Assembly (NCBI RefSeq): GCF_023516215.1 | Contig: NZ_CP097349.1 | Span: 1,550,001-1,614,000 of the forward strand | Source of the DNA: Cytobacillus pseudoceanisediminis | GTDB lineage: Bacteria > Bacillota > Bacilli > Bacillales > Cytobacillaceae | Direction: 5' to 3' | Length of the DNA stretch: 64,000 nt | Shown: positions 1-64,000 of the stretch, one piece after another | Position numbering within the stretch: position 1 is the first letter of the stretch | Layout: every line of letters begins with the position of its first letter | Notes under the pieces: model-generated | Databases searched by the model: none | What the model was told of the DNA's origin: nothing | The model's input: the letters and a program-made list of their open reading frames with translations, nothing else | Position numbers and translations under genes: made by a program

Positions 1-1
1 A

Positions 2-244
2 GCTGTGTTTGCCGGAAGCCTTGCCCGGTATTTCTGGCATTTCATAGCAGGTGTCCTTTTCTTTGGGAGCTATGCGCCGGAAGGGATGTCACCGGTTCTC
101 TTTTCCTTCCTGGCAAACGGTGCAACCATGCTCGGAGCAGCTATTCTCTGCTCGATTTTAGCAGTATTAATTATATCTTCAGCTCCAAGATTGATCATAA
201 GAAAAACGGATGAAGTTATTCAATCACAAAAACGCGCTTCCTAA
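2..244 (+). CDS. thiT: Thiamine ECF transporter S component ThiT, 3' end only
   Basis: This is the C-terminal part of a membrane S component that binds thiamine for an ECF transporter; the 5' part lies outside the window. The visible 80 residues contain the family-typical stretch 'FFGSYAPEGMSP' followed by a last hydrophobic helix, and the layout closely matches the end of B. subtilis ThiT (YuaJ), including the terminal 'SAPRLI'. A strong terminator follows directly. A THI-box riboswitch would be expected upstream but is not in view. Family assignment is confident from the conserved motif; the substrate is family knowledge. Confidence 0.85.
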   Translation, partial: AVFAGSLARYFWHFIAGVLFFGSYAPEGMSPVLFSFLANGATMLGAAILCSILAVLIISSAPRLIIRKTDEVIQSQKRAS

Positions 245-253
245 TATAATCAG

Positions 254-286
254 CCTCTTTGGAAATTTCCAAAGAGGTTTTTTCTT
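254..286 (+). terminator. Rho-independent terminator of thiT
   Basis: A perfect 9-bp stem (CCTCTTTGG / CCAAAGAGG) with a 6-nt loop is followed by six T residues. Confidence 0.9.
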
Positions 287-343
287 ATTTTAGGAAACTG
301 CTCCTGAAAAATGGGTATATTACTCAAAAAGGGGAGTGATTGT

Positions 344-613
344 TTGTCAAACACATTGCAGGGCAATATTATTACAGGTGTATATGATGCAGAAACCAGT
401 GCCTTTGAGATCCAGAAGGTTAAAAATTTCAGCACCCAGTCTGTCCTTAACAAAAATCAATGTGAAAATTTGTATAACTATTTATCCCTTCATGAAGAGG
501 ATGAGGGAGGACAGATTATTACACTTTACGATCAAATGCCATTAATGCTGACCAGGCAGGAAATAGGCAATTTAAAGAAAGATTTGGAGAACATTAAAAA
601 GCTATATCAGTAG
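344..613 (+). CDS. Hypothetical 89-residue protein
   Basis: I do not recognise this protein. The best start is TTG at 344, seven bases after a GGGGAG ribosome binding site at 331-336; the upstream in-frame ATG at 311 has no such site. The product is soluble-looking, acidic and without cysteines, beginning MSNTLQGNIITG and ending in a charged helix. It is monocistronic, set between two terminators. It is probably a small cytoplasmic Bacillaceae protein of unknown function. Confidence 0.6.
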   Translation: MSNTLQGNIITGVYDAETSAFEIQKVKNFSTQSVLNKNQCENLYNYLSLHEEDEGGQIITLYDQMPLMLTRQEIGNLKKDLENIKKLYQ

Positions 614-619
614 AAAATT

Positions 620-647
620 GCTTTGCACCTTTGCAAAGCTTTTTTTG
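620..647 (+). terminator. Rho-independent terminator
   Basis: An 8-bp stem (GCTTTGCA / TGCAAAGC) with a 4-nt loop is followed by seven T residues. Confidence 0.85.
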
Positions 648-680
648 CATAAATAAATTTGACAATTTTGTGACAAAAGT

Positions 681-708
681 TTGACAAATTTGTGAACATA
701 GTTAGAAT
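681..708 (+). promoter_or_regulatory. Sigma-A-like promoter for the 732 gene
   Basis: TTGACA at 681-686 and TAGAAT at 703-708 are 16 bp apart, about 25 bp upstream of a small membrane protein gene. Confidence 0.5.
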
Positions 709-731
709 ATTAAATAAAAGGGGATGAAAAT

Positions 732-971
732 ATGACTTTAAAACAGCAAAAGGTGCTGCATTTTTTTAGAAATGTTACTGCGGCCGGTATTCTTTTAGGG
801 TTAATTGTCTTTATTTCAAGCTTTTTTGTAAGCGGTCTCACGGGTGAGTATGTTTTATCAATCGGTTTAAGCATTATGGTATCATCCATGCTAATTTTTG
901 GATTCGGATTTTTTATTAATGTGATGGAAGAAATGACAAAGGGCAGCAAGGGAATCAGACAATACAAATAA
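732..971 (+). CDS. Small two-helix membrane protein, unknown function
   Basis: This 79-residue protein has two hydrophobic segments (about residues 15-35 and 42-63) joined by a short loop with a TGE turn, and a basic tail. The ATG at 732 follows an AAGGGGA ribosome binding site. It has its own promoter-like sequence and its own terminator, so it looks monocistronic. I do not recognise a family. A small integral membrane protein is all the sequence supports. Confidence 0.6.
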   Translation: MTLKQQKVLHFFRNVTAAGILLGLIVFISSFFVSGLTGEYVLSIGLSIMVSSMLIFGFGFFINVMEEMTKGSKGIRQYK

Positions 972-1003
972 AACCGGCCTCCAAAAGGGAGACCGGTTTT
1001 ATT
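970..1003. terminator. Bidirectional terminator between the 732 gene and qoxD
   Basis: A long stem (AAAACCGGCCTCC / GGGAGACCGGTTTT, one mismatch) is flanked by T runs in both directions, so it can end both the small plus-strand gene and the minus-strand qox operon. Confidence 0.8.
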
Positions 1004-1019
1004 ATCTGGCTCATGGGAT

Positions 1020-1043
1020 GGACAAGGCGATTCCGCTTTTCTT
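1020..1043 (+). repeat. Short remnant of a dispersed intergenic repeat
   Basis: The sequence ending ATTCCGCTTTTCTT matches the last 24 bp of the element at 39451-39668 with two mismatches. It lies between the terminator and the end of qoxD and looks like an eroded copy. Confidence 0.4.
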
Positions 1044-1046
1044 GAA

Positions 1047-1352
1047 TTAATGAGCCGCGTGCCCAGAAGTGAGAACCCAAATAGAACCTACTACAATTAC
1101 AATAACCATAAATACGGCATAAATCATATTAACTAAGTTCGTTTTGCCGTCTTCTCCTTCTCTTAAGTGCATGAACATGAACAGCTGCATGCCTGCCTGA
1201 ATGACAGCCAGCGAGCCGATGATCCACATGATCACTTTAAAAGAGAGGTTCGTTTTTAGGGCAATACCTGCTGCTGCAAATGTCAGCACAAGGGAAACAA
1301 CAAATCCAATGACATGGCTTATAGGGAAGCTTTTTGATTGATGATGTTCCAT
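1047..1352 (-). CDS. qoxD: Cytochrome aa3-600 menaquinol oxidase subunit IV
   Basis: QoxD is the small accessory subunit of the heme-copper menaquinol oxidase in the cytoplasmic membrane. The 101-residue protein has the three transmembrane helices of the cytochrome o/aa3 subunit IV family and the conserved block 'QLFMFMHLREGEDG' between helices two and three. The start codon follows the qoxC stop codon with no gap, so the two are translationally coupled. It is the last gene of qoxABCD, and a bidirectional terminator lies about 45 bp downstream. Confidence 0.93.
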   Translation of the reverse strand: MEHHQSKSFPISHVIGFVVSLVLTFAAAGIALKTNLSFKVIMWIIGSLAVIQAGMQLFMFMHLREGEDGKTNLVNMIYAVFMVIVIVVGSIWVLTSGHAAH

Positions 1353-1958
1353 TTAAGCCACCAGTCCTTTCAAATACACGAATGTGAAAATAAAGATCCA
1401 GACCACATCAAGGAAGTGCCAGTAAAGGCCGATAATAAACGTTTTTCTTGCTGTAGTAGGGGTAAGGCCTCTTTTTAAAAGCTGGATAATGACCATAGTT
1501 GCCCAGCCAATTCCCAATGTAACATGGGCTCCGTGTGTACCCAGCAGGACAAATAAGCTGGATAGGAACGCACTTGTCTGCATCGTTGCACCTTCATGGG
1601 CATAATGGATAAACTCATTAATCTCCATGAATAGGAATCCTGCGCCAAGTGCAAGGGTAATCACCAGCCAGGTGATTAGCCCTTTCAGGTTATGGCGGCG
1701 CATTTCAAAAATGGCGATGCCCATTGTAAAGCTGCTTGTCAAAAGGAGGACTGTCTGAATCATGACATCCTTGATCACAAAAATGTCTTTATGTGTTGGC
1801 CCTCCAGCAAAGCGTTCATATAAAACTCCATATACTCCGAACAGAGTGGCAAATAGAACGATTTCAGCGCCAAGGAAAACCCAGAAGCCAAGAATATTCA
1901 TCCGGTCCTGTTCAGTTTGATATTCAAGGGGCAAAGAAGTATCCACTTTAGCTGACAT
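1353..1958 (-). CDS. qoxC: Cytochrome aa3-600 menaquinol oxidase subunit III
   Basis: QoxC is the subunit III of the terminal quinol oxidase. The ATG at 1958 follows an AAGGAGAGGTG ribosome binding site and gives [14 protein letters not shown], a 201-residue protein close to the family size. Five hydrophobic helices, 'GFWVFLGAEIVLFATLF' in helix I and 'GTHGAHVTLGIGWA' identify heme-copper oxidase subunit III. The start overlaps the restored 3' end of qoxB by 11 bp, and qoxD abuts the stop. Confidence 0.93.
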   Translation of the reverse strand: MSAKVDTSLPLEYQTEQDRMNILGFWVFLGAEIVLFATLFGVYGVLYERFAGGPTHKDIFVIKDVMIQTVLLLTSSFTMGIAIFEMRRHNLKGLITWLVITLALGAGFLFMEINEFIHYAHEGATMQTSAFLSSLFVLLGTHGAHVTLGIGWATMVIIQLLKRGLTPTTARKTFIIGLYWHFLDVVWIFIFTFVYLKGLVA

Positions 1959-3923
1959 GATCGTGCACCTCTCCTTCTGTTTTTCTCCACGCATTTTCAA
2001 TTCTGTGGATTTCATCTTTTGTAACATGGAAGCCTTCATTGTAATCGAATGAACGAATGATCAATCCAGCAAAAATGCCGATGGCAGCTACAGCTGCAGC
2101 GATGTGCCATTCAAATACAAGGAGGAAGCCTGCGATGCCAAAGATGACACCCATATAAATCGGAAGCCAGGAATTGCTTGGCATATGAATCTCTTCGATT
2201 TCACTGTCATATAACGTTAAGCCTTCATTCTTTTTTTCATGTGCCAGAAAGGATCAAGGGATTTAACTTCCGGCAGTTTTGCAAAGTTATAGAATTGAAC
2301 AGGTGACGCAGTAGACCATTCCAATGTTCTTGCGTCCCATGGGTCGCTTGAAATGTTTCTGTCGGCATAGCGGATGCTCCAGTAAATGTTGTAGCAGAAC
2401 ACCGCGAATCCGGCTGCCAGAATGATGGAACCAATTGCCGAAAGCATAAAGAGTGGTGCAAATCCAGACTCGGCAGAGTATGTGTATGCACGTCTTACAG
2501 CTCCGTTTAATCCAAGGAAGAACATAGGCATGAATGTTACGTTAAAGCCGATAACAAATAGCCAGAAATGCCATTTACCGATTTTTTCATTCAGCATGAA
2601 GCCGAACATTTTTGGCCACCAGTAGTAAAGACCTGCAAATACCGCAAATACGACACCTGGAATTAATACATAGTGGAAGTGGGCAACCAGGAATAATGTA
2701 TTGTGATACTGATAATCCGCTGCACCCATTGCAAGCATTACGCCAGTAACCCCGCCTATGACGAAGCATGGGACGAATGCAAGTGCCCAAAGCATGGCGG
2801 AAGTAATTTTTATGCGGCCTTTACGCATCGTAAACAGCCAGTTAAACATCTTGACTCCAGTCGGTATGGCTATCGCCATCGTCGTGATGGAGAAGAAAGA
2901 GTTTACAGCAGGGCCTGATCCCATTGTATAGAAATGGTGGACCCAGACAACCATACTTAAAAGGGCAATTCCAAGGATGGAAAATACCATTGATTTATAT
3001 CCAAACAATGATTTTCTTGAGAAAGTGGCAATAACTTCTGAGAAAATCCCGAATGCAGGAAGGGCAACAATGTAAACTTCAGGATGTCCCCAAAGCCAGA
3101 ACAGGTTAGCCCAAAGCATATCCATTCCTCCGCCTGATACTGTAAAGAAGTGTGTTCCATACAGACGGTCGAATGTCATCAATGCCAATGCAACTGTGAA
3201 AATAGGGAAAGCTGCCACAATCAGAATGGATGTTACAAAGGTAGTCCAAGTGAACATCGGCATTTTCATTAGTGTCATGCCTTTTGTTCTCATTTTCAAA
3301 ATCGTGACGATAAAGTTTATACCTGTCATCAGTGTCCCGATACCAGCAATTTGCAGCGCGACTGCGTAAAAATTATTGCCGATTCCAGGGCTGAATTCCT
3401 TGCCTGCAAGAGGGAAGTAAGATGTCCAGCCTGCATCAGGCGATCCCCCGATAACAAAAGAAATATTAAATAGCATAGCTCCGCTGAAGAACAGCCAGAA
3501 GCTAAGTGCATTCAGCTGCGGAAAGGCAACGTCACGCGCACCAATTTGAAGCGGAATGACAACGTTCATTAATCCAATCAAGAATGGCATTGCCATGAAA
3601 AGAATCATAATAACGCCGTGTGTTGTAAAAATTTCATTATAGTGCTGTGAATTCAGAAATTCCATTTCAGGGCGTGCTGTCTGAGCTTTCATCAGCAAGC
3701 CGTCCATCCCGCCGCGGAAAAACATCAATACTGCGGAGATGATATACATGATACCGATTTTTTTATGATCAACTGTAGTCAGCCATTCGGTCCATAGGTA
3801 TTTCCACTTTTTTAAATACGTGATGGCAGCGACTGCACCAATCATCGTTAATAAAATAGCAATCTGTGAACCTAGTATAAGGGGGTCCCCAGTAATAAAA
3901 AACTCATCCCATTTAATGCCCAT
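1948..3923 (-). CDS. qoxB: Cytochrome aa3-600 menaquinol oxidase subunit I (frameshifted)
   Basis: QoxB carries the heme a / heme a3-CuB centre that reduces oxygen to water and pumps protons. From the ATG at 3923 (GGAGGTGG site) the expected ligands are visible: His102 (low-spin heme), His280 with Tyr284 in WGHPEVY, His329-His330 (CuB), and His415/His417 in HFHYVL. Read directly, the frame ends at 2217 after residue 568. The missing C-terminus, including a final hydrophobic segment and the motif IHMPSNS, resumes in the next frame and ends at 1948. One extra A in the A7 run (plus-strand T7, 2231-2237) restores a protein of about 658 residues, like B. subtilis QoxB (649). Probably a sequence error. 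Confidence 0.92.
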
Positions 3924-4902
3924 GATGGCCACCTCCATGGTTTTCTTGACTATCATGGCTCTCTTCTTCACCATGACCTTCAATTACGTTTGGATTCTCA
4001 TTTTTATAATTGTCATCTTCTTCGAATGTTTTACCTTGATATCCATGGCCTCTGTAGAGCTCAGGATTTGTATAAGCCTTCGAATTTGGATCAGCATGGT
4101 TAACCCATTCTAAATGAGTATTGGAATATGTCAGTCTTCCTAAATGCGTAGGCTTCAGCAGCCCTTCATACTCTTTCTCAGTCAGTTTAGGTGCTGTTTC
4201 TTTAACGTCGTCAACCCATTGGTCAAAATCTTCCTGTGTTTGAGCAAGAACCTCAAACTTCATATCCGCATAGCCGCGGCCGTTAAAGTTCGTGTTCTGT
4301 CCTTCATATGATCCAGGGTTATCAGCGACAAGATACATTTCAGTTTCCATTTTGGGCATCGTATATTTCTGTCCGCCAAGTGCAGGCACCCAGAAAGATT
4401 GCATAGTGCTGGCAGATGTCATTTTAAAGAGAACCGGCGTATCTTCAGGAATATTGACATAGTTCACTGTTTCAATGCCTTCTTCAGGATAGCTGAAGAT
4501 CCATTTCCAGTCAGCAGATGTTACATGTATTGTAATAGGTTCTTTTTCTTCATAGCCCTTAGGTGTTTCTTCCAGCGCATAAAGTGTTTTTACTGTCGGG
4601 ATTGTTAGGGCGATGACAATTAAAATCGGAATCCCGGTCCAAATAATTTCAAGTAGTGTACTTCCATGCTCCTCAGGGGGTTCATAATCTTTATTCTCAG
4701 GTCGTTCACGGTATTTCCAGACAATGTAGCCGAATAATCCAAACACGACTGCAACGACAAGAAGCATCCAGATAAGGGACCAGTTAATTAATTCGGTAAT
4801 GCTTCTTGCAACGGGGCCCTGAGGTTCAAATACAACCATATTGCAGCCGCTTAAAACCATTAAGGGCAATAGGGCTGTTAAAGAGAGCAGCATTTTCTTC
4901 AT
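3913..4902 (-). CDS. qoxA: Cytochrome aa3-600 menaquinol oxidase subunit II, lipoprotein
   Basis: QoxA is the subunit II of the quinol oxidase, anchored by two transmembrane helices and an N-terminal lipid. The ATG at 4902 follows AAGGAGA and gives a signal peptide ending in the lipobox LSGC, then '[18 protein letters not shown]' and a periplasm-side cupredoxin domain with '[11 protein letters not shown]' and '[11 protein letters not shown]'. The CuA cysteines of cytochrome c oxidases are absent, which marks a quinol oxidase. Its length is 329 residues. The C-terminus carries an unusual His/Asp/Glu-rich tail ending HHGH that could bind metal. It overlaps qoxB by 11 bp and leads the operon. 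Confidence 0.93.
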
Positions 4903-4955
4903 CTGATGTTTCATCTCCTTTTGACAAAAACTATTGTTAAATAATTCACAAATAA

Positions 4956-4971
4956 TGTGCGGGTTTTCACA
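4956..4971. promoter_or_regulatory. CRP/Fnr-like half-conserved palindrome before qoxA
   Basis: TGTGC-GGGTTT-TCACA matches TGTGA-N6-TCACA with one mismatch and lies 54 bp upstream of the qoxA start. A possible Fnr-type site, but it may fall in the transcribed leader, so function is uncertain. Confidence 0.35.
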
Positions 4972-5057
4972 AAGATGCCAAAAAAATATATAGCTGGTAA
5001 ACATAAGCATCCTTAAAAACCTTTATTTAACTTAGTTATCACTGTGTAAATGATATT

Positions 5058-5087
5058 AACATAAGCAAATGTGAAAAGTTGTGACAA
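5058..5087 (-). promoter_or_regulatory. Possible sigma-A promoter for qoxABCD
   Basis: On the minus strand TTGTCA (5087-5082) and TATGTT (5063-5058) are 18 bp apart and point toward qoxA. The stretch 4903-5360 is the divergent control region between qoxA and the aldolase gene; it also holds an inverted repeat at 5111-5145. Confidence 0.3.
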
Positions 5088-5110
5088 AAGTGGGAAGGAA
5101 ATAAATGTAA

Positions 5111-5145
5111 GCTATTTGGACAGCTTATATTTTTGTTCAAATAGC
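5111..5145. repeat. Inverted repeat in the qoxA / aldolase intergenic region
   Basis: GCTATTTGGACA (5111-5122) pairs with TGTTCAAATAGC (5134-5145) with one mismatch and an 11-nt loop. There is no T run on either side, so an operator or mRNA structure is more likely than a terminator. Confidence 0.5.
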
Positions 5146-5360
5146 ATTATTACAGGGTTTTGGTCATCAAAACAACTTTTGAACAAATTTTGAACTTTAA
5201 TGCGACACCCTAATTATCTTATGTTACATCCATATTCAAGCAAAAAACCACCAAATAAAATTCTCCATACAAGAATTAATTAAATGAATTCTCTCTTTGT
5301 TGAAAAATACTGAATAGTACAGTAACATGGACTAATAATAGAGAAGGACAGGGTGAGGAA

Positions 5361-6392
5361 ATGACTGATTTAAGAAGTGATACGGTTACAAAGCCAACTG
5401 AAGAAATGAGGAAAGCTGCTTATGAAGCTGAAGTTGGGGATGACGTATACGGAGAGGATCCATCAATAAATAAATTGGAAGAGACAGCTGCTGAGGTGCT
5501 TGGTAAGGAGGCAGCTCTGTTTGTAACGAGCGGCACACAGGGAAACCAGATTGCCATCTTAACACATTGCCGTCCGGGCAATGAAATTATTCTTGAAGCA
5601 GAAAGCCATATTTTTTATTATGAAAGCGGCGCTTCATCGGCCTTTGCCGGAGTCCAGACAAGGACGCTAAGTGGGATAAGAGGTGCAATGAATCCTTCAG
5701 AAGTGGAGTATGCCATTAGGGGAGAAGATCAGCATTATCCGGAAACAGGATTGATTTGTCTGGAAAATACCCATAACAGAGCTGGCGGTGCCGTAATACC
5801 TATTGATAATATGGAAGAAATATACAGAATTGCCAAAACGAATAATATTCCCGTACATATTGATGGGGCAAGACTGTTTAATGCAGCCGCAGCCTTAAAC
5901 CTGCCGGCTTCTGAAATGGCCAATCATTGCGACACTGTGCAAGTATGCCTCTCTAAGGGGCTCGGAGCACCTGTTGGTTCCATTCTTGCAGGCAGCAGAG
6001 AATTTATTGCTGCAGCAAGAAAATGGCGCAAAAGATTGGGAGGGGGACTCCGCCAGGCTGGGATCATAGCAGCCCCGGGAATTGTTGCATTAACGAATAT
6101 GAGAGAGCGTTTAGCCGAGGATCACGAAAATGCTCAATATCTTGCACAGCAGCTTGGACAAATCAAAGGGATTGAAATCGTAAATCAAGTAGATACAAAT
6201 ATCATTGTGGCTGATGTAAAAAACCTTAAAATGAACTCATCGGAATTTGTTGAAAAGTTAAAAGCTGGGGGAGTGCTTTCAGGAACTTTCGGACCTTCTT
6301 ATGTGCGTTTTGTCACTCACTATGATGTTACTAAAAAGCAGCTTGAAGATGCAGTCATAGCCATACACAGAACAGCTGGTCAAATGATCTAA
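5361..6392 (+). CDS. Low-specificity L-threonine aldolase
   Basis: This PLP enzyme of the beta-eliminating lyase family cleaves L-threonine to glycine and acetaldehyde. The 343-residue protein starts MTDLRSDTVTKPT, the classic N-terminus, and has the PLP-binding lysine at about Lys199 in CLSKGLGAPVGS, the His-Asp pair IPVHIDGAR near 165-171, and the Arg in LGGGLRQAG. The start ATG lies just after GGTGAGGA. It is divergent from qoxA and followed by a hairpin terminator. Glycine/threonine metabolism is inferred from family knowledge. Confidence 0.9.
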   Translation: MTDLRSDTVTKPTEEMRKAAYEAEVGDDVYGEDPSINKLEETAAEVLGKEAALFVTSGTQGNQIAILTHCRPGNEIILEAESHIFYYESGASSAFAGVQTRTLSGIRGAMNPSEVEYAIRGEDQHYPETGLICLENTHNRAGGAVIPIDNMEEIYRIAKTNNIPVHIDGARLFNAAAALNLPASEMANHCDTVQVCLSKGLGAPVGSILAGSREFIAAARKWRKRLGGGLRQAGIIAAPGIVALTNMRERLAEDHENAQYLAQQLGQIKGIEIVNQVDTNIIVADVKNLKMNSSEFVEKLKAGGVLSGTFGPSYVRFVTHYDVTKKQLEDAVIAIHRTAGQMI

Positions 6393-6400
6393 CTGCAAAT

Positions 6401-6436
6401 AAAAACGCATGTTTTCTGCAGCAAGCGTTTTTCCGT
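6401..6436 (+). terminator. Terminator of the threonine aldolase gene
   Basis: AAAAACGC pairs with GCGTTTTT across a 16-nt loop and ends in T residues. Weaker than most terminators here. Confidence 0.5.
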
Positions 6437-6504
6437 TTCAAATGAATCGCATATCTCAGCTTAGATGGCTCAAAAAGCACACAAATGGTTATAAGAAAAT
6501 AAAA

Positions 6505-6537
6505 GGAAATCGGCGCATTAGCCGATTTCCTTTTTGT
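6505..6537. terminator. Strong hairpin terminator overlapping the 6518 gene
   Basis: A perfect 10-bp stem GGAAATCGGC / GCCGATTTCC with a 6-nt loop is followed by TTTTT on the plus strand and preceded by A residues. The stop codon of the small minus-strand gene lies in its loop. Confidence 0.75.
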
Positions 6538-6664
6538 TGATTAAAGGTTCAAGCTGATTTTTTATATCATCAAGCAATTCATGAATGGTCACTTCATTAT
6601 CTGTTTGTCCTTTATCAAGAGCGGATTCCAAAAGCTTTGCAAAATCATTAAAGTTAGTTTTCAT
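6518..6664 (-). CDS. Small acidic protein of 48 residues
   Basis: A short open frame starts at ATG 6664 after AAGGTG and gives MKTNFNDFAKLLESAL, ending in KKEIG at the stop within a terminator loop. It is predicted to be mostly helical, with no membrane segment or cysteine. I do not recognise the family. The ribosome binding site and the terminator placed exactly at its end support a real gene. Confidence 0.6.
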   Translation of the reverse strand: MKTNFNDFAKLLESALDKGQTDNEVTIHELLDDIKNQLEPLINKKEIG

Positions 6665-6943
6665 AATAGACACCTTCAAATTGCAATGTATTTTATGACT
6701 CTATTCCCTGATAAGATTTTTAAAACTCATTATATATTATTAATTTTCCGGCTGAGGTGTGACGAATAGTGAACAGCCATTCAATCTTGTTCTTTGTATG
6801 AATGTTTAGGTCCTAAGAAATCTGGGTAATTAATACTGATAAATTTCTCAGCTGCCCCCATACCTGTCTAATACAAAGCGAATAGTATAGCAGAAAGAGA
6901 TTATAGATTCATTCATTCATTAATTAAATCAGGAGGTCTGGTT

Positions 6944-7072
6944 ATGAGATTGGTGCAAATGGATATTGATCAGCTATTGGAAGCCACATCGGAAATTGCC
7001 GAAGAAGATCTTGGCTATATGATCAGACATGTAGAAATTGATCATTTATTAGAACGAACCCAGGATTGGTAA
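6944..7072 (+). CDS. Small acidic protein of 42 residues
   Basis: ATG at 6944 follows a perfect AGGAGG with seven bases of spacing and gives MRLVQMDIDQLLEATSEIAE, ending in RTQDW. The protein is strongly acidic and probably helical. A bidirectional terminator follows within 15 bp. No family is recognised. About 280 bp upstream (6665-6943) contain no other gene that I can see and presumably hold its promoter. Confidence 0.6.
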   Translation: MRLVQMDIDQLLEATSEIAEEDLGYMIRHVEIDHLLERTQDW

Positions 7073-7081
7073 TATATATGG

Positions 7082-7117
7082 AAAATCCCCGCAGTCAGGA
7101 ACTGAGGGGATTTTTTA
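7082..7117. terminator. Bidirectional terminator
   Basis: The stem AAATCCCC-G-CAGT / ACTG-A-GGGGATTTT has A and T runs on its two sides. It serves the 6944 gene and the EamA gene, which converge here. Confidence 0.8.
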
Positions 7118-8053
7118 TGCTGAAGACTTATTTTCTTGAACATGGTTCTTAAATCGCAAAGTTTTTTTAGAAGATATAACTACCCCCAAGGTGACAATGC
7201 CTCCGCCGATTATCTGATACAAATACAATTTTTCCTCCGTAAAACACAATGCGAAAATGATAGCGAAAATAGGGAGAAGATTCAGGAAAACCCCTGCTTT
7301 GGCTGCTCCTATTAAGGAAACTCCAAAATTCCAGGATAGAAAAGCCATAATTGAAGCCAGAAAACCAACATACAGCAAGATTCCTGCGGAAGTTAAGGTG
7401 AAGACAGGGGTTTTTTCCATCACTAGATATTCAATAAGGCTTAAAGGCACCAATAGTAAAATGCCGATATATGTTGATGCATAAAAAGAAGTTAGCACAG
7501 GCAAAACGTTTGAATATTTTTTGCCAATTACCGAATACGATGCCCACATAATGACTGCTGCCAATACGTATAGATCTCCGGCATTTATTTTCCATGAAAG
7601 AAACATTTCAATCGATCCCTTTGAAATAATATATAAAATTCCAAAGACTGACAGGAGAATTCCTGCTGCCTGGTGGGCTAGAAGTTTTTCTCTTAAAATA
7701 AATATGGCTAGAATGGCGATAAAAAGCGGTGTAGTACTATTTACCACAGATGCATTAATTGATGTGGTGTATTGCAGCGCAAAATAAATGATTGTGTTGT
7801 AACCGGCAACACCTGTCACCGCCAATAGCAAAAGTATCCGCTTATGCTCCCAAATTATGTTCCAATCTCTTTTTAGCTTCTTGACCATAAAAGGAGTTAA
7901 AAGCAAGAATGCAATGATCCATCGCATTAGGGAAAAGAGCAGCGGCGGAAAATAATCGACACCAATTCTCCCTATAACAAAATTCCCTCCCCAAATCATG
8001 TTCGCTAAAATCAGCATTAAAAAACCATACTTTTTGTTTGTCCCATCCAGCAT
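7115..8053 (-). CDS. EamA/DMT family membrane transporter
   Basis: This 312-residue protein of the drug/metabolite transporter superfamily has about ten hydrophobic helices arranged as two EamA repeats; the first begins 'ANMIWGGNFVIGR' and the second 'VIMWASYSVIGKKY'. The ATG at 8053 follows GAAGAAGG. Such proteins typically export amino acids, nucleotide precursors or drugs, but the substrate cannot be read from the sequence. It is transcribed alone and converges on the 6944 gene. Confidence 0.85.
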   Translation of the reverse strand: MLDGTNKKYGFLMLILANMIWGGNFVIGRIGVDYFPPLLFSLMRWIIAFLLLTPFMVKKLKRDWNIIWEHKRILLLLAVTGVAGYNTIIYFALQYTTSINASVVNSTTPLFIAILAIFILREKLLAHQAAGILLSVFGILYIISKGSIEMFLSWKINAGDLYVLAAVIMWASYSVIGKKYSNVLPVLTSFYASTYIGILLLVPLSLIEYLVMEKTPVFTLTSAGILLYVGFLASIMAFLSWNFGVSLIGAAKAGVFLNLLPIFAIIFALCFTEEKLYLYQIIGGGIVTLGVVISSKKTLRFKNHVQENKSSA

Positions 8054-8200
8054 TTGAGAAAACCTTCTTCCTGCACTGTAATAAATTAAATTTTACCTTT
8101 ACCGCCAGGAAAATTCATTAATTTCAGAAATTTTATAAAAATTAATTTGTAACTATTGGAAGATTCAACCCGTCAACTTACTTAAAAAGGGGTGTCTTTC

Positions 8201-10369
8201 ATGAAGAAGAAATGGATTTTTCTGGGCGGAATCACACTGATCATTATTTTATTGGCGTACTTCTCGTTTCTTAACAGGTTAAAAATTGTCAGTAACCTGG
8301 CAGAAAATAATGAAGAAGTGACAGTTTTAAAGAATAAGGTGTGGGAAGTTACGTTTTCAAAAGAACTTAATCCAGATAGTGTGAACAACAGCTCCGTTTA
8401 TATTTTGAATGAGGAGGGCGGAAAAGAGCAGGTTAAAGTCTCACTGGAAAATAATAATAAATCCATCGAAATTCAACCGCCTGATGAAGGATATAATCTA
8501 AATTCTCCAAACTATACATTGGTCCTTACTAAAGATATCAAAACAAAGGGCGGACAAAACCTGAATCAATCAGTAAAAACTGCTTTCAAAGTTATAGATA
8601 CTCTGCCGGCAATCGGCTCAAGAAATAAATTGAACGATTACTTTTCAAAAATGCTCAATGAAGAAAGGACATTCCTTGCTGGAAGGGATATGGCAGTGAG
8701 CGAGGAGAGCAGCAGTGAAAAGAGCTCAGCAGATTCTGCAGGTGCAGACTTTTCCGCAACAAATGTTCAAGTAGCCGGTATAGATGAAGCTGATCTGATA
8801 AAAACGGATGGTACGCATATATACAAAATTACTGATAATAAAGTCCAGATTATTAAGGCCATCCCGGCTGACAAAATGAAGATGGAATCTGAATTATCAT
8901 TTAATCAGGAATTCTCTCCCTATCAGCTATTTATAGAAGGCAATCAATTAATTGTTATGGGCCACAGCTATAAAGATGCTCCTGTTCACATAGGAAAACC
9001 TGCTTCAGAAAAAAAGATTGCACCTGCATTTCATTCCACAAAAACGATTGTTTTCAATATCGATAATAAACAAAATCCAGCACAAATCAGAGAAGCAGAT
9101 ATCGAAGGCAGTTTGCTTGCTTCCAGGCTAATGGATGGAAAGGTATATTTGATTACAAGTCATTTTCCCGAATATTGGATTTTGGAAAGAAATAAAAATG
9201 CAGATATGCGTCCCCGTTATTTTGATACTGCCGAGAGCAGGGAGCAGCAGATCGTCGATTATAATGAGATAAAATATTTTCCAGGTTCCCAAAACGCAAA
9301 TTATATTAATGTAGCTGTATTGAATTTAAGAGCCGACAAAGAGCCACTATCAGTCACAAGCTACTTAGGCAGCGGAAATGAATTCTATATGTCCCATAAT
9401 AATCTATATTTATCAGCAGCCAATTACAATAATGAAACAATCGGAGACAGACAGATGCCCCATCCGGATACGAGCATCTATAAATTCAATATAAAAGACG
9501 GAAAAGTAGAGTTCCAGACATCAACTGAAATAAAAGGCACCGTTTTAAACCAGTTTTCAATGGATGAATATAATGAAAACTTCAGAGTGGTAACAACCAA
9601 AGGAGAGGCCTGGGACGAAAGAACCCCTTCTTCCAACAGCCTTTATATTCTGGATAAGAATTTAAAAAAGATTGGACAGCTGGAAAACCTGGCTAGAGGA
9701 GAACGGATTTATTCTGCAAGGTTTATGAATGACCGTATTTATATGGTTACTTTTAAGGAAACGGACCCGCTCTTTGTCATTGATGGATCAAATCCGGAAA
9801 AACCTTCTGTTCTGGGTGAGTTAAAAATTCCCGGCTTCAGCAATTACCTGCACCCATTAGACGAAAACCACCTCATTGGCTTCGGACATGATACGAAGAT
9901 AACAGGAGGCAAAGGAGCAGGCAGCCAGCCTGTTATTACAACAGACGGTGTAAAAATATCTTTATTCGATGTAAGCAATACCAATAAGCCAGTTGAAAAA
10001 GATACAGAAATAATAGGAGGACGCGGAACATATTCACCTTTAAATCACGATCACAAAGCTCTGTTTATCCATAAAAAGAAAAATCTATATGGATTTCCGA
10101 TTTCAATCTATCAAAATAAAGAAGGAAGCCAGTTTGAATCAAATTTCGACTACCAGGGTGCGTTAATATACAAAATTACTGCCCAAAATGGAATCGAGCT
10201 TCAAAGACAAATAACCCATCAGACAGAAAATGCAATTTATGAAGAATGGGAAGATACAATTGAAAGGCTTATCTATATCGGCGACCACATATATAGCATT
10301 TCCCCTAAAAAAGTGGATGCCTACCATATAGATGGATTCAAAAAAGCAGGAGAACTTGAGTTAAATTAA
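8201..10369 (+). CDS. Secreted/anchored beta-propeller domain protein
   Basis: This 722-residue protein starts with an uncleaved signal anchor (residues about 4-24), then an Ig-like SbsA/Big_5 type domain (about 50-130, 'VWEVTFSKELNPDSV'), and then a long C-terminal beta-propeller domain of the type found in 'secreted proteins containing C-terminal beta-propeller' (motif VAGIDEADLIKTDG near 190-205). The ATG at 8201 follows AAAAAGGGGTG; an upstream GTG lies inside that site. It acts outside the membrane, presumably in binding or adhesion, with no catalytic motif visible. It is monocistronic with its own terminator. Confidence 0.8.
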   Translation: MKKKWIFLGGITLIIILLAYFSFLNRLKIVSNLAENNEEVTVLKNKVWEVTFSKELNPDSVNNSSVYILNEEGGKEQVKVSLENNNKSIEIQPPDEGYNLNSPNYTLVLTKDIKTKGGQNLNQSVKTAFKVIDTLPAIGSRNKLNDYFSKMLNEERTFLAGRDMAVSEESSSEKSSADSAGADFSATNVQVAGIDEADLIKTDGTHIYKITDNKVQIIKAIPADKMKMESELSFNQEFSPYQLFIEGNQLIVMGHSYKDAPVHIGKPASEKKIAPAFHSTKTIVFNIDNKQNPAQIREADIEGSLLASRLMDGKVYLITSHFPEYWILERNKNADMRPRYFDTAESREQQIVDYNEIKYFPGSQNANYINVAVLNLRADKEPLSVTSYLGSGNEFYMSHNNLYLSAANYNNETIGDRQMPHPDTSIYKFNIKDGKVEFQTSTEIKGTVLNQFSMDEYNENFRVVTTKGEAWDERTPSSNSLYILDKNLKKIGQLENLARGERIYSARFMNDRIYMVTFKETDPLFVIDGSNPEKPSVLGELKIPGFSNYLHPLDENHLIGFGHDTKITGGKGAGSQPVITTDGVKISLFDVSNTNKPVEKDTEIIGGRGTYSPLNHDHKALFIHKKKNLYGFPISIYQNKEGSQFESNFDYQGALIYKITAQNGIELQRQITHQTENAIYEEWEDTIERLIYIGDHIYSISPKKVDAYHIDGFKKAGELELN

Positions 10370-10375
10370 TTGGAG

Positions 10376-10407
10376 GAACCAGCCATTTTCTGGCCGGTTC
10401 TTTTTTA
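10376..10407 (+). terminator. Terminator of the beta-propeller gene
   Basis: GAACCAGCCA pairs with TGGCCGGTTC (one mismatch), followed by six T residues. Confidence 0.85.
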
Positions 10408-10530
10408 TGCGCACACTGAAAAACAATAATGGAAATGAATTACCACATATTAGAATGAAAATGTCGAATAAAGGCTAATATAAAGCTGATAGTATATAAA
10501 TATAATTTTACTAAAACGGCTGGTGAGAAT

Positions 10531-11535
10531 ATGAAAGGCGGGAGTACCCCTAAATTAATATCTTCTGAAATGGCCATGCTCTGGAACACCTATGTAGCTG
10601 ATACAGCAGCAGTCTGCTGCATAAAACACTATATAAAAACAAATGAAGATCCGGATGTCTTGCCGGTTTTGAAATATGCGCTATCCATCGCCAAGGATCA
10701 CATAGACGACATTTCCTCACTCTTTCAAAAAGAAGATTTTCCCATACCTGATGGATTCAATGAAAAAGACCTGCACAATGACACACCCAGGTTATTTTCA
10801 GACGTAACCTATATTAGATTCATGCATCATTTAGGAAGAACCGGATTGAATGCCTATTCACTTGCTAAATCAGTTTCTGCAAGAAAAGACATTCGCAGCA
10901 TGTTTAAAAAATACTATGAGCAAACAGAGAAACTTTTTGATATGGCCGCTGAGGCCATGGAGGAAAAGGGAATATTCATTCGATCACCATATATAGATTA
11001 TCCTAAAAAAGTAGAATATGTATCAAACCATCGTTTCCTTGGCGGAATTGCAGGCAAAAAGAGGCAGCTGCTGGCCATCGAAATCGCCCATTTGGGTACG
11101 AATATCGAGTTATCCAATATTGCTAAAACTATGCTTTTGGCATTCAGCCAGGTAGCTAAACAAAAAGTCATAAGCGATTATTTCAAAAGAGGCTATGATA
11201 TGAGCCTGGAGCATGCGGAATATTTTCTCAATGTCTTAAAAAATGACGATGTGGCATATCCAAGCACATGGGATGGGTCTATTACAGACTCAACCATCTC
11301 ACCTTTTTCGGATAGATTAATGATGTTTCTGATCGCCAGCATAACTGCGGTCGGCGTAATGGACTTTGGAATAGCCATCGGGGCAAGCATTCGAAAAGAC
11401 CTGGCTATTCAATATGCTAAAATGATGATCAAAGTCGGAAATTTTGCAGATGAAGGAGCAAAAATTATGATTGACAACGGCTGGCTGGAAAAGCCGCCTC
11501 AATCACTTGATAGAGAAAAGCTCAGAAATAAGTAG
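10531..11535 (+). CDS. DUF3231 family protein (ferritin-like helical repeats)
   Basis: This 334-residue protein fits DUF3231, a Bacillales family built from two tandem four-helix ferritin-like units; the halves begin near 'ISSEMAMLWNTYVADT' and 'ISEIAHLGTNIELSN'-like positions around residue 185. No complete di-iron site is obvious to me. ATG at 10531 follows GGTGAG. It is monocistronic and ends at a clear terminator. Members are often spore or coat related, but that is inference and the role is unknown. Confidence 0.75.
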   Translation: MKGGSTPKLISSEMAMLWNTYVADTAAVCCIKHYIKTNEDPDVLPVLKYALSIAKDHIDDISSLFQKEDFPIPDGFNEKDLHNDTPRLFSDVTYIRFMHHLGRTGLNAYSLAKSVSARKDIRSMFKKYYEQTEKLFDMAAEAMEEKGIFIRSPYIDYPKKVEYVSNHRFLGGIAGKKRQLLAIEIAHLGTNIELSNIAKTMLLAFSQVAKQKVISDYFKRGYDMSLEHAEYFLNVLKNDDVAYPSTWDGSITDSTISPFSDRLMMFLIASITAVGVMDFGIAIGASIRKDLAIQYAKMMIKVGNFADEGAKIMIDNGWLEKPPQSLDREKLRNK

Positions 11536-11537
11536 CT

Positions 11538-11573
11538 GAAGCACCTTTTTGCGGGTGCTTTATTTTTTTTATG
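11538..11573 (+). terminator. Terminator of the DUF3231 gene
   Basis: AAGCACC pairs with GGGTGCTT around a short loop, followed by a long T-rich run. Confidence 0.85.
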
Positions 11574-11643
11574 ATGAATGCAGACCAAAAATTGGGGTAA
11601 TAGATTACTAGCTTAGAAGAATTAAAAAAGGAGATGAACTCTT

Positions 11644-12051
11644 ATGCGAAAATGGATGCTTGTTTTTACCGCCTGCATACTGATGACAGCATGCAGTGCA
11701 GAGGAAGAAAATAAGGAAGGAGCAAAGAATGATTCAACTAATAGCCAGGAATATAATGAAGCTGTGAATACAGAAGGTGAAGAAAAGCCTCTCTCAGTTG
11801 CTGAATTGGATGACCGCATTGATGAGGGAATGAATATTGATACTTACTCGGCCGAAGTTCAATCTTGGGCGGAAAAAGGGCAGCTTGAAATGGAAGAAAC
11901 AGTTACCGTCGAAGATGAAAACACATCATCTGCTGATATCCTGCAGCTTGCGGATGGATTTCTCGGAGTAGCATATGATGAAAAAGAGGTGACAGAAGTT
12001 AAAATGTTCCAGTCGGTAGAACATGCAAAAGAATATTTTGAATCTCTGTAA
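11644..12051 (+). CDS. Small acidic lipoprotein, unknown function
   Basis: A signal peptide with the lipobox LMTAC (Cys17) is followed by a very acidic 118-residue mature part without recognisable domain. ATG at 11644 follows AAAAGGAGATG. It should be tethered to the outer face of the membrane. It stands alone between terminators, and I do not recognise a family. Confidence 0.7.
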   Translation: MRKWMLVFTACILMTACSAEEENKEGAKNDSTNSQEYNEAVNTEGEEKPLSVAELDDRIDEGMNIDTYSAEVQSWAEKGQLEMEETVTVEDENTSSADILQLADGFLGVAYDEKEVTEVKMFQSVEHAKEYFESL

Positions 12052-12108
12052 CTGGAAAAGTGCTGGAGCTTACCTAACAAAATAATAATTTCTAACCCAA
12101 CTGATAGT

Positions 12109-12134
12109 AGACCTTCCGGATGGAAGGTCTTTTC
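12109..12134 (+). terminator. Terminator of the lipoprotein gene
   Basis: A perfect 9-bp stem AGACCTTCC / GGAAGGTCT with a 4-nt loop and a short T run. Confidence 0.8.
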
Positions 12135-12518
12135 TCATTCTGGACTATTTACCATAATGGCCGCCACCTGCAAAAGCCGATCATAGAATAGAGCGGATGA
12201 AGGGTTTTGATCCAGCTCCGTTTCCTTGAAAGCATCTTTCATGCAGGCAAGCCATCTTTGTGCTCTTAAAGGTGTAATATCAAATGGCAGATGCCTTTGT
12301 TTCATGGCCGGCGGTCCAAACTCCTGGCTGTAAAGTGGCGGTCCTCCAAGAAATTGCGTAAGAAACATTTTTTGCTTTCTCTTAATTTCCTCTATATCAC
12401 CTTCAAAAAGGGGACTTAATACAGGATCTGCATAAACCCGGGGATAAAACGCCTCCACTAGCTTCTCAATGGTTTCAGTTCCGCCTATTTCTTCAAAAAG
12501 TGTCTTAAAATCATTCAC
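12135..12518 (-). CDS. Truncated hemoglobin, group II (YjbI/GlbO-like)
   Basis: A 127-residue group II truncated globin that binds heme and oxygen and may detoxify peroxide or NO. Recognisable blocks are 'FYPRVYADPVLSPLF', 'KQKMFLTQFLGGPPLYS' and 'RHLPFDITPLRAQRWLACM' with the proximal His and the Trp of trHbO, as in B. subtilis YjbI. GTG at 12518 lies six bases after AGGTG; an upstream GTG at 12527 overlaps that site. The gene diverges from a zinc-ribbon gene, and a perfect TGTGA-N6-TCACA palindrome sits between them. Confidence 0.85.
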   Translation of the reverse strand: MNDFKTLFEEIGGTETIEKLVEAFYPRVYADPVLSPLFEGDIEEIKRKQKMFLTQFLGGPPLYSQEFGPPAMKQRHLPFDITPLRAQRWLACMKDAFKETELDQNPSSALFYDRLLQVAAIMVNSPE

Positions 12519-12581
12519 GATTCTCACCTGACTGAATTACATTTTTTTAATTTCATTATATAGAAGTTATACTAACTTAAA

Positions 12582-12597
12582 TGTGATTTAAATCACA
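12582..12597. promoter_or_regulatory. Perfect CRP/Fnr-type palindrome
   Basis: TGTGATTTAAATCACA is a perfect 16-bp palindrome matching the Fnr/CRP consensus TGTGA-N6-TCACA. It lies 64 bp from the globin start and 71 bp from the zinc-ribbon gene, so it could control either or both by oxygen. Confidence 0.65.
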
Positions 12598-12667
12598 GTA
12601 TGATTATTGGCGAAACTTTTTTCAGCTGTGAACGTAAATTAAAGTAAGAAGTCGAAAGGGTGAGAAG

Positions 12668-12873
12668 ATGGGCAAAAAAGGCTGTATTAAATGCGGCAGC
12701 AGTGATGCCGGCCAAAAAGAAGTTGCCATGACTGGTACAGGACTTTCCAAAATGTTTGATATTCAGCATAACCGTTTTCTGGTAGTTTACTGTAAAAAAT
12801 GCGGATACTCAGAATTCTATAATAAAACTCTTCCACTGCAGGAAATGTTCTGGATTTTTTCTTCGGCGGATAA
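12668..12873 (+). CDS. Zinc-ribbon protein (frameshifted near its end)
   Basis: This small nucleic-acid-type zinc ribbon has CIKCGS at residues 6-11 and CKKCGYSEFYN further on, with the family-typical 'MTGTGLSKMFDIQHNRF' between them. Read directly the frame runs on to 12940 with an unrelated tail. One extra base near 12829-12835 instead gives ...NKT-SSTAGNVLDFFFGG and a stop at 12873, which is the normal family ending of about 68 residues. ATG at 12668 follows GGGTGAG. Confidence 0.75.
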
Positions 12874-13000
12874 AAGTAACGGATCATGCATTGCCCATCA
12901 TGCGGCAATGTTTTTCTTTTTAGGCAAAAAATTTTGTTAGCTGAATGGAATGTGAGAAAATTATCCAGTACCCTAATTAATAAAAAGAGGTGAAAAAAGA

Positions 13001-13828
13001 ATGGAAAATTTACAATCTGCTGTATCATTACATAACGGTGTCAAAATGCCGTGGCTGGGACTGGGTGTTTTTAAAGTTAAGGACGGAGACGAAGTGGTTC
13101 AGTCAGTGAAATCAGCCCTTAAAGCAGGATATAAAAGCATTGATACGGCTGCAGTCTATCAGAATGAAGAAGGTGTAGGCCAGGCAATCAAGGAAGCAGG
13201 CGTACCTCGTGAAGAACTTTTTATTACCACAAAAGTTTGGAATTCTGACCAGGGCTATGATTCTACAATCAATGCATTTGAAACCAGCCTTGAAAAGCTG
13301 GGCCTCGATTATATCGACCTTTACCTGATCCATTGGCCTGTGAAGGGGAAATATAAAGAAACATGGAAAGCCCTTGAAACTCTTTATAAAGAAAAAAGAG
13401 TAAAGGCAATTGGTGTGAGCAACTTCCAGATCCATCACCTCGAAGATCTGATGCAGGATGCTGAAATAAATCCTATGGTTAACCAGGTTGAGCTTCATCC
13501 TTTGCTGAACCAGGCAGAGCTTAGGGACTTCTGCAAGAAGCAGGACATTCAAATAGAAGCATGGTCACCGCTGGCACAGGGAGAGCTTCTTGAAAACGAA
13601 GCATTGAAGGAAATTGCCCAAAAGTACAGCAAATCGGTGGCACAAGTGATCTTAAGATGGGATCTTCAGAACGAAATTGTAACAATACCCAAGTCAGTGA
13701 AAGAACATCGCATCATTGAAAATGCTGATGTATTTGACTTTGAGCTTTCTTCAGAAGATATGGACAAAATCAGCAGCTTAAATGAAAATAGACGAGTAGG
13801 TCCGGACCCTGACAACTTCGATTTCTAA
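13001..13828 (+). CDS. Aldo/keto reductase (YvgN-like)
   Basis: A 275-residue NADPH-dependent aldo/keto reductase that reduces aldehydes such as methylglyoxal; it is very similar in layout to B. subtilis YvgN. The catalytic tetrad is visible: Asp48, Tyr53, Lys78 and His111. The family signatures '[18 protein letters not shown]', '[12 protein letters not shown]' and the cofactor-binding '[13 protein letters not shown]' are all present. ATG at 13001 follows AGAGGTGAA. A long terminator follows. Confidence 0.9.
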
Positions 13829-13836
13829 ATAATGCA

Positions 13837-13874
13837 GGAAACCGGCAGGCAAAAAGCCTGCCGGTTTCCTTTAC
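13837..13874. terminator. Strong bidirectional terminator
   Basis: A perfect 14-bp stem GGAAACCGGCAGGC / GCCTGCCGGTTTCC with an A5 loop. It lies between the reductase gene and a converging small gene. Confidence 0.88.
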
Positions 13875-14071
13875 TCCTCAAAATAATCCCGAAATTCTTC
13901 TGTATCCGTTTCGGCTTTATTCTTAAAGTAAGGGTTATCTTCAGTCGAATTTTCCGGATCGAGATTTGTCTTTATCACAAGTGTTGGCCCCGAAGTATGC
14001 CCGGCAATCATCCGATCATCCAGTTCTTCGAAATCCGGCAGCTTTTTGCTTCCTGGTTTTATTGGATCCAT
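13871..14071 (-). CDS. Small acidic hypothetical protein of 66 residues
   Basis: The ATG at 14071 lies after GGGAGGTG and gives MDPIKPGSKKLPDFEELDD, ending DTEEFRDYFEE. The protein is acidic, proline-rich at its start and without cysteine or membrane segment; it may be largely disordered. No family is recognised. The strong ribosome binding site and shared terminator support it. Confidence 0.6.
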   Translation of the reverse strand: MDPIKPGSKKLPDFEELDDRMIAGHTSGPTLVIKTNLDPENSTEDNPYFKNKAETDTEEFRDYFEE

Positions 14072-14230
14072 GGCTGCACCTCCCATCAATAGCGTGCAAT
14101 GAGCAGGCGGAATTTATTCACATACGTTCCTTAAAAGCTAAAGAATGTTTGCATAGAGGAAAAAAGGTTATTAGGGAAGAAAACATTCTTAGGCAGATAT
14201 AACGACCGTGTTTTGATGGAGGAAGAAACA

Positions 14231-14803
14231 ATGAGTATTTTCGAGAATATTTTGGATATTTTGGAGAAAAAGGGAGCTATATCAATCCCTTCTTTGCTTG
14301 ATGAAATGAATAAACTAAGTAACTCTCAGAATACCAGCCGAAAACCGCTTGAATTATCACATGTAAAATCTGTCATCAGCAGAAAAAGAGAAATTTTCCA
14401 TATAAAAAATAATATTGTCACGATTGACCCTGATAAAGAGCCCATCCTTTTGAGTGTCAGCCTCGGCGGTTATCCCGGACCCTGGTACAAAGTCGAAGTG
14501 GATTTTATCAATGGACGTTTTGTATACTTTGAATGGCATTTAAGCTCGTTCTCACATAGAACTGAACTGCCTGCAGCATCAGGCAGCATTGAGGAATTTA
14601 AGAAGGAATTATATCGGCTGAAAATTTGGAAGTGGCAGAAGGAATACCAAAACCCTGGAATCATATTGGATAGTGTGACGTGGTCCATAAAGCTGATTAC
14701 AAAGGAGAATATTTTTGAGAGTCAGGGGATACAGGCATTCCCTGAGGGCTGGGAAAAGTTTTGTAAGGCACTTTCAAAGCTGACAGGAAAATATATATGC
14801 TAA
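14231..14803 (+). CDS. Hypothetical protein with possible N-terminal winged helix
   Basis: ATG at 14231 follows TGGAGGA and gives a 190-residue protein. The first 65 residues ('IFENILDILEKKGAIS' ... 'VKSVISRKREIFHIKNNIVTI') resemble a small helix-turn-helix or winged-helix unit; the rest, with 'GGYPGPWYKVEVDFINGRFVYFEW', looks like a beta-rich domain. I do not recognise the family, and a DNA-binding role is only a guess. It ends at a terminator shared with the converging AbrB-like gene. Confidence 0.6.
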   Translation: MSIFENILDILEKKGAISIPSLLDEMNKLSNSQNTSRKPLELSHVKSVISRKREIFHIKNNIVTIDPDKEPILLSVSLGGYPGPWYKVEVDFINGRFVYFEWHLSSFSHRTELPAASGSIEEFKKELYRLKIWKWQKEYQNPGIILDSVTWSIKLITKENIFESQGIQAFPEGWEKFCKALSKLTGKYIC

Positions 14804-14837
14804 AAAGCTGCTGCTAAGGAATAGCTGCAGCTTTTTT
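14802..14837. terminator. Bidirectional terminator
   Basis: AAAAGCTGCTGCT pairs imperfectly with AGCTGCAGCTTTT, flanked by A and T runs; it separates two converging genes. Confidence 0.7.
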
Positions 14838-15144
14838 AGCGTTCTGAAATCATCTTAAGGACAAAACTCTTATCCTCCTCATCAATGAAAAGGCAATATT
14901 CTTCTTCCTCTGTTATGTCAAGAAGATGCTGAAGTTCTTTTGGAATATGGATAGAGCCATTTTCAGATATAAGTCTTTTATTATGGGTTGATTCCAAATC
15001 AGCCTTCTCAATAATAATTTGATCCTGGTCGAAGCGAAGATCAGCCAGTTTTCCCGGCATAAGCCCAAATTGGCTGCGCCACTTGCTTGGGAGCAGAATT
15101 TTACCAGTTTTATTGAAATTTTTGCATTTATACATTGTTAACAT
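14836..15144 (-). CDS. AbrB/SpoVT-like transcription factor, tandem domain
   Basis: The 102-residue protein has two swapped-hairpin AbrB-type halves: 'KTGKILLPSKWRSQFGL' (about 11-27) and 'ENGSIHIPKELQHLLDI' (about 60-77). Such proteins bind DNA as dimers and act as transition-state or antitoxin-like regulators. ATG at 15144 follows AAGGAGCTG with suitable spacing. It is not paired with an evident toxin gene. The target is unknown. Confidence 0.75.
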   Translation of the reverse strand: MLTMYKCKNFNKTGKILLPSKWRSQFGLMPGKLADLRFDQDQIIIEKADLESTHNKRLISENGSIHIPKELQHLLDITEEEEYCLFIDEEDKSFVLKMISER

Positions 15145-15298
15145 GCTGATCAGCTCCTTCTATGCTTGTTAATCTATTACACATATTGGAATGTTCAAAA
15201 CACATATTTTAAGCAAATTTAAAAATATCTGCCGTTCTTGCGGAAAGAATGAATAATTTTCCTTTAAATACAAAACCTTTAAAAAAAGGTGGGGTAAG

Positions 15299-15823
15299 AT
15301 GAAAAAGAAGCTATATTTGGTGCTTATAATTCTCCTTTCCTGGCTGACTGTTCCATTCATAGGCAAAAGGGATTTTAAACGTTTTTATCCAGCAGCCATT
15401 TTTATGTGCCTTTATGTTCTGATAGAAGGGTTTATCGCTGAAAAAAACAAATGGTGGACTATTAAGGAAAGATTACTTCCAAAGCTCAGTGGTGAACTCC
15501 CATTGATATTAGGGCCGTTTTTTGCGGGATCTATATGGATATTAAAATTAACTTATGGCAGGCCCTTGCTGTATATCCTTTTGAATTCAGTTGTTGATGC
15601 CTTTTTCGCCTACCCTTTTTATACTTGGTTCAAAAAGATTGGGATTTGGAGGCTTCTCCGTTTTACACAGCTGAAGCTATTTATGCTTTTCATGATGAAG
15701 TCAATATTCATGTATGTTTTTCATATGGCATTTGTGGATAAAAAAATATTATCGGCGGCAGTTGGCGGATATAGGAATTATTTTAATAAATTCCGAATGA
15801 ATGAGAGAGAGGAGAGGGGATAA
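15299..15823 (+). CDS. Hypothetical multi-pass membrane protein
   Basis: A 174-residue protein with about four hydrophobic segments (residues near 4-22, 30-48, 65-85, 92-110) and a basic C-terminal region. It resembles the small conserved CBO0543-type membrane proteins common in Bacillaceae, though I am not certain. ATG at 15299 follows AGGTGGGG. Its stop overlaps the next start (TAATG), so the two genes are translationally coupled. Confidence 0.65.
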   Translation: MKKKLYLVLIILLSWLTVPFIGKRDFKRFYPAAIFMCLYVLIEGFIAEKNKWWTIKERLLPKLSGELPLILGPFFAGSIWILKLTYGRPLLYILLNSVVDAFFAYPFYTWFKKIGIWRLLRFTQLKLFMLFMMKSIFMYVFHMAFVDKKILSAAVGGYRNYFNKFRMNEREERG

Positions 15824-15966
15824 TGGAAAAAAGAAGAGACATGTCCTGTACAGATGATAAAGATATTCTCCATCATCTAATGGAAGAACAAATTGCTTAT
15901 ATCTGTGTAGAGGAAGAAGAAGAACGAATGAAGGAAGAAACCATGAATAACGGGAATAACGATTAA
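15823..15966 (+). CDS. Small acidic protein of 47 residues, coupled to the membrane protein
   Basis: ATG at 15823 overlaps the previous stop and follows GAGAGGGGA. The product starts MEKRRDMSCTDDKDILHHL and contains a run of five glutamates. The overlap and ribosome binding site make it a likely real gene expressed with the upstream membrane protein. The function is unknown. Confidence 0.6.
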   Translation: MEKRRDMSCTDDKDILHHLMEEQIAYICVEEEEERMKEETMNNGNND

Positions 15967-15991
15967 GATCTTTTACTGAACGAGGTGGAAA

Positions 15992-16327
15992 ATGAAAAAA
16001 ATAATTGTCAGCCTTATGGTTTTGATTGCTTTATCAGAATACATTCCCATTCGGGCATTGTCCGTAGAAGCGCATGCTGAAAGACCAGAACCAGCCTATG
16101 CTAAATGGGGCAGACTTGCTATGGAAACAGCAAAAAAGAAATATCCTAAAGCTAAAATTCTTGACTACTTGCATATCGGCAGAGAAAGGAGACAAACAAC
16201 AGACATCGAAAAGTTCAAGCTATGGATAGAAGATGAGGGCAAAGAATTCGGTCTATACATTGATATTGAATTTGATTCAAAAACTGACAGAGTCATCAGG
16301 ATCAATACGCGAAGATCAGCTAATTAA
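15992..16327 (+). CDS. DUF3889 protein, secreted (YqzG/YhdC-like)
   Basis: A 111-residue protein with an N-terminal signal peptide ending near 'SVEAHAE' and a DUF3889 domain ('YAKWGRLAMETAKKKYPKAK', 'KEFGLYIDIEFDSKT'), as in B. subtilis YqzG. These are small exported proteins of unknown role. ATG at 15992 follows GAGGTGG. It is possibly the last gene of a three-gene group starting at 15299. Confidence 0.75.
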   Translation: MKKIIVSLMVLIALSEYIPIRALSVEAHAERPEPAYAKWGRLAMETAKKKYPKAKILDYLHIGRERRQTTDIEKFKLWIEDEGKEFGLYIDIEFDSKTDRVIRINTRRSAN

Positions 16328-16340
16328 CTTGATCAGAATA

Positions 16341-16382
16341 AAACCAGGGGCTTTATGATATTATAAAGTCCCTGGTTTCTTA
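16341..16382. terminator. Bidirectional terminator
   Basis: AAACCAGGGGCTTTAT pairs with ATAAAGTCCCTGGTTT around a short loop. It serves the DUF3889 gene and the converging HAD gene, whose stop is inside it. Confidence 0.8.
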
Positions 16383-16933
16383 TTCTCAAATTCAAATTTT
16401 GAATAACAATCAATCGCGAAGTCTGCATAGGGGTTAGGGTTGCGGAATGCACAGGTGCTGATGCCGATCTGTCTGGCAGGCATTAAATCTGTATCCTGGT
16501 CGCCAATGGCCAGATCAATATGATAACGCCGATGAAGATATTCATAGGATTCCGGATGCGGCTTTAAGGAGAAACCATCAAATTCAGGGCAGATAACTTC
16601 TTCAAAATGGGAAGTGAGTTTCCAATACTCGAGCAGCTCCTCAGTTGATTGCCGGTTCCGATGGGTTACCAGCACGTTTACATTATTTTGCTCTAATATT
16701 TCCCTTACATATGGGAATAATGGCTTCTCATCATGCTTAAAAGTAGCTTCCATTTGACGGAAATCCGCAATTTTATCCGGAGAAACATTAAATTTCTGAT
16801 AGGCTGTCCCGTTTTTAAGAGGCATAAGTACTTCATGAGGATTCAGCTCTTTACCGGATATGCGAATAAAAGCCTGAACCAATGTGGGCCATGTATCTAG
16901 AATGGTGCCATCTAAATCCCAGAGAACATTCAT
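16361..16933 (-). CDS. HAD family hydrolase, phosphoglycolate phosphatase type
   Basis: This 190-residue phosphohydrolase has motif I DLDGT (Asp6, Asp8), motif II in 'VLVTHRN' (Thr), and motif IV GDQDTD. The helical cap is of the small C1 type found in phosphoglycolate and beta-phosphoglucomutase-like enzymes. The substrate is unknown. ATG at 16933 follows AAGGAGGTGAG. It is transcribed alone. Confidence 0.85.
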   Translation of the reverse strand: MNVLWDLDGTILDTWPTLVQAFIRISGKELNPHEVLMPLKNGTAYQKFNVSPDKIADFRQMEATFKHDEKPLFPYVREILEQNNVNVLVTHRNRQSTEELLEYWKLTSHFEEVICPEFDGFSLKPHPESYEYLHRRYHIDLAIGDQDTDLMPARQIGISTCAFRNPNPYADFAIDCYSKFEFENKKPGTL

Positions 16934-16989
16934 AAAAATCTCACCTCCTTGCTATGTAACCATTGTATAGGTATTTAAAGGGGAAAGGC

Positions 16990-17020
16990 AAATACCCGGC
17001 AATCTTTTAATTGCCGGGTT
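16990..17020 (-). terminator. Terminator of the methionine operon
   Basis: ACCCGGCAA pairs with TTGCCGGGT just after the metH stop codon, with only a modest T run on the minus strand. Confidence 0.6.
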
Positions 17021-17025
17021 TAATA

Positions 17026-20000
17026 CTATCTTAATACATTAAAATATCTTGCTTCCGGATGAGCAAAGACCATTGCAGAGACAGATGCTTCCGGTTCCAT
17101 CATGCATTCTTCTGTTAGCTTAACCCCGATATCCTCAGGCTGTATAAGCTTAAATAGCTTCTTCTGGTCCTCTAGATCAGGGCACGCAGGATATCCATAA
17201 GAAAAGCGTTGTCCCTGGTACTTCGCCGCAAAACGGTCCTTCATAGTCATTTCAACTGGATCAGGGAATCCCCAGCGATCCCGTATCTGACGATGGATCA
17301 GCTCGGCAAGCCCTTCAGCTGTCTCCAAAGCGAGCGACTGCAGGGCATGGCTTTCCAGGAATCTGCCTTCGGCTTTTAAACGGTCTGCTATACCGCGTAT
17401 ACCTTTTCCGGCAGTCACAGTAAAGAAGGCAGCATAATCCATTTGACCGCTTTCTTTTGATCTAAGGAAGTCCGCCAGACATAGGAATGGCTCCGTTTCC
17501 TGACGCGGGAACTCAAACGTTTCAATGATCGTTTTTTCATCTTCATCATAGATATACACCTTATCGCCATCTGACTGGGCAGGGAAGAATTGATAAACTG
17601 CTTTTGGTTCAATCCAGTTTTTCTCTTTTGCTTCAGCAATCAGTTCATCAACCATTGTGTTAATCTTAATCGCTTTTTCATCTTTTTCTGCAAGCAGCTT
17701 TTGCAAGTTTCCTTTTAAGCCAAGGTGATGGCCAATCAGCATTTGCTTATTTATATACGGCTCAATATGTGAGAGGGAATATGTTTTCAGCAAATGCCGC
17801 TTTAAGTCTTTTGGAACAAAAACTGGCACTTTTGTGCTGACTGTTGGTTTAGGCTTTACTGCAACTGCAACCGATCCGCGGTCAAAAGGGACTGCATTCA
17901 GGACCGCTGCCTGTTTTTCTGCCTGCTGAATCCGCAGTTTCTCCACTTCTTCTGGCTCCTGAAGCTGATTGGCTAGAGAAAGTCCATTCATGGCATCCTT
18001 GGCATATAGCACGAGTCCATCATATTCTTTGGAAATTTTAGTATCTGTAAACTTTCTCGACAATGCAGCGCCGCCTACTAATATCGGAATATCGATTCCT
18101 GCCTGTTTCATGTCATGTGCCGTAATGACCATCTGCTGTGCGGATTTAACAAGCAGACCTGAAAGGCCGACCATATCCGGATTCTCACGCCTGATTTTTT
18201 CAATCAATTCAGCAGGGAGACCTTGATTCCCAGGTCTATCACTTCATATCCATTATTGCTTAAAATAATATCCACAAGGTTTTTCCCTATATCATGGACA
18301 TCCCCTTTAACGGTTGCCAGGATGATTTTCCCCTTGGATGAAGATTGTGCAGCATCCTTTTCCATATATGGCTCCAGATATGCAACAGATGCTTTCATAA
18401 CCTCTGCACTTTGAAGGACTTCTGCAACAATCAGCTGGTTATCATTGAACAATCTTCCTACTTCCTTCATTCCATTCATTAATGGCCCATTAATGATATC
18501 AAGCGGAGCAGGGTATGCTTGCAGAGCCAGTTCAAGATCAGGCAGCAGCCCTTCTTTTGTTCCCTCCAGAATATAATAGGCGAGGCGTTCCTCAAGCGTC
18601 ATATCCGGGAGGACACTTTTACTTTCTTTCTTCTTATCCCGGTAAAAATCAGTGAAAATGGCAAGTGATTCATCAGTAGTTTCGAAAAGAAGCTTTTCAG
18701 CCATTAAGACCTCTTCCTTTGAAATGGAGGCAAATCTTTCGAGCTTTTCCGTATTCACTATCGCATAATCGAGTCCTGCTTGAGTACAGTGATAAAGGAA
18801 TACTGAATTTAATATCTCCCTGCCGACAGGAGGGAGGCCAAATGAAACATTACTGATTCCCAATATGGTTTGAACCTCCGGTAAAGCCTCTTTAATAAGT
18901 CTTATCCCATCTACCGTTGCCTTTGCAGACCCGATGTATTGCTCATCCCCTGTGCCGACAGGAAAGACGAGGGGGTCAAAAATAAGATCCTCAGGCGGAA
19001 TTTGATACTTATTTACAAGCAAATCATACGAACGCTTTGCAATTTCCAGTTTTCTTTCAGCCGTAACACCCATTCCGGCTTCATCTATAGTACCTACTAC
19101 CACAGCTGCACCATATCGATGGATCAGTGGGGCAATAGCTTCGAATCTTTCTTCGCCATCCTCCAGATTAATGGAATTTATGATGGCTTTACCCTGTGAA
19201 TAGGTGAGGGCCTTCTCGATAACCGTTTCATCAGTTGAATCAATGACCAGCGGAACCTTAATTTTTTTACTAATTCCTTGATAAAGTTTTCAACATCCTG
19301 CATTTCTTCACGGTCAGGATCTGCAAGGCAAATATCAATTACGTGGGCTCCGCCTTTTACTTGCGCCCGGCCTATTTCAGCAGCTTCCTCGAACTTTCCT
19401 TCAGCAATCAGTCTTTTAAACTTGCGTGAGCCAATTACATTTGTGCGCTCGCCGACCATAATGGGCCTTAATGTCGGGTCATCATAAATCAGAGGTTCAA
19501 TTCCGGAAACTTTATGCACTGAATTCCCCTCATAATTTCTGGGTTTATAATCTTTAACCGATTCAGCAATCGCCTGAATATGTTCAGGGGTGGTTCCGCA
19601 GCAGCCGCCTACGATATTCAGCCAGCCTTCCTTGGCAAAGCCCTCAAGCTTGCTCGCCAGTGATTCCGGAGTTTCATGGTACTGTCCTTCTTCATCAGGC
19701 AATCCTGCATTGGGATAGCAGCTGACTGCAGTAGATGCCAATCCTGACAGAGAACGGATATGGTCCTGCATGAATTCGGGCCCTGTCGCACAGTTGAGTC
19801 CGACTGCCAGTGGTTTCATATGTTCCAGCGAAATATAAAATGCTTCAATCGATTGGCCAGCAAGAGTCGTGCCCATCGGTTCAATCGTTCCCGAAACGAT
19901 AAGCGGAAGTTTTATTCCCGTCTTTTTTGATGCATTTTCAATGCCGATAAAACCAGCCTTCACATTCAGCATGTCCTGGCTGGTTTCCAGGAGAAGAAGA

Positions 20001-20470
20001 TCGGCTCCACCGTCAATTAACCCTCTGGCTTGTTCTTCATAAGCCGCAATCATTTCTTCAAATGTAGACCCGCCGGTTACACTCAGCGTCTTCGTCGTAG
20101 GACCCATGGCACCAGCCACATATCTTGGCCATTCAGGAGTTGAAATGCGGTCTGCAGCTTCCCTGGCAATTTCAACAGCAATTTTATTTAGTTCATAAGC
20201 TTTTTCTTCCAGATCGTAATCTGCCAGAACAATGCTGGTTGCGCCAAAGGTATTGGTTTCAATAATATCTGCGCCGGCTTTTAAATATTCAAGGTGAATA
20301 TGTTCGATCACCGAAGGAGCTGTTATATTTAAATTCTCGTTGCAGCCTTCATATTCTTCGCCGCCAAAGTCAGCAGCGGTAAGATCGGCCCTCTGCAGCA
20401 TGGTGCCCATTGCTCCATCCATAATCAGGATTTTCTTTTTTATCTGCTCCTGCAGTGATGGTTTATGCAT
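17026..20470 (-). CDS. metH: Cobalamin-dependent methionine synthase (two frameshifts)
   Basis: MetH transfers methyl from methyltetrahydrofolate to homocysteine through cobalamin. From ATG 20470 (AAGGAGG site) the order is: homocysteine domain with zinc cysteines ([18 protein letters not shown]), pterin domain, cap and B12-binding domain with DVHDIGKN, and the SAM-dependent reactivation domain (about residues 890-1148). The gene is split into three frames. One A is missing in an A7 run (plus-strand T7, 19262-19268) and one C in a CCC run (plus-strand GGG, 18215-18217). Restoring both gives about 1148 residues, the usual size. It overlaps yitJ by 8 bp and ends the S-box operon. Probably functional with sequence errors. 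Confidence 0.92.
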
Positions 20471-22312
20471 GTTGTTTCCTCCTTGAAAGCCGTTCGGTTG
20501 TCTCACGGGCATAGTTTGATAGTTCAACAGTCATTTCATAGCGCATAAATGGAGTGATGAGGTAAATGCCATTAAACAGCTCTGCCGCGGCATCGATCAG
20601 CGACTTGGCAATAGCTATGCCTTCAGCTCCAGCCTGTGCAGGATCATCCTTTAATGAAGCCATCCGGTTTCTAATGCTGTCGGAAATTTTGATTCCAGGA
20701 ACTTCATTATGCAGAAACTCAGCATTCCGGCTGCCGGTAAGAGGCATTAGGCCTATATAAACAGGTGCTTTTAAATCTTTCACAGCCTCATGAACTTCCA
20801 GCAGCTTCTCTTCAGAAAAAACAGGCTGCGAGATGAAATAGTCCGCACCATGTTCAATTTTCTTTTCAAGCCGTCCAACAGCTTTTTCCAATGAGCGGAC
20901 ATTGGGATTAAAAGCCCCTGCAACTGAAAAGGCAGCTTTCTGGCCGAGATCTTTCCCTGAAAAAGATAACCCTTCATTTAACTGCTTGATCATACTGATC
21001 AATTCAAATGATGAGACATCATATACAGAAGATGCTCCTGGAAAATCACCGACACGTGCAGGATCACCCGTTACGGCAAGAATATCATTTAATCCAAGTG
21101 CGTGCAGACCCATTAAATGGGATTGCAGTCCAATAATATTCCTATCCCTGCAGGTCACATGAACAAGCGGGCGCAATCCTGTCTGCTGCTTGACGAGATA
21201 TCCAAGCGCAGAGTTGCATACCCGGGGGAAGCAAGGGAGTTATCTGCAAGTGTAATAGAATCTATTCCGGCTTCTTTCAATGCTTTTGCACCTTCGAAAA
21301 AGCGTGAAGTATCAAGCTTCCTTGGAGGATCCAATTCAACAATGACAGAAGGCCTTTCCCTGACAATATCTTGAAGAGGAGGGAGCTCTCTTGATGATGA
21401 TGGCTTTTCAGAAACCATGACTTTATTGATTGCCTTTGTCTCTTTTTCCTCTATTGGCGGAAGTCCTTTTAAAACGTCAGAAAACGCCTTGATATGGTCA
21501 GGTGTTGTTCCACAGCAGCCTCCAAGCAGGCGGACACCCTGATTTCGGAATTCAATCGCTGACTGCCGGAAATATTCTGCATCTCCTTCATAATGAAATT
21601 TGCCATCCGTATAGGCTGGAATACTGGCATTTGGATAAGCAGAAAGATAGGCATGCTTTGGCAAAGGCACACTTTCGAGAGTTTTCAGCATATGATGCGG
21701 ACCAAGCCTGCAATTGATTCCCACAACATCCGCACCAATTCCTTCAAGCTTTGCTAAAGCATCAGCGATAGAAGTCTGGTTCTGAAGAACACCCGCTTCC
21801 TGAAGAGACACCTGTGCGATAATCGGCAAATCAGTTTCTTTCCTGGCTATGGCAAGGACAGTCTCAAGCTCTTCCAGGTCATAATAGGTTTCAAGCAAAA
21901 TACCATCTACATTCTCAAGCAGCAGGCAATAAAGCTGCTCCCTGAAGCTTCTTTTTATTTCTTCAAGTGTAATCATGTTGGGCTTGAATCCCCTGATCCC
22001 GCCGATTGTACCAGCAACATATGCGCGTTCCTTGGCAGCTTTTTTGGCAATCCTTGCTGCAGCACTGTTAATCTCCTTAACGGAGTCTTCCAGTCCATAT
22101 CGCTGAAGCTTCAAATAATTCGCCGCATACGTATTTGTTTGGATCAATTCAGCCCCTGCGCCTATGTATGCTTCATGGATGTGCTGGATCTGTTCAGATT
22201 GTGATAAATTTAATTCCTCAAAACAGCTGTCGGTACCATAGGAGTACAGAAGAGTTCCCATCGCGCCATCTGCTATGATGATTTCATTCTTTAATTTATT
22301 TAGGAAACTCAA
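20463..22312 (-). CDS. yitJ: Bifunctional homocysteine S-methyltransferase / methylenetetrahydrofolate reductase (frameshifted)
   Basis: The N-terminal half (about 1-300) is a homocysteine methyltransferase domain with zinc cysteines in GINCRLGP and [11 protein letters not shown]; the C-terminal half (about 320-615) is an FAD-binding MTHFR domain with '[11 protein letters not shown]' and '[11 protein letters not shown]'. Together they make methyl-THF and use homocysteine, as B. subtilis YitJ. TTG at 22312 follows GGGGGTGA. The halves are in different frames; one C missing in a C5 run (plus-strand G5, 21224-21228) restores '[20 protein letters not shown]'. It starts 4 bp after metC and overlaps metH. 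Confidence 0.92.
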
Positions 22313-22316
22313 AATA

Positions 22317-23501
22317 TCACCCCCGCTGTAAAATCGAATGTTTTGTTTTTCCGGCAGCAGATAAAGCTGCCTTGAAATCTTCTATAATATCATCTGCGCT
22401 CTCCAGGCCAACAGATAGACGAAGAAGACTGTCCGTTATTCCGCGCTGCTCCCGTTCGGATGCTGGCATGGCTGCATGTGACATTTTTGCAGGGTAGGAG
22501 AGGATGGATTCAACAGCTCCCAGACTTACTGCAAAAACAGGTATTTTCGCATTTTCAACAAATGTTCTCATCGATAGCTCATCTTCAAGCTCAAAAGATA
22601 GGACGGCACCTGCGTTCACAGCCTGCATTTTCTGGATTTTATATCCGGGATGATCTGCAAAACCTGGATAATGCACCTTCTTAACAGATGGGTGATCATT
22701 AAGGAAACCAGCAATTTTCTTAGCTGATTTCACAGACTGATCAAGCCTGACCTGCAGCGTTTTAATGCCTCTCAGCACAAGCCACGCATCCTGAACACCC
22801 AAAACGGCTCCAAAGGAGTTCTGGAGAAAAGCAAGTCTTGCACCTAAATCCGGATCTTTCACAACCGCTAGGCCAGCCACGACGTCGCTGTGTCCGGATA
22901 AAAATTTGGTTGCGCTGTGCAGCACTATATCTGCACCTAAAGAAAGCGGTTTTTGAAGGGCAGGGGTCAGGAAGGTATTATCCACAAATGTCAAGGCTCC
23001 ATGCTGTCTTGCAAGTGAACTGATGGCCTGTATATCTGTCACTTTCAGCAGCGGGTTGGAAGGAGTCTCTACATAGAAAACTTTCGTGTTGGGACGGATT
23101 GCTTCTTTTACTTCCTCAAGATTTGTCATATCAACAAATGTGTGCTCAATGCCAAAGCGGGACAGGACTTCTGTTGTCATTCGATAGGTTCCGCCATATA
23201 CATCTTCTGTAATGACAACATGATCTCCCTGAGATAAGAGGAGGAATGCTGTAGAAATGGCAGCCATTCCAGAAGAAAAGGCAAACCCTCTAATACCTTC
23301 TTCAAGCTCCGCGATGACTTCTTCAAGTGCTTCCCTTGTTGGATTCAGGCTGCGGCTGTAATCATATTTTCCGAACACATCAATATCTTTTTGATGAAAA
23401 GTGGAGGCATGCTGGATCGGTACACTGACAGCTCCTGTTTCCGGGTCGAATTTTTGATTATTGTGAAGTAATTTCGTTTGGAATGTGTAATTCGAACTCA
23501 T
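22317..23501 (-). CDS. metC: Cystathionine beta-lyase
   Basis: This 394-residue PLP enzyme of the Cys/Met metabolism family cleaves cystathionine to homocysteine. The PLP lysine is in 'VLHSATKFLSGHSDV', and other signatures are 'FAFSSGMAAI' and 'VETPSNPLLKV'. The start ATG overlaps the metI stop by 4 bp (ATGA) after an AAGGAGG site. As in B. subtilis, metI and metC form one unit; here it continues into yitJ and metH. Paralogy with MetI means the exact substrate rests on gene order. Confidence 0.9.
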   Translation of the reverse strand: MSSNYTFQTKLLHNNQKFDPETGAVSVPIQHASTFHQKDIDVFGKYDYSRSLNPTREALEEVIAELEEGIRGFAFSSGMAAISTAFLLLSQGDHVVITEDVYGGTYRMTTEVLSRFGIEHTFVDMTNLEEVKEAIRPNTKVFYVETPSNPLLKVTDIQAISSLARQHGALTFVDNTFLTPALQKPLSLGADIVLHSATKFLSGHSDVVAGLAVVKDPDLGARLAFLQNSFGAVLGVQDAWLVLRGIKTLQVRLDQSVKSAKKIAGFLNDHPSVKKVHYPGFADHPGYKIQKMQAVNAGAVLSFELEDELSMRTFVENAKIPVFAVSLGAVESILSYPAKMSHAAMPASEREQRGITDSLLRLSVGLESADDIIEDFKAALSAAGKTKHSILQRG

Positions 23502-24610
23502 CGTACTGCCTCCTTAACAACCTTAGCAAAAGCATGTTCAAGATCCGCCTTCAAATCTTCTGCATTTTCTATTCCAACCGAGAAACGCAGAAGCCTATTA
23601 CAGACACCGGTTTCAATACGGATTTCTTCAGGAATGTCCGCATGTGTCTGGGTTGCTGGATAAGTTATGAAACTCTCGACTCCTCCAAGGCTTTCAGCAA
23701 AGGAGATAAGGGAGAGGCTCTGCAGAAATGGATTCACCCAGGATTCATCCTTGATTCGGAATGATATCATTCCGCCCTTGCCGGGATAAAGGACATCTGT
23801 TACTGCATCGTGGCCCGATAAAAATTCTGCTAATTCCTTCGCATTTTCTTCATGACGTTCCATGCGGAGAGAGAGTGTCTTCATCCCTCTGATCAACAGC
23901 CATGAATCAAAAGGGCTAAGGACAGCACCTGCGGCATTGTGGTTCATCGCCAGTGCCTCACATAACTCTTTGCCTTTTGCAACAATTAATCCGGCAAGGA
24001 CATCATTATGCCCGCCAAGATACTTGGTTGCACTATGGATCACAATATCAGCTCCAAGCTTTAACGGCTGCTGAAGGAGAGGGGTATAAAACGTGTTATC
24101 AACTATAAGGAGGATATTATGCTTTTGGGCAATGTCTGCTATCAATTGAATGTCAGTCTGTTCCATAAGCGGATTAGTTGGAGTCTCCAGAAATATTGCC
24201 TTGGTCTTTTCCGTGATTAATAGTTCAACATCTTCGGAATTGCTGGTATTTACATATTTGCACTGAAGTCCCCACTTCTTGAAGCCCTGTTCAAGCAGAC
24301 GATATGTACCGCCATATAAATCCTTTGATACAATCCATTCATCTCCGGATTTAAAAAGAGAAAGAATGGTAAGAATTGCGGCCATTCCAGAACTGCAGGC
24401 ATAGCCTTGGTCGCCTTCTTCCAGATCGGCGATTGCCTCCTCAAGCAGCTGGCGGGTAGGGTTGCCTGTTCTGCTATAGTCAAAGCCAGTTGACTGGCCA
24501 ATGCCTTCATGGCGATATGCCGTGGAAAAATATACGGGCGGGTTGACAGCACCTGTTGCTGACTCGCTCCTGTTTCCGATTTGCGCTAATCTGGTGTCAA
24601 TATTATACAT
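23498..24610 (-). CDS. metI: Cystathionine gamma-synthase / O-acetylhomoserine thiolyase
   Basis: This 370-residue PLP enzyme makes cystathionine from an acylated homoserine and cysteine. It has 'FDYSRTGNPTRQLLEEAIADLE', the PLP lysine in 'VIHSATKYLGGHNDVLAG', and the ending 'NRLLRFSVGIENAEDLKADL' nearly as in B. subtilis MetI. ATG at 24610 lies 11 bp after AAGGAG; the GTG at 24622 sits inside that site. It is the first gene of the four-gene operon and follows a SAM-I riboswitch. Confidence 0.92.
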   Translation of the reverse strand: MYNIDTRLAQIGNRSESATGAVNPPVYFSTAYRHEGIGQSTGFDYSRTGNPTRQLLEEAIADLEEGDQGYACSSGMAAILTILSLFKSGDEWIVSKDLYGGTYRLLEQGFKKWGLQCKYVNTSNSEDVELLITEKTKAIFLETPTNPLMEQTDIQLIADIAQKHNILLIVDNTFYTPLLQQPLKLGADIVIHSATKYLGGHNDVLAGLIVAKGKELCEALAMNHNAAGAVLSPFDSWLLIRGMKTLSLRMERHEENAKELAEFLSGHDAVTDVLYPGKGGMISFRIKDESWVNPFLQSLSLISFAESLGGVESFITYPATQTHADIPEEIRIETGVCNRLLRFSVGIENAEDLKADLEHAFAKVVKEAVR

Positions 24611-24635
24611 GCTTGTAACCACTCCTTATAAAAAA

Positions 24636-24670
24636 TAAAAAAAGCCTTCTATAAGAAGAAGACTTTTTAA
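24636..24670 (-). terminator. S-box expression-platform terminator
   Basis: On the minus strand AAAGTCTTCT pairs with AGAAGGCTTTT and is followed by a long T run, right between the aptamer and metI. Its 5' arm can compete with the aptamer's P1 region, as expected for termination at high SAM. Confidence 0.85.
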
Positions 24671-24685
24671 TGTGATCAGCCATTC

Positions 24686-24800
24686 TTCTTATCTTTCAAG
24701 TTTTAGAAACTTGCAGGAATTAGCACCTTTTCAATCAAAAAAATGATTGCTGGTTGCTGAGGCGTCGTCGGGCCTTACCCTCGACCTCTCTGGATAAGAA
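24686..24800 (-). promoter_or_regulatory. SAM-I riboswitch (S-box)
   Basis: The minus strand reads the S-box signature: TTATCCAGAGAGG with GGAGGG-type purine tract, GCCCGACGACGCC-like P2, CTCAGCAACC, AAGGTGCTAATTCC and TTGAAAGATAAG closing P1. SAM binding should favour the downstream terminator and shut off metI-metC-yitJ-metH. It lies 190-76 bp before metI. Confidence 0.95.
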
Positions 24801-24831
24801 ATCAAATATTAAATTTTCTCTAAACTTTACT

Positions 24832-24853
24832 ACAGTAAACCGCTAATCGTCAA
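24832..24853 (-). promoter_or_regulatory. Possible promoter of the methionine operon
   Basis: On the minus strand TTGACG (24853-24848) is followed at promoter spacing by a TAGTAAAG-like -10 region, about 30 bp before the riboswitch. Confidence 0.4.
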
Positions 24854-24956
24854 CACTTTTTTGAATATTTTATGTTATAAAAAATATCCGACCAGGTATC
24901 TTGGGTCCTTTTGCCCTCAGTCTCCATTTTTTAGGGGGAATGAGGAAAATTTTGAA

Positions 24957-24994
24957 CAAAAAAACTTCCCATCAGATTCTGGAAAGTTTTTTTG
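24957..24994 (-). terminator. Terminator of sspH
   Basis: On the minus strand AACTTTCC pairs with GGGAAGTT across a 10-nt loop and is followed by seven T residues. Confidence 0.75.
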
Positions 24995-25000
24995 GGGTAT

Positions 25001-25180
25001 TCATTCTTCAATCAAATCGTTAACCGGCACATCCATTTCTTTTTCAGAATCTGCTTTTGTGTAAACACGTGCTGTCTTAGTCTGCTCATCTACATGCTGA
25101 ATGATGATCGGGATGCCATTCAAAGTAACACTGTGCATTTCAGCAGACTCAGCAATCTCTTTTGCTCTGCCAATATTCAT
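25001..25180 (-). CDS. sspH: Small acid-soluble spore protein, H type
   Basis: The 59-residue protein starts MNIGRAKEIAESAEMHSVTL and contains 'IPIIIQHVDEQTKTARVY', matching B. subtilis SspH in length and pattern. H-type SASPs are made in the forespore. ATG at 25180 follows AGGAGGTTTTTCC. It is monocistronic with its own terminator. Forespore sigma-G control is expected from the family but I could not confirm a promoter. Confidence 0.9.
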   Translation of the reverse strand: MNIGRAKEIAESAEMHSVTLNGIPIIIQHVDEQTKTARVYTKADSEKEMDVPVNDLIEE

Positions 25181-25344
25181 GGAAAAACCTCCTGAATTTG
25201 AATAATTTTAATGTGTCTTAAAAATACACAAATTATTCTTTTGAAAAAAACCTGGCATAAAATGTTAGAAGGGGATCACTTTAAAGTTCAGAATATTTGT
25301 TTTATAATGAACGTAAATGAAATTTTTCTTGGAGGGGAGCTAAT

Positions 25345-25584
25345 ATGCGTGAACATAGCCACTGCCGCCACCGGTTTGCGGAATCCGAGGGTCCAGCAGT
25401 ATTCCAGACCATGGATGGCATTGAAGTAAATGTTTCTGGTTCCATGTTCGAAAAATGTACAACTTGCGGCCATTTTGATTTTCCTGTGGAAACGAGAGAA
25501 GCAATTGAATCTTCCCTAAAAGAAAACAGAAAAAATGCGAATGCAGTGAAACAAATCTATATTAACTTAGTTGAGACTTTTTAA
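25345..25584 (+). CDS. Small Cys/His-containing hypothetical protein
   Basis: This 79-residue protein has HSHCRHRF at residues 4-11 and a CTTCGH motif at about 38-43, which could together bind one metal ion. The second half is a charged helix. ATG at 25345 follows GGAGGGGAGC. A strong terminator follows. I do not recognise a family; a small zinc-binding regulator is only a possibility. Confidence 0.65.
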   Translation: MREHSHCRHRFAESEGPAVFQTMDGIEVNVSGSMFEKCTTCGHFDFPVETREAIESSLKENRKNANAVKQIYINLVETF

Positions 25585-25608
25585 AGCCGGACGACTGCCG
25601 GCTTTTTT
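25582..25608 (+). terminator. Terminator
   Basis: AAAGCCGG pairs with CCGGCTTT around a 7-nt loop and is followed by T residues. Confidence 0.85.
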
Positions 25609-25689
25609 ATTTTGTCTTCTATATAAGAAAGTGCTTTTACAAAATGTTTTTGAATTTTTGCTTGAACTTAGTTATTAACCTGAACTGAT

Positions 25690-25885
25690 CATCGCTATGG
25701 GCACATGATTCTCGAAAATTCATCCGCATTTTCGTCGTGCGGTATTAGTCAAGGAAGCCTTTTTAAATGTCCTGCGGCAGGAGAGGGAGCGGGAGACCGC
25801 GCAGGCGGAGCTGAGGACCTCTGTTCCTCCCGGCGGAAAGAAGGTCCCGTGCTGAAATCAGCGGGCAACATTTTAAGTATAATAA
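25690..25885. repeat. GC-rich intergenic element, probable dispersed repeat
   Basis: The spacer 25609-26200 has no supported gene. Within it this stretch is clearly more GC-rich than its surroundings and has the layout of intergenic elements common in Bacillaceae genomes: 'GAGCGGGAGACCGCGCAGG', 'CTCCCGGCGGAAAG' and 'AAATCAGCGGGCAACATT'. Only one copy is in the window, so the family assignment rests on memory of similar sequences. Confidence 0.4.
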
Positions 25886-26025
25886 CAATCTAAAATGAAC
25901 CCCTAAAAACCACCCAGTTATTTCTTATTTATAATTGTTTAACATTTAACAAAACATTTTATTAGAATAAGTAATTACTAAAAAAAAATTTTTAATAGTT
26001 TTCCACTATATTCATGTTTTTATCT

Positions 26026-26054
26026 TTGTACAACTAGATTTTCCGTGTTAGAAT
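26026..26054 (+). promoter_or_regulatory. Sigma-A promoter of odhAB
   Basis: TTGTAC at 26026-26031 and TAGAAT at 26049-26054 are exactly 17 bp apart, 147 bp upstream of the odhA start. Confidence 0.65.
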
Positions 26055-26059
26055 AACTG

Positions 26060-26073
26060 TGGAAACGTTTTAT
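26060..26073 (+). promoter_or_regulatory. CcpA cre-like site at the odhAB transcription start
   Basis: TGGAAACGTTTTAT resembles the cre consensus with its central CG and lies 5 bp after the -10 box, where a bound repressor would block initiation. Carbon catabolite control of odhAB is the likely meaning. Confidence 0.5.
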
Positions 26074-26200
26074 CCTCTGAAAAATATTATTATTCGTAAA
26101 AATAAAACGTTAATGCATCATATAGACGGGTATTGTATTTTCAGGGGAGAAAAATGTATTTGAATTATTTACTTAAAAACAGTTATGGAGGTAATTTTCC

Positions 26201-29044
26201 ATGAAAAAGCCATCGAATGGTGAGGGACCTTTTGAACAAGGATTTCATGGCCCCAACCTTGGCTACGTTATTGAACTATATGAAAGATACTTAGAGGATC
26301 CATCTTCTATCGATCCTGAAATGAAAGACTACTTTGAAAGAAATGGTTCCCCTCTAGCGAGTGAAGGAACTCCGCAAATGGCTTCATCAGCAAATCAGCC
26401 AATGAATGCCGGACAGCTTGAAAAAACACTTGCTGCGATTCGCCTTGCTGATAATATTCGCACATATGGCCACTTGGCTGCAGATATTTATCCGCTGGGT
26501 AACAATAAATCTGAAAGTGCATTATTCGAACTGAGCAAATATGGCTTAACTGAAAATGATTTAAAAGAGATTCCTGCCGGTGTTATTACTAAAGACGCCA
26601 CCTATCCATTACGCAACGGACTTGAAGCAATTGAATTCCTGAAAAGCGCTTATATGGGACCAATTGCGTTTGAATTCCAGCATATATTTGATGAAAACGA
26701 AAAAGACTGGCTTCGCCGTAAAATAGGGGCCAACAGCCATAAACTGTCAATGCAGAAGGCAGAAAAACTGAAAGTTTTAAGAAGACTGACTGAAGTTGAG
26801 GAATTTGAAAAGTTCCTTCATAAAACATTCGTTGGCCAGAAAAGATTCTCAATTGAGGGTCTTGATACAATGGTTCCTTTACTGGATGAAATTGTTTCTG
26901 AATCCGTTTCTGATGGAGCCAAAACGATTAACATCGGCATGGCCCACCGCGGAAGATTAAATGTTCTTGCCCATGTGCTTGGAAAGCCGTATGAAATGAT
27001 CTTCGCGGAATTCCAGCATGCGCCAAATAAAGAACTGGTTCCTTCCGAAGGATCGATCGGAATCAATTACGGCTGGACAGGCGACGTTAAATATCACCTT
27101 GGTCTTGATAAACAGATCAAAGATGAGAATACGACCATAGCCAGACTGACATTAGCTAACAATCCGAGCCATCTTGAATTTGTAGGTTCACTGGTTGAGG
27201 GCTATACCAGAGCTTCACAGGATAATAGAACAAAGGCCGGTTATCCTGAAGTAGATCCAAAAGCTGCTTTAGCCATTATCATTCATGGAGACGCAGCATT
27301 CCCAGGACAGGGAATTGTAGCAGAAACACTGAACCTTGGACAGCTGACTGGCTACAATACGGGCGGTTCGATCCATATCATTGCCAATAATACAATTGGT
27401 TTCACAACAGAATCACATGATTCACGTTCTACCAGATATGCAAGTGATCTTGCCAAAGGTTATGAAATGCCAATTCTGCATGTGAATGCAGATGAACCTG
27501 AAGCAGTAGTTGCAGCGGCAAGAATTGCTTGTGAATATCGTGCGAAATTCCAAAAGGATATCCTTATCGACTTAATCGGATACCGAAGATTTGGGCACAA
27601 CGAGATGGACGAGCCTATGACGACTAATCCTCTTATGTATAACATTATTCGCAAGCGTCCAACCGTGAAAGCGCTGTATGCTGATAAGCTTCTAAATGAA
27701 AAGATCATTTCCAAAGAGGAAGCAGAGGGCATTCATCATGAAGTACTGGAAAAAATGAAGGCTGCCTATGAAAAGGTTCCAAAAGAAAAGAAAGAGGCGG
27801 AGTTAACCAATCCACCTGAAACAGTCGAAAAGGGTCTGCCAAAAATTAAAACAGCTGTGTCTGTCGATAAATTAAAGCAAATTAACGAAGAATTATTAAA
27901 ATGGCCAGAGGATTTCAAAGTGTTTGATAAACTCGGCAAAATCCTGCAGCGCAGATTGGAAGCGCTTGAAGGAGACGGCAAGATTGATTGGGGACTTGCC
28001 GAAACACTGGCTTTTGCAACCATTTTATCTGATGGTACCCCTGTCAGACTGACTGGCCAGGATTCCGAGAGAGGTACATTTGCACAAAGAAACGTTGTTC
28101 TGCACGATCATACAACTGGAAAAGCGTATTCACCTTTGCACAAGCTTTCAACAGCTAAAGCATCATTCGCTGTCCATAATAGCCCATTATCTGAAGCTGC
28201 TGTCGTAGGCTTTGAATATGGATATAATGTATTCGCTCCGGAAACGCTTGTTCTATGGGAAGCTCAGTATGGTGATTTTGCCAATGCGGCACAGGTAATG
28301 TTTGACCAGTTTATTGCTGCTGGCCGTGCGAAATGGGGCCAAAAATCAGGTCTTGTCATGCTTCTTCCACATGGCTATGAAGGACAGGGACCTGAACATT
28401 CAAGTGCCCGCCTGGAAAGATTCCTGACTCTTGCAGCAGAAAACAACTGGACAGTTGCTAATCTATCTTCTTCAGCACAGTACTTCCATATCTTAAGAAG
28501 ACAGGCTGCCATTCTCGGAAAAGAGGAAGTTCGCCCGTTGGTGATCATGTCTCCTAAGAGTCTGCTGCGCAATCCGAATGTCGCTTCAAATGGACTCGAA
28601 TTGAGCGAAGGAGAATTCAAGTCTGTTATTGAACAGCCTGGCTTAGGCCAAAATCACGAAAAAGTGAAACGCATCATTCTTGGAACAGGTAAGATCACAA
28701 TTGATTTATCCGAAAACCTGAAAAACTACCAGGATCAGGATTGGTTCCATATTTTACGAGTGGAAGAAATCTATCCGTTCCCAATGAATCAAATTAAAGA
28801 AATTTTAACCCGCTATCCTAATGTAGAAGAAATCGTTTGGATTCAGGAAGAACCAAAAAATATGGGTGCATGGAATTTCGTTGAACCTAGACTGAAAGAA
28901 ATCGCAGGCAGCGATATCGATGTCAGCTACATTGGAAGAAGACGCCGTTCAAGCCCGGCTGAAGGTGACCCGACTGTTCATAAGAAAGAACAAGCACGTA
29001 TAATAGATGAGACCCTAACACGGAAGCAAGAAGGAGGAAATTAA
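26201..29044 (+). CDS. odhA: 2-oxoglutarate dehydrogenase E1 component
   Basis: OdhA is the thiamine-diphosphate-dependent decarboxylase of the 2-oxoglutarate dehydrogenase complex in the TCA cycle. The 947-residue protein starts with the family N-terminus '[18 protein letters not shown]', has His249 in '[10 protein letters not shown]', the ThDP motif beginning G363-D364-A-A-F with '[11 protein letters not shown]' after it, and the C-terminal '[14 protein letters not shown]'. ATG at 26201 follows TATGGAGGTAA. It is followed at once by odhB. Unlike many genes here its long frame is intact. Confidence 0.95.
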
Positions 29045-29045
29045 G

Positions 29046-30299
29046 GTGGCAGAAATCAAAGTTCCAGAATTGGCGGAATCCATTACAGAAGGTACGGTGG
29101 CACAGTGGCTAAAACAGCCTGGTGATACAGTAAATAAAGGGGATTATGTTGTAGAACTTGAAACAGATAAAGTAAATGTTGAAATCATTTCTGAACATAG
29201 CGGTGTTTTACAGGAAATTAAAGCACAGGAAGGCGACACGGTTAATGTTGGTGAAACCATTGCTATCGTTAATGAAAGCGGACAAGCTGCACCTGCTCCA
29301 GAAAAAACGGAAGAAAAACCTGAGGCTCCTAAAGCTGAACAGCCTAAAGCAGAGGATCAGCCCGAACAGCCAGCAGCTGAAGAAAAAGCTGGCGGACAGC
29401 GTCCGATCGCTTCTCCGGCAGCACGCAAGCTGGCAAGAGAAAAAGGGATTGACCTAAGCCAGGTGCCGACAGCTGATCCACTGGGAAGAATCAGAACCCA
29501 GGATGTTGAATCCTTCAATCCAAATCAAGCAAAACAGCAAGCTCAGGCACCAAAACCGGCAGCAGCTTCTAAACCTGCTGAACAGCCAGCCGCCGGAAAA
29601 GAAGTGGAACGAATCAAAATGTCACGCCGCCGCCAGACCATTGCAAACCGCCTTGTAGAAGTTCAGCAAACTGCAGCGATGCTGACAACGTTCAATGAAG
29701 TGGACATGACAAATGTGATGAACCTTCGTAAGAACCGCAAAGATAAATTCTTTGAAGAAAATGATGTTAAGCTTGGCTTCATGTCATTTTTCACAAAAGC
29801 GGTAGTAGCAGCCCTTAAGAAAAATCCTTATTTAAATGCTGAAATTCAAGGCAATGAAATTGTCCTTAAGAAATTCTATGACATTGGTATTGCCGTGTCA
29901 GCACCAGAAGGTCTTGTCGTGCCGGTTGTACGTGATGCAGACCGCAAAAACTTTGCTGAAATCGAAAAGGATATCATGGACCTTGCGGTTAAGGCGAGAG
30001 ACAATAAACTTGCTTTATCAGATCTGCAGGGTGGAAGCTTCACTATCACTAATGGCGGTGTATTTGGCTCCATGATGTCTACTCCAATCCTGAACGGACC
30101 ACAGGTTGGTATTCTTGGAATGCATTCCATCCAATTGCGCCCGGTTGCAATTGATGCTGAAAGAATGGAAAACCGCCCAATGATGTATATCGCACTTTCC
30201 TATGACCACAGAATTGTTGACGGTAAAGAAGCTGTCACATTCCTGAAACGCGTCAAGGAACTGATCGAAGATCCTGAAAGCCTTCTTTTTGAAGCATAA
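29046..30299 (+). CDS. odhB: Dihydrolipoyl succinyltransferase E2 component
   Basis: OdhB transfers the succinyl group to CoA. The 417 residues show a lipoyl domain (1-77) with the lipoyl Lys42 in ETDKVN, an Ala/Pro/Glu linker (about 80-115), a peripheral subunit-binding domain ('[16 protein letters not shown]', about 122-150), a second linker, and the catalytic domain with His388 and Asp392 in [11 protein letters not shown] at 29046 follows AAGGAGG. It starts one base after the odhA stop. Confidence 0.95.
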
Positions 30300-30307
30300 T
30301 AAAATAG

Positions 30308-30345
30308 AAACCAGAGCGGAATCGGCTCTGGTTTTATTTTTTCTT
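30308..30345 (+). terminator. Terminator of odhAB
   Basis: AACCAGAGC pairs with GCTCTGGTT and is followed by a T-rich run. Confidence 0.88.
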
Positions 30346-30411
30346 TATTGAAAATTATTTGCATTAAGGAAACATTGTACTTGTTATGCATAATATATTA
30401 AAAAGCAGGTG

Positions 30412-30546
30412 ATGAGCTTGAGACGAAGACAAATGAAGATACTGCAATACAGTACGGTTTTAAAGAAACTCGGTGTTCTCAGTGAACAGGAATATGAAAA
30501 TATTAAAAAGGCTAATAATCTTTCAGCATACTTGCGGAAATATTAA
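30412..30546 (+). CDS. Small basic protein of 42-44 residues
   Basis: The frame starts at ATG 30412 or TTG 30418; the TTG has the better distance to AGGTG at 30408-30412. The product reads RRRQMKILQYSTVLKKLG and ends AYLRKY, a basic helical peptide. A hairpin (AGCGGGA / CTCCCGCT, 30550-30568) follows but has no T run. I do not recognise a family, although its fold-pattern recalls very small helical-hairpin proteins. Confidence 0.5.
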   Translation: MSLRRRQMKILQYSTVLKKLGVLSEQEYENIKKANNLSAYLRKY

Positions 30547-30615
30547 AAAAAGCGGGAATAGCTCCCGCTCCTACATATTTACTAAGTATTTGGCAAATTA
30601 CTATTAAGTTGAAAC

Positions 30616-30747
30616 TTACTCTTTAAACGGCTTCAATCCCCGTTTTTGAATTTCAGTTTTTAATATCCTAATCCATTCCTTTTCAGACCCTGACTTCAAT
30701 GCATCACGATACGAGACGACCAGCTGTTCATTACTCATAATTTTCAT
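30616..30747 (-). CDS. sda: Sda-like inhibitor of sporulation histidine kinases
   Basis: The 43-residue protein reads MKIMSNEQLVVSYRDALK and continues with a WIRIL-TEIQKRGL helix. This matches Sda (LSDELLIESY...FIELIENEIKRRSL in B. subtilis), a helical hairpin that binds KinA and blocks sporulation when replication is impaired. ATG at 30747 follows AGGAGG with 8 bp spacing. The assignment rests on pattern over a short protein. No DnaA boxes were confirmed upstream. Confidence 0.65.
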   Translation of the reverse strand: MKIMSNEQLVVSYRDALKSGSEKEWIRILKTEIQKRGLKPFKE

Positions 30748-30955
30748 TATGCATACCTCCTGGTTAAATGGATTGAATATTCTATTTTTAATTATTGTAA
30801 AGGTTTTTTAAGTTTTTGTGAACCCTTTATAAAGAAAAGATTTATTTCATTATGATGACATTTTTTGCGGCGCATTTCAGCAGCTGATAGTGGACTCGAA
30901 TACAAACCGAAGGTAAGATTTATATAAATAGATTGCTGAAAGGAGGAAGCCGCTA

Positions 30956-31723
30956 ATGAATCTGGCACTAGACCATCTCGTACACTTTATTAAAGCTGAA
31001 CCATCTGAACCAGTGAAGAAATGGGGGAATGTGGGATATAAAGCAGTATTGGGAGGAAGCCATGAGAACTGGGGGACATATAACAGCCTTTTATATATCG
31101 GGCAGTCATACATTGAATTTTTATCAATTGAATCAAATCATATTGCCGCTGCTGCTGAAAACCCGCTCATTAAACAGCTGACAGATGAACTCCCGTCAGG
31201 GGAAGGCATCGGGCAGCTCTGCTTCCGAACCAGTAATATTGAAGAGCTAAAGGCTGAATTAAAGAGGAAAGGCTTTGAGTCCCTTCCAATTTTTGAAGGA
31301 AGCAGAAAGAGGCAGGATGGAAGCTTGCTTTCGTGGAAGATGCTGTTCTTTAAAGAAAACCCACATTATAAATATCCTTTCTTTATTGACTGGGGCGTGG
31401 AAGACGATAGAAGATTTGAAGAACTGCGACATCTTGGCTTTATTGATGAAAACCTTGAAAATAAAAAAATCGAAGAAGTGTTTATAGCCTCCAATGACTG
31501 TGAAAAGTCTGCGGAGTCATGGAAGGCGATTATGCCGAATTTCATGGCTGATGTTTACATAAACAGCAATGGAAAAGAGAAGAGAGCATCCATTGGAATT
31601 GGATCAGTAAAACTCACCTTTTGCCAGCCATTACTGGATGAAGGAAGGGTTTTGGAAGTTCTGAAAAAAGAGGAGAGAAGCCCTTTGCTGTTCAGCTATC
31701 GCCTGGCCTTGAAAAAGAAATAA
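30956..31723 (+). CDS. VOC/glyoxalase-like domain protein
   Basis: The 255-residue protein begins 'LALDHLVHFIK', typical of the glyoxalase-like PF13468 group, with a first module to about residue 115 and a second one to the end ('SIGIGSVKLTFCQP'). The His in DHLVHF and acidic residues such as in 'YIEFLSIE' could form a metal site. ATG at 30956 follows AAAGGAGGAAG. Substrate unknown. The yjbQ start lies 39 bp downstream, so the two may be co-transcribed. Confidence 0.75.
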   Translation: MNLALDHLVHFIKAEPSEPVKKWGNVGYKAVLGGSHENWGTYNSLLYIGQSYIEFLSIESNHIAAAAENPLIKQLTDELPSGEGIGQLCFRTSNIEELKAELKRKGFESLPIFEGSRKRQDGSLLSWKMLFFKENPHYKYPFFIDWGVEDDRRFEELRHLGFIDENLENKKIEEVFIASNDCEKSAESWKAIMPNFMADVYINSNGKEKRASIGIGSVKLTFCQPLLDEGRVLEVLKKEERSPLLFSYRLALKKK

Positions 31724-31762
31724 CCCTATTTGAAGCTGTTTATTTTTAAAGGAGGAAGCCCA

Positions 31763-32154
31763 TTGTTAAGGAAATTCACTGTAAACACTTCTGAACGAGA
31801 CCAGTTTCTCGAAATAACTTCAGAAGTACAGGCATACATTAACCAGTGCGGAATCGCTGAAGGAGCAGCAATCGTCTATTGCCCGCATACAACTGCCGGC
31901 ATCACCATAAATGAGAATGCAGATCCGGATGTTAAGACAGATTTGATCCGCCGATTCGATGAAATATATCCTTGGGATCAGCAAAAGACCTTCATATGGA
32001 AGGGAATACCGCAGCGCATATGAAAGCGGTCACTGTCGGTTCCTCACAGCATATCGTCATTACAGAAGGACAGCTGCTTCTGGGCACCTGGCAGGGTATT
32101 TACTTTTGTGAATTTGACGGACCAAGGACGAGGACATTTTATGTAAAAATTTAA
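31763..32154 (+). CDS. yjbQ: YjbQ family protein (frameshifted)
   Basis: The YjbQ/UPF0047 family is a small conserved beta protein, reported to have weak thiamine phosphate synthase activity. TTG at 31763 follows AAAGGAGGAAG. The first frame has '[20 protein letters not shown]', the second '[19 protein letters not shown]' and '[17 protein letters not shown]', which are the two conserved blocks. One A missing in the A4 run at 31983-31986 joins them as [12 protein letters not shown] and gives about 130 residues, the normal size. Confidence 0.85.
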
Positions 32155-32166
32155 GATTGAACATAA

Positions 32167-32200
32167 AAGAAGCTGCTCCTATATTAAAGGGCAGTTTTTT
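32167..32200 (+). terminator. Terminator of yjbQ
   Basis: CTGCTCCT pairs imperfectly with AGGGCAG and is followed by seven T residues. Confidence 0.6.
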
Positions 32201-32316
32201 TATTATGGAGAATCCACATTAGATGAATCTATAGTTATGAGAATTGAGCCGGAAAAATTTATAAGTTATCAATATATGAAAATATTGAATATTCAGCAAT
32301 ATATGATAACATAAAA

Positions 32317-32330
32317 TGTAAGCGTTTTAG
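32317..32330 (+). promoter_or_regulatory. CcpA cre-like site upstream of the acyl-CoA synthetase
   Basis: TGTAAGCGTTTTAG fits the cre consensus closely and lies 65 bp before the start codon, as expected for catabolite repression of fatty acid use. Confidence 0.55.
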
Positions 32331-32394
32331 ATCAGCATCTTAGGGAACTCTTTACACAATGAATAGATCATCATATACCAAGGAGGATTTCTGG

Positions 32395-34047
32395 ATGACG
32401 GAATTATTGAACCTAACAGTAGGGAAGCTCCTGGAGGAGAAAGCCGGCCTTCACCCGAATCACGAAGCAGTAGTTTACGCAGATCGCGGGCTCCGAATGA
32501 GTTATAAGGAGTTTAATGAATATTGCAGGCTTGCTGCCAAAGGGTTTATGAAGCTGGGTCTTGAAAAAGGAGAGCATATTGCCGCATGGTCAACCAATAC
32601 GCCCGAGTGGCTTACATGCCAGTTCTCAACAGGCAAAATGGGGGCTGTCCTTGTAACAGTTAATACAAACTATCAAGCTGCTGAGCTTGAATATCTATTA
32701 AAGCAATCTGACAGTACAACCATTGTTCTGATGGAAAAGTTCAGAGAAACCTCCTACATAGAAATGCTATACAGTATCGTCCCGGAACTTAAGGATTCTG
32801 AGCCAGGGCAGCTGAAAAGCAAAAGACTTCCTTTTTTAAAAAATGTTATCGTGATGGGAGAAAAACGTTTTCCCGGAACTTACAGCTGGGAAGATATGAT
32901 CAGGATGGGCGAATCAGTTCCAGACGCAGAACTCAATGAGCGTATGGAGAGCCTGGATCCGGACGATGCCATCAATATGCAATACACATCAGGGACGACA
33001 GGCTTTCCAAAAGGGGTTATGCTAACCCATAACAACATTGTTAATAATGGCTATAATATTGCAAATTGCATGCGTTTAACAAAAGATGACCGCTTATGTA
33101 TTCCTGTTCCGTTTTTCCATTGTTTCGGGTGCGTGCTGGGAACGATGGCATGCATATCCGTCGGCGCAACCATTGTGCCGGTCCAGGAGTTCAGTCCTAA
33201 AGCCGTTCTGAAGACGGTCCAGGATGAGAAATGTACAGGCCTGCATGGGGTGCCGACAATGTTTATTGCAGAGCTGAATGATCCCGACTTCTCAAAGTAT
33301 GATCTATCGACTCTCCGCACTGGCATAATGGCTGGATCCAATTGCCCTATTGAAGTCATGAAAGGCGTTATTGAAAGAATGGGTGCAAGCGAAATAACCA
33401 TTGCTTATGGACAAACAGAATCCTCTCCCGTTATTACGCAGACACGGACGGATGATCCGATTGAGCTGAGAGTGGAATCTGTGGGAAGAGCACTGCCGAA
33501 TGTGGAAGTAAAAATTGTGGAACCAGGCACCAATAATGAAGTACCTACTGGAGAACAAGGGGAATTGTGTACAAGGGGCTATCATGTCATGAAGGGATAT
33601 TATAAAAATCCTGATGCTACGAAAGAAGCCATTGATGAAGAAGGCTGGCTCCATACAGGTGATCTCGCTGTAATGGATGAGAACGGGTACTGTAAAATCA
33701 CTGGAAGACTAAAGGATATGATCATTCGCGGAGGAGAGAATATATATCCCCGCGAAATTGAAGAATTTCTTTATACGCATCCAGCGATCCTGGACGTTCA
33801 GGTAGTTGGAGTCCCAGATGCCGTATATGGTGAGGAAGTGGTCGCCTGGATAATCCTTAAAGAAGACGCTGAATTAACACCAGCCGACCTTCGGGAATAC
33901 TGCAAAGGGAAAATTTCACGCCATAAAATCCCCCGCTATATTGAGTTTACTAAGCAGTATCCAATGACAGCATCCGGAAAAATCCAGAAATTCAAATTGC
34001 GTGAACAGGCTAAAGAAGTCATTGAAAAAGCAAATACATTGAAATAA
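32395..34047 (+). CDS. yngI: Acyl-CoA synthetase, AMP-binding (YngI-like)
   Basis: The 550-residue ligase activates a fatty acid to acyl-AMP and then acyl-CoA. It has the AMP-binding P-loop 'YTSGTTGFPKGVMLTH', 'AYGQTESSPV', 'WLHTGDLAVMDENGY', 'GRLKDMIIRGGENIYP' and the catalytic lysine in 'TASGKIQKFKLRE'. It aligns by eye along its length with B. subtilis YngI. ATG at 32395 follows AAGGAGG with 8 bp; the ATG at 32359 has no such site. Acyl chain length is unknown. Confidence 0.9.
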   Translation: MTELLNLTVGKLLEEKAGLHPNHEAVVYADRGLRMSYKEFNEYCRLAAKGFMKLGLEKGEHIAAWSTNTPEWLTCQFSTGKMGAVLVTVNTNYQAAELEYLLKQSDSTTIVLMEKFRETSYIEMLYSIVPELKDSEPGQLKSKRLPFLKNVIVMGEKRFPGTYSWEDMIRMGESVPDAELNERMESLDPDDAINMQYTSGTTGFPKGVMLTHNNIVNNGYNIANCMRLTKDDRLCIPVPFFHCFGCVLGTMACISVGATIVPVQEFSPKAVLKTVQDEKCTGLHGVPTMFIAELNDPDFSKYDLSTLRTGIMAGSNCPIEVMKGVIERMGASEITIAYGQTESSPVITQTRTDDPIELRVESVGRALPNVEVKIVEPGTNNEVPTGEQGELCTRGYHVMKGYYKNPDATKEAIDEEGWLHTGDLAVMDENGYCKITGRLKDMIIRGGENIYPREIEEFLYTHPAILDVQVVGVPDAVYGEEVVAWIILKEDAELTPADLREYCKGKISRHKIPRYIEFTKQYPMTASGKIQKFKLREQAKEVIEKANTLK

Positions 34048-34055
34048 AGGACATT

Positions 34056-34089
34056 TAACCTGTTGGGACTTTTCCAGCAGGTTTTTTTA
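34056..34089 (+). terminator. Terminator of the acyl-CoA synthetase gene
   Basis: AACCTGTTGGGA pairs with TCCAGCAGGTT and is followed by seven T residues. Confidence 0.85.
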
Positions 34090-34207
34090 TGGAACTCCGC
34101 CTTCCCTCATTCATAAGTCTTAATAAATCTCAATCTCCCAGCCAATGTTTTACTGCGTGAAAGTATATAAAATGAGATTAAAGATAAAGTGAAGGGAGAA
34201 ATGGAAA

Positions 34208-34366
34208 ATGTATGAGGACATCTATGTCATAGAAATTTTAAATAAAGCTAAGCTTAAGGAAATTGCTGAACTAAACACGGCTGATCCATTTCAGGAAAAT
34301 ACGAAGGAAAAATTGTGCTGCAGGCTTCCTTTAGCAAAAAAGTTCACAGTATGCCAATGCAGCTAG
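34208..34366 (+). CDS. Small Cys-rich C-terminus protein of 52 residues
   Basis: ATG at 34208 follows GAAGGGAGAAATG with suitable spacing and gives MYEDIYVIEILNKAKLKEIA, ending LCCRLPLAKKFTVCQCS. Four cysteines (CC and CxC) are grouped in the last 17 residues and could bind a metal ion. A strong terminator begins at the stop codon. No family is recognised, but the genetic signals are good. Confidence 0.6.
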   Translation: MYEDIYVIEILNKAKLKEIAELNTADPFQENTKEKLCCRLPLAKKFTVCQCS

Positions 34367-34397
34367 GACGGGGAATATTCTCCGTCCTATTTTTTTG
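34365..34397 (+). terminator. Terminator
   Basis: AGGACGGGG pairs with CTCCGTCCT around a 6-nt loop, followed by a T7 run. Confidence 0.85.
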
Positions 34398-34462
34398 AAA
34401 AGAATCTTCTGAAAATGATAGTATAATAAACAAAAGAGAATAAAAAGGGGGAGCAAGTGCTA

Positions 34463-35329
34463 ATGACAACACAAAAGCTGTTTGTTTATGGAACCTTAAG
34501 AAAACATGAGTCAAATCACTTTGTTTTAAAAGGCAGTCCCTGCATTGCCGAGCAGGCATGGGTATATGGGGAGTTATATGATACTGGACTCGGCTATCCC
34601 TCTATGAAACCATCACTTGACCAAAAAGTATATGGAGAGCTTTATGAAGTGCATTTAGATCATTTCACTGACCTGGATGAACTTGAAGATTTTATCCCGG
34701 GCAGGAAAGATAATTTATATGATCGGGTGGAACAGACTGTTCATACTGATGCAGGAGAGGCAAATGCACTAGTATACGTCTCTTGCCGGGATGATCTTTT
34801 AGCCGAACCCATTCTTTATGGAGATTGGAAGCTCTACCGTTTAATGAAGGATAAGCCCGAAAAGACCTTTTATTTTGCATACGGTTCCTGCATGGATGAT
34901 GAGCGGTTTTGTGTGGCAAAGGTAGATCATCATTTTAAAAGCATTGTCGGCGGGGGACGCTCACCGGTTATTCGATGCAATACCTATTTTCCAGGGATGA
35001 TGGAGGAAGGGCGGACATTATAGAAAATGGCGGCGTCACAGAAGGAGTTCTATATGAACTTCCTTATGAAGGAGTTGAATACCTGTTCCATAGAGAAGGT
35101 TTTTATGGTCAATGGTATCGTCCTGCCTTTGTGAATGTCAAAGTTGGAGATAAGTTATATGAAGATGTCCTGACTTTTCATGTCTACAATAAAAAGGGCG
35201 AGCTTCCCCGCCAGATCATTACGCTCTTGAAATTCTCCGGGGGCAAGAGGCAGAGTAAGTGACGATTATTACCGGAAGCTTGAACAGCAGCTGGAAACAC
35301 TGGGTGTTCAAATTAGATTGGATGCATAG
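34463..35329 (+). CDS. ykqA: Gamma-glutamylcyclotransferase family, two-domain (YkqA-like; three frameshifts)
   Basis: Two gamma-glutamylcyclotransferase-like modules follow each other: the first starts 'KLFVYGTLRKHES' and the second 'TFYFAYGSCMDDERF', as in B. subtilis YkqA. The family opens gamma-glutamyl amines to 5-oxoproline. ATG at 34463 lies 9 bp after GGGGAG. The frame is broken three times, each fixed by one base: G5 run 34952-34956 (gives GGGTLTGYSMQYLF), C4 run 35206-35209 (gives PPPDHYALEIL), and G5 run 35239-35243 (gives RGARGRVSDDYYRKLEQQLE). The restored protein has about 289 residues. Decay cannot be excluded but error is likelier. Confidence 0.8.
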
Positions 35330-35436
35330 CAGCATAAGACTTAAGGATGAGCATATGTTCATCCTTTTTTCTATATTGTATGGCTGCTGATTCTTCTACA
35401 ATAAAGGCAGTTAATATGGAATAGGAGGACCATACC

Positions 35437-35916
35437 ATGCATGGAGCAAAATTATATGAAGCACATCTTGATTCAGCCAACTTGGAACGAAGCATCGAGT
35501 TTTATGAAAACCTTGGCTTTAAAGCAGCGTACAGAATAGAAGACAGGAAAGCAGCATTTTTCTTTTTGGGGGAAAATAAAGAAACATGCTGGGCATCTGG
35601 GAAACAAAAGACTCCCCGATTAAGAGAAGTCATATTGCGTTTTCCGTTTCGCCAGCCAAGCTGCGGGGAACTATGCCTTTTTTAAGGAAAAAGGAATCGA
35701 GGCGAGGGAATGCTTTGGCCTACCACCGAAAGAGCCGATTGTCCATACTTGGATGCCAGCTGCTTCGGTATATTTTTATGATCCAGACGGCCATTCATTA
35801 GAATATATAGCTGTCTTAGAAGGGGAAGCAAGACCTTACTTGAATCCAACGTACTTAAGTGAATGGGAAGGAATAAAATATGCAAAATTTTTAATTGGTG
35901 GTTTGAAACAGGCTAA
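35437..35916 (+). CDS. VOC family protein (multiple frameshifts; 3' end uncertain)
   Basis: A glyoxalase/bleomycin-resistance fold protein begins 'YEAHLDSANLERSIEFYENLGF' at ATG 35437 after AATAGGAGG. The reading moves to a second frame near 35586 ('LGIWETKDS', 'HIAFSVSPAKL') and a third near 35661 ('GNYAFFKEKGIEARECFGLPPK', 'ASVYFYDPDGHSLEYIAVL'), where the DPDGH...E metal motif lies. In that frame no stop appears before the next gene, so a further shift close to 35890 is likely. Each break fits a lost base. Role unknown. Confidence 0.7.
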
Positions 35917-35965
35917 GCGGGTGGTATATTACCTTTGCCATCATCTTAGAAAGAAGGTCATCAAA

Positions 35966-36208
35966 ATGAAAATTATAGCAGATAATGGCTTTTATGAAGT
36001 GGAATATGATAACGAACATTATGACAATTTAGAGTTTGTACGAATAGACCAAATCTGTGAAATTAACTATGTAACAATGAAAAACACAATAACGGGAGAA
36101 GTGTATACCTTTGAAGCGGATAAAATCAGGAGATTCCGGAAATTAATGAAGTTAATGCCAGAAGTTAAAGAGAATCTTATTGCAGACAGCAGTTCGTATT
36201 CTTTATAA
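35966..36208 (+). CDS. Hypothetical protein of 80 residues
   Basis: ATG at 35966 follows AGAAAGGTCATC and gives MKIIADNGFYEVEYDNEHYD, a beta-rich first half, then a basic helix 'FEADKIRRFRKLMKLMPEV'. As sequenced it is in frame with the upstream VOC protein without a stop between them, but the internal ribosome binding site and start argue for a separate gene. I do not recognise the family. Confidence 0.55.
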   Translation: MKIIADNGFYEVEYDNEHYDNLEFVRIDQICEINYVTMKNTITGEVYTFEADKIRRFRKLMKLMPEVKENLIADSSSYSL

Positions 36209-36254
36209 TAAATACTAATCAATAAAGTATGCAGACTGTGAAGGAGTGGCAATT

Positions 36255-36457
36255 ATGATTCATTTAAAATGGCATGAACGAGAAACATTGAAAAAGTAAA
36301 ATGCGTGCATACAGATGCAGCAAAATACATTGTAAACCGGGCTTTAACAGCAGGGAATATCTATAACGTAAAAAATGAAACTGAAGAATTCTATTTCATC
36401 GAAGACAATTCCGGAAAAGTAAGCGGATTTTATAAAGACTATTTCCAGGATGCTTAA
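36255..36457 (+). CDS. DUF6501 family small protein (frameshifted)
   Basis: ATG at 36255 follows AAGGAGTGG and gives MIHLKWHERET, then the conserved 'KVKCVHTDAAKYIVNRALTAG' and 'VKNETEEFYFIEDNSG' continue in the next frame to 36457. One base missing near 36286 (ACATTG for ACAATTG) joins them into a 67-residue protein of the size and pattern of this Bacillaceae family. Function unknown. Confidence 0.75.
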
Positions 36458-36465
36458 TTCATTAA

Positions 36466-36499
36466 AGAAAACGGCCTTATGAAGGCCGTTTTCTTTTTT
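36466..36499. terminator. Bidirectional terminator
   Basis: GAAAACGGCCTT pairs perfectly with AAGGCCGTTTTC and has A and T runs on its sides; it separates the DUF6501 gene from the yhcN-like gene. Confidence 0.88.
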
Positions 36500-37052
36500 A
36501 CCTTTGTGCAGGGAAAATTCTGCGGACAGTTTCTGTAAATTCATCAAAAAATCCTTCGATTGGCTGACCAGCTCGAATGTCCTCTGTATATCCTGTCATT
36601 CGATCATAAAAGTCGGGGTTAACAGAAACGTATACATTATCAATATCCTGATCGACTGCTTTAACCTGATCTGAAATCTTCCCCTCGACATCCTTAGTCA
36701 AATCTCCATTTCCATCACTCAAGCGTGCGGCAACATAGGCATTATTATCTGTCACGATTACATTCGCAGTCTCAACCTCTGGAATGGAAGTAATTTTATC
36801 GGCAGCTTTATCAGCAACCTTCATTCGCGGGGATTCATTTTGATTTTCATTGTCCGTTCCTGTGCGGGTAAGATCAATCCCCGGTTCAGTTGTGCGTCCA
36901 TTTTCGCCATAGTTGCTGTCGTTTACTTTTGTAGGCTCTGTCAAGTCTCTGTTTCTTTGAGCTGTTTCATTCATATCCGCGTCATTCATGCCGCAGCCTG
37001 CAAGCAATGCAGCTGACAAGGCCCCTGCCAAAAATAATTTCCTCTTGATCAT
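36498..37052 (-). CDS. yhcN: YhcN/YlaJ family sporulation lipoprotein
   Basis: A 184-residue lipoprotein with lipobox LLAGC (Cys20), a low-complexity Asn/Asp/Thr-rich linker (about 25-75), and the YhcN/YlaJ domain 'ADKITSIPEVETANVIVTDNNAYVAA'. In B. subtilis YhcN is a forespore-made protein of the spore inner membrane. ATG at 37052 follows GGAAGGAGG. The C-terminal extension with 'PIEGFFDEFTETVRRIFP' is typical of the family. A sigma-G promoter is expected but I could not define one. Confidence 0.85.
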   Translation of the reverse strand: MIKRKLFLAGALSAALLAGCGMNDADMNETAQRNRDLTEPTKVNDSNYGENGRTTEPGIDLTRTGTDNENQNESPRMKVADKAADKITSIPEVETANVIVTDNNAYVAARLSDGNGDLTKDVEGKISDQVKAVDQDIDNVYVSVNPDFYDRMTGYTEDIRAGQPIEGFFDEFTETVRRIFPAQR

Positions 37053-37129
37053 TCACTTTCCTCCTTCCGTTTTCCCCCTTATCTTTCCATGAATAGGTGC
37101 TCTTATACAGATTCTTTAATAAAATAAAC

Positions 37130-37162
37130 AAAAAAGGAGCAGGGCATTAAGCCCGCTCCTCA
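37130..37162 (-). terminator. Terminator of yidC2
   Basis: On the minus strand AGGAGCGGGC pairs with GCCCTGCTCCT (one mismatch), followed by seven T residues. Confidence 0.85.
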
Positions 37163-37167
37163 TATAA

Positions 37168-37956
37168 TTATGATTCTGACATGATCTGCACAGCATCAGG
37201 TTTATCTTTTGTATATAATCTTCTGCCAAGCCATGATTGAAAAACTAAAAATATTCCGCCCGCAGTCCAATATAGCGGCAAAGCTGCAGGTGCATTTAAA
37301 GAAACCAGCATAATCATTACAGGAGATAATAAACCAATCAATTTCATTTGCTTTGGCGTTTGAGCAGTCATATTAGTTAGAGTGAACCGGTACTGAAGAT
37401 AGTACACAATTCCTGCAATGATTGTGATCCAAATATCAGAATGACCAAGATTGAACCAGAGAAACGAATGTGCAGCAATTTCCTGATTTCCTCTTATGGC
37501 ATAATAGAACCCCATCAGAATGGGCATTTGTATAAAGATTGGCAGACATCCTGCAGCATTCAAAGGATTTACTCCATGAGATTGATACAAACCGAACATT
37601 TCCTGCTGCAGCTTTTGCTGCTCCTGTGGTTTTTTCGCTGTTTTCAGCTTTTGCTGGATTTTTTCAAGTTCAGGTTTTAACTTATCCATTTTTTCTTTCA
37701 TTAAGCTTTGATTTTTATATTGTTTGAGCATTAATGGCATTAATATCAGCCTAATCATTATGGTAATGAAGATAATAGCCAGGCCGAAATTGCCATGAAA
37801 GAAAACAGCTGTTCCATGTATTGCCAATGCAAACGGATCGACAAAATAATGATGGAAAAAGCCTGTTCCTTCTCCTCCTTGTGCCTGACAGGCAGATAAG
37901 AATATAGGCAGTACAGTAATCATGGTAATGGCTAGCAACAGTTTAATTTTTCTCAT
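37168..37956 (-). CDS. yidC: Membrane protein insertase YidC/OxaA (YqjG/YidC2 type)
   Basis: YidC inserts and folds proteins in the cytoplasmic membrane. The 262-residue lipoprotein-type precursor has the lipobox FLSAC (about Cys23), five transmembrane helices, the conserved Arg of the hydrophilic groove in 'IIFITIMIRLILMPLML' and the helical hairpin 'MKEKMDKLKPELEKIQQKLK'. ATG at 37956 lies downstream of GGGAGG; a TTG at 37965 is too close to that site. It probably forms a unit with the small gene just upstream, as yqjG has a small neighbour in other bacilli. Confidence 0.9.
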   Translation of the reverse strand: MRKIKLLLAITMITVLPIFLSACQAQGGEGTGFFHHYFVDPFALAIHGTAVFFHGNFGLAIIFITIMIRLILMPLMLKQYKNQSLMKEKMDKLKPELEKIQQKLKTAKKPQEQQKLQQEMFGLYQSHGVNPLNAAGCLPIFIQMPILMGFYYAIRGNQEIAAHSFLWFNLGHSDIWITIIAGIVYYLQYRFTLTNMTAQTPKQMKLIGLLSPVMIMLVSLNAPAALPLYWTAGGIFLVFQSWLGRRLYTKDKPDAVQIMSES

Positions 37957-37973
37957 ACAGGTCAAACCTCCCG

Positions 37974-38263
37974 CTATAATTTTTTTAAAATAGGGGAGAG
38001 ACCTTCTGGCTCATCACTTTGTTCACCTTTTTTCAGTATAAGTTTTGCAATCCAGGACTGAATCGAATCGCAAATAAAGCCCCGATCCATGCGGAACTCT
38101 GGAAGGCTTTCATATTCTCTTTGTTCATTCTCAATATATCTGCTACTGTATAAAGTCGGCTCTATTTTCCAAATGATTAACAGCTTGGCAGCTAAACCAA
38201 TGATATATGTTAAATACAGAGTATATTCTGATGAAATAAAAGACGATTCAGTTATTATTTCAA
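37974..38263 (-). CDS. Small membrane protein upstream of yidC2 (start codon region altered)
   Basis: An open frame of about 97 codons ends with LSPILKKL at 37974, 18 bp before the yidC start. It carries a hydrophobic segment 'YTLYLTYIIGLAAKLLIIW' and a charged rest. No usual start codon is in frame: the codons after GAGGTGA are AAT AAT ATC TTT. If one A is missing in the AAA run near 38258-38260, TTG at 38263 starts MKIITESSFISSEYT. That fits the deletion pattern seen elsewhere. It may correspond to the small yqzJ-type neighbour of yqjG. The spacer 38281-38489 shows no other gene. Confidence 0.55.
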
Positions 38264-38489
38264 AGATATTATTTCACCTCTATTCACAGATTTAAGTATA
38301 ATTGAATGCTCTATTGAAAACAATTGCAGATGTAACCAATTGCAAAAAGTTATCGTTTGTCCATTCTATTGTACCTATACAGGAATATAATAGGAGAAAG
38401 TATATATATTATCGGCTTAGTTTGATACACTCTATCAGGGAGATTAATTAATCATTATCTCTAGTTCAATACATGAATGGTGGGGTATT

Positions 38490-39424
38490 TTGTCTTTGTT
38501 AAAACAAAAAACAATTATAACACTTTCCAAACTCCTCGTACCCTTATTCATTTTGCTGATTGTCATGGTGGAGGCAAAAGGGATATTCATTGATTTTAAT
38601 TGGGCTCTCCTTGAGCTTTATATTGACCGGCTAACCTTCCAAAGGCTATTTTTTATCGTTTTATTGGGACTGGCTGCACTTTTTCCAATGTATTTTTATG
38701 ATGAAATACTCCAAAGGCTTTTCAGAATTAGAGTGCCTAAAAAAAGCTATTATTTTATTCTTTATCTGCCAATGCATTCTCTAACTTTCTCGGATTTGGG
38801 GGTGTGGCCGGAGCTACACTCAGGTCCTATTTTTATAAGGATTACCTGACTGCCAATACTCCGTATATCAAAATAATTGCCAAGCTGTCGCTTTTTTACC
38901 TAACCGGCTTGTCCATATTGTCATGGATCGTCCTTTTTACAGATTTACATTTATACGATGATGTTAAACTTATAAAGATTGCAGTCTGGGCCGTTGCAGC
39001 TTATACACCTCTGCTGCTGTGCGTTTACTTTTTTAAGTCGTCTTTTTGGAATACGAAGCACATCAAAAAAGGATTTGCAGGGGAATTGCTGGCTGTTTCT
39101 TTATCAGAGTGGCTATTTATCATCATTTGTATCTGGGGAATAGCCCGGGCACTTGAAGTATCGATTTCATTTTTTGTTCTGTTTCCCATTGTCATCATTT
39201 CAGCTTGCGCTGGCATTGCGAGTATGATCCCTGGAGGAATTGGTTCATTTGATTTTGTATTTTTGATCGGACTGGAATCACAAGGTGTTCCCACCGAATT
39301 GGGGCTCTTGATTCTCATGTTCTACCGTCTCAGCTATTATGTAGTTCCTGTGTTTATTGGCACTCCCTTTGTCATGAACCAGTTTTGGAATAACAGAATG
39401 CCGAAAAACAGCTTCAAAATATAA
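38490..39424 (+). CDS. Flippase-like integral membrane protein, LPG synthase TM family (frameshifted)
   Basis: This fits the PF03706 family related to the membrane domain of MprF, with about eight helices and the conserved 'FLGFGGVAGATLRSYFY', 'EWLFIIICIWGI' and 'GIASMIPGGIGSFDFVFLIGL' blocks. The first 95 residues and the rest are in different frames; one base missing near 38770 (CCAATG for CCAAATG) restores ILYLPNAFSNFLGFGG and a 311-residue protein. TTG at 38490 or 38496 follows GGTGGGG. Substrate unknown; no aminoacyl-transferase domain is attached. Confidence 0.75.
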
Positions 39425-39450
39425 AAGAGCCTTTGTGGGCTCTTTTTTGC
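39425..39450 (+). terminator. Terminator of the flippase-like gene
   Basis: AAAGAGCC pairs with GGGCTCTTT, followed by T residues. Confidence 0.85.
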
Positions 39451-39668
39451 TGTCTAGCTCCAGCGGCTCCTAGAAACTCGGGATCATAAGCCGATTCCTT
39501 TCAGAAGGAAAAACGCCTTCTCACAGGGAGCGGCTTATGCCTGAGGCACGCAGGACAAGGAAGGCTTCGTCAGCATAAACATCGCACAACCGAAAGCGGC
39601 AGCTTTTGGGAGGACGTCGCGATCTTAGTCTGCATTCCTTCGTGGGCAAGGCGCTTCCGCTTTTCTTA
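39451..39668 (+). repeat. Dispersed intergenic repeat, copy A
   Basis: This 218-bp GC-richer element fills the spacer between two convergent genes. Positions 39551-39667 are about 94% identical (7 differences in 117) to the reverse complement of 46718-46834. Its first half holds a hairpin CATAAGCCG ... CGGCTTATG near 39487-39541. No open frame of note. It resembles the TGTCTAGCTCCAGCG...CTTCCGCTTTTCTT elements scattered through Bacillaceae genomes. Confidence 0.75.
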
Positions 39669-39669
39669 C

Positions 39670-40746
39670 TCACCAAAGAACATCAAGTATATCTTTGTTG
39701 AATAAATTTGTATCAATATTGCATGCCTTCGCATCAATTCCGTACTGCCAGCCTGCAATCAATGAATTTGCAGGAGCTTCTGGTTTATATCCAGGCGCCT
39801 GTTCCTGCTTAGTAATTCCTGCATTTGGCGCAGCTGTCCATATGAATGTATTTTCAAGAAGGGAAGAATTTTCGGCTGCTGCTTGACTGAAAGATTTAGT
39901 CAGGTCCTGTTCCTTATCAAAAATCCCATATATGCCAGGATGATAGGGTGACTCCTCCATTGCTTGATACCAGCCTTCAATGAAGGCAGAATCAACAGGA
40001 TAATCGGGCTCAAAATCCGCGAAAATCGCTACACCCTCCGGGATTCCCAGCTCCTTTGCCAATTGGACAGCTGCATTCGCCTCACTCTGTCCATTTTCCA
40101 GGCCAGTTGCCTCATTAAATCGATTCCAAATCACGAGTAATTTAATATCATTCCTTTGCAGAAGTTCAGCCTCTTGGGGTGTAATGCCTGCAGATACACC
40201 TTCTTTTTCACCTAAATAGCGTCCCCACACTTTAGGTGACCCGAAGTTTTCCCGAACGCATGAAAGCAAGTCGCTTGTGGTGAGACTTGCAGAGTCTACA
40301 CCCCAAACGACTTCATCATCCTCTGACTTGCCATCCTGGTCATTTTTCGCACCTTTATCTCCGCTGCTGTCTTTGGTGCCGCTATTTTCATTTCCATTAC
40401 CTGTTTGATTGGAGTCCTGATTTTTATCAGCCTTATTTTTGATTGTATTTGTTACATTAACATCCACATTTACCTCAATGTCATTCGTAACATTATTGTC
40501 GATTTGACTATCTTCACCATTATTCAAATCGTTGTCGATTGAGTTATTTACATTAGCTTTATTTCCTTTTATATTATTTTTTACTTGATTACTGATATCA
40601 CTGTCATTGCTTTTGCTTTGGCCATCTGTAGTAGTCTGGGTTTTTGGCGCGTCATCCTTTGAATCCATGAGGGAGAAAGCAAAGAGCGAAATCATTACGG
40701 CAAAAAATGCGGTCACAACGAAAGGCAAAAGGCCCCGTCTTTCCAT
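39670..40746 (-). CDS. DUF1906 glycoside-hydrolase-like secreted protein
   Basis: A 358-residue protein with an N-terminal membrane anchor (about 9-28), a long Asn/Asp/Lys/Ser-rich low-complexity linker (about 33-145) and a C-terminal DUF1906/Rv2525c-like TIM-barrel domain ('WGVDSASLTT', 'WGRYLGEKEG', 'VAIFADFEPDYPV'). The domain is lysozyme-like and may act on cell wall sugars, though enzymatic activity is unproven in the family. ATG at 40746 follows AAGGAGGAC. Its stop abuts repeat copy A. Confidence 0.8.
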   Translation of the reverse strand: MERRGLLPFVVTAFFAVMISLFAFSLMDSKDDAPKTQTTTDGQSKSNDSDISNQVKNNIKGNKANVNNSIDNDLNNGEDSQIDNNVTNDIEVNVDVNVTNTIKNKADKNQDSNQTGNGNENSGTKDSSGDKGAKNDQDGKSEDDEVVWGVDSASLTTSDLLSCVRENFGSPKVWGRYLGEKEGVSAGITPQEAELLQRNDIKLLVIWNRFNEATGLENGQSEANAAVQLAKELGIPEGVAIFADFEPDYPVDSAFIEGWYQAMEESPYHPGIYGIFDKEQDLTKSFSQAAAENSSLLENTFIWTAAPNAGITKQEQAPGYKPEAPANSLIAGWQYGIDAKACNIDTNLFNKDILDVLW

Positions 40747-41006
40747 ATCCCACAGTCCTCCTTGTCAGTTCATGACATCCTATGCGGAGGGCAGAAAGTT
40801 GGTGATTGCCGTAATAGGCAAGTGCAGTCCGAGGGAATATTCCTGCATCTTATCTCAATATAATATCCCAGCATGTGACACTCGGGAAATAATTTCAAAG
40901 CGTTATAACAGGATAATATCATCATTCAATATAACGAACAGCCGCAGAAGAATGTGTAAAAAAATCCTTAACGGGTAAATAACCGTATGCCTGGAGGTTG
41001 AAAAAT

Positions 41007-41035
41007 TTGATAAAGACGGTAAACTTCACTACTAT
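41007..41035 (+). promoter_or_regulatory. Sigma-A promoter of pncB-nadE
   Basis: TTGATA (41007-41012) and TACTAT (41030-41035) are 17 bp apart. The 415-bp spacer 40747-41161 contains no gene that I can support. Confidence 0.5.
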
Positions 41036-41161
41036 AAAAATAATAGCCAAATTTTTCATCCATTTAAGAGGATAAAAAATTGAATGGGGGAAAATGGGGA
41101 TAATAGCAGATAACAGATTTTTAAAAGGAATTGTTATATTTGTCACAGGAGGTTTTCGATA

Positions 41162-42619
41162 ATGCAGAGGGAATTTGCGGATGATAGTATAGCCTTGCAT
41201 ACTGATCTGTACCAAATAAATATGGCCCAGACCTACTGGGAAGACAACATACATAATAAAAAGGCGGTCTTTGAAGTGTTCTTCAGGAAGCTGCCCTTTG
41301 GCAACGGCTATGGAATTTTTGCCGGCCTGGAAAGAGTTATAGAGTATATAGAAAACTTTAGATTTACAAACAGTGATCTGCAGTACTTAAAAAACGAATT
41401 GAATTATGAAGAAGGTTTCCTCGAATACTTGAAAAATATGAGGTTTTCAGGGACCATCAAATCAATGGAAGAAGGTGAGCTTGTATTCGGCAATGAGCCC
41501 ATTTTGCGTGTAGAAGCCCCGCTGGCTGAAGCACAGATTATTGAGACAGCTATTTTGAATATCATTAACTACCAGACATTAATTGCTACAAAAGCAACCC
41601 GAATCAGAGAAGTAATTGGCGATGGAACAGCCATGGAATTCGGTTCAAGAAGAGCCCATGAAATGGACGCAGCTATCTGGGGAACAAGAGCTGCCTATAT
41701 CGGCGGCTTTGACGCAACATCTAATGTTAGAGCAGGCAAGAAGTTTGGCATTCCTGTTGCAGGGACACATGCCCATTCATTTGTACAGGCTTACCGGGAC
41801 GAGTATACAGCTTTTAAGAAATATGCCCAGACCCATAAGGATTGTGTTTTTCTCGTCGATACGTATGACACTCTTAAATCCGGAGTCCCGAATGCAATTA
41901 AAGTGGCGAAGGAAATGCAGGGTCAAATTAACTTTAAAGGTATAAGGCTTGATAGCGGGGACTTGGCTTATCTTTCTAAAAAAGCAAGAAAAATGCTGGA
42001 TGATGCGGGTTTTCCTGAAGCAAAGATTATCGCTTCAAATGATCTGGATGAATACACCATCATAAACCTGAAAGCTCAAGGAGCGAAAATCGATATTTGG
42101 GGCATTGGCACAAAACTCATTACAGCGTACGAACAGGCTGCATTAGGGGCTGTTTATAAACTCGTTTCAATAGAAGATGAAAATGGCAAAATGGCTGACA
42201 CCATAAAAATAAGCGGCAACCCAGAGAAAGTGACAACTCCCGGATTAAAGAGGGTTTATCGGATTATTAACAGAGATAACCATAAATCAGAAGGGGACTA
42301 CATTGCTCTGGATCATGAAAATCCTCAAGCTGAGCCAAAGCTTAAGATGTTCCATCCTGTTCACACATTTATAAGCAAGTTTGTTACAAATTTCGAAGCC
42401 AGGGAACTGCATAAAGTGATATTTCAGGAAGGCAAGCTTACCTATAAAATTCCATCTTTAAAAGACATGCAAAGCTTTGCAAAGGATAATCTCAATGTAT
42501 TATGGGATGAGTACCGCCGTTCCTTAAATCCAGAGGAATACCCAGTCGACCTTAGCCAGGAGTGCTGGGATAATAAGATGAAAATGATCAGCCAGGTGAA
42601 AGAAAATATAAAAGGCTGA
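41162..42619 (+). CDS. pncB: Nicotinate phosphoribosyltransferase
   Basis: PncB joins nicotinate to PRPP with ATP to give nicotinate mononucleotide in NAD salvage. The 485-residue protein has 'HTDLYQINMAQTYWEDN', 'FGSRRAHEMDAAIWGTRAAYIGGFDATSN', the His-containing 'GTHAHSFVQAY', and 'GIRLDSGDLAYLSKKAR', which are the signature blocks of the longer bacterial NAPRTases. ATG at 41162 follows ACAGGAGG. nadE starts 27 bp after its stop with its own ribosome binding site, so the two form an operon. Confidence 0.93.
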   Translation: MQREFADDSIALHTDLYQINMAQTYWEDNIHNKKAVFEVFFRKLPFGNGYGIFAGLERVIEYIENFRFTNSDLQYLKNELNYEEGFLEYLKNMRFSGTIKSMEEGELVFGNEPILRVEAPLAEAQIIETAILNIINYQTLIATKATRIREVIGDGTAMEFGSRRAHEMDAAIWGTRAAYIGGFDATSNVRAGKKFGIPVAGTHAHSFVQAYRDEYTAFKKYAQTHKDCVFLVDTYDTLKSGVPNAIKVAKEMQGQINFKGIRLDSGDLAYLSKKARKMLDDAGFPEAKIIASNDLDEYTIINLKAQGAKIDIWGIGTKLITAYEQAALGAVYKLVSIEDENGKMADTIKISGNPEKVTTPGLKRVYRIINRDNHKSEGDYIALDHENPQAEPKLKMFHPVHTFISKFVTNFEARELHKVIFQEGKLTYKIPSLKDMQSFAKDNLNVLWDEYRRSLNPEEYPVDLSQECWDNKMKMISQVKENIKG

Positions 42620-42646
42620 AGCTTTAAGAAGAGGGAGGAACCTGCA

Positions 42647-43466
42647 ATGAATCTGCAAAAAGAAATTATGGAAAGTTTAAATGTAAATCCGAATATCAAT
42701 CCAAAGGAAGAAATAAAGAAAAGAATTGAGTTTCTAAAGGATTATCTTGTTAAAACAAATTCAAAAGGTTATGTACTAGGCATAAGCGGCGGCCAGGATT
42801 CCACTCTTGCCGGAAGACTTGCGCAGCTTGCGGTTGAAGAGCTTCGAAAAGAAGGGAAGGAGGCAACATTCATAGCAGTCCGCCTTCCGTACGGCGTTCA
42901 GCAGGATGAGAAGGATGCACAGCTTGCCCTTTCCTTTATTCAGGCCGACAAAGAAGTGGTCTTTAATATTAAAAATGCAGTCGATGAAGTGAAAACCGAG
43001 TATGATCGTATAATTCCGGAAGAACCCCTGAAGGATTATCATAAAGGCAATGTTAAAGCCCGCATGAGAATGATTGCCCAATATGCAATTGGCGGCCAAT
43101 ACGGCTTGCTGGTCATTGGCACGGATCATGCTGCAGAAGCAGTGACTGGATTCTTCACAAAATACGGCGATGGCGGAGCAGATGTCCTGCCGCTGTCCGG
43201 ACTGACAAAAAGACAGGGAAAAAACTTCTTAAAGAGCTTGGGGCAGAAGAAAGACTATACTTAAAAGTACCTACAGCCGATCTTCTTGACCAGAAACCCG
43301 GACAGGCTGATGAAACTGAATTAGGTATCTCATACGATGAATTGGATGACTACCTTGAAGGGAAATCAGTAAGTCCGGAAGCTGCAAAAAAATCGAAAAA
43401 CGCTATATGGTTTCTGAACACAAGCGCCAGCTGCCTGCATCGATGCACGATAACTGGTGGAAATAA
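42647..43466 (+). CDS. nadE: NH3-dependent NAD+ synthetase (two frameshifts)
   Basis: NadE amidates nicotinate adenine dinucleotide to NAD+. The PP-loop SGGQDS is at about residues 46-51 and the family blocks '[15 protein letters not shown]', '[15 protein letters not shown]' and '[22 protein letters not shown]' follow. The frame breaks at A6 (43219-43224) and again at A7 (43386-43392). One added A at each site gives [15 protein letters not shown]... and [26 protein letters not shown], 273 residues in all, matching B. subtilis NadE. ATG at 42647 follows AGAGGGAGGA. Confidence 0.92.
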
Positions 43467-43475
43467 GCACACTTA

Positions 43476-43510
43476 AAAAGGAAAATCCATTTAGGGATTT
43501 TCCTTTTATT
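43476..43510. terminator. Bidirectional terminator after nadE
   Basis: AAAAGGAAAATCC pairs with GGATTTTCCTTTT around a 6-nt loop, flanked by A and T runs. Confidence 0.85.
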
Positions 43511-44567
43511 TTTGGTTCAGCCTATTCAGCATTTCCCGATAAAACCGTTCTGGTTCATCCACATTCAGCACGATGCGGCTGGCCTTTCTTTTTAAGCCAT
43601 ACATTAATTCATAAACCTGGGGATCTTTCAGCAGAATTTCTAACATCGGCTTTTCTTGAATTAAATCAGGCACTCTGGCATCAAATAGATCATTCATTTC
43701 TTGTCTGCTGAACTTTTCAGGGCCATCATAGTACATGATTTCTTTAACATTTTCCAATGGAAGGTACATGCTTTTTGAGAATCCGGACTGCAGCAGCAAG
43801 TGAGAATCAGTAAGCACGAAAGGTGTTAAGCGAGTGGCGTTTATCTCGGCCAGAAAGTACAAAATACCATAAATATTTGCTATTAATACGATATATGCTG
43901 CAATAGCATTCCATGAATGAAGCCAATAATGCAGTCCGATTGATTCAATTGCAATCGCATGGATCAGCATGATATAAACGGCATTCACACTTGTTTTTTG
44001 ATGGTAGGTAAAAGAATCGCCATACTTTATCGAAGTTTTCTTTTTCCATGAAAACAGGGCGTAATTTACCATGGCGAATTCAGTCACAAAAACAGACCCT
44101 ATTTTATGGTTGGGTAAATGCTTTTCCGCAGATCTCTTGGCATTAAAGAGAAAAAGTGAATTGTTTCCACTCAGCCTGCGATATTCTCTTAAAAGTCCTG
44201 GCAGCTTAGTTAGAATCTTATAGGCAATAAACAGCTCCAACCCAATAAAAAGCATATCGGAAAAAACAATTAAATAGGGCAAAAAGGGAAATTGCGGGAA
44301 ATGCCTGGCAGGGATAATAAGATAAGCGGCAGCGTATCCTGCTAAAATGACTGCTCCTAAATACTTCAACGAATATCTCTTGCGCAGTACGAGGAAATAC
44401 GCCAATAGCGGTACAACGACCAGAAAATCAAGCAGGGAGCCCAACGCCGCTACGTCTGGAACCGGATCAAAAAGGGTGGTTCTATATAGAGTATAGTTGG
44501 AAAGCAGAATCAAGCATGTAAGTACACCAAACCATAGCCATTTAGGCCTTTCCAAGGAATTTGTCAT
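43506..44567 (-). CDS. Hypothetical polytopic membrane protein
   Basis: A 353-residue protein with about seven hydrophobic segments, mostly in the first 240 residues, and a soluble C-terminal part ('YLPLENVKEIMYYDGPEKF') that looks PH-like as in some Bacillus membrane proteins. ATG at 44567 follows GAGGTGG; the ATG at 44582 lacks a site. Similar Bacillus proteins are often annotated as carotene monooxygenase without evidence, so I give no function. It lies next to the tandem array. Confidence 0.65.
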   Translation of the reverse strand: MTNSLERPKWLWFGVLTCLILLSNYTLYRTTLFDPVPDVAALGSLLDFLVVVPLLAYFLVLRKRYSLKYLGAVILAGYAAAYLIIPARHFPQFPFLPYLIVFSDMLFIGLELFIAYKILTKLPGLLREYRRLSGNNSLFLFNAKRSAEKHLPNHKIGSVFVTEFAMVNYALFSWKKKTSIKYGDSFTYHQKTSVNAVYIMLIHAIAIESIGLHYWLHSWNAIAAYIVLIANIYGILYFLAEINATRLTPFVLTDSHLLLQSGFSKSMYLPLENVKEIMYYDGPEKFSRQEMNDLFDARVPDLIQEKPMLEILLKDPQVYELMYGLKRKASRIVLNVDEPERFYREMLNRLNQK

Positions 44568-44634
44568 AATTATCCACCTCAATTAAATTATAGCTTAGAA
44601 AGAGGATGAAATGATACTGAAATCAAGCTAAATT

Positions 44635-45659
44635 CGGACTCAGCGTGTATCTGATTACGATTTTGTGTCCGAACACCAGTCAATTTCGGACTCAACGACC
44701 AGCCGTTTGCGGTTTTGTGTCCGAACACCAGTCAACTTCGGACACTACGACCATCCCTTCGCGATTTTGAGTCCGAACACCAGTCAACTTCGGACTCAAC
44801 GACCAGCCGTTCGCGGTTTTGTGTCCGAACCCATGCCAACTTCGGACTCAGCGAGCATCCGTTCGTGATTTTGAGTCCGAACACCAGTCAACTTCGGACT
44901 CAACGACCATCCGTTCGCGGTTTTGAGTTCAAACACCAATCAACTTCGGACTCAAAGACCATCTGTTCGCGATTTTGAGTCCGAACACCAGTCAACTTCG
45001 GACACTACGACTATCCCTTCGCGGTTTTGAGTCCGAACCCATGCCAACTTCGGACACTACGACCATCCCTTCGCGATTTTGTGTCCGAACACCAGTCAAC
45101 TTCGGACACTACGACCTTCCGTTCGCGCTTTTGAGTCCGAACCCATGCCAACTTCGGACACTACGACCATCCCTTCGCGGTTTTGAGTCCGAACACCAGT
45201 CAACTTCGGACTCAACGACCATCCCTTCGCGATTTTGTGTCCGAACACCAGTCAACTTCGGACACTACGACTATCCCTTCGCGGTTTTGAGTCCGAACCC
45301 ATGCCAACTTCGGACACTACGACCATCCCTTCGCGATTTTGTGTCCGAACACCAGTCAATTTCGGACTCAACGACCAGCCGTTTGCGGTTTTGTGTCCGA
45401 ACACCAGTCAACTTCGGACACTACGACCATCCCTTCGCGATTTTGAGTCCAAACACCAGTCAACTTCGGACTCAACGACCATCCGTTTTGTGTCCGAACC
45501 CATGCCAACTTCGGACTCAGCGAGCATCCGTTCGCGATTTTGTGTCCGAACACCAGTCAACTTCGGACTCAACGACCATCCGTTCGCGGTTTTGAGTTCA
45601 AACACCAATCAACTTCGGACTCAAAGACCATCCGTTCGCGATTTTGAGTCCGAACCCGA
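44635..45659. repeat. Array of about twenty 52-bp tandem units with hairpins
   Basis: A 52-bp unit is repeated from 44635 to 45659, the first copy being divergent and one copy (near 45468-45512) shortened by about 7 bp. Each unit has TTCGGAC, a 27-bp segment with CATCC-TTCGCG-TTTTG, GTCCGAA, then an 11-bp loop (CACCAGTCAAC or CCCATGCCAAC). The 7-bp arms are nearly invariant, so every unit boundary can form a GTCCGAA/TTCGGAC hairpin. A six-unit block is present twice (about 44686-44996 and 45362-45659). Because 52 is not a multiple of 3, all frames are open for long distances; I see no coding signal. Confidence 0.9.
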
Positions 45660-45702
45660 CACCTATACTGCAAAAACCAACAAATACAAGATACAAACAA
45701 AG

Positions 45703-45735
45703 CCCCAACAGCAATTGGGGCAAACCACGTAAAAC
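45703..45735 (-). terminator. Hairpin downstream of the pflA remnant
   Basis: GCCCCAA pairs with TTGGGGC. On the minus strand it is followed by a T-rich CTTTGTTTG, so it may be the old terminator of pflA. Confidence 0.5.
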
Positions 45736-45769
45736 GCTGTATCTAAAATCATAAATCAAAACCAACTTT

Positions 45770-46045
45770 TTAAAACCCAGTCAAAAGCTGATATGCCCAT
45801 TCTGCCATTTCCTCACTTGGCGGCTGAATCTCCTTCAGCGGATATTCCAATCCGAGTGCTTACCATTTGTATACACCAAGCTTGTGATAGGGAAGGACCT
45901 CAATTTTTTTACATTCTTCAGCTTTTTAATGAACCCCCCAGCTGTTCCAGATCACTATGATCATCAGATATTGCAGGCACAAGAAACGTGCCGGATCCAT
46001 ACAGGCACCTAATGAAGAAATTCTTACAATCAGCGCCAACAATTA
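45770..46045 (-). pseudogene. pflA: Decayed 3' remnant of pyruvate formate-lyase activating enzyme
   Basis: Read in shifting minus-strand frames this stretch gives VPVWIRHV, LVPAISDDHSDLEQLG, GFIKKLKNVKKIEVLPYHKLG, VYKW, then ALGLEYPLKEIQPPSEEMAEWA, which is the C-terminal half of PflA in correct order. There are in-frame stops (TAA after VYKW at 45861-45863 and TAG before VPVWIRHV) and frameshifts. The radical SAM half with CxxxCxxC is missing, and no pflB is in view. It is a genuine pseudogene, set between the tandem array and the LysM-CAP gene. Confidence 0.75.
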
Positions 46046-46084
46046 CCTGTTTAATAGAATAAGAGATTTTGATTAAATATAAAT

Positions 46085-46711
46085 ATGAAAACATTATCAA
46101 AAATTTCATTCATTCTAATGTTGTCTGTCGCACTTGTCTTTGGATTCAATTTCGATGCAAAAGCATCAACAGTACATACCGTTCAGCCAGGGGATACAAT
46201 GTGGAAGATCGCCCTGAAGTATCAGGTGGGAGTTCCTGAAATCATTAATGCCAATGGGCAGATTTCGAATCCGAACTTCATTTATCCTGGGCAAAAGGTG
46301 AATATCCCTGCATTATCAAAAGCTACCACAAGTGTGGAAGAGCAGGTAGTTCAGCTTGTAAACCAGGAAAGGGCAAAGTATGGATTAAAGCCCTTAAAAT
46401 CAAATTGGGAGCTTGCGAGAGTGGCAAGATACAAATCTCAGGATATGATCAATAAGAAGTATTTCGATCACAACTCTCCTACATACGGAAGCCCGTTTGA
46501 TATGATGAAGAGCTTTGGAATTACTTACAGAACCGCTGGAGAAAACATTGCTGCAGGTCAAAAAACACCTCAGGAAGTTGTAACAGCATGGATGAACAGC
46601 GAGGGCCACCGCAAGAACATCCTATCAGCCAATTTCACAGAAATCGGAGTGGGATATGCACAGGGCGGTTATTATGGACATTATTGGACACAGATGTTTA
46701 TTGGGAGGTAA
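46085..46711 (+). CDS. Secreted LysM-CAP domain protein (YkwD/SafA-like)
   Basis: The 208-residue protein has a signal peptide (cleavage near DAKAST, residue 27), one LysM peptidoglycan-binding domain ('HTVQPGDTMWKIALKYQVG', about 31-75) and a C-terminal CAP/SCP domain ('VNQERAKYGLKPLKSN' ... 'GENIAAGQ' ... 'WMNSEGHRKNIL'). It is exported and bound to the wall; the CAP function in bacilli is unclear. No Shine-Dalgarno sequence is visible before ATG 46085, which is unusual here. The region just upstream is pflA debris, so the original promoter may have been replaced. Confidence 0.88.
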   Translation: MKTLSKISFILMLSVALVFGFNFDAKASTVHTVQPGDTMWKIALKYQVGVPEIINANGQISNPNFIYPGQKVNIPALSKATTSVEEQVVQLVNQERAKYGLKPLKSNWELARVARYKSQDMINKKYFDHNSPTYGSPFDMMKSFGITYRTAGENIAAGQKTPQEVVTAWMNSEGHRKNILSANFTEIGVGYAQGGYYGHYWTQMFIGR

Positions 46712-46717
46712 GAGAAG

Positions 46718-46834
46718 AAGAAAAGCGGAAGCGCCTTGCTCACGAAGGAACGCAGACTAAGAACGCCACGTCCTCCCAAAAGCTGCCGCTTTTGGTCGTG
46801 CGATGATTATGCTGACGAAGCCTTCCTTGTCCTG
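46718..46834 (-). repeat. Dispersed intergenic repeat, copy B
   Basis: This is a reverse-complement copy of 39551-39667 with about 94% identity. The remainder of copy A, including its 9-bp hairpin, is missing; after 46834 the sequence 'CCTCATCCCGAGGGGACAGG' differs. It sits just after the LysM-CAP gene and fills most of the spacer 46712-46900. Confidence 0.8.
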
Positions 46835-46906
46835 GGACCTCATCCCGAGGGGACAGGCTGCTTGCGCTAGAAAGTTTTCGAAGTAAAAAGTTTTCTTTTT
46901 ATTTAG

Positions 46907-46937
46907 AAAAGCACCGGATTATCCGGTGCTTTCCCTT
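46907..46937. terminator. Bidirectional terminator
   Basis: AAAGCACCGGA pairs with TCCGGTGCTTT around a 4-nt loop; it lies downstream of the cupredoxin gene on the minus strand. Confidence 0.8.
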
Positions 46938-46947
46938 TTCCCATTAG

Positions 46948-47400
46948 TTAGTCTACTACAATATAAGCAATCATTGGTCCGCTATTATCCTTATCCGGAT
47001 GAGTAAGACACACTAGACGGTAAACGCCCTCCTTATCAAATTGAAGTGGGACAACCGTTTCTTCTGCTTTTTTTACCACACCTTTAATATCAGTCCCTTC
47101 TATGATGTATGGATGCTCCATTCCATTAACTCCCCAAATCTTCAAATTTACCTTTTCATCTTTTTCCAGAAAAATAGTTCCCGGATCCCAGCGATAAGCT
47201 TCAAATTCTTTGCCATCAGGCAGCTTGGCTTTAAATTCTCCTGTAACCATATGAATTTCCCGGACTTTTTCGCCCTCCGTCTGGTTGAATACTGTCAAAC
47301 TATCAGATTTTGAAAAAAACCATACTGATGCAGAAACGATGACTGAAAATATGATGACAAATGCAATGATGCTGCGTTTCTTTAATACAAGAAAAGGCAT
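46948..47400 (-). CDS. Membrane-anchored cupredoxin
   Basis: A 150-residue protein with an N-terminal membrane anchor (about 10-29) and a cupredoxin domain. The likely copper ligands His96 (in MEHPY), Cys131 and His134 (in VCLTHP) and Met143 are all present in the right order for a type 1 copper site. ATG at 47400 lies 7 bp after AAGGAGT; the ATG at 47406 overlaps that site. It is probably an electron carrier or copper-binding protein on the outer face. It is transcribed alone. Confidence 0.75.
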   Translation of the reverse strand: MPFLVLKKRSIIAFVIIFSVIVSASVWFFSKSDSLTVFNQTEGEKVREIHMVTGEFKAKLPDGKEFEAYRWDPGTIFLEKDEKVNLKIWGVNGMEHPYIIEGTDIKGVVKKAEETVVPLQFDKEGVYRLVCLTHPDKDNSGPMIAYIVVD

Positions 47401-47548
47401 GCTCATACTCCTTCCTAATTGGTTGTCCATATATAGATATGCAGGAAGGGCATCATAACTTGTCTAATATTTCTGAGATTTTTACGATAATTTCTTTACA
47501 ACTGTCAAAATATTATTTCATAATAGAATTAAAAAAGGATGTGGCAGC

Positions 47549-49033
47549 ATGTACAAAGTACTTGTGGCCAATCGGGATGAGTACGATACGAAAGGCATAG
47601 AGTGGCTTCTTAAATCTTCTATGAACGCATGGCAGGTAGAGTCAGCACAAAATGAATCAGGGCTTATTAAGAAGCTTGAAACTTTTCAGCCAGACCTATT
47701 GATTTTTGAACTTGATCTGATAAATGAAGAAAGTTATGGTTCATTTTTAAAAACCACTCAGATCATAGGGCCGGATTTGATTGCCTTAACAATGGAAGCG
47801 ACCTTTTCACAAGCAAAAAGAGCCATCGACATGGGTGTATCTGATTTAATACTTAAGCCGATTTCAGCAGATATTTTATTAAAATCAGCGCGAAAGATTC
47901 ATAGGCGCAATCAGATGATTAGTCGGACTGCAGCACAAAAATCCAGTCAGAAAGCTGAAAAAGACTTCAATTACCAGGATTTATTTATAGAAGAATCTAA
48001 TTCGGCTGAACCACTTGTATCTATCGGAATTAAGACCAAAAATCCTCTGGAGCTTCCAAAGCTGTTTAAATTTCTTGAAAGCTATACTTTCCAAAAAACA
48101 GTTCACTATTTTATTTTGAATGATATGATTTTGATTATTGCTGAGAAATCTGATGTGGTCTGGAAAGAGGAGAGCCTGAGATTTATGAGAGATTGGCAGG
48201 AAACGTCGGCAGAACAAATTGCGATCAGCATTTATACTGGTAAGGAGGGCAGCGGAACCGTCAGAAGCCACTATCTTGCGAACAGGAAGCTGATGGAGTT
48301 AACTTTTTACAGGGGATTTAATCAGGTAATTGAGGAGAGCTCATTGCCTAAATGGCTATCAATTGATCCATTCTTAACCCCCGAGGAACAGAGCAGGTGG
48401 ATTGATTTCCTGAATCAGTCTGATTTAGAAGCACTGAAGTCATGGTTTTACGAGGAGTTTCTTATTTTGGCAGACCCTTATCCGGAACCAGGACTCATCA
48501 GAATTCGGCTGACCAGTATTCTTGCGCAAATTCGCAGGCATATGAAGACTTTCCGGCTGGCAGACGGGGATATGGAGAAAGAATATCTTCGTTTATTCCA
48601 GACTATCCTATATTCCCCCTTGATCTACCAGGTCATTAACGAAATGATTAGCTTCATTTCCTTTGTTTTTGAAACCATACGCTCTGATAAAAAGCTGAAG
48701 CTGGAACTTACTGACAGAGTCCTATTCTTTATTGAGACGAATTACTGGGACCCTAAGGTTACTCTTGAAAGGGCAGCTGAATATGCAGATCGAAACCCGA
48801 ATTATATCAGCTCCATGCTCGCAAAAAAATGCGGCAAGTCGTTCCGGGAGCTGCTTAATGAAACCCGGATTAGGCAATCTGCGAAGCTTTTGATGGAATC
48901 AGAAATAAGCATTAAGGAAATCGCATCTGTCTGCGGTTTTCGCAATCAGCAATATTTCAATAAAGTTTTCAGTAAGATTAAAGGAATGCCGCCAAATCAA
49001 TTTAGAAAGAGCATGCATAAAACCTCCGTGTAA
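47549..49033 (+). CDS. Receiver-AraC response regulator with altered phospho-site
   Basis: The 494-residue protein has an N-terminal receiver-like domain (1-125), a long middle region (about 145-375) and a C-terminal AraC/XylS domain with two helix-turn-helix motifs ('LERAAEYADRNPNYISSMLAKKCG', 'IKEIASVCGFRNQQYFNKVFSK'). The architecture resembles YesN-type regulators. Aligning PDLLIFELDL with the usual PDxVLLDxxMP puts Glu where the phosphorylated Asp should be, while the switch Thr and the Lys of LKPIS remain. No histidine kinase is adjacent. The hut operon starts 172 bp downstream, so hut control is a reasonable guess. ATG at 47549 follows AAAGGATGTGG. Confidence 0.85.
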   Translation: MYKVLVANRDEYDTKGIEWLLKSSMNAWQVESAQNESGLIKKLETFQPDLLIFELDLINEESYGSFLKTTQIIGPDLIALTMEATFSQAKRAIDMGVSDLILKPISADILLKSARKIHRRNQMISRTAAQKSSQKAEKDFNYQDLFIEESNSAEPLVSIGIKTKNPLELPKLFKFLESYTFQKTVHYFILNDMILIIAEKSDVVWKEESLRFMRDWQETSAEQIAISIYTGKEGSGTVRSHYLANRKLMELTFYRGFNQVIEESSLPKWLSIDPFLTPEEQSRWIDFLNQSDLEALKSWFYEEFLILADPYPEPGLIRIRLTSILAQIRRHMKTFRLADGDMEKEYLRLFQTILYSPLIYQVINEMISFISFVFETIRSDKKLKLELTDRVLFFIETNYWDPKVTLERAAEYADRNPNYISSMLAKKCGKSFRELLNETRIRQSAKLLMESEISIKEIASVCGFRNQQYFNKVFSKIKGMPPNQFRKSMHKTSV

Positions 49034-49052
49034 CCGGAGGTTTATTTTTTTG
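49019..49052 (+). terminator. Terminator of the AraC-type regulator gene
   Basis: AAACCTCCG pairs with CGGAGGTTT around a 6-nt loop, followed by T residues. Confidence 0.88.
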
Positions 49053-49060
49053 TTCTAATT

Positions 49061-49130
49061 ATAAAAATACTAATATTTATATAAGATTCATAAAAATACA
49101 CTATAAAAATATAACAAAATTATAAAAAAT
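49061..49130 (+). promoter_or_regulatory. Direct repeats before hutU, possible operators
   Basis: ATAAAAATA occurs at 49061-49069, 49090-49098 and 49103-49111, with ATAAAAAAT at about 49122. The spacing is irregular and the region is very AT-rich, so function is uncertain. Confidence 0.3.
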
Positions 49131-49205
49131 CAAACTTAATTATTATACTTTTCAGATAGTTCTCGTTATAAAATCTAAATATGAGATAACATTGGAGGGA
49201 TAACA

Positions 49206-50866
49206 ATGAAAGCGGAAACAAAAAGAGAAATAAAAAACTATCAAGGCAGTGAGCTTCATGCTAAGGGCTGGATTCAGGAAGCAGCACTCCGCATGCTTAT
49301 GAATAACTTAGACAAAGAAGTTGCAGAGATTCCTGAAGAGCTGGTTGTTTACGGTGGGATTGGGAAGGCAGCACGAAATTGGGACTGCTATAACGCGATT
49401 GTCAAAACATTGCATGAATTAGAAGACGATGAAACACTTCTTGTCCAATCCGGCAAGCCGGTTGCGGTCTTTAAATCACATAAAGATGCACCGAAGGTAT
49501 TGATCGCCAATTCGAATCTTGTGCCTGCCTGGGCGAATTGGGATACCTTCCATGAGCTTGATAAGAAAGGCTTGATGATGTACGGCCAAATGACAGCTGG
49601 AAGCTGGATTTATATCGGAAGTCAGGGAATCGTGCAAGGAACCTATGAAACCTTTGCTGAGCTTGGCAGACAGCACTTCTCCGGTTCACTGAAACAGACC
49701 ATTACTTTAACAGCAGGACTTGGAGGAATGGGGGCGCTCAGCCGCTTGCAGTAACAATGAATGATGGTGTCTGCATTGCTATTGATGTAGATGAACACCG
49801 CATTGACCGCAGACTTGAAACCAAATATCTGGATACAAAAGTTTATTCAATTGAAGAGGCTATTAAATTAGCAACAGAGGCAAAACACGAGGGCCGCCCG
49901 CTTTCTATCGGCCTCTTAGGCAATGCAGCTGAAATTCTGCCAAAAATGCTGGAAATGAACTTCATCCCGGATGTCCTGACTGACCAGACTTCTGCACATG
50001 ATCCTTTAAATGGCTATGTTCCAATCGGCTATTCTTTAGAAAATGCAGCTGTTCTGCGAAAGGAAAATGCTGCTGAATATGTTCAGAAGTCAAAGGCCAG
50101 CATGGCTGTCCATGTTCAGGCTATGCTGGACATGCAAAAGAAAGGTGCAGTCACATTTGATTACGGAAACAATATCCGTCAGGTGGCAAAAGATGAAGGT
50201 GTTGAGAAAGCATTTGATTTCCCTGGATTCGTGCCTGCCTATATCCGGCCGCTATTCTGTGAAGGAAAGGGACCTTTCCGCTGGGTAGCACTATCGGGAG
50301 ATCCTGAAGATATCTATAAAACCGATGAAGTGATCCTGCGCGAATTTGCTGATAACGAACACCTTTGCAAATGGATCAGGATGGCACAGGAGAAAATCCA
50401 ATTCCAGGGCCTGCCTTCAAGAATTTGCTGGCTTGGATATGGGGAGCGCGCCCGATTTGGAAAAATAATTAATGATATGGTGGCAAAAGGTGAATTGAAA
50501 GCACCTATCGTTATTGGCCGCGACCACCTCGATTCTGGTTCCGTTGCATCACCGAACCGTGAGACAGAAAGCATGAAGGACGGCAGTGATGCAGTGGCAG
50601 ACTGGCCGATCCTGAATGCACTGATCAATGCGGTCGGCGGTGCAAGCTGGGTATCCGTCCACCATGGAGGCGGTGTAGGAATGGGCTACTCACTTCATGC
50701 AGGAATGGTCATCGTGGCAGACGGCACAAAGGAAGCAGAACAGCGCCTTGAACGGGTGCTTACATCTGATCCGGGCATGGGAATTGTGCGCCATGTTGAT
50801 GCGGGCTATGACCTTGCTATCAAAACAGCAAAAGAAAAAGGCGTAAACATTCCGATGATGAAATAA
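49206..50866 (+). CDS. hutU: Urocanate hydratase (frameshifted)
   Basis: HutU converts urocanate to imidazolone propionate with bound NAD+. The frame from ATG 49206 (GGAGGG site) covers '[21 protein letters not shown]' and the glycine-rich region, then breaks at the G5 run 49730-49734. One more G gives [19 protein letters not shown] and links to the second frame with '[23 protein letters not shown]' and '[20 protein letters not shown]'. The restored length is 553 residues, like B. subtilis HutU (552). First gene of the hut operon; hutH is not in the window. Confidence 0.93.
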
Positions 50867-50894
50867 AGATTTTTTAATGTATTTTATAAACTTT

Positions 50895-51010
50895 GCAAAT
50901 GATGGCGGAAAACAAGCAAAGAAAACCCAAATCAGCAAATAAGCCATGCAATTTGCAAATAAGCCAGTCAATTCAGCAAAGAAAACTCTTAAACTGGCAA
51001 ATAGCCTTTT
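50895..51010 (+). repeat. Degenerate 20-bp tandem repeat between hutU and hutI
   Basis: GCAAA recurs at 50895, 50916, 50935, 50955, 50976 and 50997, about every 20 bp. The clearest units are GCAAATAAGCCA (50935 and 50955) and AGCAAAGAAAAC (50915 and 50975). Confidence 0.65.
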
Positions 51011-51031
51011 ATATTTTCTAATAGGAAGCAC

Positions 51032-51072
51032 TCCAATCCGTTATTATTTCGGATTGGAACTTCCATTTTTTA
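51032..51072 (+). terminator. Terminator-like hairpin between hutU and hutI
   Basis: TCCAATCCG pairs perfectly with CGGATTGGA around a 9-nt loop, and T residues follow at 51065-51071, just before the hutI ribosome binding site. It could act as an intra-operon attenuator. Confidence 0.5.
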
Positions 51073-51086
51073 AGGAGGAGCACATT

Positions 51087-52373
51087 ATGCACTCAAAACC
51101 TATTTTTATCAAACATGCAAATCAAATGATTACATTAAAGGGCAGCTCCGCACAGCCCTTGACGAAAGAAAAAATGAGTGAACTTCACATCATAGAAGAC
51201 GGGGCGGTATGGATCGAAGAAGATATTATCAAATCAGCAGGTACAACAGCGGAACTGGAAGCTGACTATCAAAGCCGGCTTCATGATGCTGAAATCATTG
51301 ATGCCTCAGGGAAAATTCTTCTCCCAGGACTTGTTGATCCGCATACACATCTAGTTTATGCAGGCAGCAGGGAAGAGGAGTTCAATATGCGCCTGAACGG
51401 GGCGACGTATATGGAAATTATGAACAATGGCGGCGGAATTCACGCCACCACTTCAATGACCAGAAAAGCATCTGAAGAGGAATTGGTAGAAGCGAGTCTT
51501 GTCCGTCTGGATCGCTTTCTTAAACACGGAGTAACAACAATAGAGGCAAAAAGCGGATATGGCCTGGATTGGGAAACGGAGCGCAAGCAGCTGACTGCAG
51601 CCCGGAAAGCGGATGAACTGCATCCGGTGGATATTGTCCGCACCTTTATGGGTGCACATGCGGTTCCTGCAGAATACAAAGAGAATCCAGACGCTTTTGT
51701 TGATTTGGTCATTGAAGAAATGCTTCCGAAAGTAGCGGAAGAAAAGCTTGCCGAATTCAACGATATTTTCTGTGAAAGGGGCGTATTCACTCCAGAACAG
51801 TCCAGAAAGCTGCTTGAAGCAGGGAAGAAGCTTGGCCTGATTCCAAAAATCCATGCTGATGAAATCGAACCATATGAGGGAGCGGAACTTGCCGCGGAAG
51901 TCGGTGCCATTTCTGCAGATCATTTGCTTAGAGCATCTGATAAAGGCATGGAAATGATGGCTGAAAAGAGAGTAATCGGTGTGCTTCTTCCAGGCACAGC
52001 TTTCTTCTTGATGGCCGAAGCCGCCAGAGGACGCCGGATGATCGATAAAGGTGTGCCGGTTGCTTTATCAACGGATTGCAACCCCGGCTCTTCTCCAACC
52101 TGCTCCATGCCTTTTATGATGAATCTTGCTTGTATGCACATGGGTTTAACGCCTGCAGAAGCCATTACTGCCGCTACAATTAATGCAGCACATGCCATCA
52201 ATCGGGCAAAAGAAGTGGGAAGCATTGAAGCGGGGAAAAAGGCTGATCTGCTGCTGCTCAATGTACCAAACTACATGCAAATGCAATACCACTACGGAAT
52301 GAACCATACAGACACCGTGATTAAAAATGGGAAAGTGGTCGTTAAAGGAGGAAGCTTATGCTGCCAACAATAA
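51087..52373 (+). CDS. hutI: Imidazolonepropionase
   Basis: HutI opens the imidazolone ring to N-formimino-L-glutamate. The 428-residue amidohydrolase has the metal-binding 'LPGLVDPHTHLVYAGSREEEF', 'GATYMEIMNNGGGIHATTS', 'MGAHAVPAEY' and 'STDCNPGSSPT'. ATG at 51087 follows AAGGAGGAG with 7 bp; the longer upstream frame runs through the repeat spacer and is not supported. Its end overlaps the hutG start. Confidence 0.93.
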   Translation: MHSKPIFIKHANQMITLKGSSAQPLTKEKMSELHIIEDGAVWIEEDIIKSAGTTAELEADYQSRLHDAEIIDASGKILLPGLVDPHTHLVYAGSREEEFNMRLNGATYMEIMNNGGGIHATTSMTRKASEEELVEASLVRLDRFLKHGVTTIEAKSGYGLDWETERKQLTAARKADELHPVDIVRTFMGAHAVPAEYKENPDAFVDLVIEEMLPKVAEEKLAEFNDIFCERGVFTPEQSRKLLEAGKKLGLIPKIHADEIEPYEGAELAAEVGAISADHLLRASDKGMEMMAEKRVIGVLLPGTAFFLMAEAARGRRMIDKGVPVALSTDCNPGSSPTCSMPFMMNLACMHMGLTPAEAITAATINAAHAINRAKEVGSIEAGKKADLLLLNVPNYMQMQYHYGMNHTDTVIKNGKVVVKGGSLCCQQ

Positions 52374-53337
52374 ATCCTCCCGGGTTCTTTTGGCCACAAG
52401 CCGAATTAGGAACTGACGTTAAGGTTAATGAATGGATACGCCAAATCCAGAGGGAAGAGGAGTTGAAAAAGAAAAATGGGATGTCGTGCTATTTGGTGTC
52501 CCTCTTTCCCGCTCATCCATAAGCCCATCAGGAGCATCTGAATTCCCTGAATCATTCAGGAGATCCTGGAAAGGCTTTTCCACATACAATCTGGATTTTG
52601 AAAGTGATCTTCAAAAGATGAAGGTTGCAGATCTTGGCGATGTAAAAATGCATTTCACGGATATTCCTCAATGCCATTCCAATATCAAACAGACAATGAA
52701 AGATATAAGAAAACAGTTTCCTGATTCATTTCCAATTGCGATTGGAGGAGATCACTCCATTACAGCCATGCTTGTCAGCGGTCTGAAAGAACTGGAGCCA
52801 GAAAAAGAAATCGGCATACTTCAGCTCGATACTCACCTTGATCTCAGAAGCCTTGAAGACCATGGGCCGACTAATGGGACACCAATCCGCAACCTGATTC
52901 AGAACAGCATGATTAAAGGGGAAAATGTCTATAATATTGGCCTTCATGGCTTTTTTAACAGCCAGTCACTTATCAGTTATGCAAAAGAGCACAAACTCAA
53001 TTATATTACGCTGAAAGAAGCCAGAAGACGGGGAATTGAAGAAACGGTTAAAGAAGCACTTTTACAGCTGGAGTCAAAAGTGGATAAAATTTACGTCACG
53101 ATTGACATGGACGTGCTTGATATAGGCTTTGCTCCTGGGGTTCCTGCATCCACACCAGGCGGCATGAGCACCGAAGAATTATTCAGTGCGGTATATGCTG
53201 CAGGACTTTCTTCCAAAACTGCAGCCATGGATATAGTTTGCCTCGATCCAACAAGAGATCACCAGGCACAGCCAACGGTGAAAGCAGGCACTTACACTTT
53301 TCTGACCTTTTTGACAGCATTAATGAACAGGAGGTAA
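52358..53337 (+). CDS. hutG: Formimidoylglutamase (frameshifted near N-terminus)
   Basis: HutG is an arginase-family manganese enzyme that hydrolyses formiminoglutamate to glutamate and formamide. ATG at 52358 lies inside the hutI end, after AAAGGAGGAAGC, and gives MLPTINPPGFFWPQAELG. The frame shifts at the A5 run 52466-52470; one more A gives EELKKEKWDVVLFGVPLS. The metal motifs GGDHS, DTHLDLR (Thr in place of the usual Ala) and DMDVLD are present. The restored length is 326 residues. Confidence 0.9.
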
Positions 53338-53383
53338 GGGGCTGATTTTGCTCCTTACCGCTAAATTACTAGGGGGAATGAGA

Positions 53384-54727
53384 ATGGAAAAAGAAACTGC
53401 AGTGAATCAATCTCACCAGCCTGAGCTCAAGAATCCAAATGCAGCTTTGAAAAATAAGGTTAAATTTTTTCTTTTCAGCGCAATTGGCCTATTTATGTTT
53501 TTTGTTCCCGTCACCGTTAATGAGAAATCCTCCATTATGCTTGACCATATTGTCACAGCCATTCAGACTTCCATACCTGCAGCTGTCCCTTATTATGCCT
53601 TACTCGTCATCCTGCTTGGCGCCATTTATCCTTTCTATACAAAATCCTGGAACAAGAACAAGGTAAATATTGTATTTTCCATTTTTAAAGTGAGTGGGTT
53701 ATTTGTCGCCATAATGATCGTCTCCGGCTATGGCCCTGACTGGCTATATGACCCGAGTATGGGGCCGTTTTTGTTTGACAAACTCGTCGTGCCTGTCGGG
53801 CTGCTCGTTCCAATCGGCTCCGTTTTTCTTGCACTGCTGGTTGGATATGGTCTCCTTGAATTTTTCGGTGTCATAATGCAGCCGATTATGAAGCCGATCT
53901 GGAAAACACCCGGGAAATCTGCAATCGATGCAGTGGCTTCTTTTGTAGGAAGCTATTCAATCGGGCTGCTCATTACAAACAGGGTATTCAAAGAAGGAAA
54001 ATACAGTATTAAGGAAGCTGCCATTATAGCTACCGGATTCTCAACGGTCTCCGCAACGTTCATGATTGTTGTTGCCAAAACACTTGGATTGATGGAAATC
54101 TGGAACACATATTTTTGGACGACCTTTGCTGTAACCTTCATCGTAACGGCTATTACGGTAAGAATCTGGCCTCTTAGATCAATGAGCGAAGAATATTACA
54201 ATGGACAGCTGCCTCCAAAGGAAACCTTTTCAGGGAGCCGTCTGCAGGCAGCCTGGAAAGAAGCGATGGATACAGCCGCTCAGTCCCCTGGATTATGGAA
54301 AAACATCAGAGATAATTTAAAAGATGGGTTTGTCATGACGATGTCCATTTTGCCATCCATTATGTCAGTAGGTTTATTAGGCTTGGTTCTTGCAGAATTC
54401 ACTCCTGTTTTCGACTGGCTTGGATATATCTTTTATCCTTTTACGGCTCTAGTGCAGCTGCCTGAGCCATTATTAGCAGCAAAAGCAAGTGCAGTGGGGA
54501 TTGCTGAAATGTTTTTGCCGGCATTGCTTGCAGCAGAGGCAGCACTGGCCACTAAATTTGTTATCGGAGTCGTTTCAGTATCAGCTATCATTTTCTTTTC
54601 TGCACTTGTCCCGTGTATTTTATCAACAGAGATCCCGATCACCATTCCTCAGCTGCTTGTCATCTGGGCAGAAAGAACAATTCTAACGATACTGATTGCT
54701 GCGCCTCTAGCCTATATATTGCTTTAA
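53384..54727 (+). CDS. YjiH family membrane protein, hut-linked transporter candidate
   Basis: The 447-residue protein has about ten to eleven hydrophobic helices with the nucleoside-recognition/gate-type repeats ('VASFVGSYSIGLLITNRVFKEG', 'GIAEMFLPALLAAEAA'). It fits the YjiH family. ATG at 53384 lies 7 bp after GGGGGA; ATG 53378 is too close. It ends the hut operon and no other permease is present, so histidine or urocanate transport is a context-based guess. Confidence 0.75.
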   Translation: MEKETAVNQSHQPELKNPNAALKNKVKFFLFSAIGLFMFFVPVTVNEKSSIMLDHIVTAIQTSIPAAVPYYALLVILLGAIYPFYTKSWNKNKVNIVFSIFKVSGLFVAIMIVSGYGPDWLYDPSMGPFLFDKLVVPVGLLVPIGSVFLALLVGYGLLEFFGVIMQPIMKPIWKTPGKSAIDAVASFVGSYSIGLLITNRVFKEGKYSIKEAAIIATGFSTVSATFMIVVAKTLGLMEIWNTYFWTTFAVTFIVTAITVRIWPLRSMSEEYYNGQLPPKETFSGSRLQAAWKEAMDTAAQSPGLWKNIRDNLKDGFVMTMSILPSIMSVGLLGLVLAEFTPVFDWLGYIFYPFTALVQLPEPLLAAKASAVGIAEMFLPALLAAEAALATKFVIGVVSVSAIIFFSALVPCILSTEIPITIPQLLVIWAERTILTILIAAPLAYILL

Positions 54728-54729
54728 CT

Positions 54730-54764
54730 GGAAAATCCCCGACTAATGCAGCGGGGATTTTCCG
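54730..54764 (+). terminator. Hairpin at the end of the hut operon
   Basis: GGAAAATCCCC pairs perfectly with GGGGATTTTCC around a 12-nt loop. No T run follows, so termination may be partial. Confidence 0.6.
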
Positions 54765-54829
54765 CATAGAATTTTCCTGCACAACCAAACTAGTAGAGGA
54801 ATGAGTCTAAGAATAGCAGGTGATTGATA

Positions 54830-56020
54830 TTGTACAGGCTGTATACACATAATGACCTTGATGGCGTCGGATGCGGCATCGTTGCAAAGATTGCTTTTGG
54901 AAAAGATGTCGAGGTACGCTATAACTCTGTAATGGGACTTGATCATCAGATTGAAAAATTGTTTGAAAATGAAAAGAAATTGAAGGATGACTTTTTAATT
55001 ATCACGGATTTATCTGTTAATGATGAAAACTTGATAAGGCTTGATGATCTGGAAAAAGGCGGCGGCAAAGTCAGATTAATTGACCATCACAAAACAGCCC
55101 TGCACTTTAATGATTACAACTGGGGCAGAGTGAAGGTTCAATATGATGATGGCAGGCTCACAGCTGCAACCTCTTTGCTGTATGAATATCTCTTAGAACA
55201 TGAACTGATTAAATCATCCCAGGCCCTGGACGAATTCGTTGAACTTGTCCGCCAGTATGATACTTGGGAATGGGACCAAAATGATAATATTAAAGCAAAG
55301 AATCTGAACGATCTATTCTTTATGGTTTCCATTGAAGAATTCGAAGAAAAAATGACGGAAAGAATCATAAACTCAGATCATTTCGAATTTGATGATTTTG
55401 AACAAAAATTACTGGAAATGGAAGAGGAAAAGATTGAGCGTTATGTTAGACGGAAGAAGCGGGAAATTGTCCAAACGTTCATTGGTGAATATTGTGCTGG
55501 CATCGTCCATGCTGAATCCTATCATTCTGAATTAGGAAACGAACTTGGCAAAGATTTTCCCCATTTGGATTATATCGCTATCTTAAACCTTGGGGGCAAA
55601 AAAATCAGTTTCAGGACAATTCATGACCACGTTGATGTATCTGCCGTCGCCGGAAAGTTTGGAGGAGGAGGACATGCAAAAGCGTCAGGCTGTTCGATGG
55701 GAAAAGATGCTTATAAACTATTCGTTCAGGATATTTTCCCTCTGGATCCCATGAGGCAGGATGCATTCAGGAACAAATACAATAATAAAAGTTCTATGCA
55801 GGGATCACTTTACGAAAATAAGAAAGGAGACAAATTTTTTATTTTTGCTGCAGGCGAGGACAATTGGATTCTGGAAATGAACGGAAAGCCCGTCCGCGAA
55901 CCCTATCAGAACTTTCAGCAGGCAGAAAATTATATTAAAAGAAAATACCAGGCATGGCTTGTTCATGATGATATTTATGTAGAATTTTTAAAGCGTTATT
56001 ATATAAAGACAAAAAATTAG
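54830..56020 (+). CDS. DHH family phosphoesterase
   Basis: This 396-residue phosphoesterase of the RecJ/NrnA superfamily has the N-terminal 'THNDLDGVGCGIVAK' motif, the signature 'LIDHHKTAL' (Asp-His-His) and a DHHA1 domain with 'GGGGHAKASGC'. An acidic insert (about 150-205) lies between them. A short C-terminal extension follows. Substrates could be short RNAs, cyclic dinucleotide products or capsule-type phosphates. TTG at 54830 lies 7 bp after AGGTG, better than TTG 54824. Confidence 0.82.
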   Translation: MYRLYTHNDLDGVGCGIVAKIAFGKDVEVRYNSVMGLDHQIEKLFENEKKLKDDFLIITDLSVNDENLIRLDDLEKGGGKVRLIDHHKTALHFNDYNWGRVKVQYDDGRLTAATSLLYEYLLEHELIKSSQALDEFVELVRQYDTWEWDQNDNIKAKNLNDLFFMVSIEEFEEKMTERIINSDHFEFDDFEQKLLEMEEEKIERYVRRKKREIVQTFIGEYCAGIVHAESYHSELGNELGKDFPHLDYIAILNLGGKKISFRTIHDHVDVSAVAGKFGGGGHAKASGCSMGKDAYKLFVQDIFPLDPMRQDAFRNKYNNKSSMQGSLYENKKGDKFFIFAAGEDNWILEMNGKPVREPYQNFQQAENYIKRKYQAWLVHDDIYVEFLKRYYIKTKN

Positions 56021-56025
56021 CTATC

Positions 56026-56051
56026 CCGCCTTATTTGGCGGTTTTTTTGAA
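56026..56051 (+). terminator. Terminator of the DHH gene
   Basis: CCGCC pairs with GGCGG and is followed by seven T residues. Confidence 0.75.
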
Positions 56052-56120
56052 AACTACCCCTGCTAAATATTGTAAATTTCATATATAATTGAAACATATA
56101 TATAGATTGGGGGAGGTTCT

Positions 56121-57075
56121 ATGGAAATATTTTTGTTTATTTTTGGTGTGATTTTTGCTGCCATTTTCATTAAAGTTATAGTTACTGGTTCGAAAAGAGA
56201 TCCATTTATTAAAGATGAGCCATTTCCTGAACATTTGGGAATTCAGTCCGACGACTATCTTCCAATGATTCAAAATTTAGAAAAATCATTACCTGAAGGG
56301 TACAGGGAGAATATAAAAAATCGTGTACTGAGGGAGCACCCCAAATGGAAAGACTACGCATATGATTGGACATTTTTTGAACTAAAAAGATATTTTGTGA
56401 TGAATGCCATACTGAAAACAGTGCCTATGTTCAGCAGTAAAGCGGATGATATTTGGCATGAAATGCTCATGTTCACCCGTGATTATGAGCATTTTTCAAA
56501 AACTTCTTTGGTGAATACCTGCACCATTCCCCAAATATGGACAGCACCCCTATACCAGGTGAAAGGGCTTTTTTTGACTGGGTGTATTTAAGTCTTTTTG
56601 AAGCAGGCCATAATAGCAGAAGAATTTGGGGAAGCTTTTTGCAAAATCCGATTAAAAAGGAAATACTTGATGATTTTAGAAGCATGAATGAGACTGAACT
56701 GTTAAATAAGTATTTCAGGGCAGGAAATGATTGGCTTGAACTGAAAAAGAAAATGATAGAAAAACTGAAGCATGAAATTTCTGAATCAGAATCAATGAAG
56801 CTTGGGAAGAAGGCGCTGGAATTTACGAAGCCCGCATCTGTCAGCCAATATTCCTATCTGTTGTTTCCAGCCGTGTATTTTTCGGTTTATGAACCAGATG
56901 GGTTCGAGGACAATATGAACGAACTTCTTCCCCCGAACTCGCAAAAGACAGTGCTTCCGGAATGGTTTACTGCTCCGGCTTCTCTTGCAGCAGCCATAGT
57001 GATCATGATTCAGGAGGAGGACATGATTCAGGCGGCTCCAGCTGTTCGAGCTGCGGAGGCGGATGCTCTAGCTAA
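56121..57075 (+). CDS. GRDP/DUF1399-like protein with Gly/Ser/Cys-rich tail (frameshifted)
   Basis: An N-terminal membrane anchor (about 2-22) is followed by a domain with 'ADDIWHEMLMFTRDYEHFSKNFFGEYLHHSPN', reminiscent of glycine-rich-domain (DUF1399) proteins. The reading needs two restored bases: in A5 at 56498-56502, and near 56990-56996. The second yields a C-terminal tail rich in Gly, Ser and Cys (GGSSCSSCGGGCSS) ending at 57075, typical for these proteins. The restored length is about 318 residues. ATG at 56121 follows GGGGGAGG. Function unknown. Confidence 0.65.
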
Positions 57076-57106
57076 AAAGCAGTCCAATTGGATTGCTTTT
57101 TTGTTT
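57075..57106 (+). terminator. Terminator of the GRDP-like gene
   Basis: AAAAGCAGTCC pairs with GGATTGCTTTT around a short loop (one mismatch) and ends in T residues; its position supports the stop at 57075. Confidence 0.7.
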
Positions 57107-57291
57107 TTCAAAATTTTAAGTTCTTGTTGTTTTGGAAAAGATAAAAGCAGGTCATTTCCTTTCATTATCAATCTTCTCAAATTACGGCATTAAATTTTCA
57201 ATTATGTAACAATTGATAAACACCATATAAGTATGCATGAATTGTCTGGTACAATCAGTAATGATTATCGGTTTGAATAGGATGTGTATTC

Positions 57292-58461
57292 ATGAAGAAA
57301 TTGCTTGTATTCATCCTGCTTTTATTCAGTTTTCCAACTGCATATGCAGCAGCAGAGGAACCAAAAGACCCTGCAATTATCAGTGAAGCCGCAATTGTAA
57401 CAGATTCTGAATCAGGTGCAGTTCTGTATGCAAAAAATGCGGATAAAAAGATGTACCCGGCCAGTTTGACGAAAATAGCAACTGCCATATATGCCATTGA
57501 AAATGGAGACTTAAAGGACATAGCAACTATAAGCAAAAAAGCAGCAGAGGTTGAAGGAACACGAGTTTATTTGGAGGAAGGAGAAAAATTGCCTTTAATA
57601 AAACTCGTTCAGGGAATGCTGATTAATTCAGGAAATGATGCTGCATGGAGCATTGCTGAGCATCTGGACGGCAATATGAAAGCATTCTCAGAGAACCTTA
57701 ATCACTATCTTGAAGAGAGTGCAGGCTTAAAAAATACTCACTTTGTTAATCCTCACGGTTTGTTTGATGAAAACCACTATACAACGGCAGGGGACCTTGC
57801 AAAATTAACTAATTACGCCCTGAAAAATGAGACCTTCCGAGAAATCTACGGAACAAAGGAAATGAAGTGGGCAGGAAAGTCATGGGACACCACCATCTTT
57901 ACTCATCACAGGATGCTTAAAGGTGAGGTTCCATTCGAAGGAGTGACAGGGGGAAAAACCGGTTTCGTAGATGAAGCTAAGCAGACCCTCGCCACTTCTG
58001 CCGAAAACGATTCAATAAAGTTAACGGCCATTGTATTAAAAGCTGAATTCAAGCGGGATATTTATAATGATACAAAAAACCTTTTGAACTATGGGTTCAG
58101 CAACTTTGAAACCTCGACACTGAGCAGCACTGACGTTTTTCCTTCTGATGGAAAAACCTATACAACTGGCGGTGAAAATGTAGCCATAACATTGCCAAAA
58201 GGAATCTACGAAGAAGACATTACATCAAAAGGAAAGCTGCAGATTAAGAATGAAAACGGAAGGATCATTCAATCTGTAAAGCTTCTGGAAGACAAACAGG
58301 ATGAAGTGGTTTCCAGCCAGCTGAAAACAGAAAAGGAGACTGGGAAAGAGACAACTGGATACTATGGCAGAGCAGGCTTAATAATATTTTTATTTGTAAT
58401 CTTTATACTAATATTAAGGAAAAATCTAAAAGCAAAAGCCAGAAGAAGAAGACGGGTTTAA
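57292..58461 (+). CDS. D-alanyl-D-alanine carboxypeptidase (PBP5 family)
   Basis: This low-molecular-weight penicillin-binding protein trims D-Ala from peptidoglycan pentapeptides. The 389-residue precursor has a signal peptide (about 1-20), the catalytic SLTK (Ser58, Lys61), SGN (113-115) and KTG (222-224), and an unusual C-terminal transmembrane helix (about 363-379) followed by a polybasic tail RRRRR. That anchor replaces the amphipathic helix of typical PBP5. ATG at 57292 follows a weak AGGATG. It is not beside spoIIA as dacF is in B. subtilis. Confidence 0.9.
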   Translation: MKKLLVFILLLFSFPTAYAAAEEPKDPAIISEAAIVTDSESGAVLYAKNADKKMYPASLTKIATAIYAIENGDLKDIATISKKAAEVEGTRVYLEEGEKLPLIKLVQGMLINSGNDAAWSIAEHLDGNMKAFSENLNHYLEESAGLKNTHFVNPHGLFDENHYTTAGDLAKLTNYALKNETFREIYGTKEMKWAGKSWDTTIFTHHRMLKGEVPFEGVTGGKTGFVDEAKQTLATSAENDSIKLTAIVLKAEFKRDIYNDTKNLLNYGFSNFETSTLSSTDVFPSDGKTYTTGGENVAITLPKGIYEEDITSKGKLQIKNENGRIIQSVKLLEDKQDEVVSSQLKTEKETGKETTGYYGRAGLIIFLFVIFILILRKNLKAKARRRRRV

Positions 58462-58477
58462 TGCACGTCTTTTTTTA
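58446..58477 (+). terminator. Terminator of the carboxypeptidase gene
   Basis: AAGACG pairs with CGTCTT across an 11-nt loop and is followed by a T7 run. Confidence 0.6.
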
Positions 58478-58480
58478 TGA

Positions 58481-58512
58481 AAAAAGACTAAAGAAATTCT
58501 CTTTAGTCTTTG
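58481..58512. terminator. Bidirectional terminator
   Basis: AAAGACTAAAGA pairs with TCTTTAGTCTTT around a short loop; on the minus strand it ends with T residues after the YkuS gene. Confidence 0.8.
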
Positions 58513-58521
58513 GACAATCTT

Positions 58522-58767
58522 TTATTGCATTCTTTGCTCCACCTGACGGCATACCTCATCAGCCGATAGGCCGCTAGCTTCAATGACAGAAGCTTTTGTA
58601 GAAACATCCTGCATACCCATCACATTTGAATCAACACCGCTCACTACACAGCAGGAGCAGTTCTCAGCATCATGCGCCGTCTTCATATCAACCACTTCAT
58701 AACCTTTTTCGCGAAGCGCTTCCGAAACATTTGTTAAGGATTGTTCAACCGCTACTCTTTTCGTCAA
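58522..58767 (-). CDS. ykuS: YkuS family (UPF0180) protein
   Basis: The 81-residue protein reads 'VAVEQSLTNVSEALREKGYEV', with CSCCVVSGVDSNVMGMQDVSTKAS in the middle, nearly the same pattern as B. subtilis YkuS (VVEQSLTNVQQALKQKG, CDCCVITGLDANVMGI). The CxCC motif is conserved. TTG at 58767 lies 6 bp after GGAGGTG; the GTG at 58776 is inside the site. Function unknown. It is divergent from yuzL. Confidence 0.88.
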   Translation of the reverse strand: MTKRVAVEQSLTNVSEALREKGYEVVDMKTAHDAENCSCCVVSGVDSNVMGMQDVSTKASVIEASGLSADEVCRQVEQRMQ

Positions 58768-58870
58768 TGTTAACACCTCCTCCGTTTGTTAGATTGGCTT
58801 TTGTACTCCATTTTTATTCCATGGATAAAATTAGCCATAACACGAAACAGTAAGAAAGGAGGTGTTTAAC

Positions 58871-59008
58871 ATGAGCAAACGCAAAAAAGACCCTTCAAAG
58901 GCTGGACTAAGTTCCCCAAACATCGAAGGTCAAGGTACAACCAATATGGAAACGGGCAGCAGAACAGCTTCTTCTGCACGCCATAAAAAGAAAAAACAAG
59001 ACTTTTAA
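58871..59008 (+). CDS. yuzL: YuzL-like small basic protein
   Basis: The 45-residue protein reads MSKRKKDPSKAGLSSPNIEG and ends in a Lys-rich KKKKQDF. The 'KKDPSKAGLS' start is the hallmark of the YuzL family of small, probably disordered proteins in bacilli. ATG at 58871 follows GAAAGGAGGTG. Function unknown. Confidence 0.75.
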   Translation: MSKRKKDPSKAGLSSPNIEGQGTTNMETGSRTASSARHKKKKQDF

Positions 59009-59012
59009 CAAA

Positions 59013-59048
59013 AATTAAAAGCAGGAGGTTATTCCTCCTGCTTTTACT
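59013..59048. terminator. Bidirectional terminator
   Basis: AAAAGCAGGAGG pairs perfectly with CCTCCTGCTTTT around a 5-nt loop; it separates yuzL and the converging ABC-F gene. Confidence 0.88.
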
Positions 59049-59050
59049 GT

Positions 59051-60700
<1,650 letters not shown>

Positions 60701-60850
60701 TTAAAAGTATACCACTTTTAGCGCTTAATCGCGAATTCTTCATAATGCAATTTGCCGTCTTCTTAAAAGTTCAGAAAATTAAAAGGAAGCAGAAGGTAAA
60801 AGTCGAATACATAAAGATTATAAACATGATGAGAGGAAGTGCTTTTTGTA

Positions 60851-61297
60851 ATGGAATCTCTTTTAAAAGAAGATGTAAAACTAAAACCTTTCCGCTTCAC
60901 AATTGAGAGGGGGAAAATCAAGGAATTTGCTATGGCAATTGGAGACAGAAATCCTATTTATTTTGATGCGGACATCGCGAGAAAAGAGGGATACCGTGAC
61001 ATCCCCATTCCGCCTACATTTCCGACGGCCATAGAGATGTGGGGAGGATTGGATTTCGAAACCCTAATCAGCCTATTCGGCCTTGACCCGCTTAAGGTTC
61101 TTCACGGAGGACAGGAATATCGCTATATGGGGGAATTATGCGCCGGCGATACAATAACTGCCGCTCCTCAGTTAATCTCAGCATTTGAAAAGAGGAATCT
61201 GCGTTTTATCACTATAGGAATTCATTATAAAAACAGTGAAGGAATCAAGGTTCTATATTCGGAATCTACCATTATCGAAAGAAGGAGAACAGAATAA
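60851..61297 (+). CDS. MaoC-like dehydratase, N-terminal (FAS1-type) subunit
   Basis: A 148-residue hot-dog fold protein with 'FTIERGKIKEFAMAIGDRNPIYFD' and 'IPPTFPTAIEMWGG', typical of the N-terminal half of two-part MaoC dehydratases. It probably pairs with the next gene, which carries the catalytic motif. ATG at 60851 or GTG at 60839 could be the start; the ribosome binding site GAGGAAG is closer to the GTG. The stop overlaps the next ATG. Confidence 0.8.
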   Translation: MESLLKEDVKLKPFRFTIERGKIKEFAMAIGDRNPIYFDADIARKEGYRDIPIPPTFPTAIEMWGGLDFETLISLFGLDPLKVLHGGQEYRYMGELCAGDTITAAPQLISAFEKRNLRFITIGIHYKNSEGIKVLYSESTIIERRRTE

Positions 61298-61679
61298 TGA
61301 GCGAATTAACAGTGATTCATAAACCCGAGATCACACATACACAGCTGGTCAAGTATGCAGGCGCATCCGGGGACTTTAATCCAATTCATACAGTAGTACC
61401 GATTGGGGAAAAAGCGGGATTGGACGGTGTGATTGCCCATGGGATGCTCATTATGGGAATGGCAGGCGAAGCACTGGCTGATTGGTTTCCGAGAAAAACC
61501 TGAAAAAGTTCAAAGTGCGCTTCAGCAAAATGACGCGTCCTGGCGAGAAACTGACAATAGAAGGAAAAGTGACAGGGGAGAGAATGGAAAAAGATGAGAA
61601 GAGACTGACAGGAGAAGTTTCAGTTAAAAATGAAGCTGGTGAAGTGAAGCTTTCCGGACAGTTCGAAGTAAAAATATAA
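61297..61679 (+). CDS. MaoC family hydratase (frameshifted)
   Basis: The hot-dog hydratase motif is visible in 'YAGASGDFNPIHTVVPIGEKAG', with the catalytic Asp and His, then 'IAHGMLIMGMAGE'. The frame breaks near 61486-61491; one added base gives ALADWFPEKNLKKFKVRFSKMTRPGE and a 127-residue protein. The ATG overlaps the previous stop (TAATG), so both subunits are made together. They probably act on 2-enoyl or 3-hydroxyacyl-CoA; substrate unknown. Confidence 0.82.
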
Positions 61680-61697
61680 TATAAAGGAAGGATTTCT

Positions 61698-64000
61698 ATG
61701 GGAGGTCATATTGGGGTCCAGCTCAAGCCAAAATCAAAGTGGAAGAAATATTCACTATGGACCTTTGCAATCATATTAGTGTTATTGGCTGCGGCATTTT
61801 TCGTTATGTTTGGTTATTTATCGCGCTCAATCCCTAAAACTGAAGGAGAGATCAAAATTGGATCCATCTCTGCTGATGTCAGGGTGAATCGCGACGGCAA
61901 TGGCGTTCCCCACATACTTGCGGATAATGAACGAGACCTTTTTATTGCACAGGGATATGTGCAGGCTCAGGATCGCCTATTTCAAATGGATTTAAGCAGG
62001 CGGCAGGCATCTGGCAGATTAAGTGAAGTGATCGGGGAAGGGGCGGTTGAAAATGATAAATACTTTAGGACACTTGGACTGAGAAGGGCCGCAGAAGCAT
62101 CCTATGAAGCATATTCCCCGGAAGCAAAAAAGATTTTAGGCTGGTTTGCGGAAGGAGTAAATCTTTATATTAAAGAGGTGAAAGATACCGGAAAATGGCC
62201 GCCTGAATTTTCCATACTTGGCTATAAGCCTGAAGAATGGACTCCCGTGGATTCACTTACTATCGGCAAATATATGGCATATGATCTTGGAGGACACTGG
62301 GAAAGCCAGGCATTCCGATATTATCTCCTTCAGCATTTTCCGGAAGATAAAGCGTATGAATTATTCCCCTCATATCCGGAAGAAGCCCCTTACATAATAG
62401 GAAAACACAACTTAAATATTGAAGAAAGCTTTGCAAATGCAATCACTCCACCGGAATTCAACGGAAGCAATAACTGGGCTGCAGCAGGCAGCAAAACGGC
62501 ATCCGGGAAGCCAATTCTTGCGGATGATCCGCATTTATCACTCAGCACACCTTCCATCTGGTATCAGATGCATTTGCAATCCCCGGAGATGAACGTCAGC
62601 GGAGTCATTTTTGCCGGTATTCCGGGCATTATTCTCGGTCACAATGAGAACATTGCATGGGGAGTAACCAATACAGGACCAGATGTCCAGGATTTGTATA
62701 TTGAAAAAAGGAATCCTGCCAATAAAAATGAGTTTCTATTCAATGAAAAATGGGAAAAGGCAGAAATAATTGAAGAACCAATTAAGGTAAAAGACAAGGA
62801 GACAATTAGCTATCAAGTAACGATTACACGCCACGGACCTGTAATTTCGGAATTTGCTGCAGACAGCGGCAAAGATACAGTTCTTTCTTTGCAATGGACT
62901 GCCCTTGAACCTTCAAAAGAACTGGAAGCCATTCTAAAAATGAATAAATCATCGGACTGGCATCAATTTGAAGAAGCATTGGAGTTATTTCATACACCCG
63001 CACAGAACTTTGTATTTGCCTCGCCAGATGGAACAATAGCTTATAAAGCAAACGGTAAAATCCCCATCAGAAAGAAAGGAGACGGGCTACTGCCAGTACC
63101 TGGCTGGTCGGATGAATACGGCTGGGAAAGCTATATACCTTATGATCAACTGCCAAAAGCGATTAATCCAAGAGAAGGATACATCTCAACTGCAAACAAT
63201 AAGGTTATGGATGACAGCTACCCTTACCATATAAGTCATGATTGGGCACAGCCGTATAGGCAAATGCGCATCCAGGAATTCCTGAAAAGCAAGGATGAAC
63301 TTACAGCAGAAGACATGATGTCTCTGCAGATGGATCAGAAAAACCTGCAGGCCGAGGAATTTATACCCATTTTCCTGTCTAAAATTAGAGAACCATCTTC
63401 CAATCTTGAAAAGGAAGCTTTATCCGCCCTGAGTAAATGGGATTATAACGACAGCAAAGATGGAGCAGCCCCTCTCATTTTCAATCTTTGGATGAAAAGC
63501 ATATCCGATGTTCTTTTTGAAGATGAGATAACACCAGAAATGAGGAAGCTCTTTAAAGGACAAAAGCAGGCAGTGGATGAATTATTGAGAAATGCAGCAA
63601 AAGGCAGGGTAAGCCGCTGGATAGAAGAAAAGGGAGGACTGGAGGAAGTCCTTTCACGATCATTGAGTTCAGCCGTAAAGAAAGCTGCAGATCTTCAAGG
63701 AAACAACCTGTCTGAGTGGAAATGGGGAGACTATCACCAATTAGCCTTTTCCCATCCGCTTTCAAGTGTAAAACCTTTAAACTTCTTGTTTAATAGAGAA
63801 GGGCGGATTCCTGTTGGAGGAAGCTCAGTCACTGTCCAGGCAGCAGCTAATAAAGAAGATGGCACAGTAAATCATGGGGGCTCGTGGAGATTTGTAATGG
63901 ATACGCAAAACATGAATACTGCCTATCACCTTGTGGGACCAGGACAATCAGGACATCCTCTAAGCCAGTGGTATCATGACCAGATGAACGGCTGGGCAGA
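61698..64000 (+). CDS. Penicillin acylase family amidase, runs off the window
   Basis: An open frame from ATG 61698 (AAAGGAAGG site) continues uninterrupted to the window end, 767 codons. It has an N-terminal membrane segment (about 20-41), 'VRVNRDGNGVPHILADNERDLFIAQGYVQAQDRLFQMD', the autoproteolysis site with Ser257 in GSNNW that becomes the beta-subunit N-terminus, and 'GHNENIAWGVTNTGPDVQDLY'. Family members are Ntn hydrolases acting on penicillins, acyl-homoserine lactones or other amides. It follows the MaoC pair by 18 bp, so it may be co-transcribed. The 3' end is missing. Confidence 0.88.
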   Translation, partial: MGGHIGVQLKPKSKWKKYSLWTFAIILVLLAAAFFVMFGYLSRSIPKTEGEIKIGSISADVRVNRDGNGVPHILADNERDLFIAQGYVQAQDRLFQMDLSRRQASGRLSEVIGEGAVENDKYFRTLGLRRAAEASYEAYSPEAKKILGWFAEGVNLYIKEVKDTGKWPPEFSILGYKPEEWTPVDSLTIGKYMAYDLGGHWESQAFRYYLLQHFPEDKAYELFPSYPEEAPYIIGKHNLNIEESFANAITPPEFNGSNNWAAAGSKTASGKPILADDPHLSLSTPSIWYQMHLQSPEMNVSGVIFAGIPGIILGHNENIAWGVTNTGPDVQDLYIEKRNPANKNEFLFNEKWEKAEIIEEPIKVKDKETISYQVTITRHGPVISEFAADSGKDTVLSLQWTALEPSKELEAILKMNKSSDWHQFEEALELFHTPAQNFVFASPDGTIAYKANGKIPIRKKGDGLLPVPGWSDEYGWESYIPYDQLPKAINPREGYISTANNKVMDDSYPYHISHDWAQPYRQMRIQEFLKSKDELTAEDMMSLQMDQKNLQAEEFIPIFLSKIREPSSNLEKEALSALSKWDYNDSKDGAAPLIFNLWMKSISDVLFEDEITPEMRKLFKGQKQAVDELLRNAAKGRVSRWIEEKGGLEEVLSRSLSSAVKKAADLQGNNLSEWKWGDYHQLAFSHPLSSVKPLNFLFNREGRIPVGGSSVTVQAAANKEDGTVNHGGSWRFVMDTQNMNTAYHLVGPGQSGHPLSQWYHDQMNGWA

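Follow-up and report, generated by a model that had tools for sequence, protein, structure and literature searches.

The stretch of DNA analyzed here (the window, 64,000 nucleotides) corresponds to C1:1550001-1614000 of its genome, to which we refer as G000. It contains an array of tandem units that follow the layout TTCGGAC, 27 bp, GTCCGAA, 11 bp, with the starts of most later blocks spaced every 52 bp (Table 1). TRF described the array with a period of 52, 19.3 copies, and 85% matches (span 44658-45655), and together with direct reading this confirmed the ∼20 tandem 52-bp units with 7-bp inverted arms that had been proposed in the initial annotation. The alternating spacers of 27 and 11 bp were likewise recovered, with the exception of one unit that has a shortened interior. 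Variation had been thought to be confined to a small loop and the bases adjacent to the arms, but the 27-bp interior varies too, and the end of the array, previously placed at 45659, is corrected to the end of the last arm at 45654.

By direct reading, the left arm TTCGGAC is exact in all 20 units and the right arm GTCCGAA in 17, the three variants being GTTCAAA (twice) and GTCCAAA (once). In the whole window, 39 copies of TTCGGAC are present versus 4.6 expected, 37 of these inside the array, and none of 100 shuffles of the window attained this count. Our observations are consistent with the absence of a coding signal noted before.

Table 1. Positions of the array, its blocks, and two genes (window coordinates unless a contig is given)
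Feature	Position	Strand	Remarks
Left neighbour ORF, 358 aa	43506..44582	-	50 bp from the window array
Window array	44633..45654		20 units, 52 bp, one shorter by 7 bp
First arm-27-arm block	44633..44673		TTCGGAC at 44633, GTCCGAA at 44667
Short block	45465..45498		interior 20 bp, 7 bp below the others
Last block of the window array	45614..45654		last TTCGGAC at 45614, direct reading
P0001, NERD protein, 303 aa	G000:C1:4239736-4240644	-	outside the window, ∼2.6 Mb from the window array

Using the DNA of the left neighbour ORF to locate orthologous loci, we found an array in the assemblies G119, G143, G086, G017, G071, G116, and G128. Because the same locus, anchored by a neighbouring gene, carries an array in other assemblies, the array is not an assembly artefact, a concern that the initial annotation had raised. 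Arrays at this locus are common to several species of the genus and go down to two units in G105; the locus is free of an array in G050, G109, and G147. The loci L201 (G137) and L203 (G071), which hold orthologs of the left neighbour ORF, have inserts that resemble each other, are a few hundred bases long, and lie close to the 3' end of that gene; the other orthologs lack them.

Searched with Rfam at gathering thresholds, the array has no match; the only match in the window is a SAM riboswitch elsewhere (RF00162, 24686-24800, - strand, 93.8 bits). The window also holds a 22-bp tandem repeat of 2.4 copies at 651-703.

A dispersed family of arrays

In G000 (5.69 Mb), the pattern TTCGGAC-N15-35-GTCCGAA gives 114 matches versus 4 for the reversed control. 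We counted 25 array clusters in the fetched stretches, and the genome holds more than 20 arrays. The architecture is fixed across these loci; units are alike within a locus, and interiors differ between loci. Arrays with strict arms are unevenly placed and leave a gap from 1.90 to 3.02 Mb. Most arrays are intergenic: no long open frame touches 20 of the 23 scored in G000, one array sits inside such a frame, and two are overlapped by one, whereas in other genomes 151 of 167 are free and 16 have a frame running through or into the array. These counts come from a recheck that included ORFs overlapping arrays, which the first neighbour surveys had omitted.

Strict-arm searches miss arrays with changes at arm positions 3 and 4 and so give too low a count, and loci fetched by them favour TTCGGAC. 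The broader pattern TTYNGAC-N26-28-GTCNRAA-N10-12-TTYNGAC is found in 79 of 151 genomes of the family (15 of 25 genera), with a reversed control of at most one match per strand, and the counts are mostly either zero or tens to hundreds. At the level of the order, 30 of 249 genomes have a match, some of them single and chance-like; at the level of the phylum, matches are limited to 5 of 299 genomes, namely G000 and four with single matches. In the sampled genomes, the array family is patchy and limited to the order of the window. The search in relatives suggested by the initial annotation thus did return arrays in many genomes of the family, but the expected single array per genome, or fixed position, proved wrong, given the >20 arrays in G000 and the tens to hundreds of matches in many relatives.

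At least 117 array stretches were collected; the matches listed include Cytobacillus, Mesobacillus, Neobacillus, Evansella, Aquibacillus, and Texcoconibacillus, among others. Array records labelled Chryseobacterium and Sphingomonadaceae are probably contamination. In G119, which belongs to the same species, many arrays among the matches listed have interiors identical or nearly identical to those of G000 at different copy numbers, and among the same matches the arrays lie on the + strand up to 2.24 Mb and mostly on the - strand past 2.5 Mb. Arrays common to several species at the window locus, and shared interiors at other copy numbers, show that the arrays are old, change their copy number, and evolve in concert. 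With regard to the terminal repeats and target duplication of a transposon or MITE, the ends vary between arrays, and the array-free orthologous loci are too diverged to show a clean empty site; we saw no empty site with clean ends.

Carriage by phages or plasmids is unsupported. The strict pattern had no match in viral contigs, BLAST of the window array against plasmids and phages gave none either (a weak query, as it is interior-specific), and a search of viral contigs with the neighbouring gene returned nothing informative.

A NERD gene adjacent to the arrays

A first survey of array neighbours yielded an ABC ATPase as the largest group (7 loci) and a group of NERD proteins at 5 loci. In G183, which has a single array, this array adjoins a NERD-domain gene, and members of the NERD family also lie beside arrays at other loci, including loci in G000. 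P0001, the member in G000, has its own array in cis at C1:4239099-4239643, ∼95 bp from the gene.

P0001 is a NERD (nuclease-related) protein that has PD-(D/E)XK residues and a zinc ribbon and ends in helices. It matches the NERD model PF08378 with 66.6 bits (curated cut-off 22.1), whereas the PglW and MADS6 models remain below their cut-offs (19.2 of 990 and 32.2 of 460 bits, respectively). NCBIfam has no model above cut-off for P0001, and PADLOC returned weak matches only. PD-(D/E)XK nucleases are characterized by a catalytic Glu, an Asp, and a (D/E)xK motif. In the intact proteins, these positions are conserved as Glu-43 (70/70), Asp-75 (70/70), Asp/Glu-88 (68/70), and Lys-90 (70/70). A fold search with a predicted structure model placed CRISPR ancillary nucleases among the nearest matches and was uninformative on the C-terminal part.

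Searches with P0001 identify NERD proteins as a multi-copy family in 142 of the 151 family genomes. The close P0001 subfamily, delimited at a threshold of E 1e-102 that was set after inspection of the match list and with G142 (one reverse-strand match) counted as array-negative, occurs in 58 of 78 array-positive and in 0 of 73 array-negative genomes; the AUC of this association is independent of the threshold. At the level of the order, it occurs in 8 of 10 array-positive genomes (one copy broken) and in 0 of 6 array-negative ones, the two exceptions being G177 and G331. Among the 20 array-positive family genomes that lack a close ortholog, 12 have at least 10 array matches; examples are G123 (153 matches), G094, G073, G062, G113, and G137. 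Partial close matches are present in G062 and G016, and the assembly of G136 is 66% complete. Several P0001 orthologs contain internal in-frame stops, indicating that arrays can outlive the gene.

The linkage is also positional. In the fetched flanks of the 30 best P0001 matches, array units lie 3' of the gene in 27 cases and 5' in none. In 20 of 20 paralogs at 48-54% identity, a 51-53-bp array follows the 3' end of the gene at a distance of 14-172 bp, and 19 of these 20 come from genomes without TTCNGAC arrays. Their arrays have different arms (for example GAAGGAC/GTCCTTC, TAAAGAC/GTCTTTA, and ATGGCGA/TCGCCAT). When loci were selected by protein, TRF detected a 50-54-bp array just 3' of the gene in 72 of 78, compared with 0 of 139 ORFs in position-chosen G000 stretches; the six remaining loci comprise two at contig edges, one broken gene, and three with units found by pattern. 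Conversely, L291 and L299 show no array by pattern and do so by TRF. Co-occurrence, adjacency, and parallel change of the arms leave little doubt that gene and array form a pair. Among distant pairs, divergence of the arm correlates weakly with that of the N-terminal part of the protein (0.23) and not with the zinc and C-terminal parts (∼0).

Further members of this class, in which the period spans five helical turns, are located in G000 at 4891864 and 2912323, each with its own array. A trans array at G000 1361024-1361478 resembles, by eye, the array of the member at 4891864. With NERD co-occurrence, 3' adjacency, and the same period with other arms taken together, the window array is probably a dispersed trans array of a new gene-plus-array system.

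In the window's genus (seven genomes) and in genus g4 (six genomes), the gene keeps the same surroundings. P0001 has closer relatives in two other families (G229, 73%; G166, 72%) than in genus g4 of its own family, where the best reach 58-65%, a pattern suggestive of horizontal transfer or old paralogy. In G259 (L235/L337), the close NERD ortholog is split by ∼1.3 kb of other DNA, and the array still follows 3' of the last piece.

Replication polarity and a proposed two-part system

The GC skew of G000 changes sign at two places, one within 1.63-1.76 Mb and the other within 4.06-4.17 Mb. In 21 of 23 G000 arrays, the interiors are purine-rich on the leading strand, and the mean leading-strand purine content is 0.75 in arrays versus 0.57 in their 80-bp flanks. 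The window array is one of the two arrays with opposite polarity and lies near the presumed terminus. In other genomes, the corresponding values are 0.63 for arrays and 0.52 for flanks, with leading-strand purine exceeding one half in 93 of the arrays and 71 of the flanks (116 each). Agreement with replication polarity was seen at 76 of 86 strongly skewed loci, with the weak ones (60 of 146) left out.

We also compared polarity with the flanking genes of 158 arrays for which both neighbours are available (16 divergent, 44 convergent, and 98 tandem gaps). Of the 114 arrays that could be scored, 97 have a polarity in agreement with replication: 5 of 6 with head-on neighbours, 39 of 43 with mixed ones, and 53 of 65 with co-directional ones. 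For NERD-adjacent arrays, polarity follows the local skew in 56 of 62 scorable cases whichever the direction of the gene (10 of 72 were not scorable), and outside the P0001 subfamily, where the arms are different, it does so in 29 of 32. The purine-rich strand follows the direction of replication rather than transcription. Because polarity follows the skew regardless of gene direction, insertion of gene and array together in a single simple step does not account for the pattern.

We propose, with a probability of roughly 55%, that the array supplies the DNA half of a system whose other half is the NERD protein and which propagates itself through binding, cutting, and repair. The protein would read the TGTCNRAA half-sites of each unit, and the 52-bp period (∼5 helical turns) would place all units on one face of the DNA, allowing cooperative assembly. 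The conserved nuclease site could then nick or cut array DNA in a fork-dependent manner. Repair of such breaks would add, remove, and homogenize units and might occasionally start an array in an intergenic region that had none. Gene, cis array, and scattered trans arrays would together constitute an element that propagates itself in the manner of RAYT/REP or homing systems, but with an unrelated protein. The odds that this RAYT/REP-like element is selfish, with its propagation inferred, appear to us about even. Against self-propagation, trans arrays stay at orthologous loci with similar interiors. Considering also the constant surroundings of the gene and the lack of a clean empty site, movement, if any, must be slow.

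The long life of the orthologous loci is accommodated as well by a domesticated pair, in which NERD protein and arrays serve as polar chromosomal landmarks, for forks or chromosome organization, and are kept for the benefit of the host. Such a role would fit the conserved catalytic residues and the agreement with replication, which extends to arrays between head-on genes and to arrays with other arms. However, the system is patchy within a genus, several NERD systems with different arms coexist per genome, several orthologs carry in-frame stops, and strict-arm arrays leave more than a megabase of G000 uncovered. We therefore regard domestication as rather unlikely.

Still less probable is a function in defence, in which the arrays would hold the nuclease restrained until loss or degradation of the chromosome, for instance by a phage, sets it free, with arm diversity reflecting conflict. 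NERD domains do occur in defence proteins such as PglW (a weak similarity, below cut-off), the nearest structural matches include CRISPR ancillary nucleases, and there are many diverging NERD paralogs, but the NCBIfam and PADLOC results gave no firm assignment, and guarding does not predict replication polarity.

Arms as probable half-sites and relation to known systems

Across the family, the arms follow the consensus TTYNGAC/GTCNRAA. The interior spacer is 27 bp in 624 of 673 cases and the linker 11 bp in 622 of 644, figures that are partly selected because many loci were picked by pattern. When flanked by two exact arms, the middle arm is exact in 963 of 1181 cases, and changes cluster at positions 3 and 4. 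The composition of the interior alternates between W and S about every 10 bp. In 190 arrays, complementary arms are kept in only 35 of 378 variant units and in 5 of 40 arrays whose majority arm is variant. Since fetching by exact arms biases this count, we repeated it on loci chosen otherwise and found complementary arms in 69 of 352 variant units and 6 of 31 loci. As variant arms are mostly non-complementary, a hairpin RNA is unlikely, and the simplest reading is that a protein likely recognizes TGTCNRAA half-sites in duplex DNA. We consider the predicted binding of the arms by protein to be quite probable, and a protein-binding array is the best supported of the three roles offered in the initial annotation. 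Possible look-alikes of arm or interior are the Spo0A box, resolvase arms, and the SpoIIIE SRS.

The idea of a structured RNA fares poorly. Transcribed arrays might act with the protein as hairpin or guide RNAs, given the inverted arms of each unit and the location of the cis array, which probably falls within the 3' UTR of the NERD gene. Using one interior (n = 138) and one linker (n = 139) per locus, we tested 18 position pairs; two of them, interior 3-25 (z 2.4) and linker 1-11 (z 3.3), paired above shuffles, but the other 16 were at, below, or within 1.4 sd above shuffles. Moreover, arms are non-complementary in 343 of 378 variant units (283 of 352 at loci not chosen by exact arm), the purine strand is the gene strand in only 13 of 72 cases, so that the orientation of array to gene is variable, and the array has no Rfam match. 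A role as RNA is thus very improbable.

RAYT/REP-BIME systems combine a Y1 tyrosine transposase with extragenic palindromes and show a replication-biased orientation, but despite the likeness of dispersed, tandem, extragenic inverted repeats, a REP/BIME-type array moved by an IS200/IS605 Y1 transposase has next to no chance here, as Y1_Tnp has 0 matches in G000, is absent from the array-rich G071, G086, G143, G145, and G003, and occurs in 127 of 151 genomes, many of them without arrays.

The resemblance to RAYT/REP-BIME lies in a gene linked to its own repeat, dispersed intergenic copies that are tandem and inverted, patchy presence, and several systems per genome. The NERD protein, however, is not a Y1 enzyme, the period is helically phased (52 or ∼20 bp), variant arms are mostly non-complementary, and interiors differ between loci. 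By analogy, the system would work like RAYT/REP or homing elements without being a member of RAYT/REP. With CRISPR it shares the regular array and its position next to a gene that encodes a nuclease-like protein, whereas its interiors are alike within and between orthologous arrays, its conserved parts are 7-bp arms, and its many arrays are scattered; the earlier statement that the array is not a CRISPR fits this picture. Iterons and parS-like sites are phased arrays of binding sites, some of them beside the gene of the binder. The NERD arrays are similarly phased and partly adjacent to the gene of the presumed binder, but they are chromosomal, dispersed over more than 20 loci, and replication-polar, and their partner is nuclease-like.

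In the parts of the open-access literature that we searched, including passages of PMC4666352, PMC10910872, and PMC12802215, neither these arrays nor a link of repeat arrays to NERD genes is described. A figure legend in PMC10910872, a study on CRISPR mining, lists NERD as one of the putative auxiliary genes of CRISPR. The likeness of NERD-linked arrays to CRISPR arrays may be the reason for this listing. Caution is warranted, as some CRISPR-looking arrays beside nuclease-like genes may belong to the NERD-array class. The arrays would give NERD, a common domain for which we found little on its molecular role, a specific partner in DNA. The natural protein-arm pairs form a large set from which a recognition code might be derived, and the arrays record the direction of replication while evolving in concert.

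Distant NERD genes (24-30% identity) have repeats of ∼20-21 bp or multiples thereof within 600 bp in 20 of 27 cases at a score of at least 60, compared with 0 of 139 controls; at a score of 35, the ratio is 21 of 27 versus 3 of 139. With both this ∼20-bp class and the five-turn class located beside NERD genes, it seems that NERD genes of the sampled genomes are generally accompanied by arrays whose period equals two or five helical turns. In its widest form, a proposal to which we give even chances, all NERD proteins of these bacteria would be array partners, each clade with a specific phased tandem array (five turns with inverted arms at the 3' side, or two turns on either side) and dispersed trans copies whose polarity is set by replication. 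Gene and arrays would then represent a hitherto unrecognized class of gene-plus-array elements, whose proteins read an arm word as well as the direction of the fork.

A trans array of a 103-bp repeat with 5.9 copies at G000:C1:1371421-1372031 (L179) resembles, by eye, the array 5' of the distant NERD gene at 2638139. Within the window, between two ORFs that, judging from their translations, are presumably hut-like, six GCAA(A) words are spaced by 21, 19, 20, 21, and 21 bp (50895-51001). In this they are similar to the ∼20-bp repeats in the vicinity of the distant G000 NERD gene at C1:4512893, and they may belong to this second class as a trans array.
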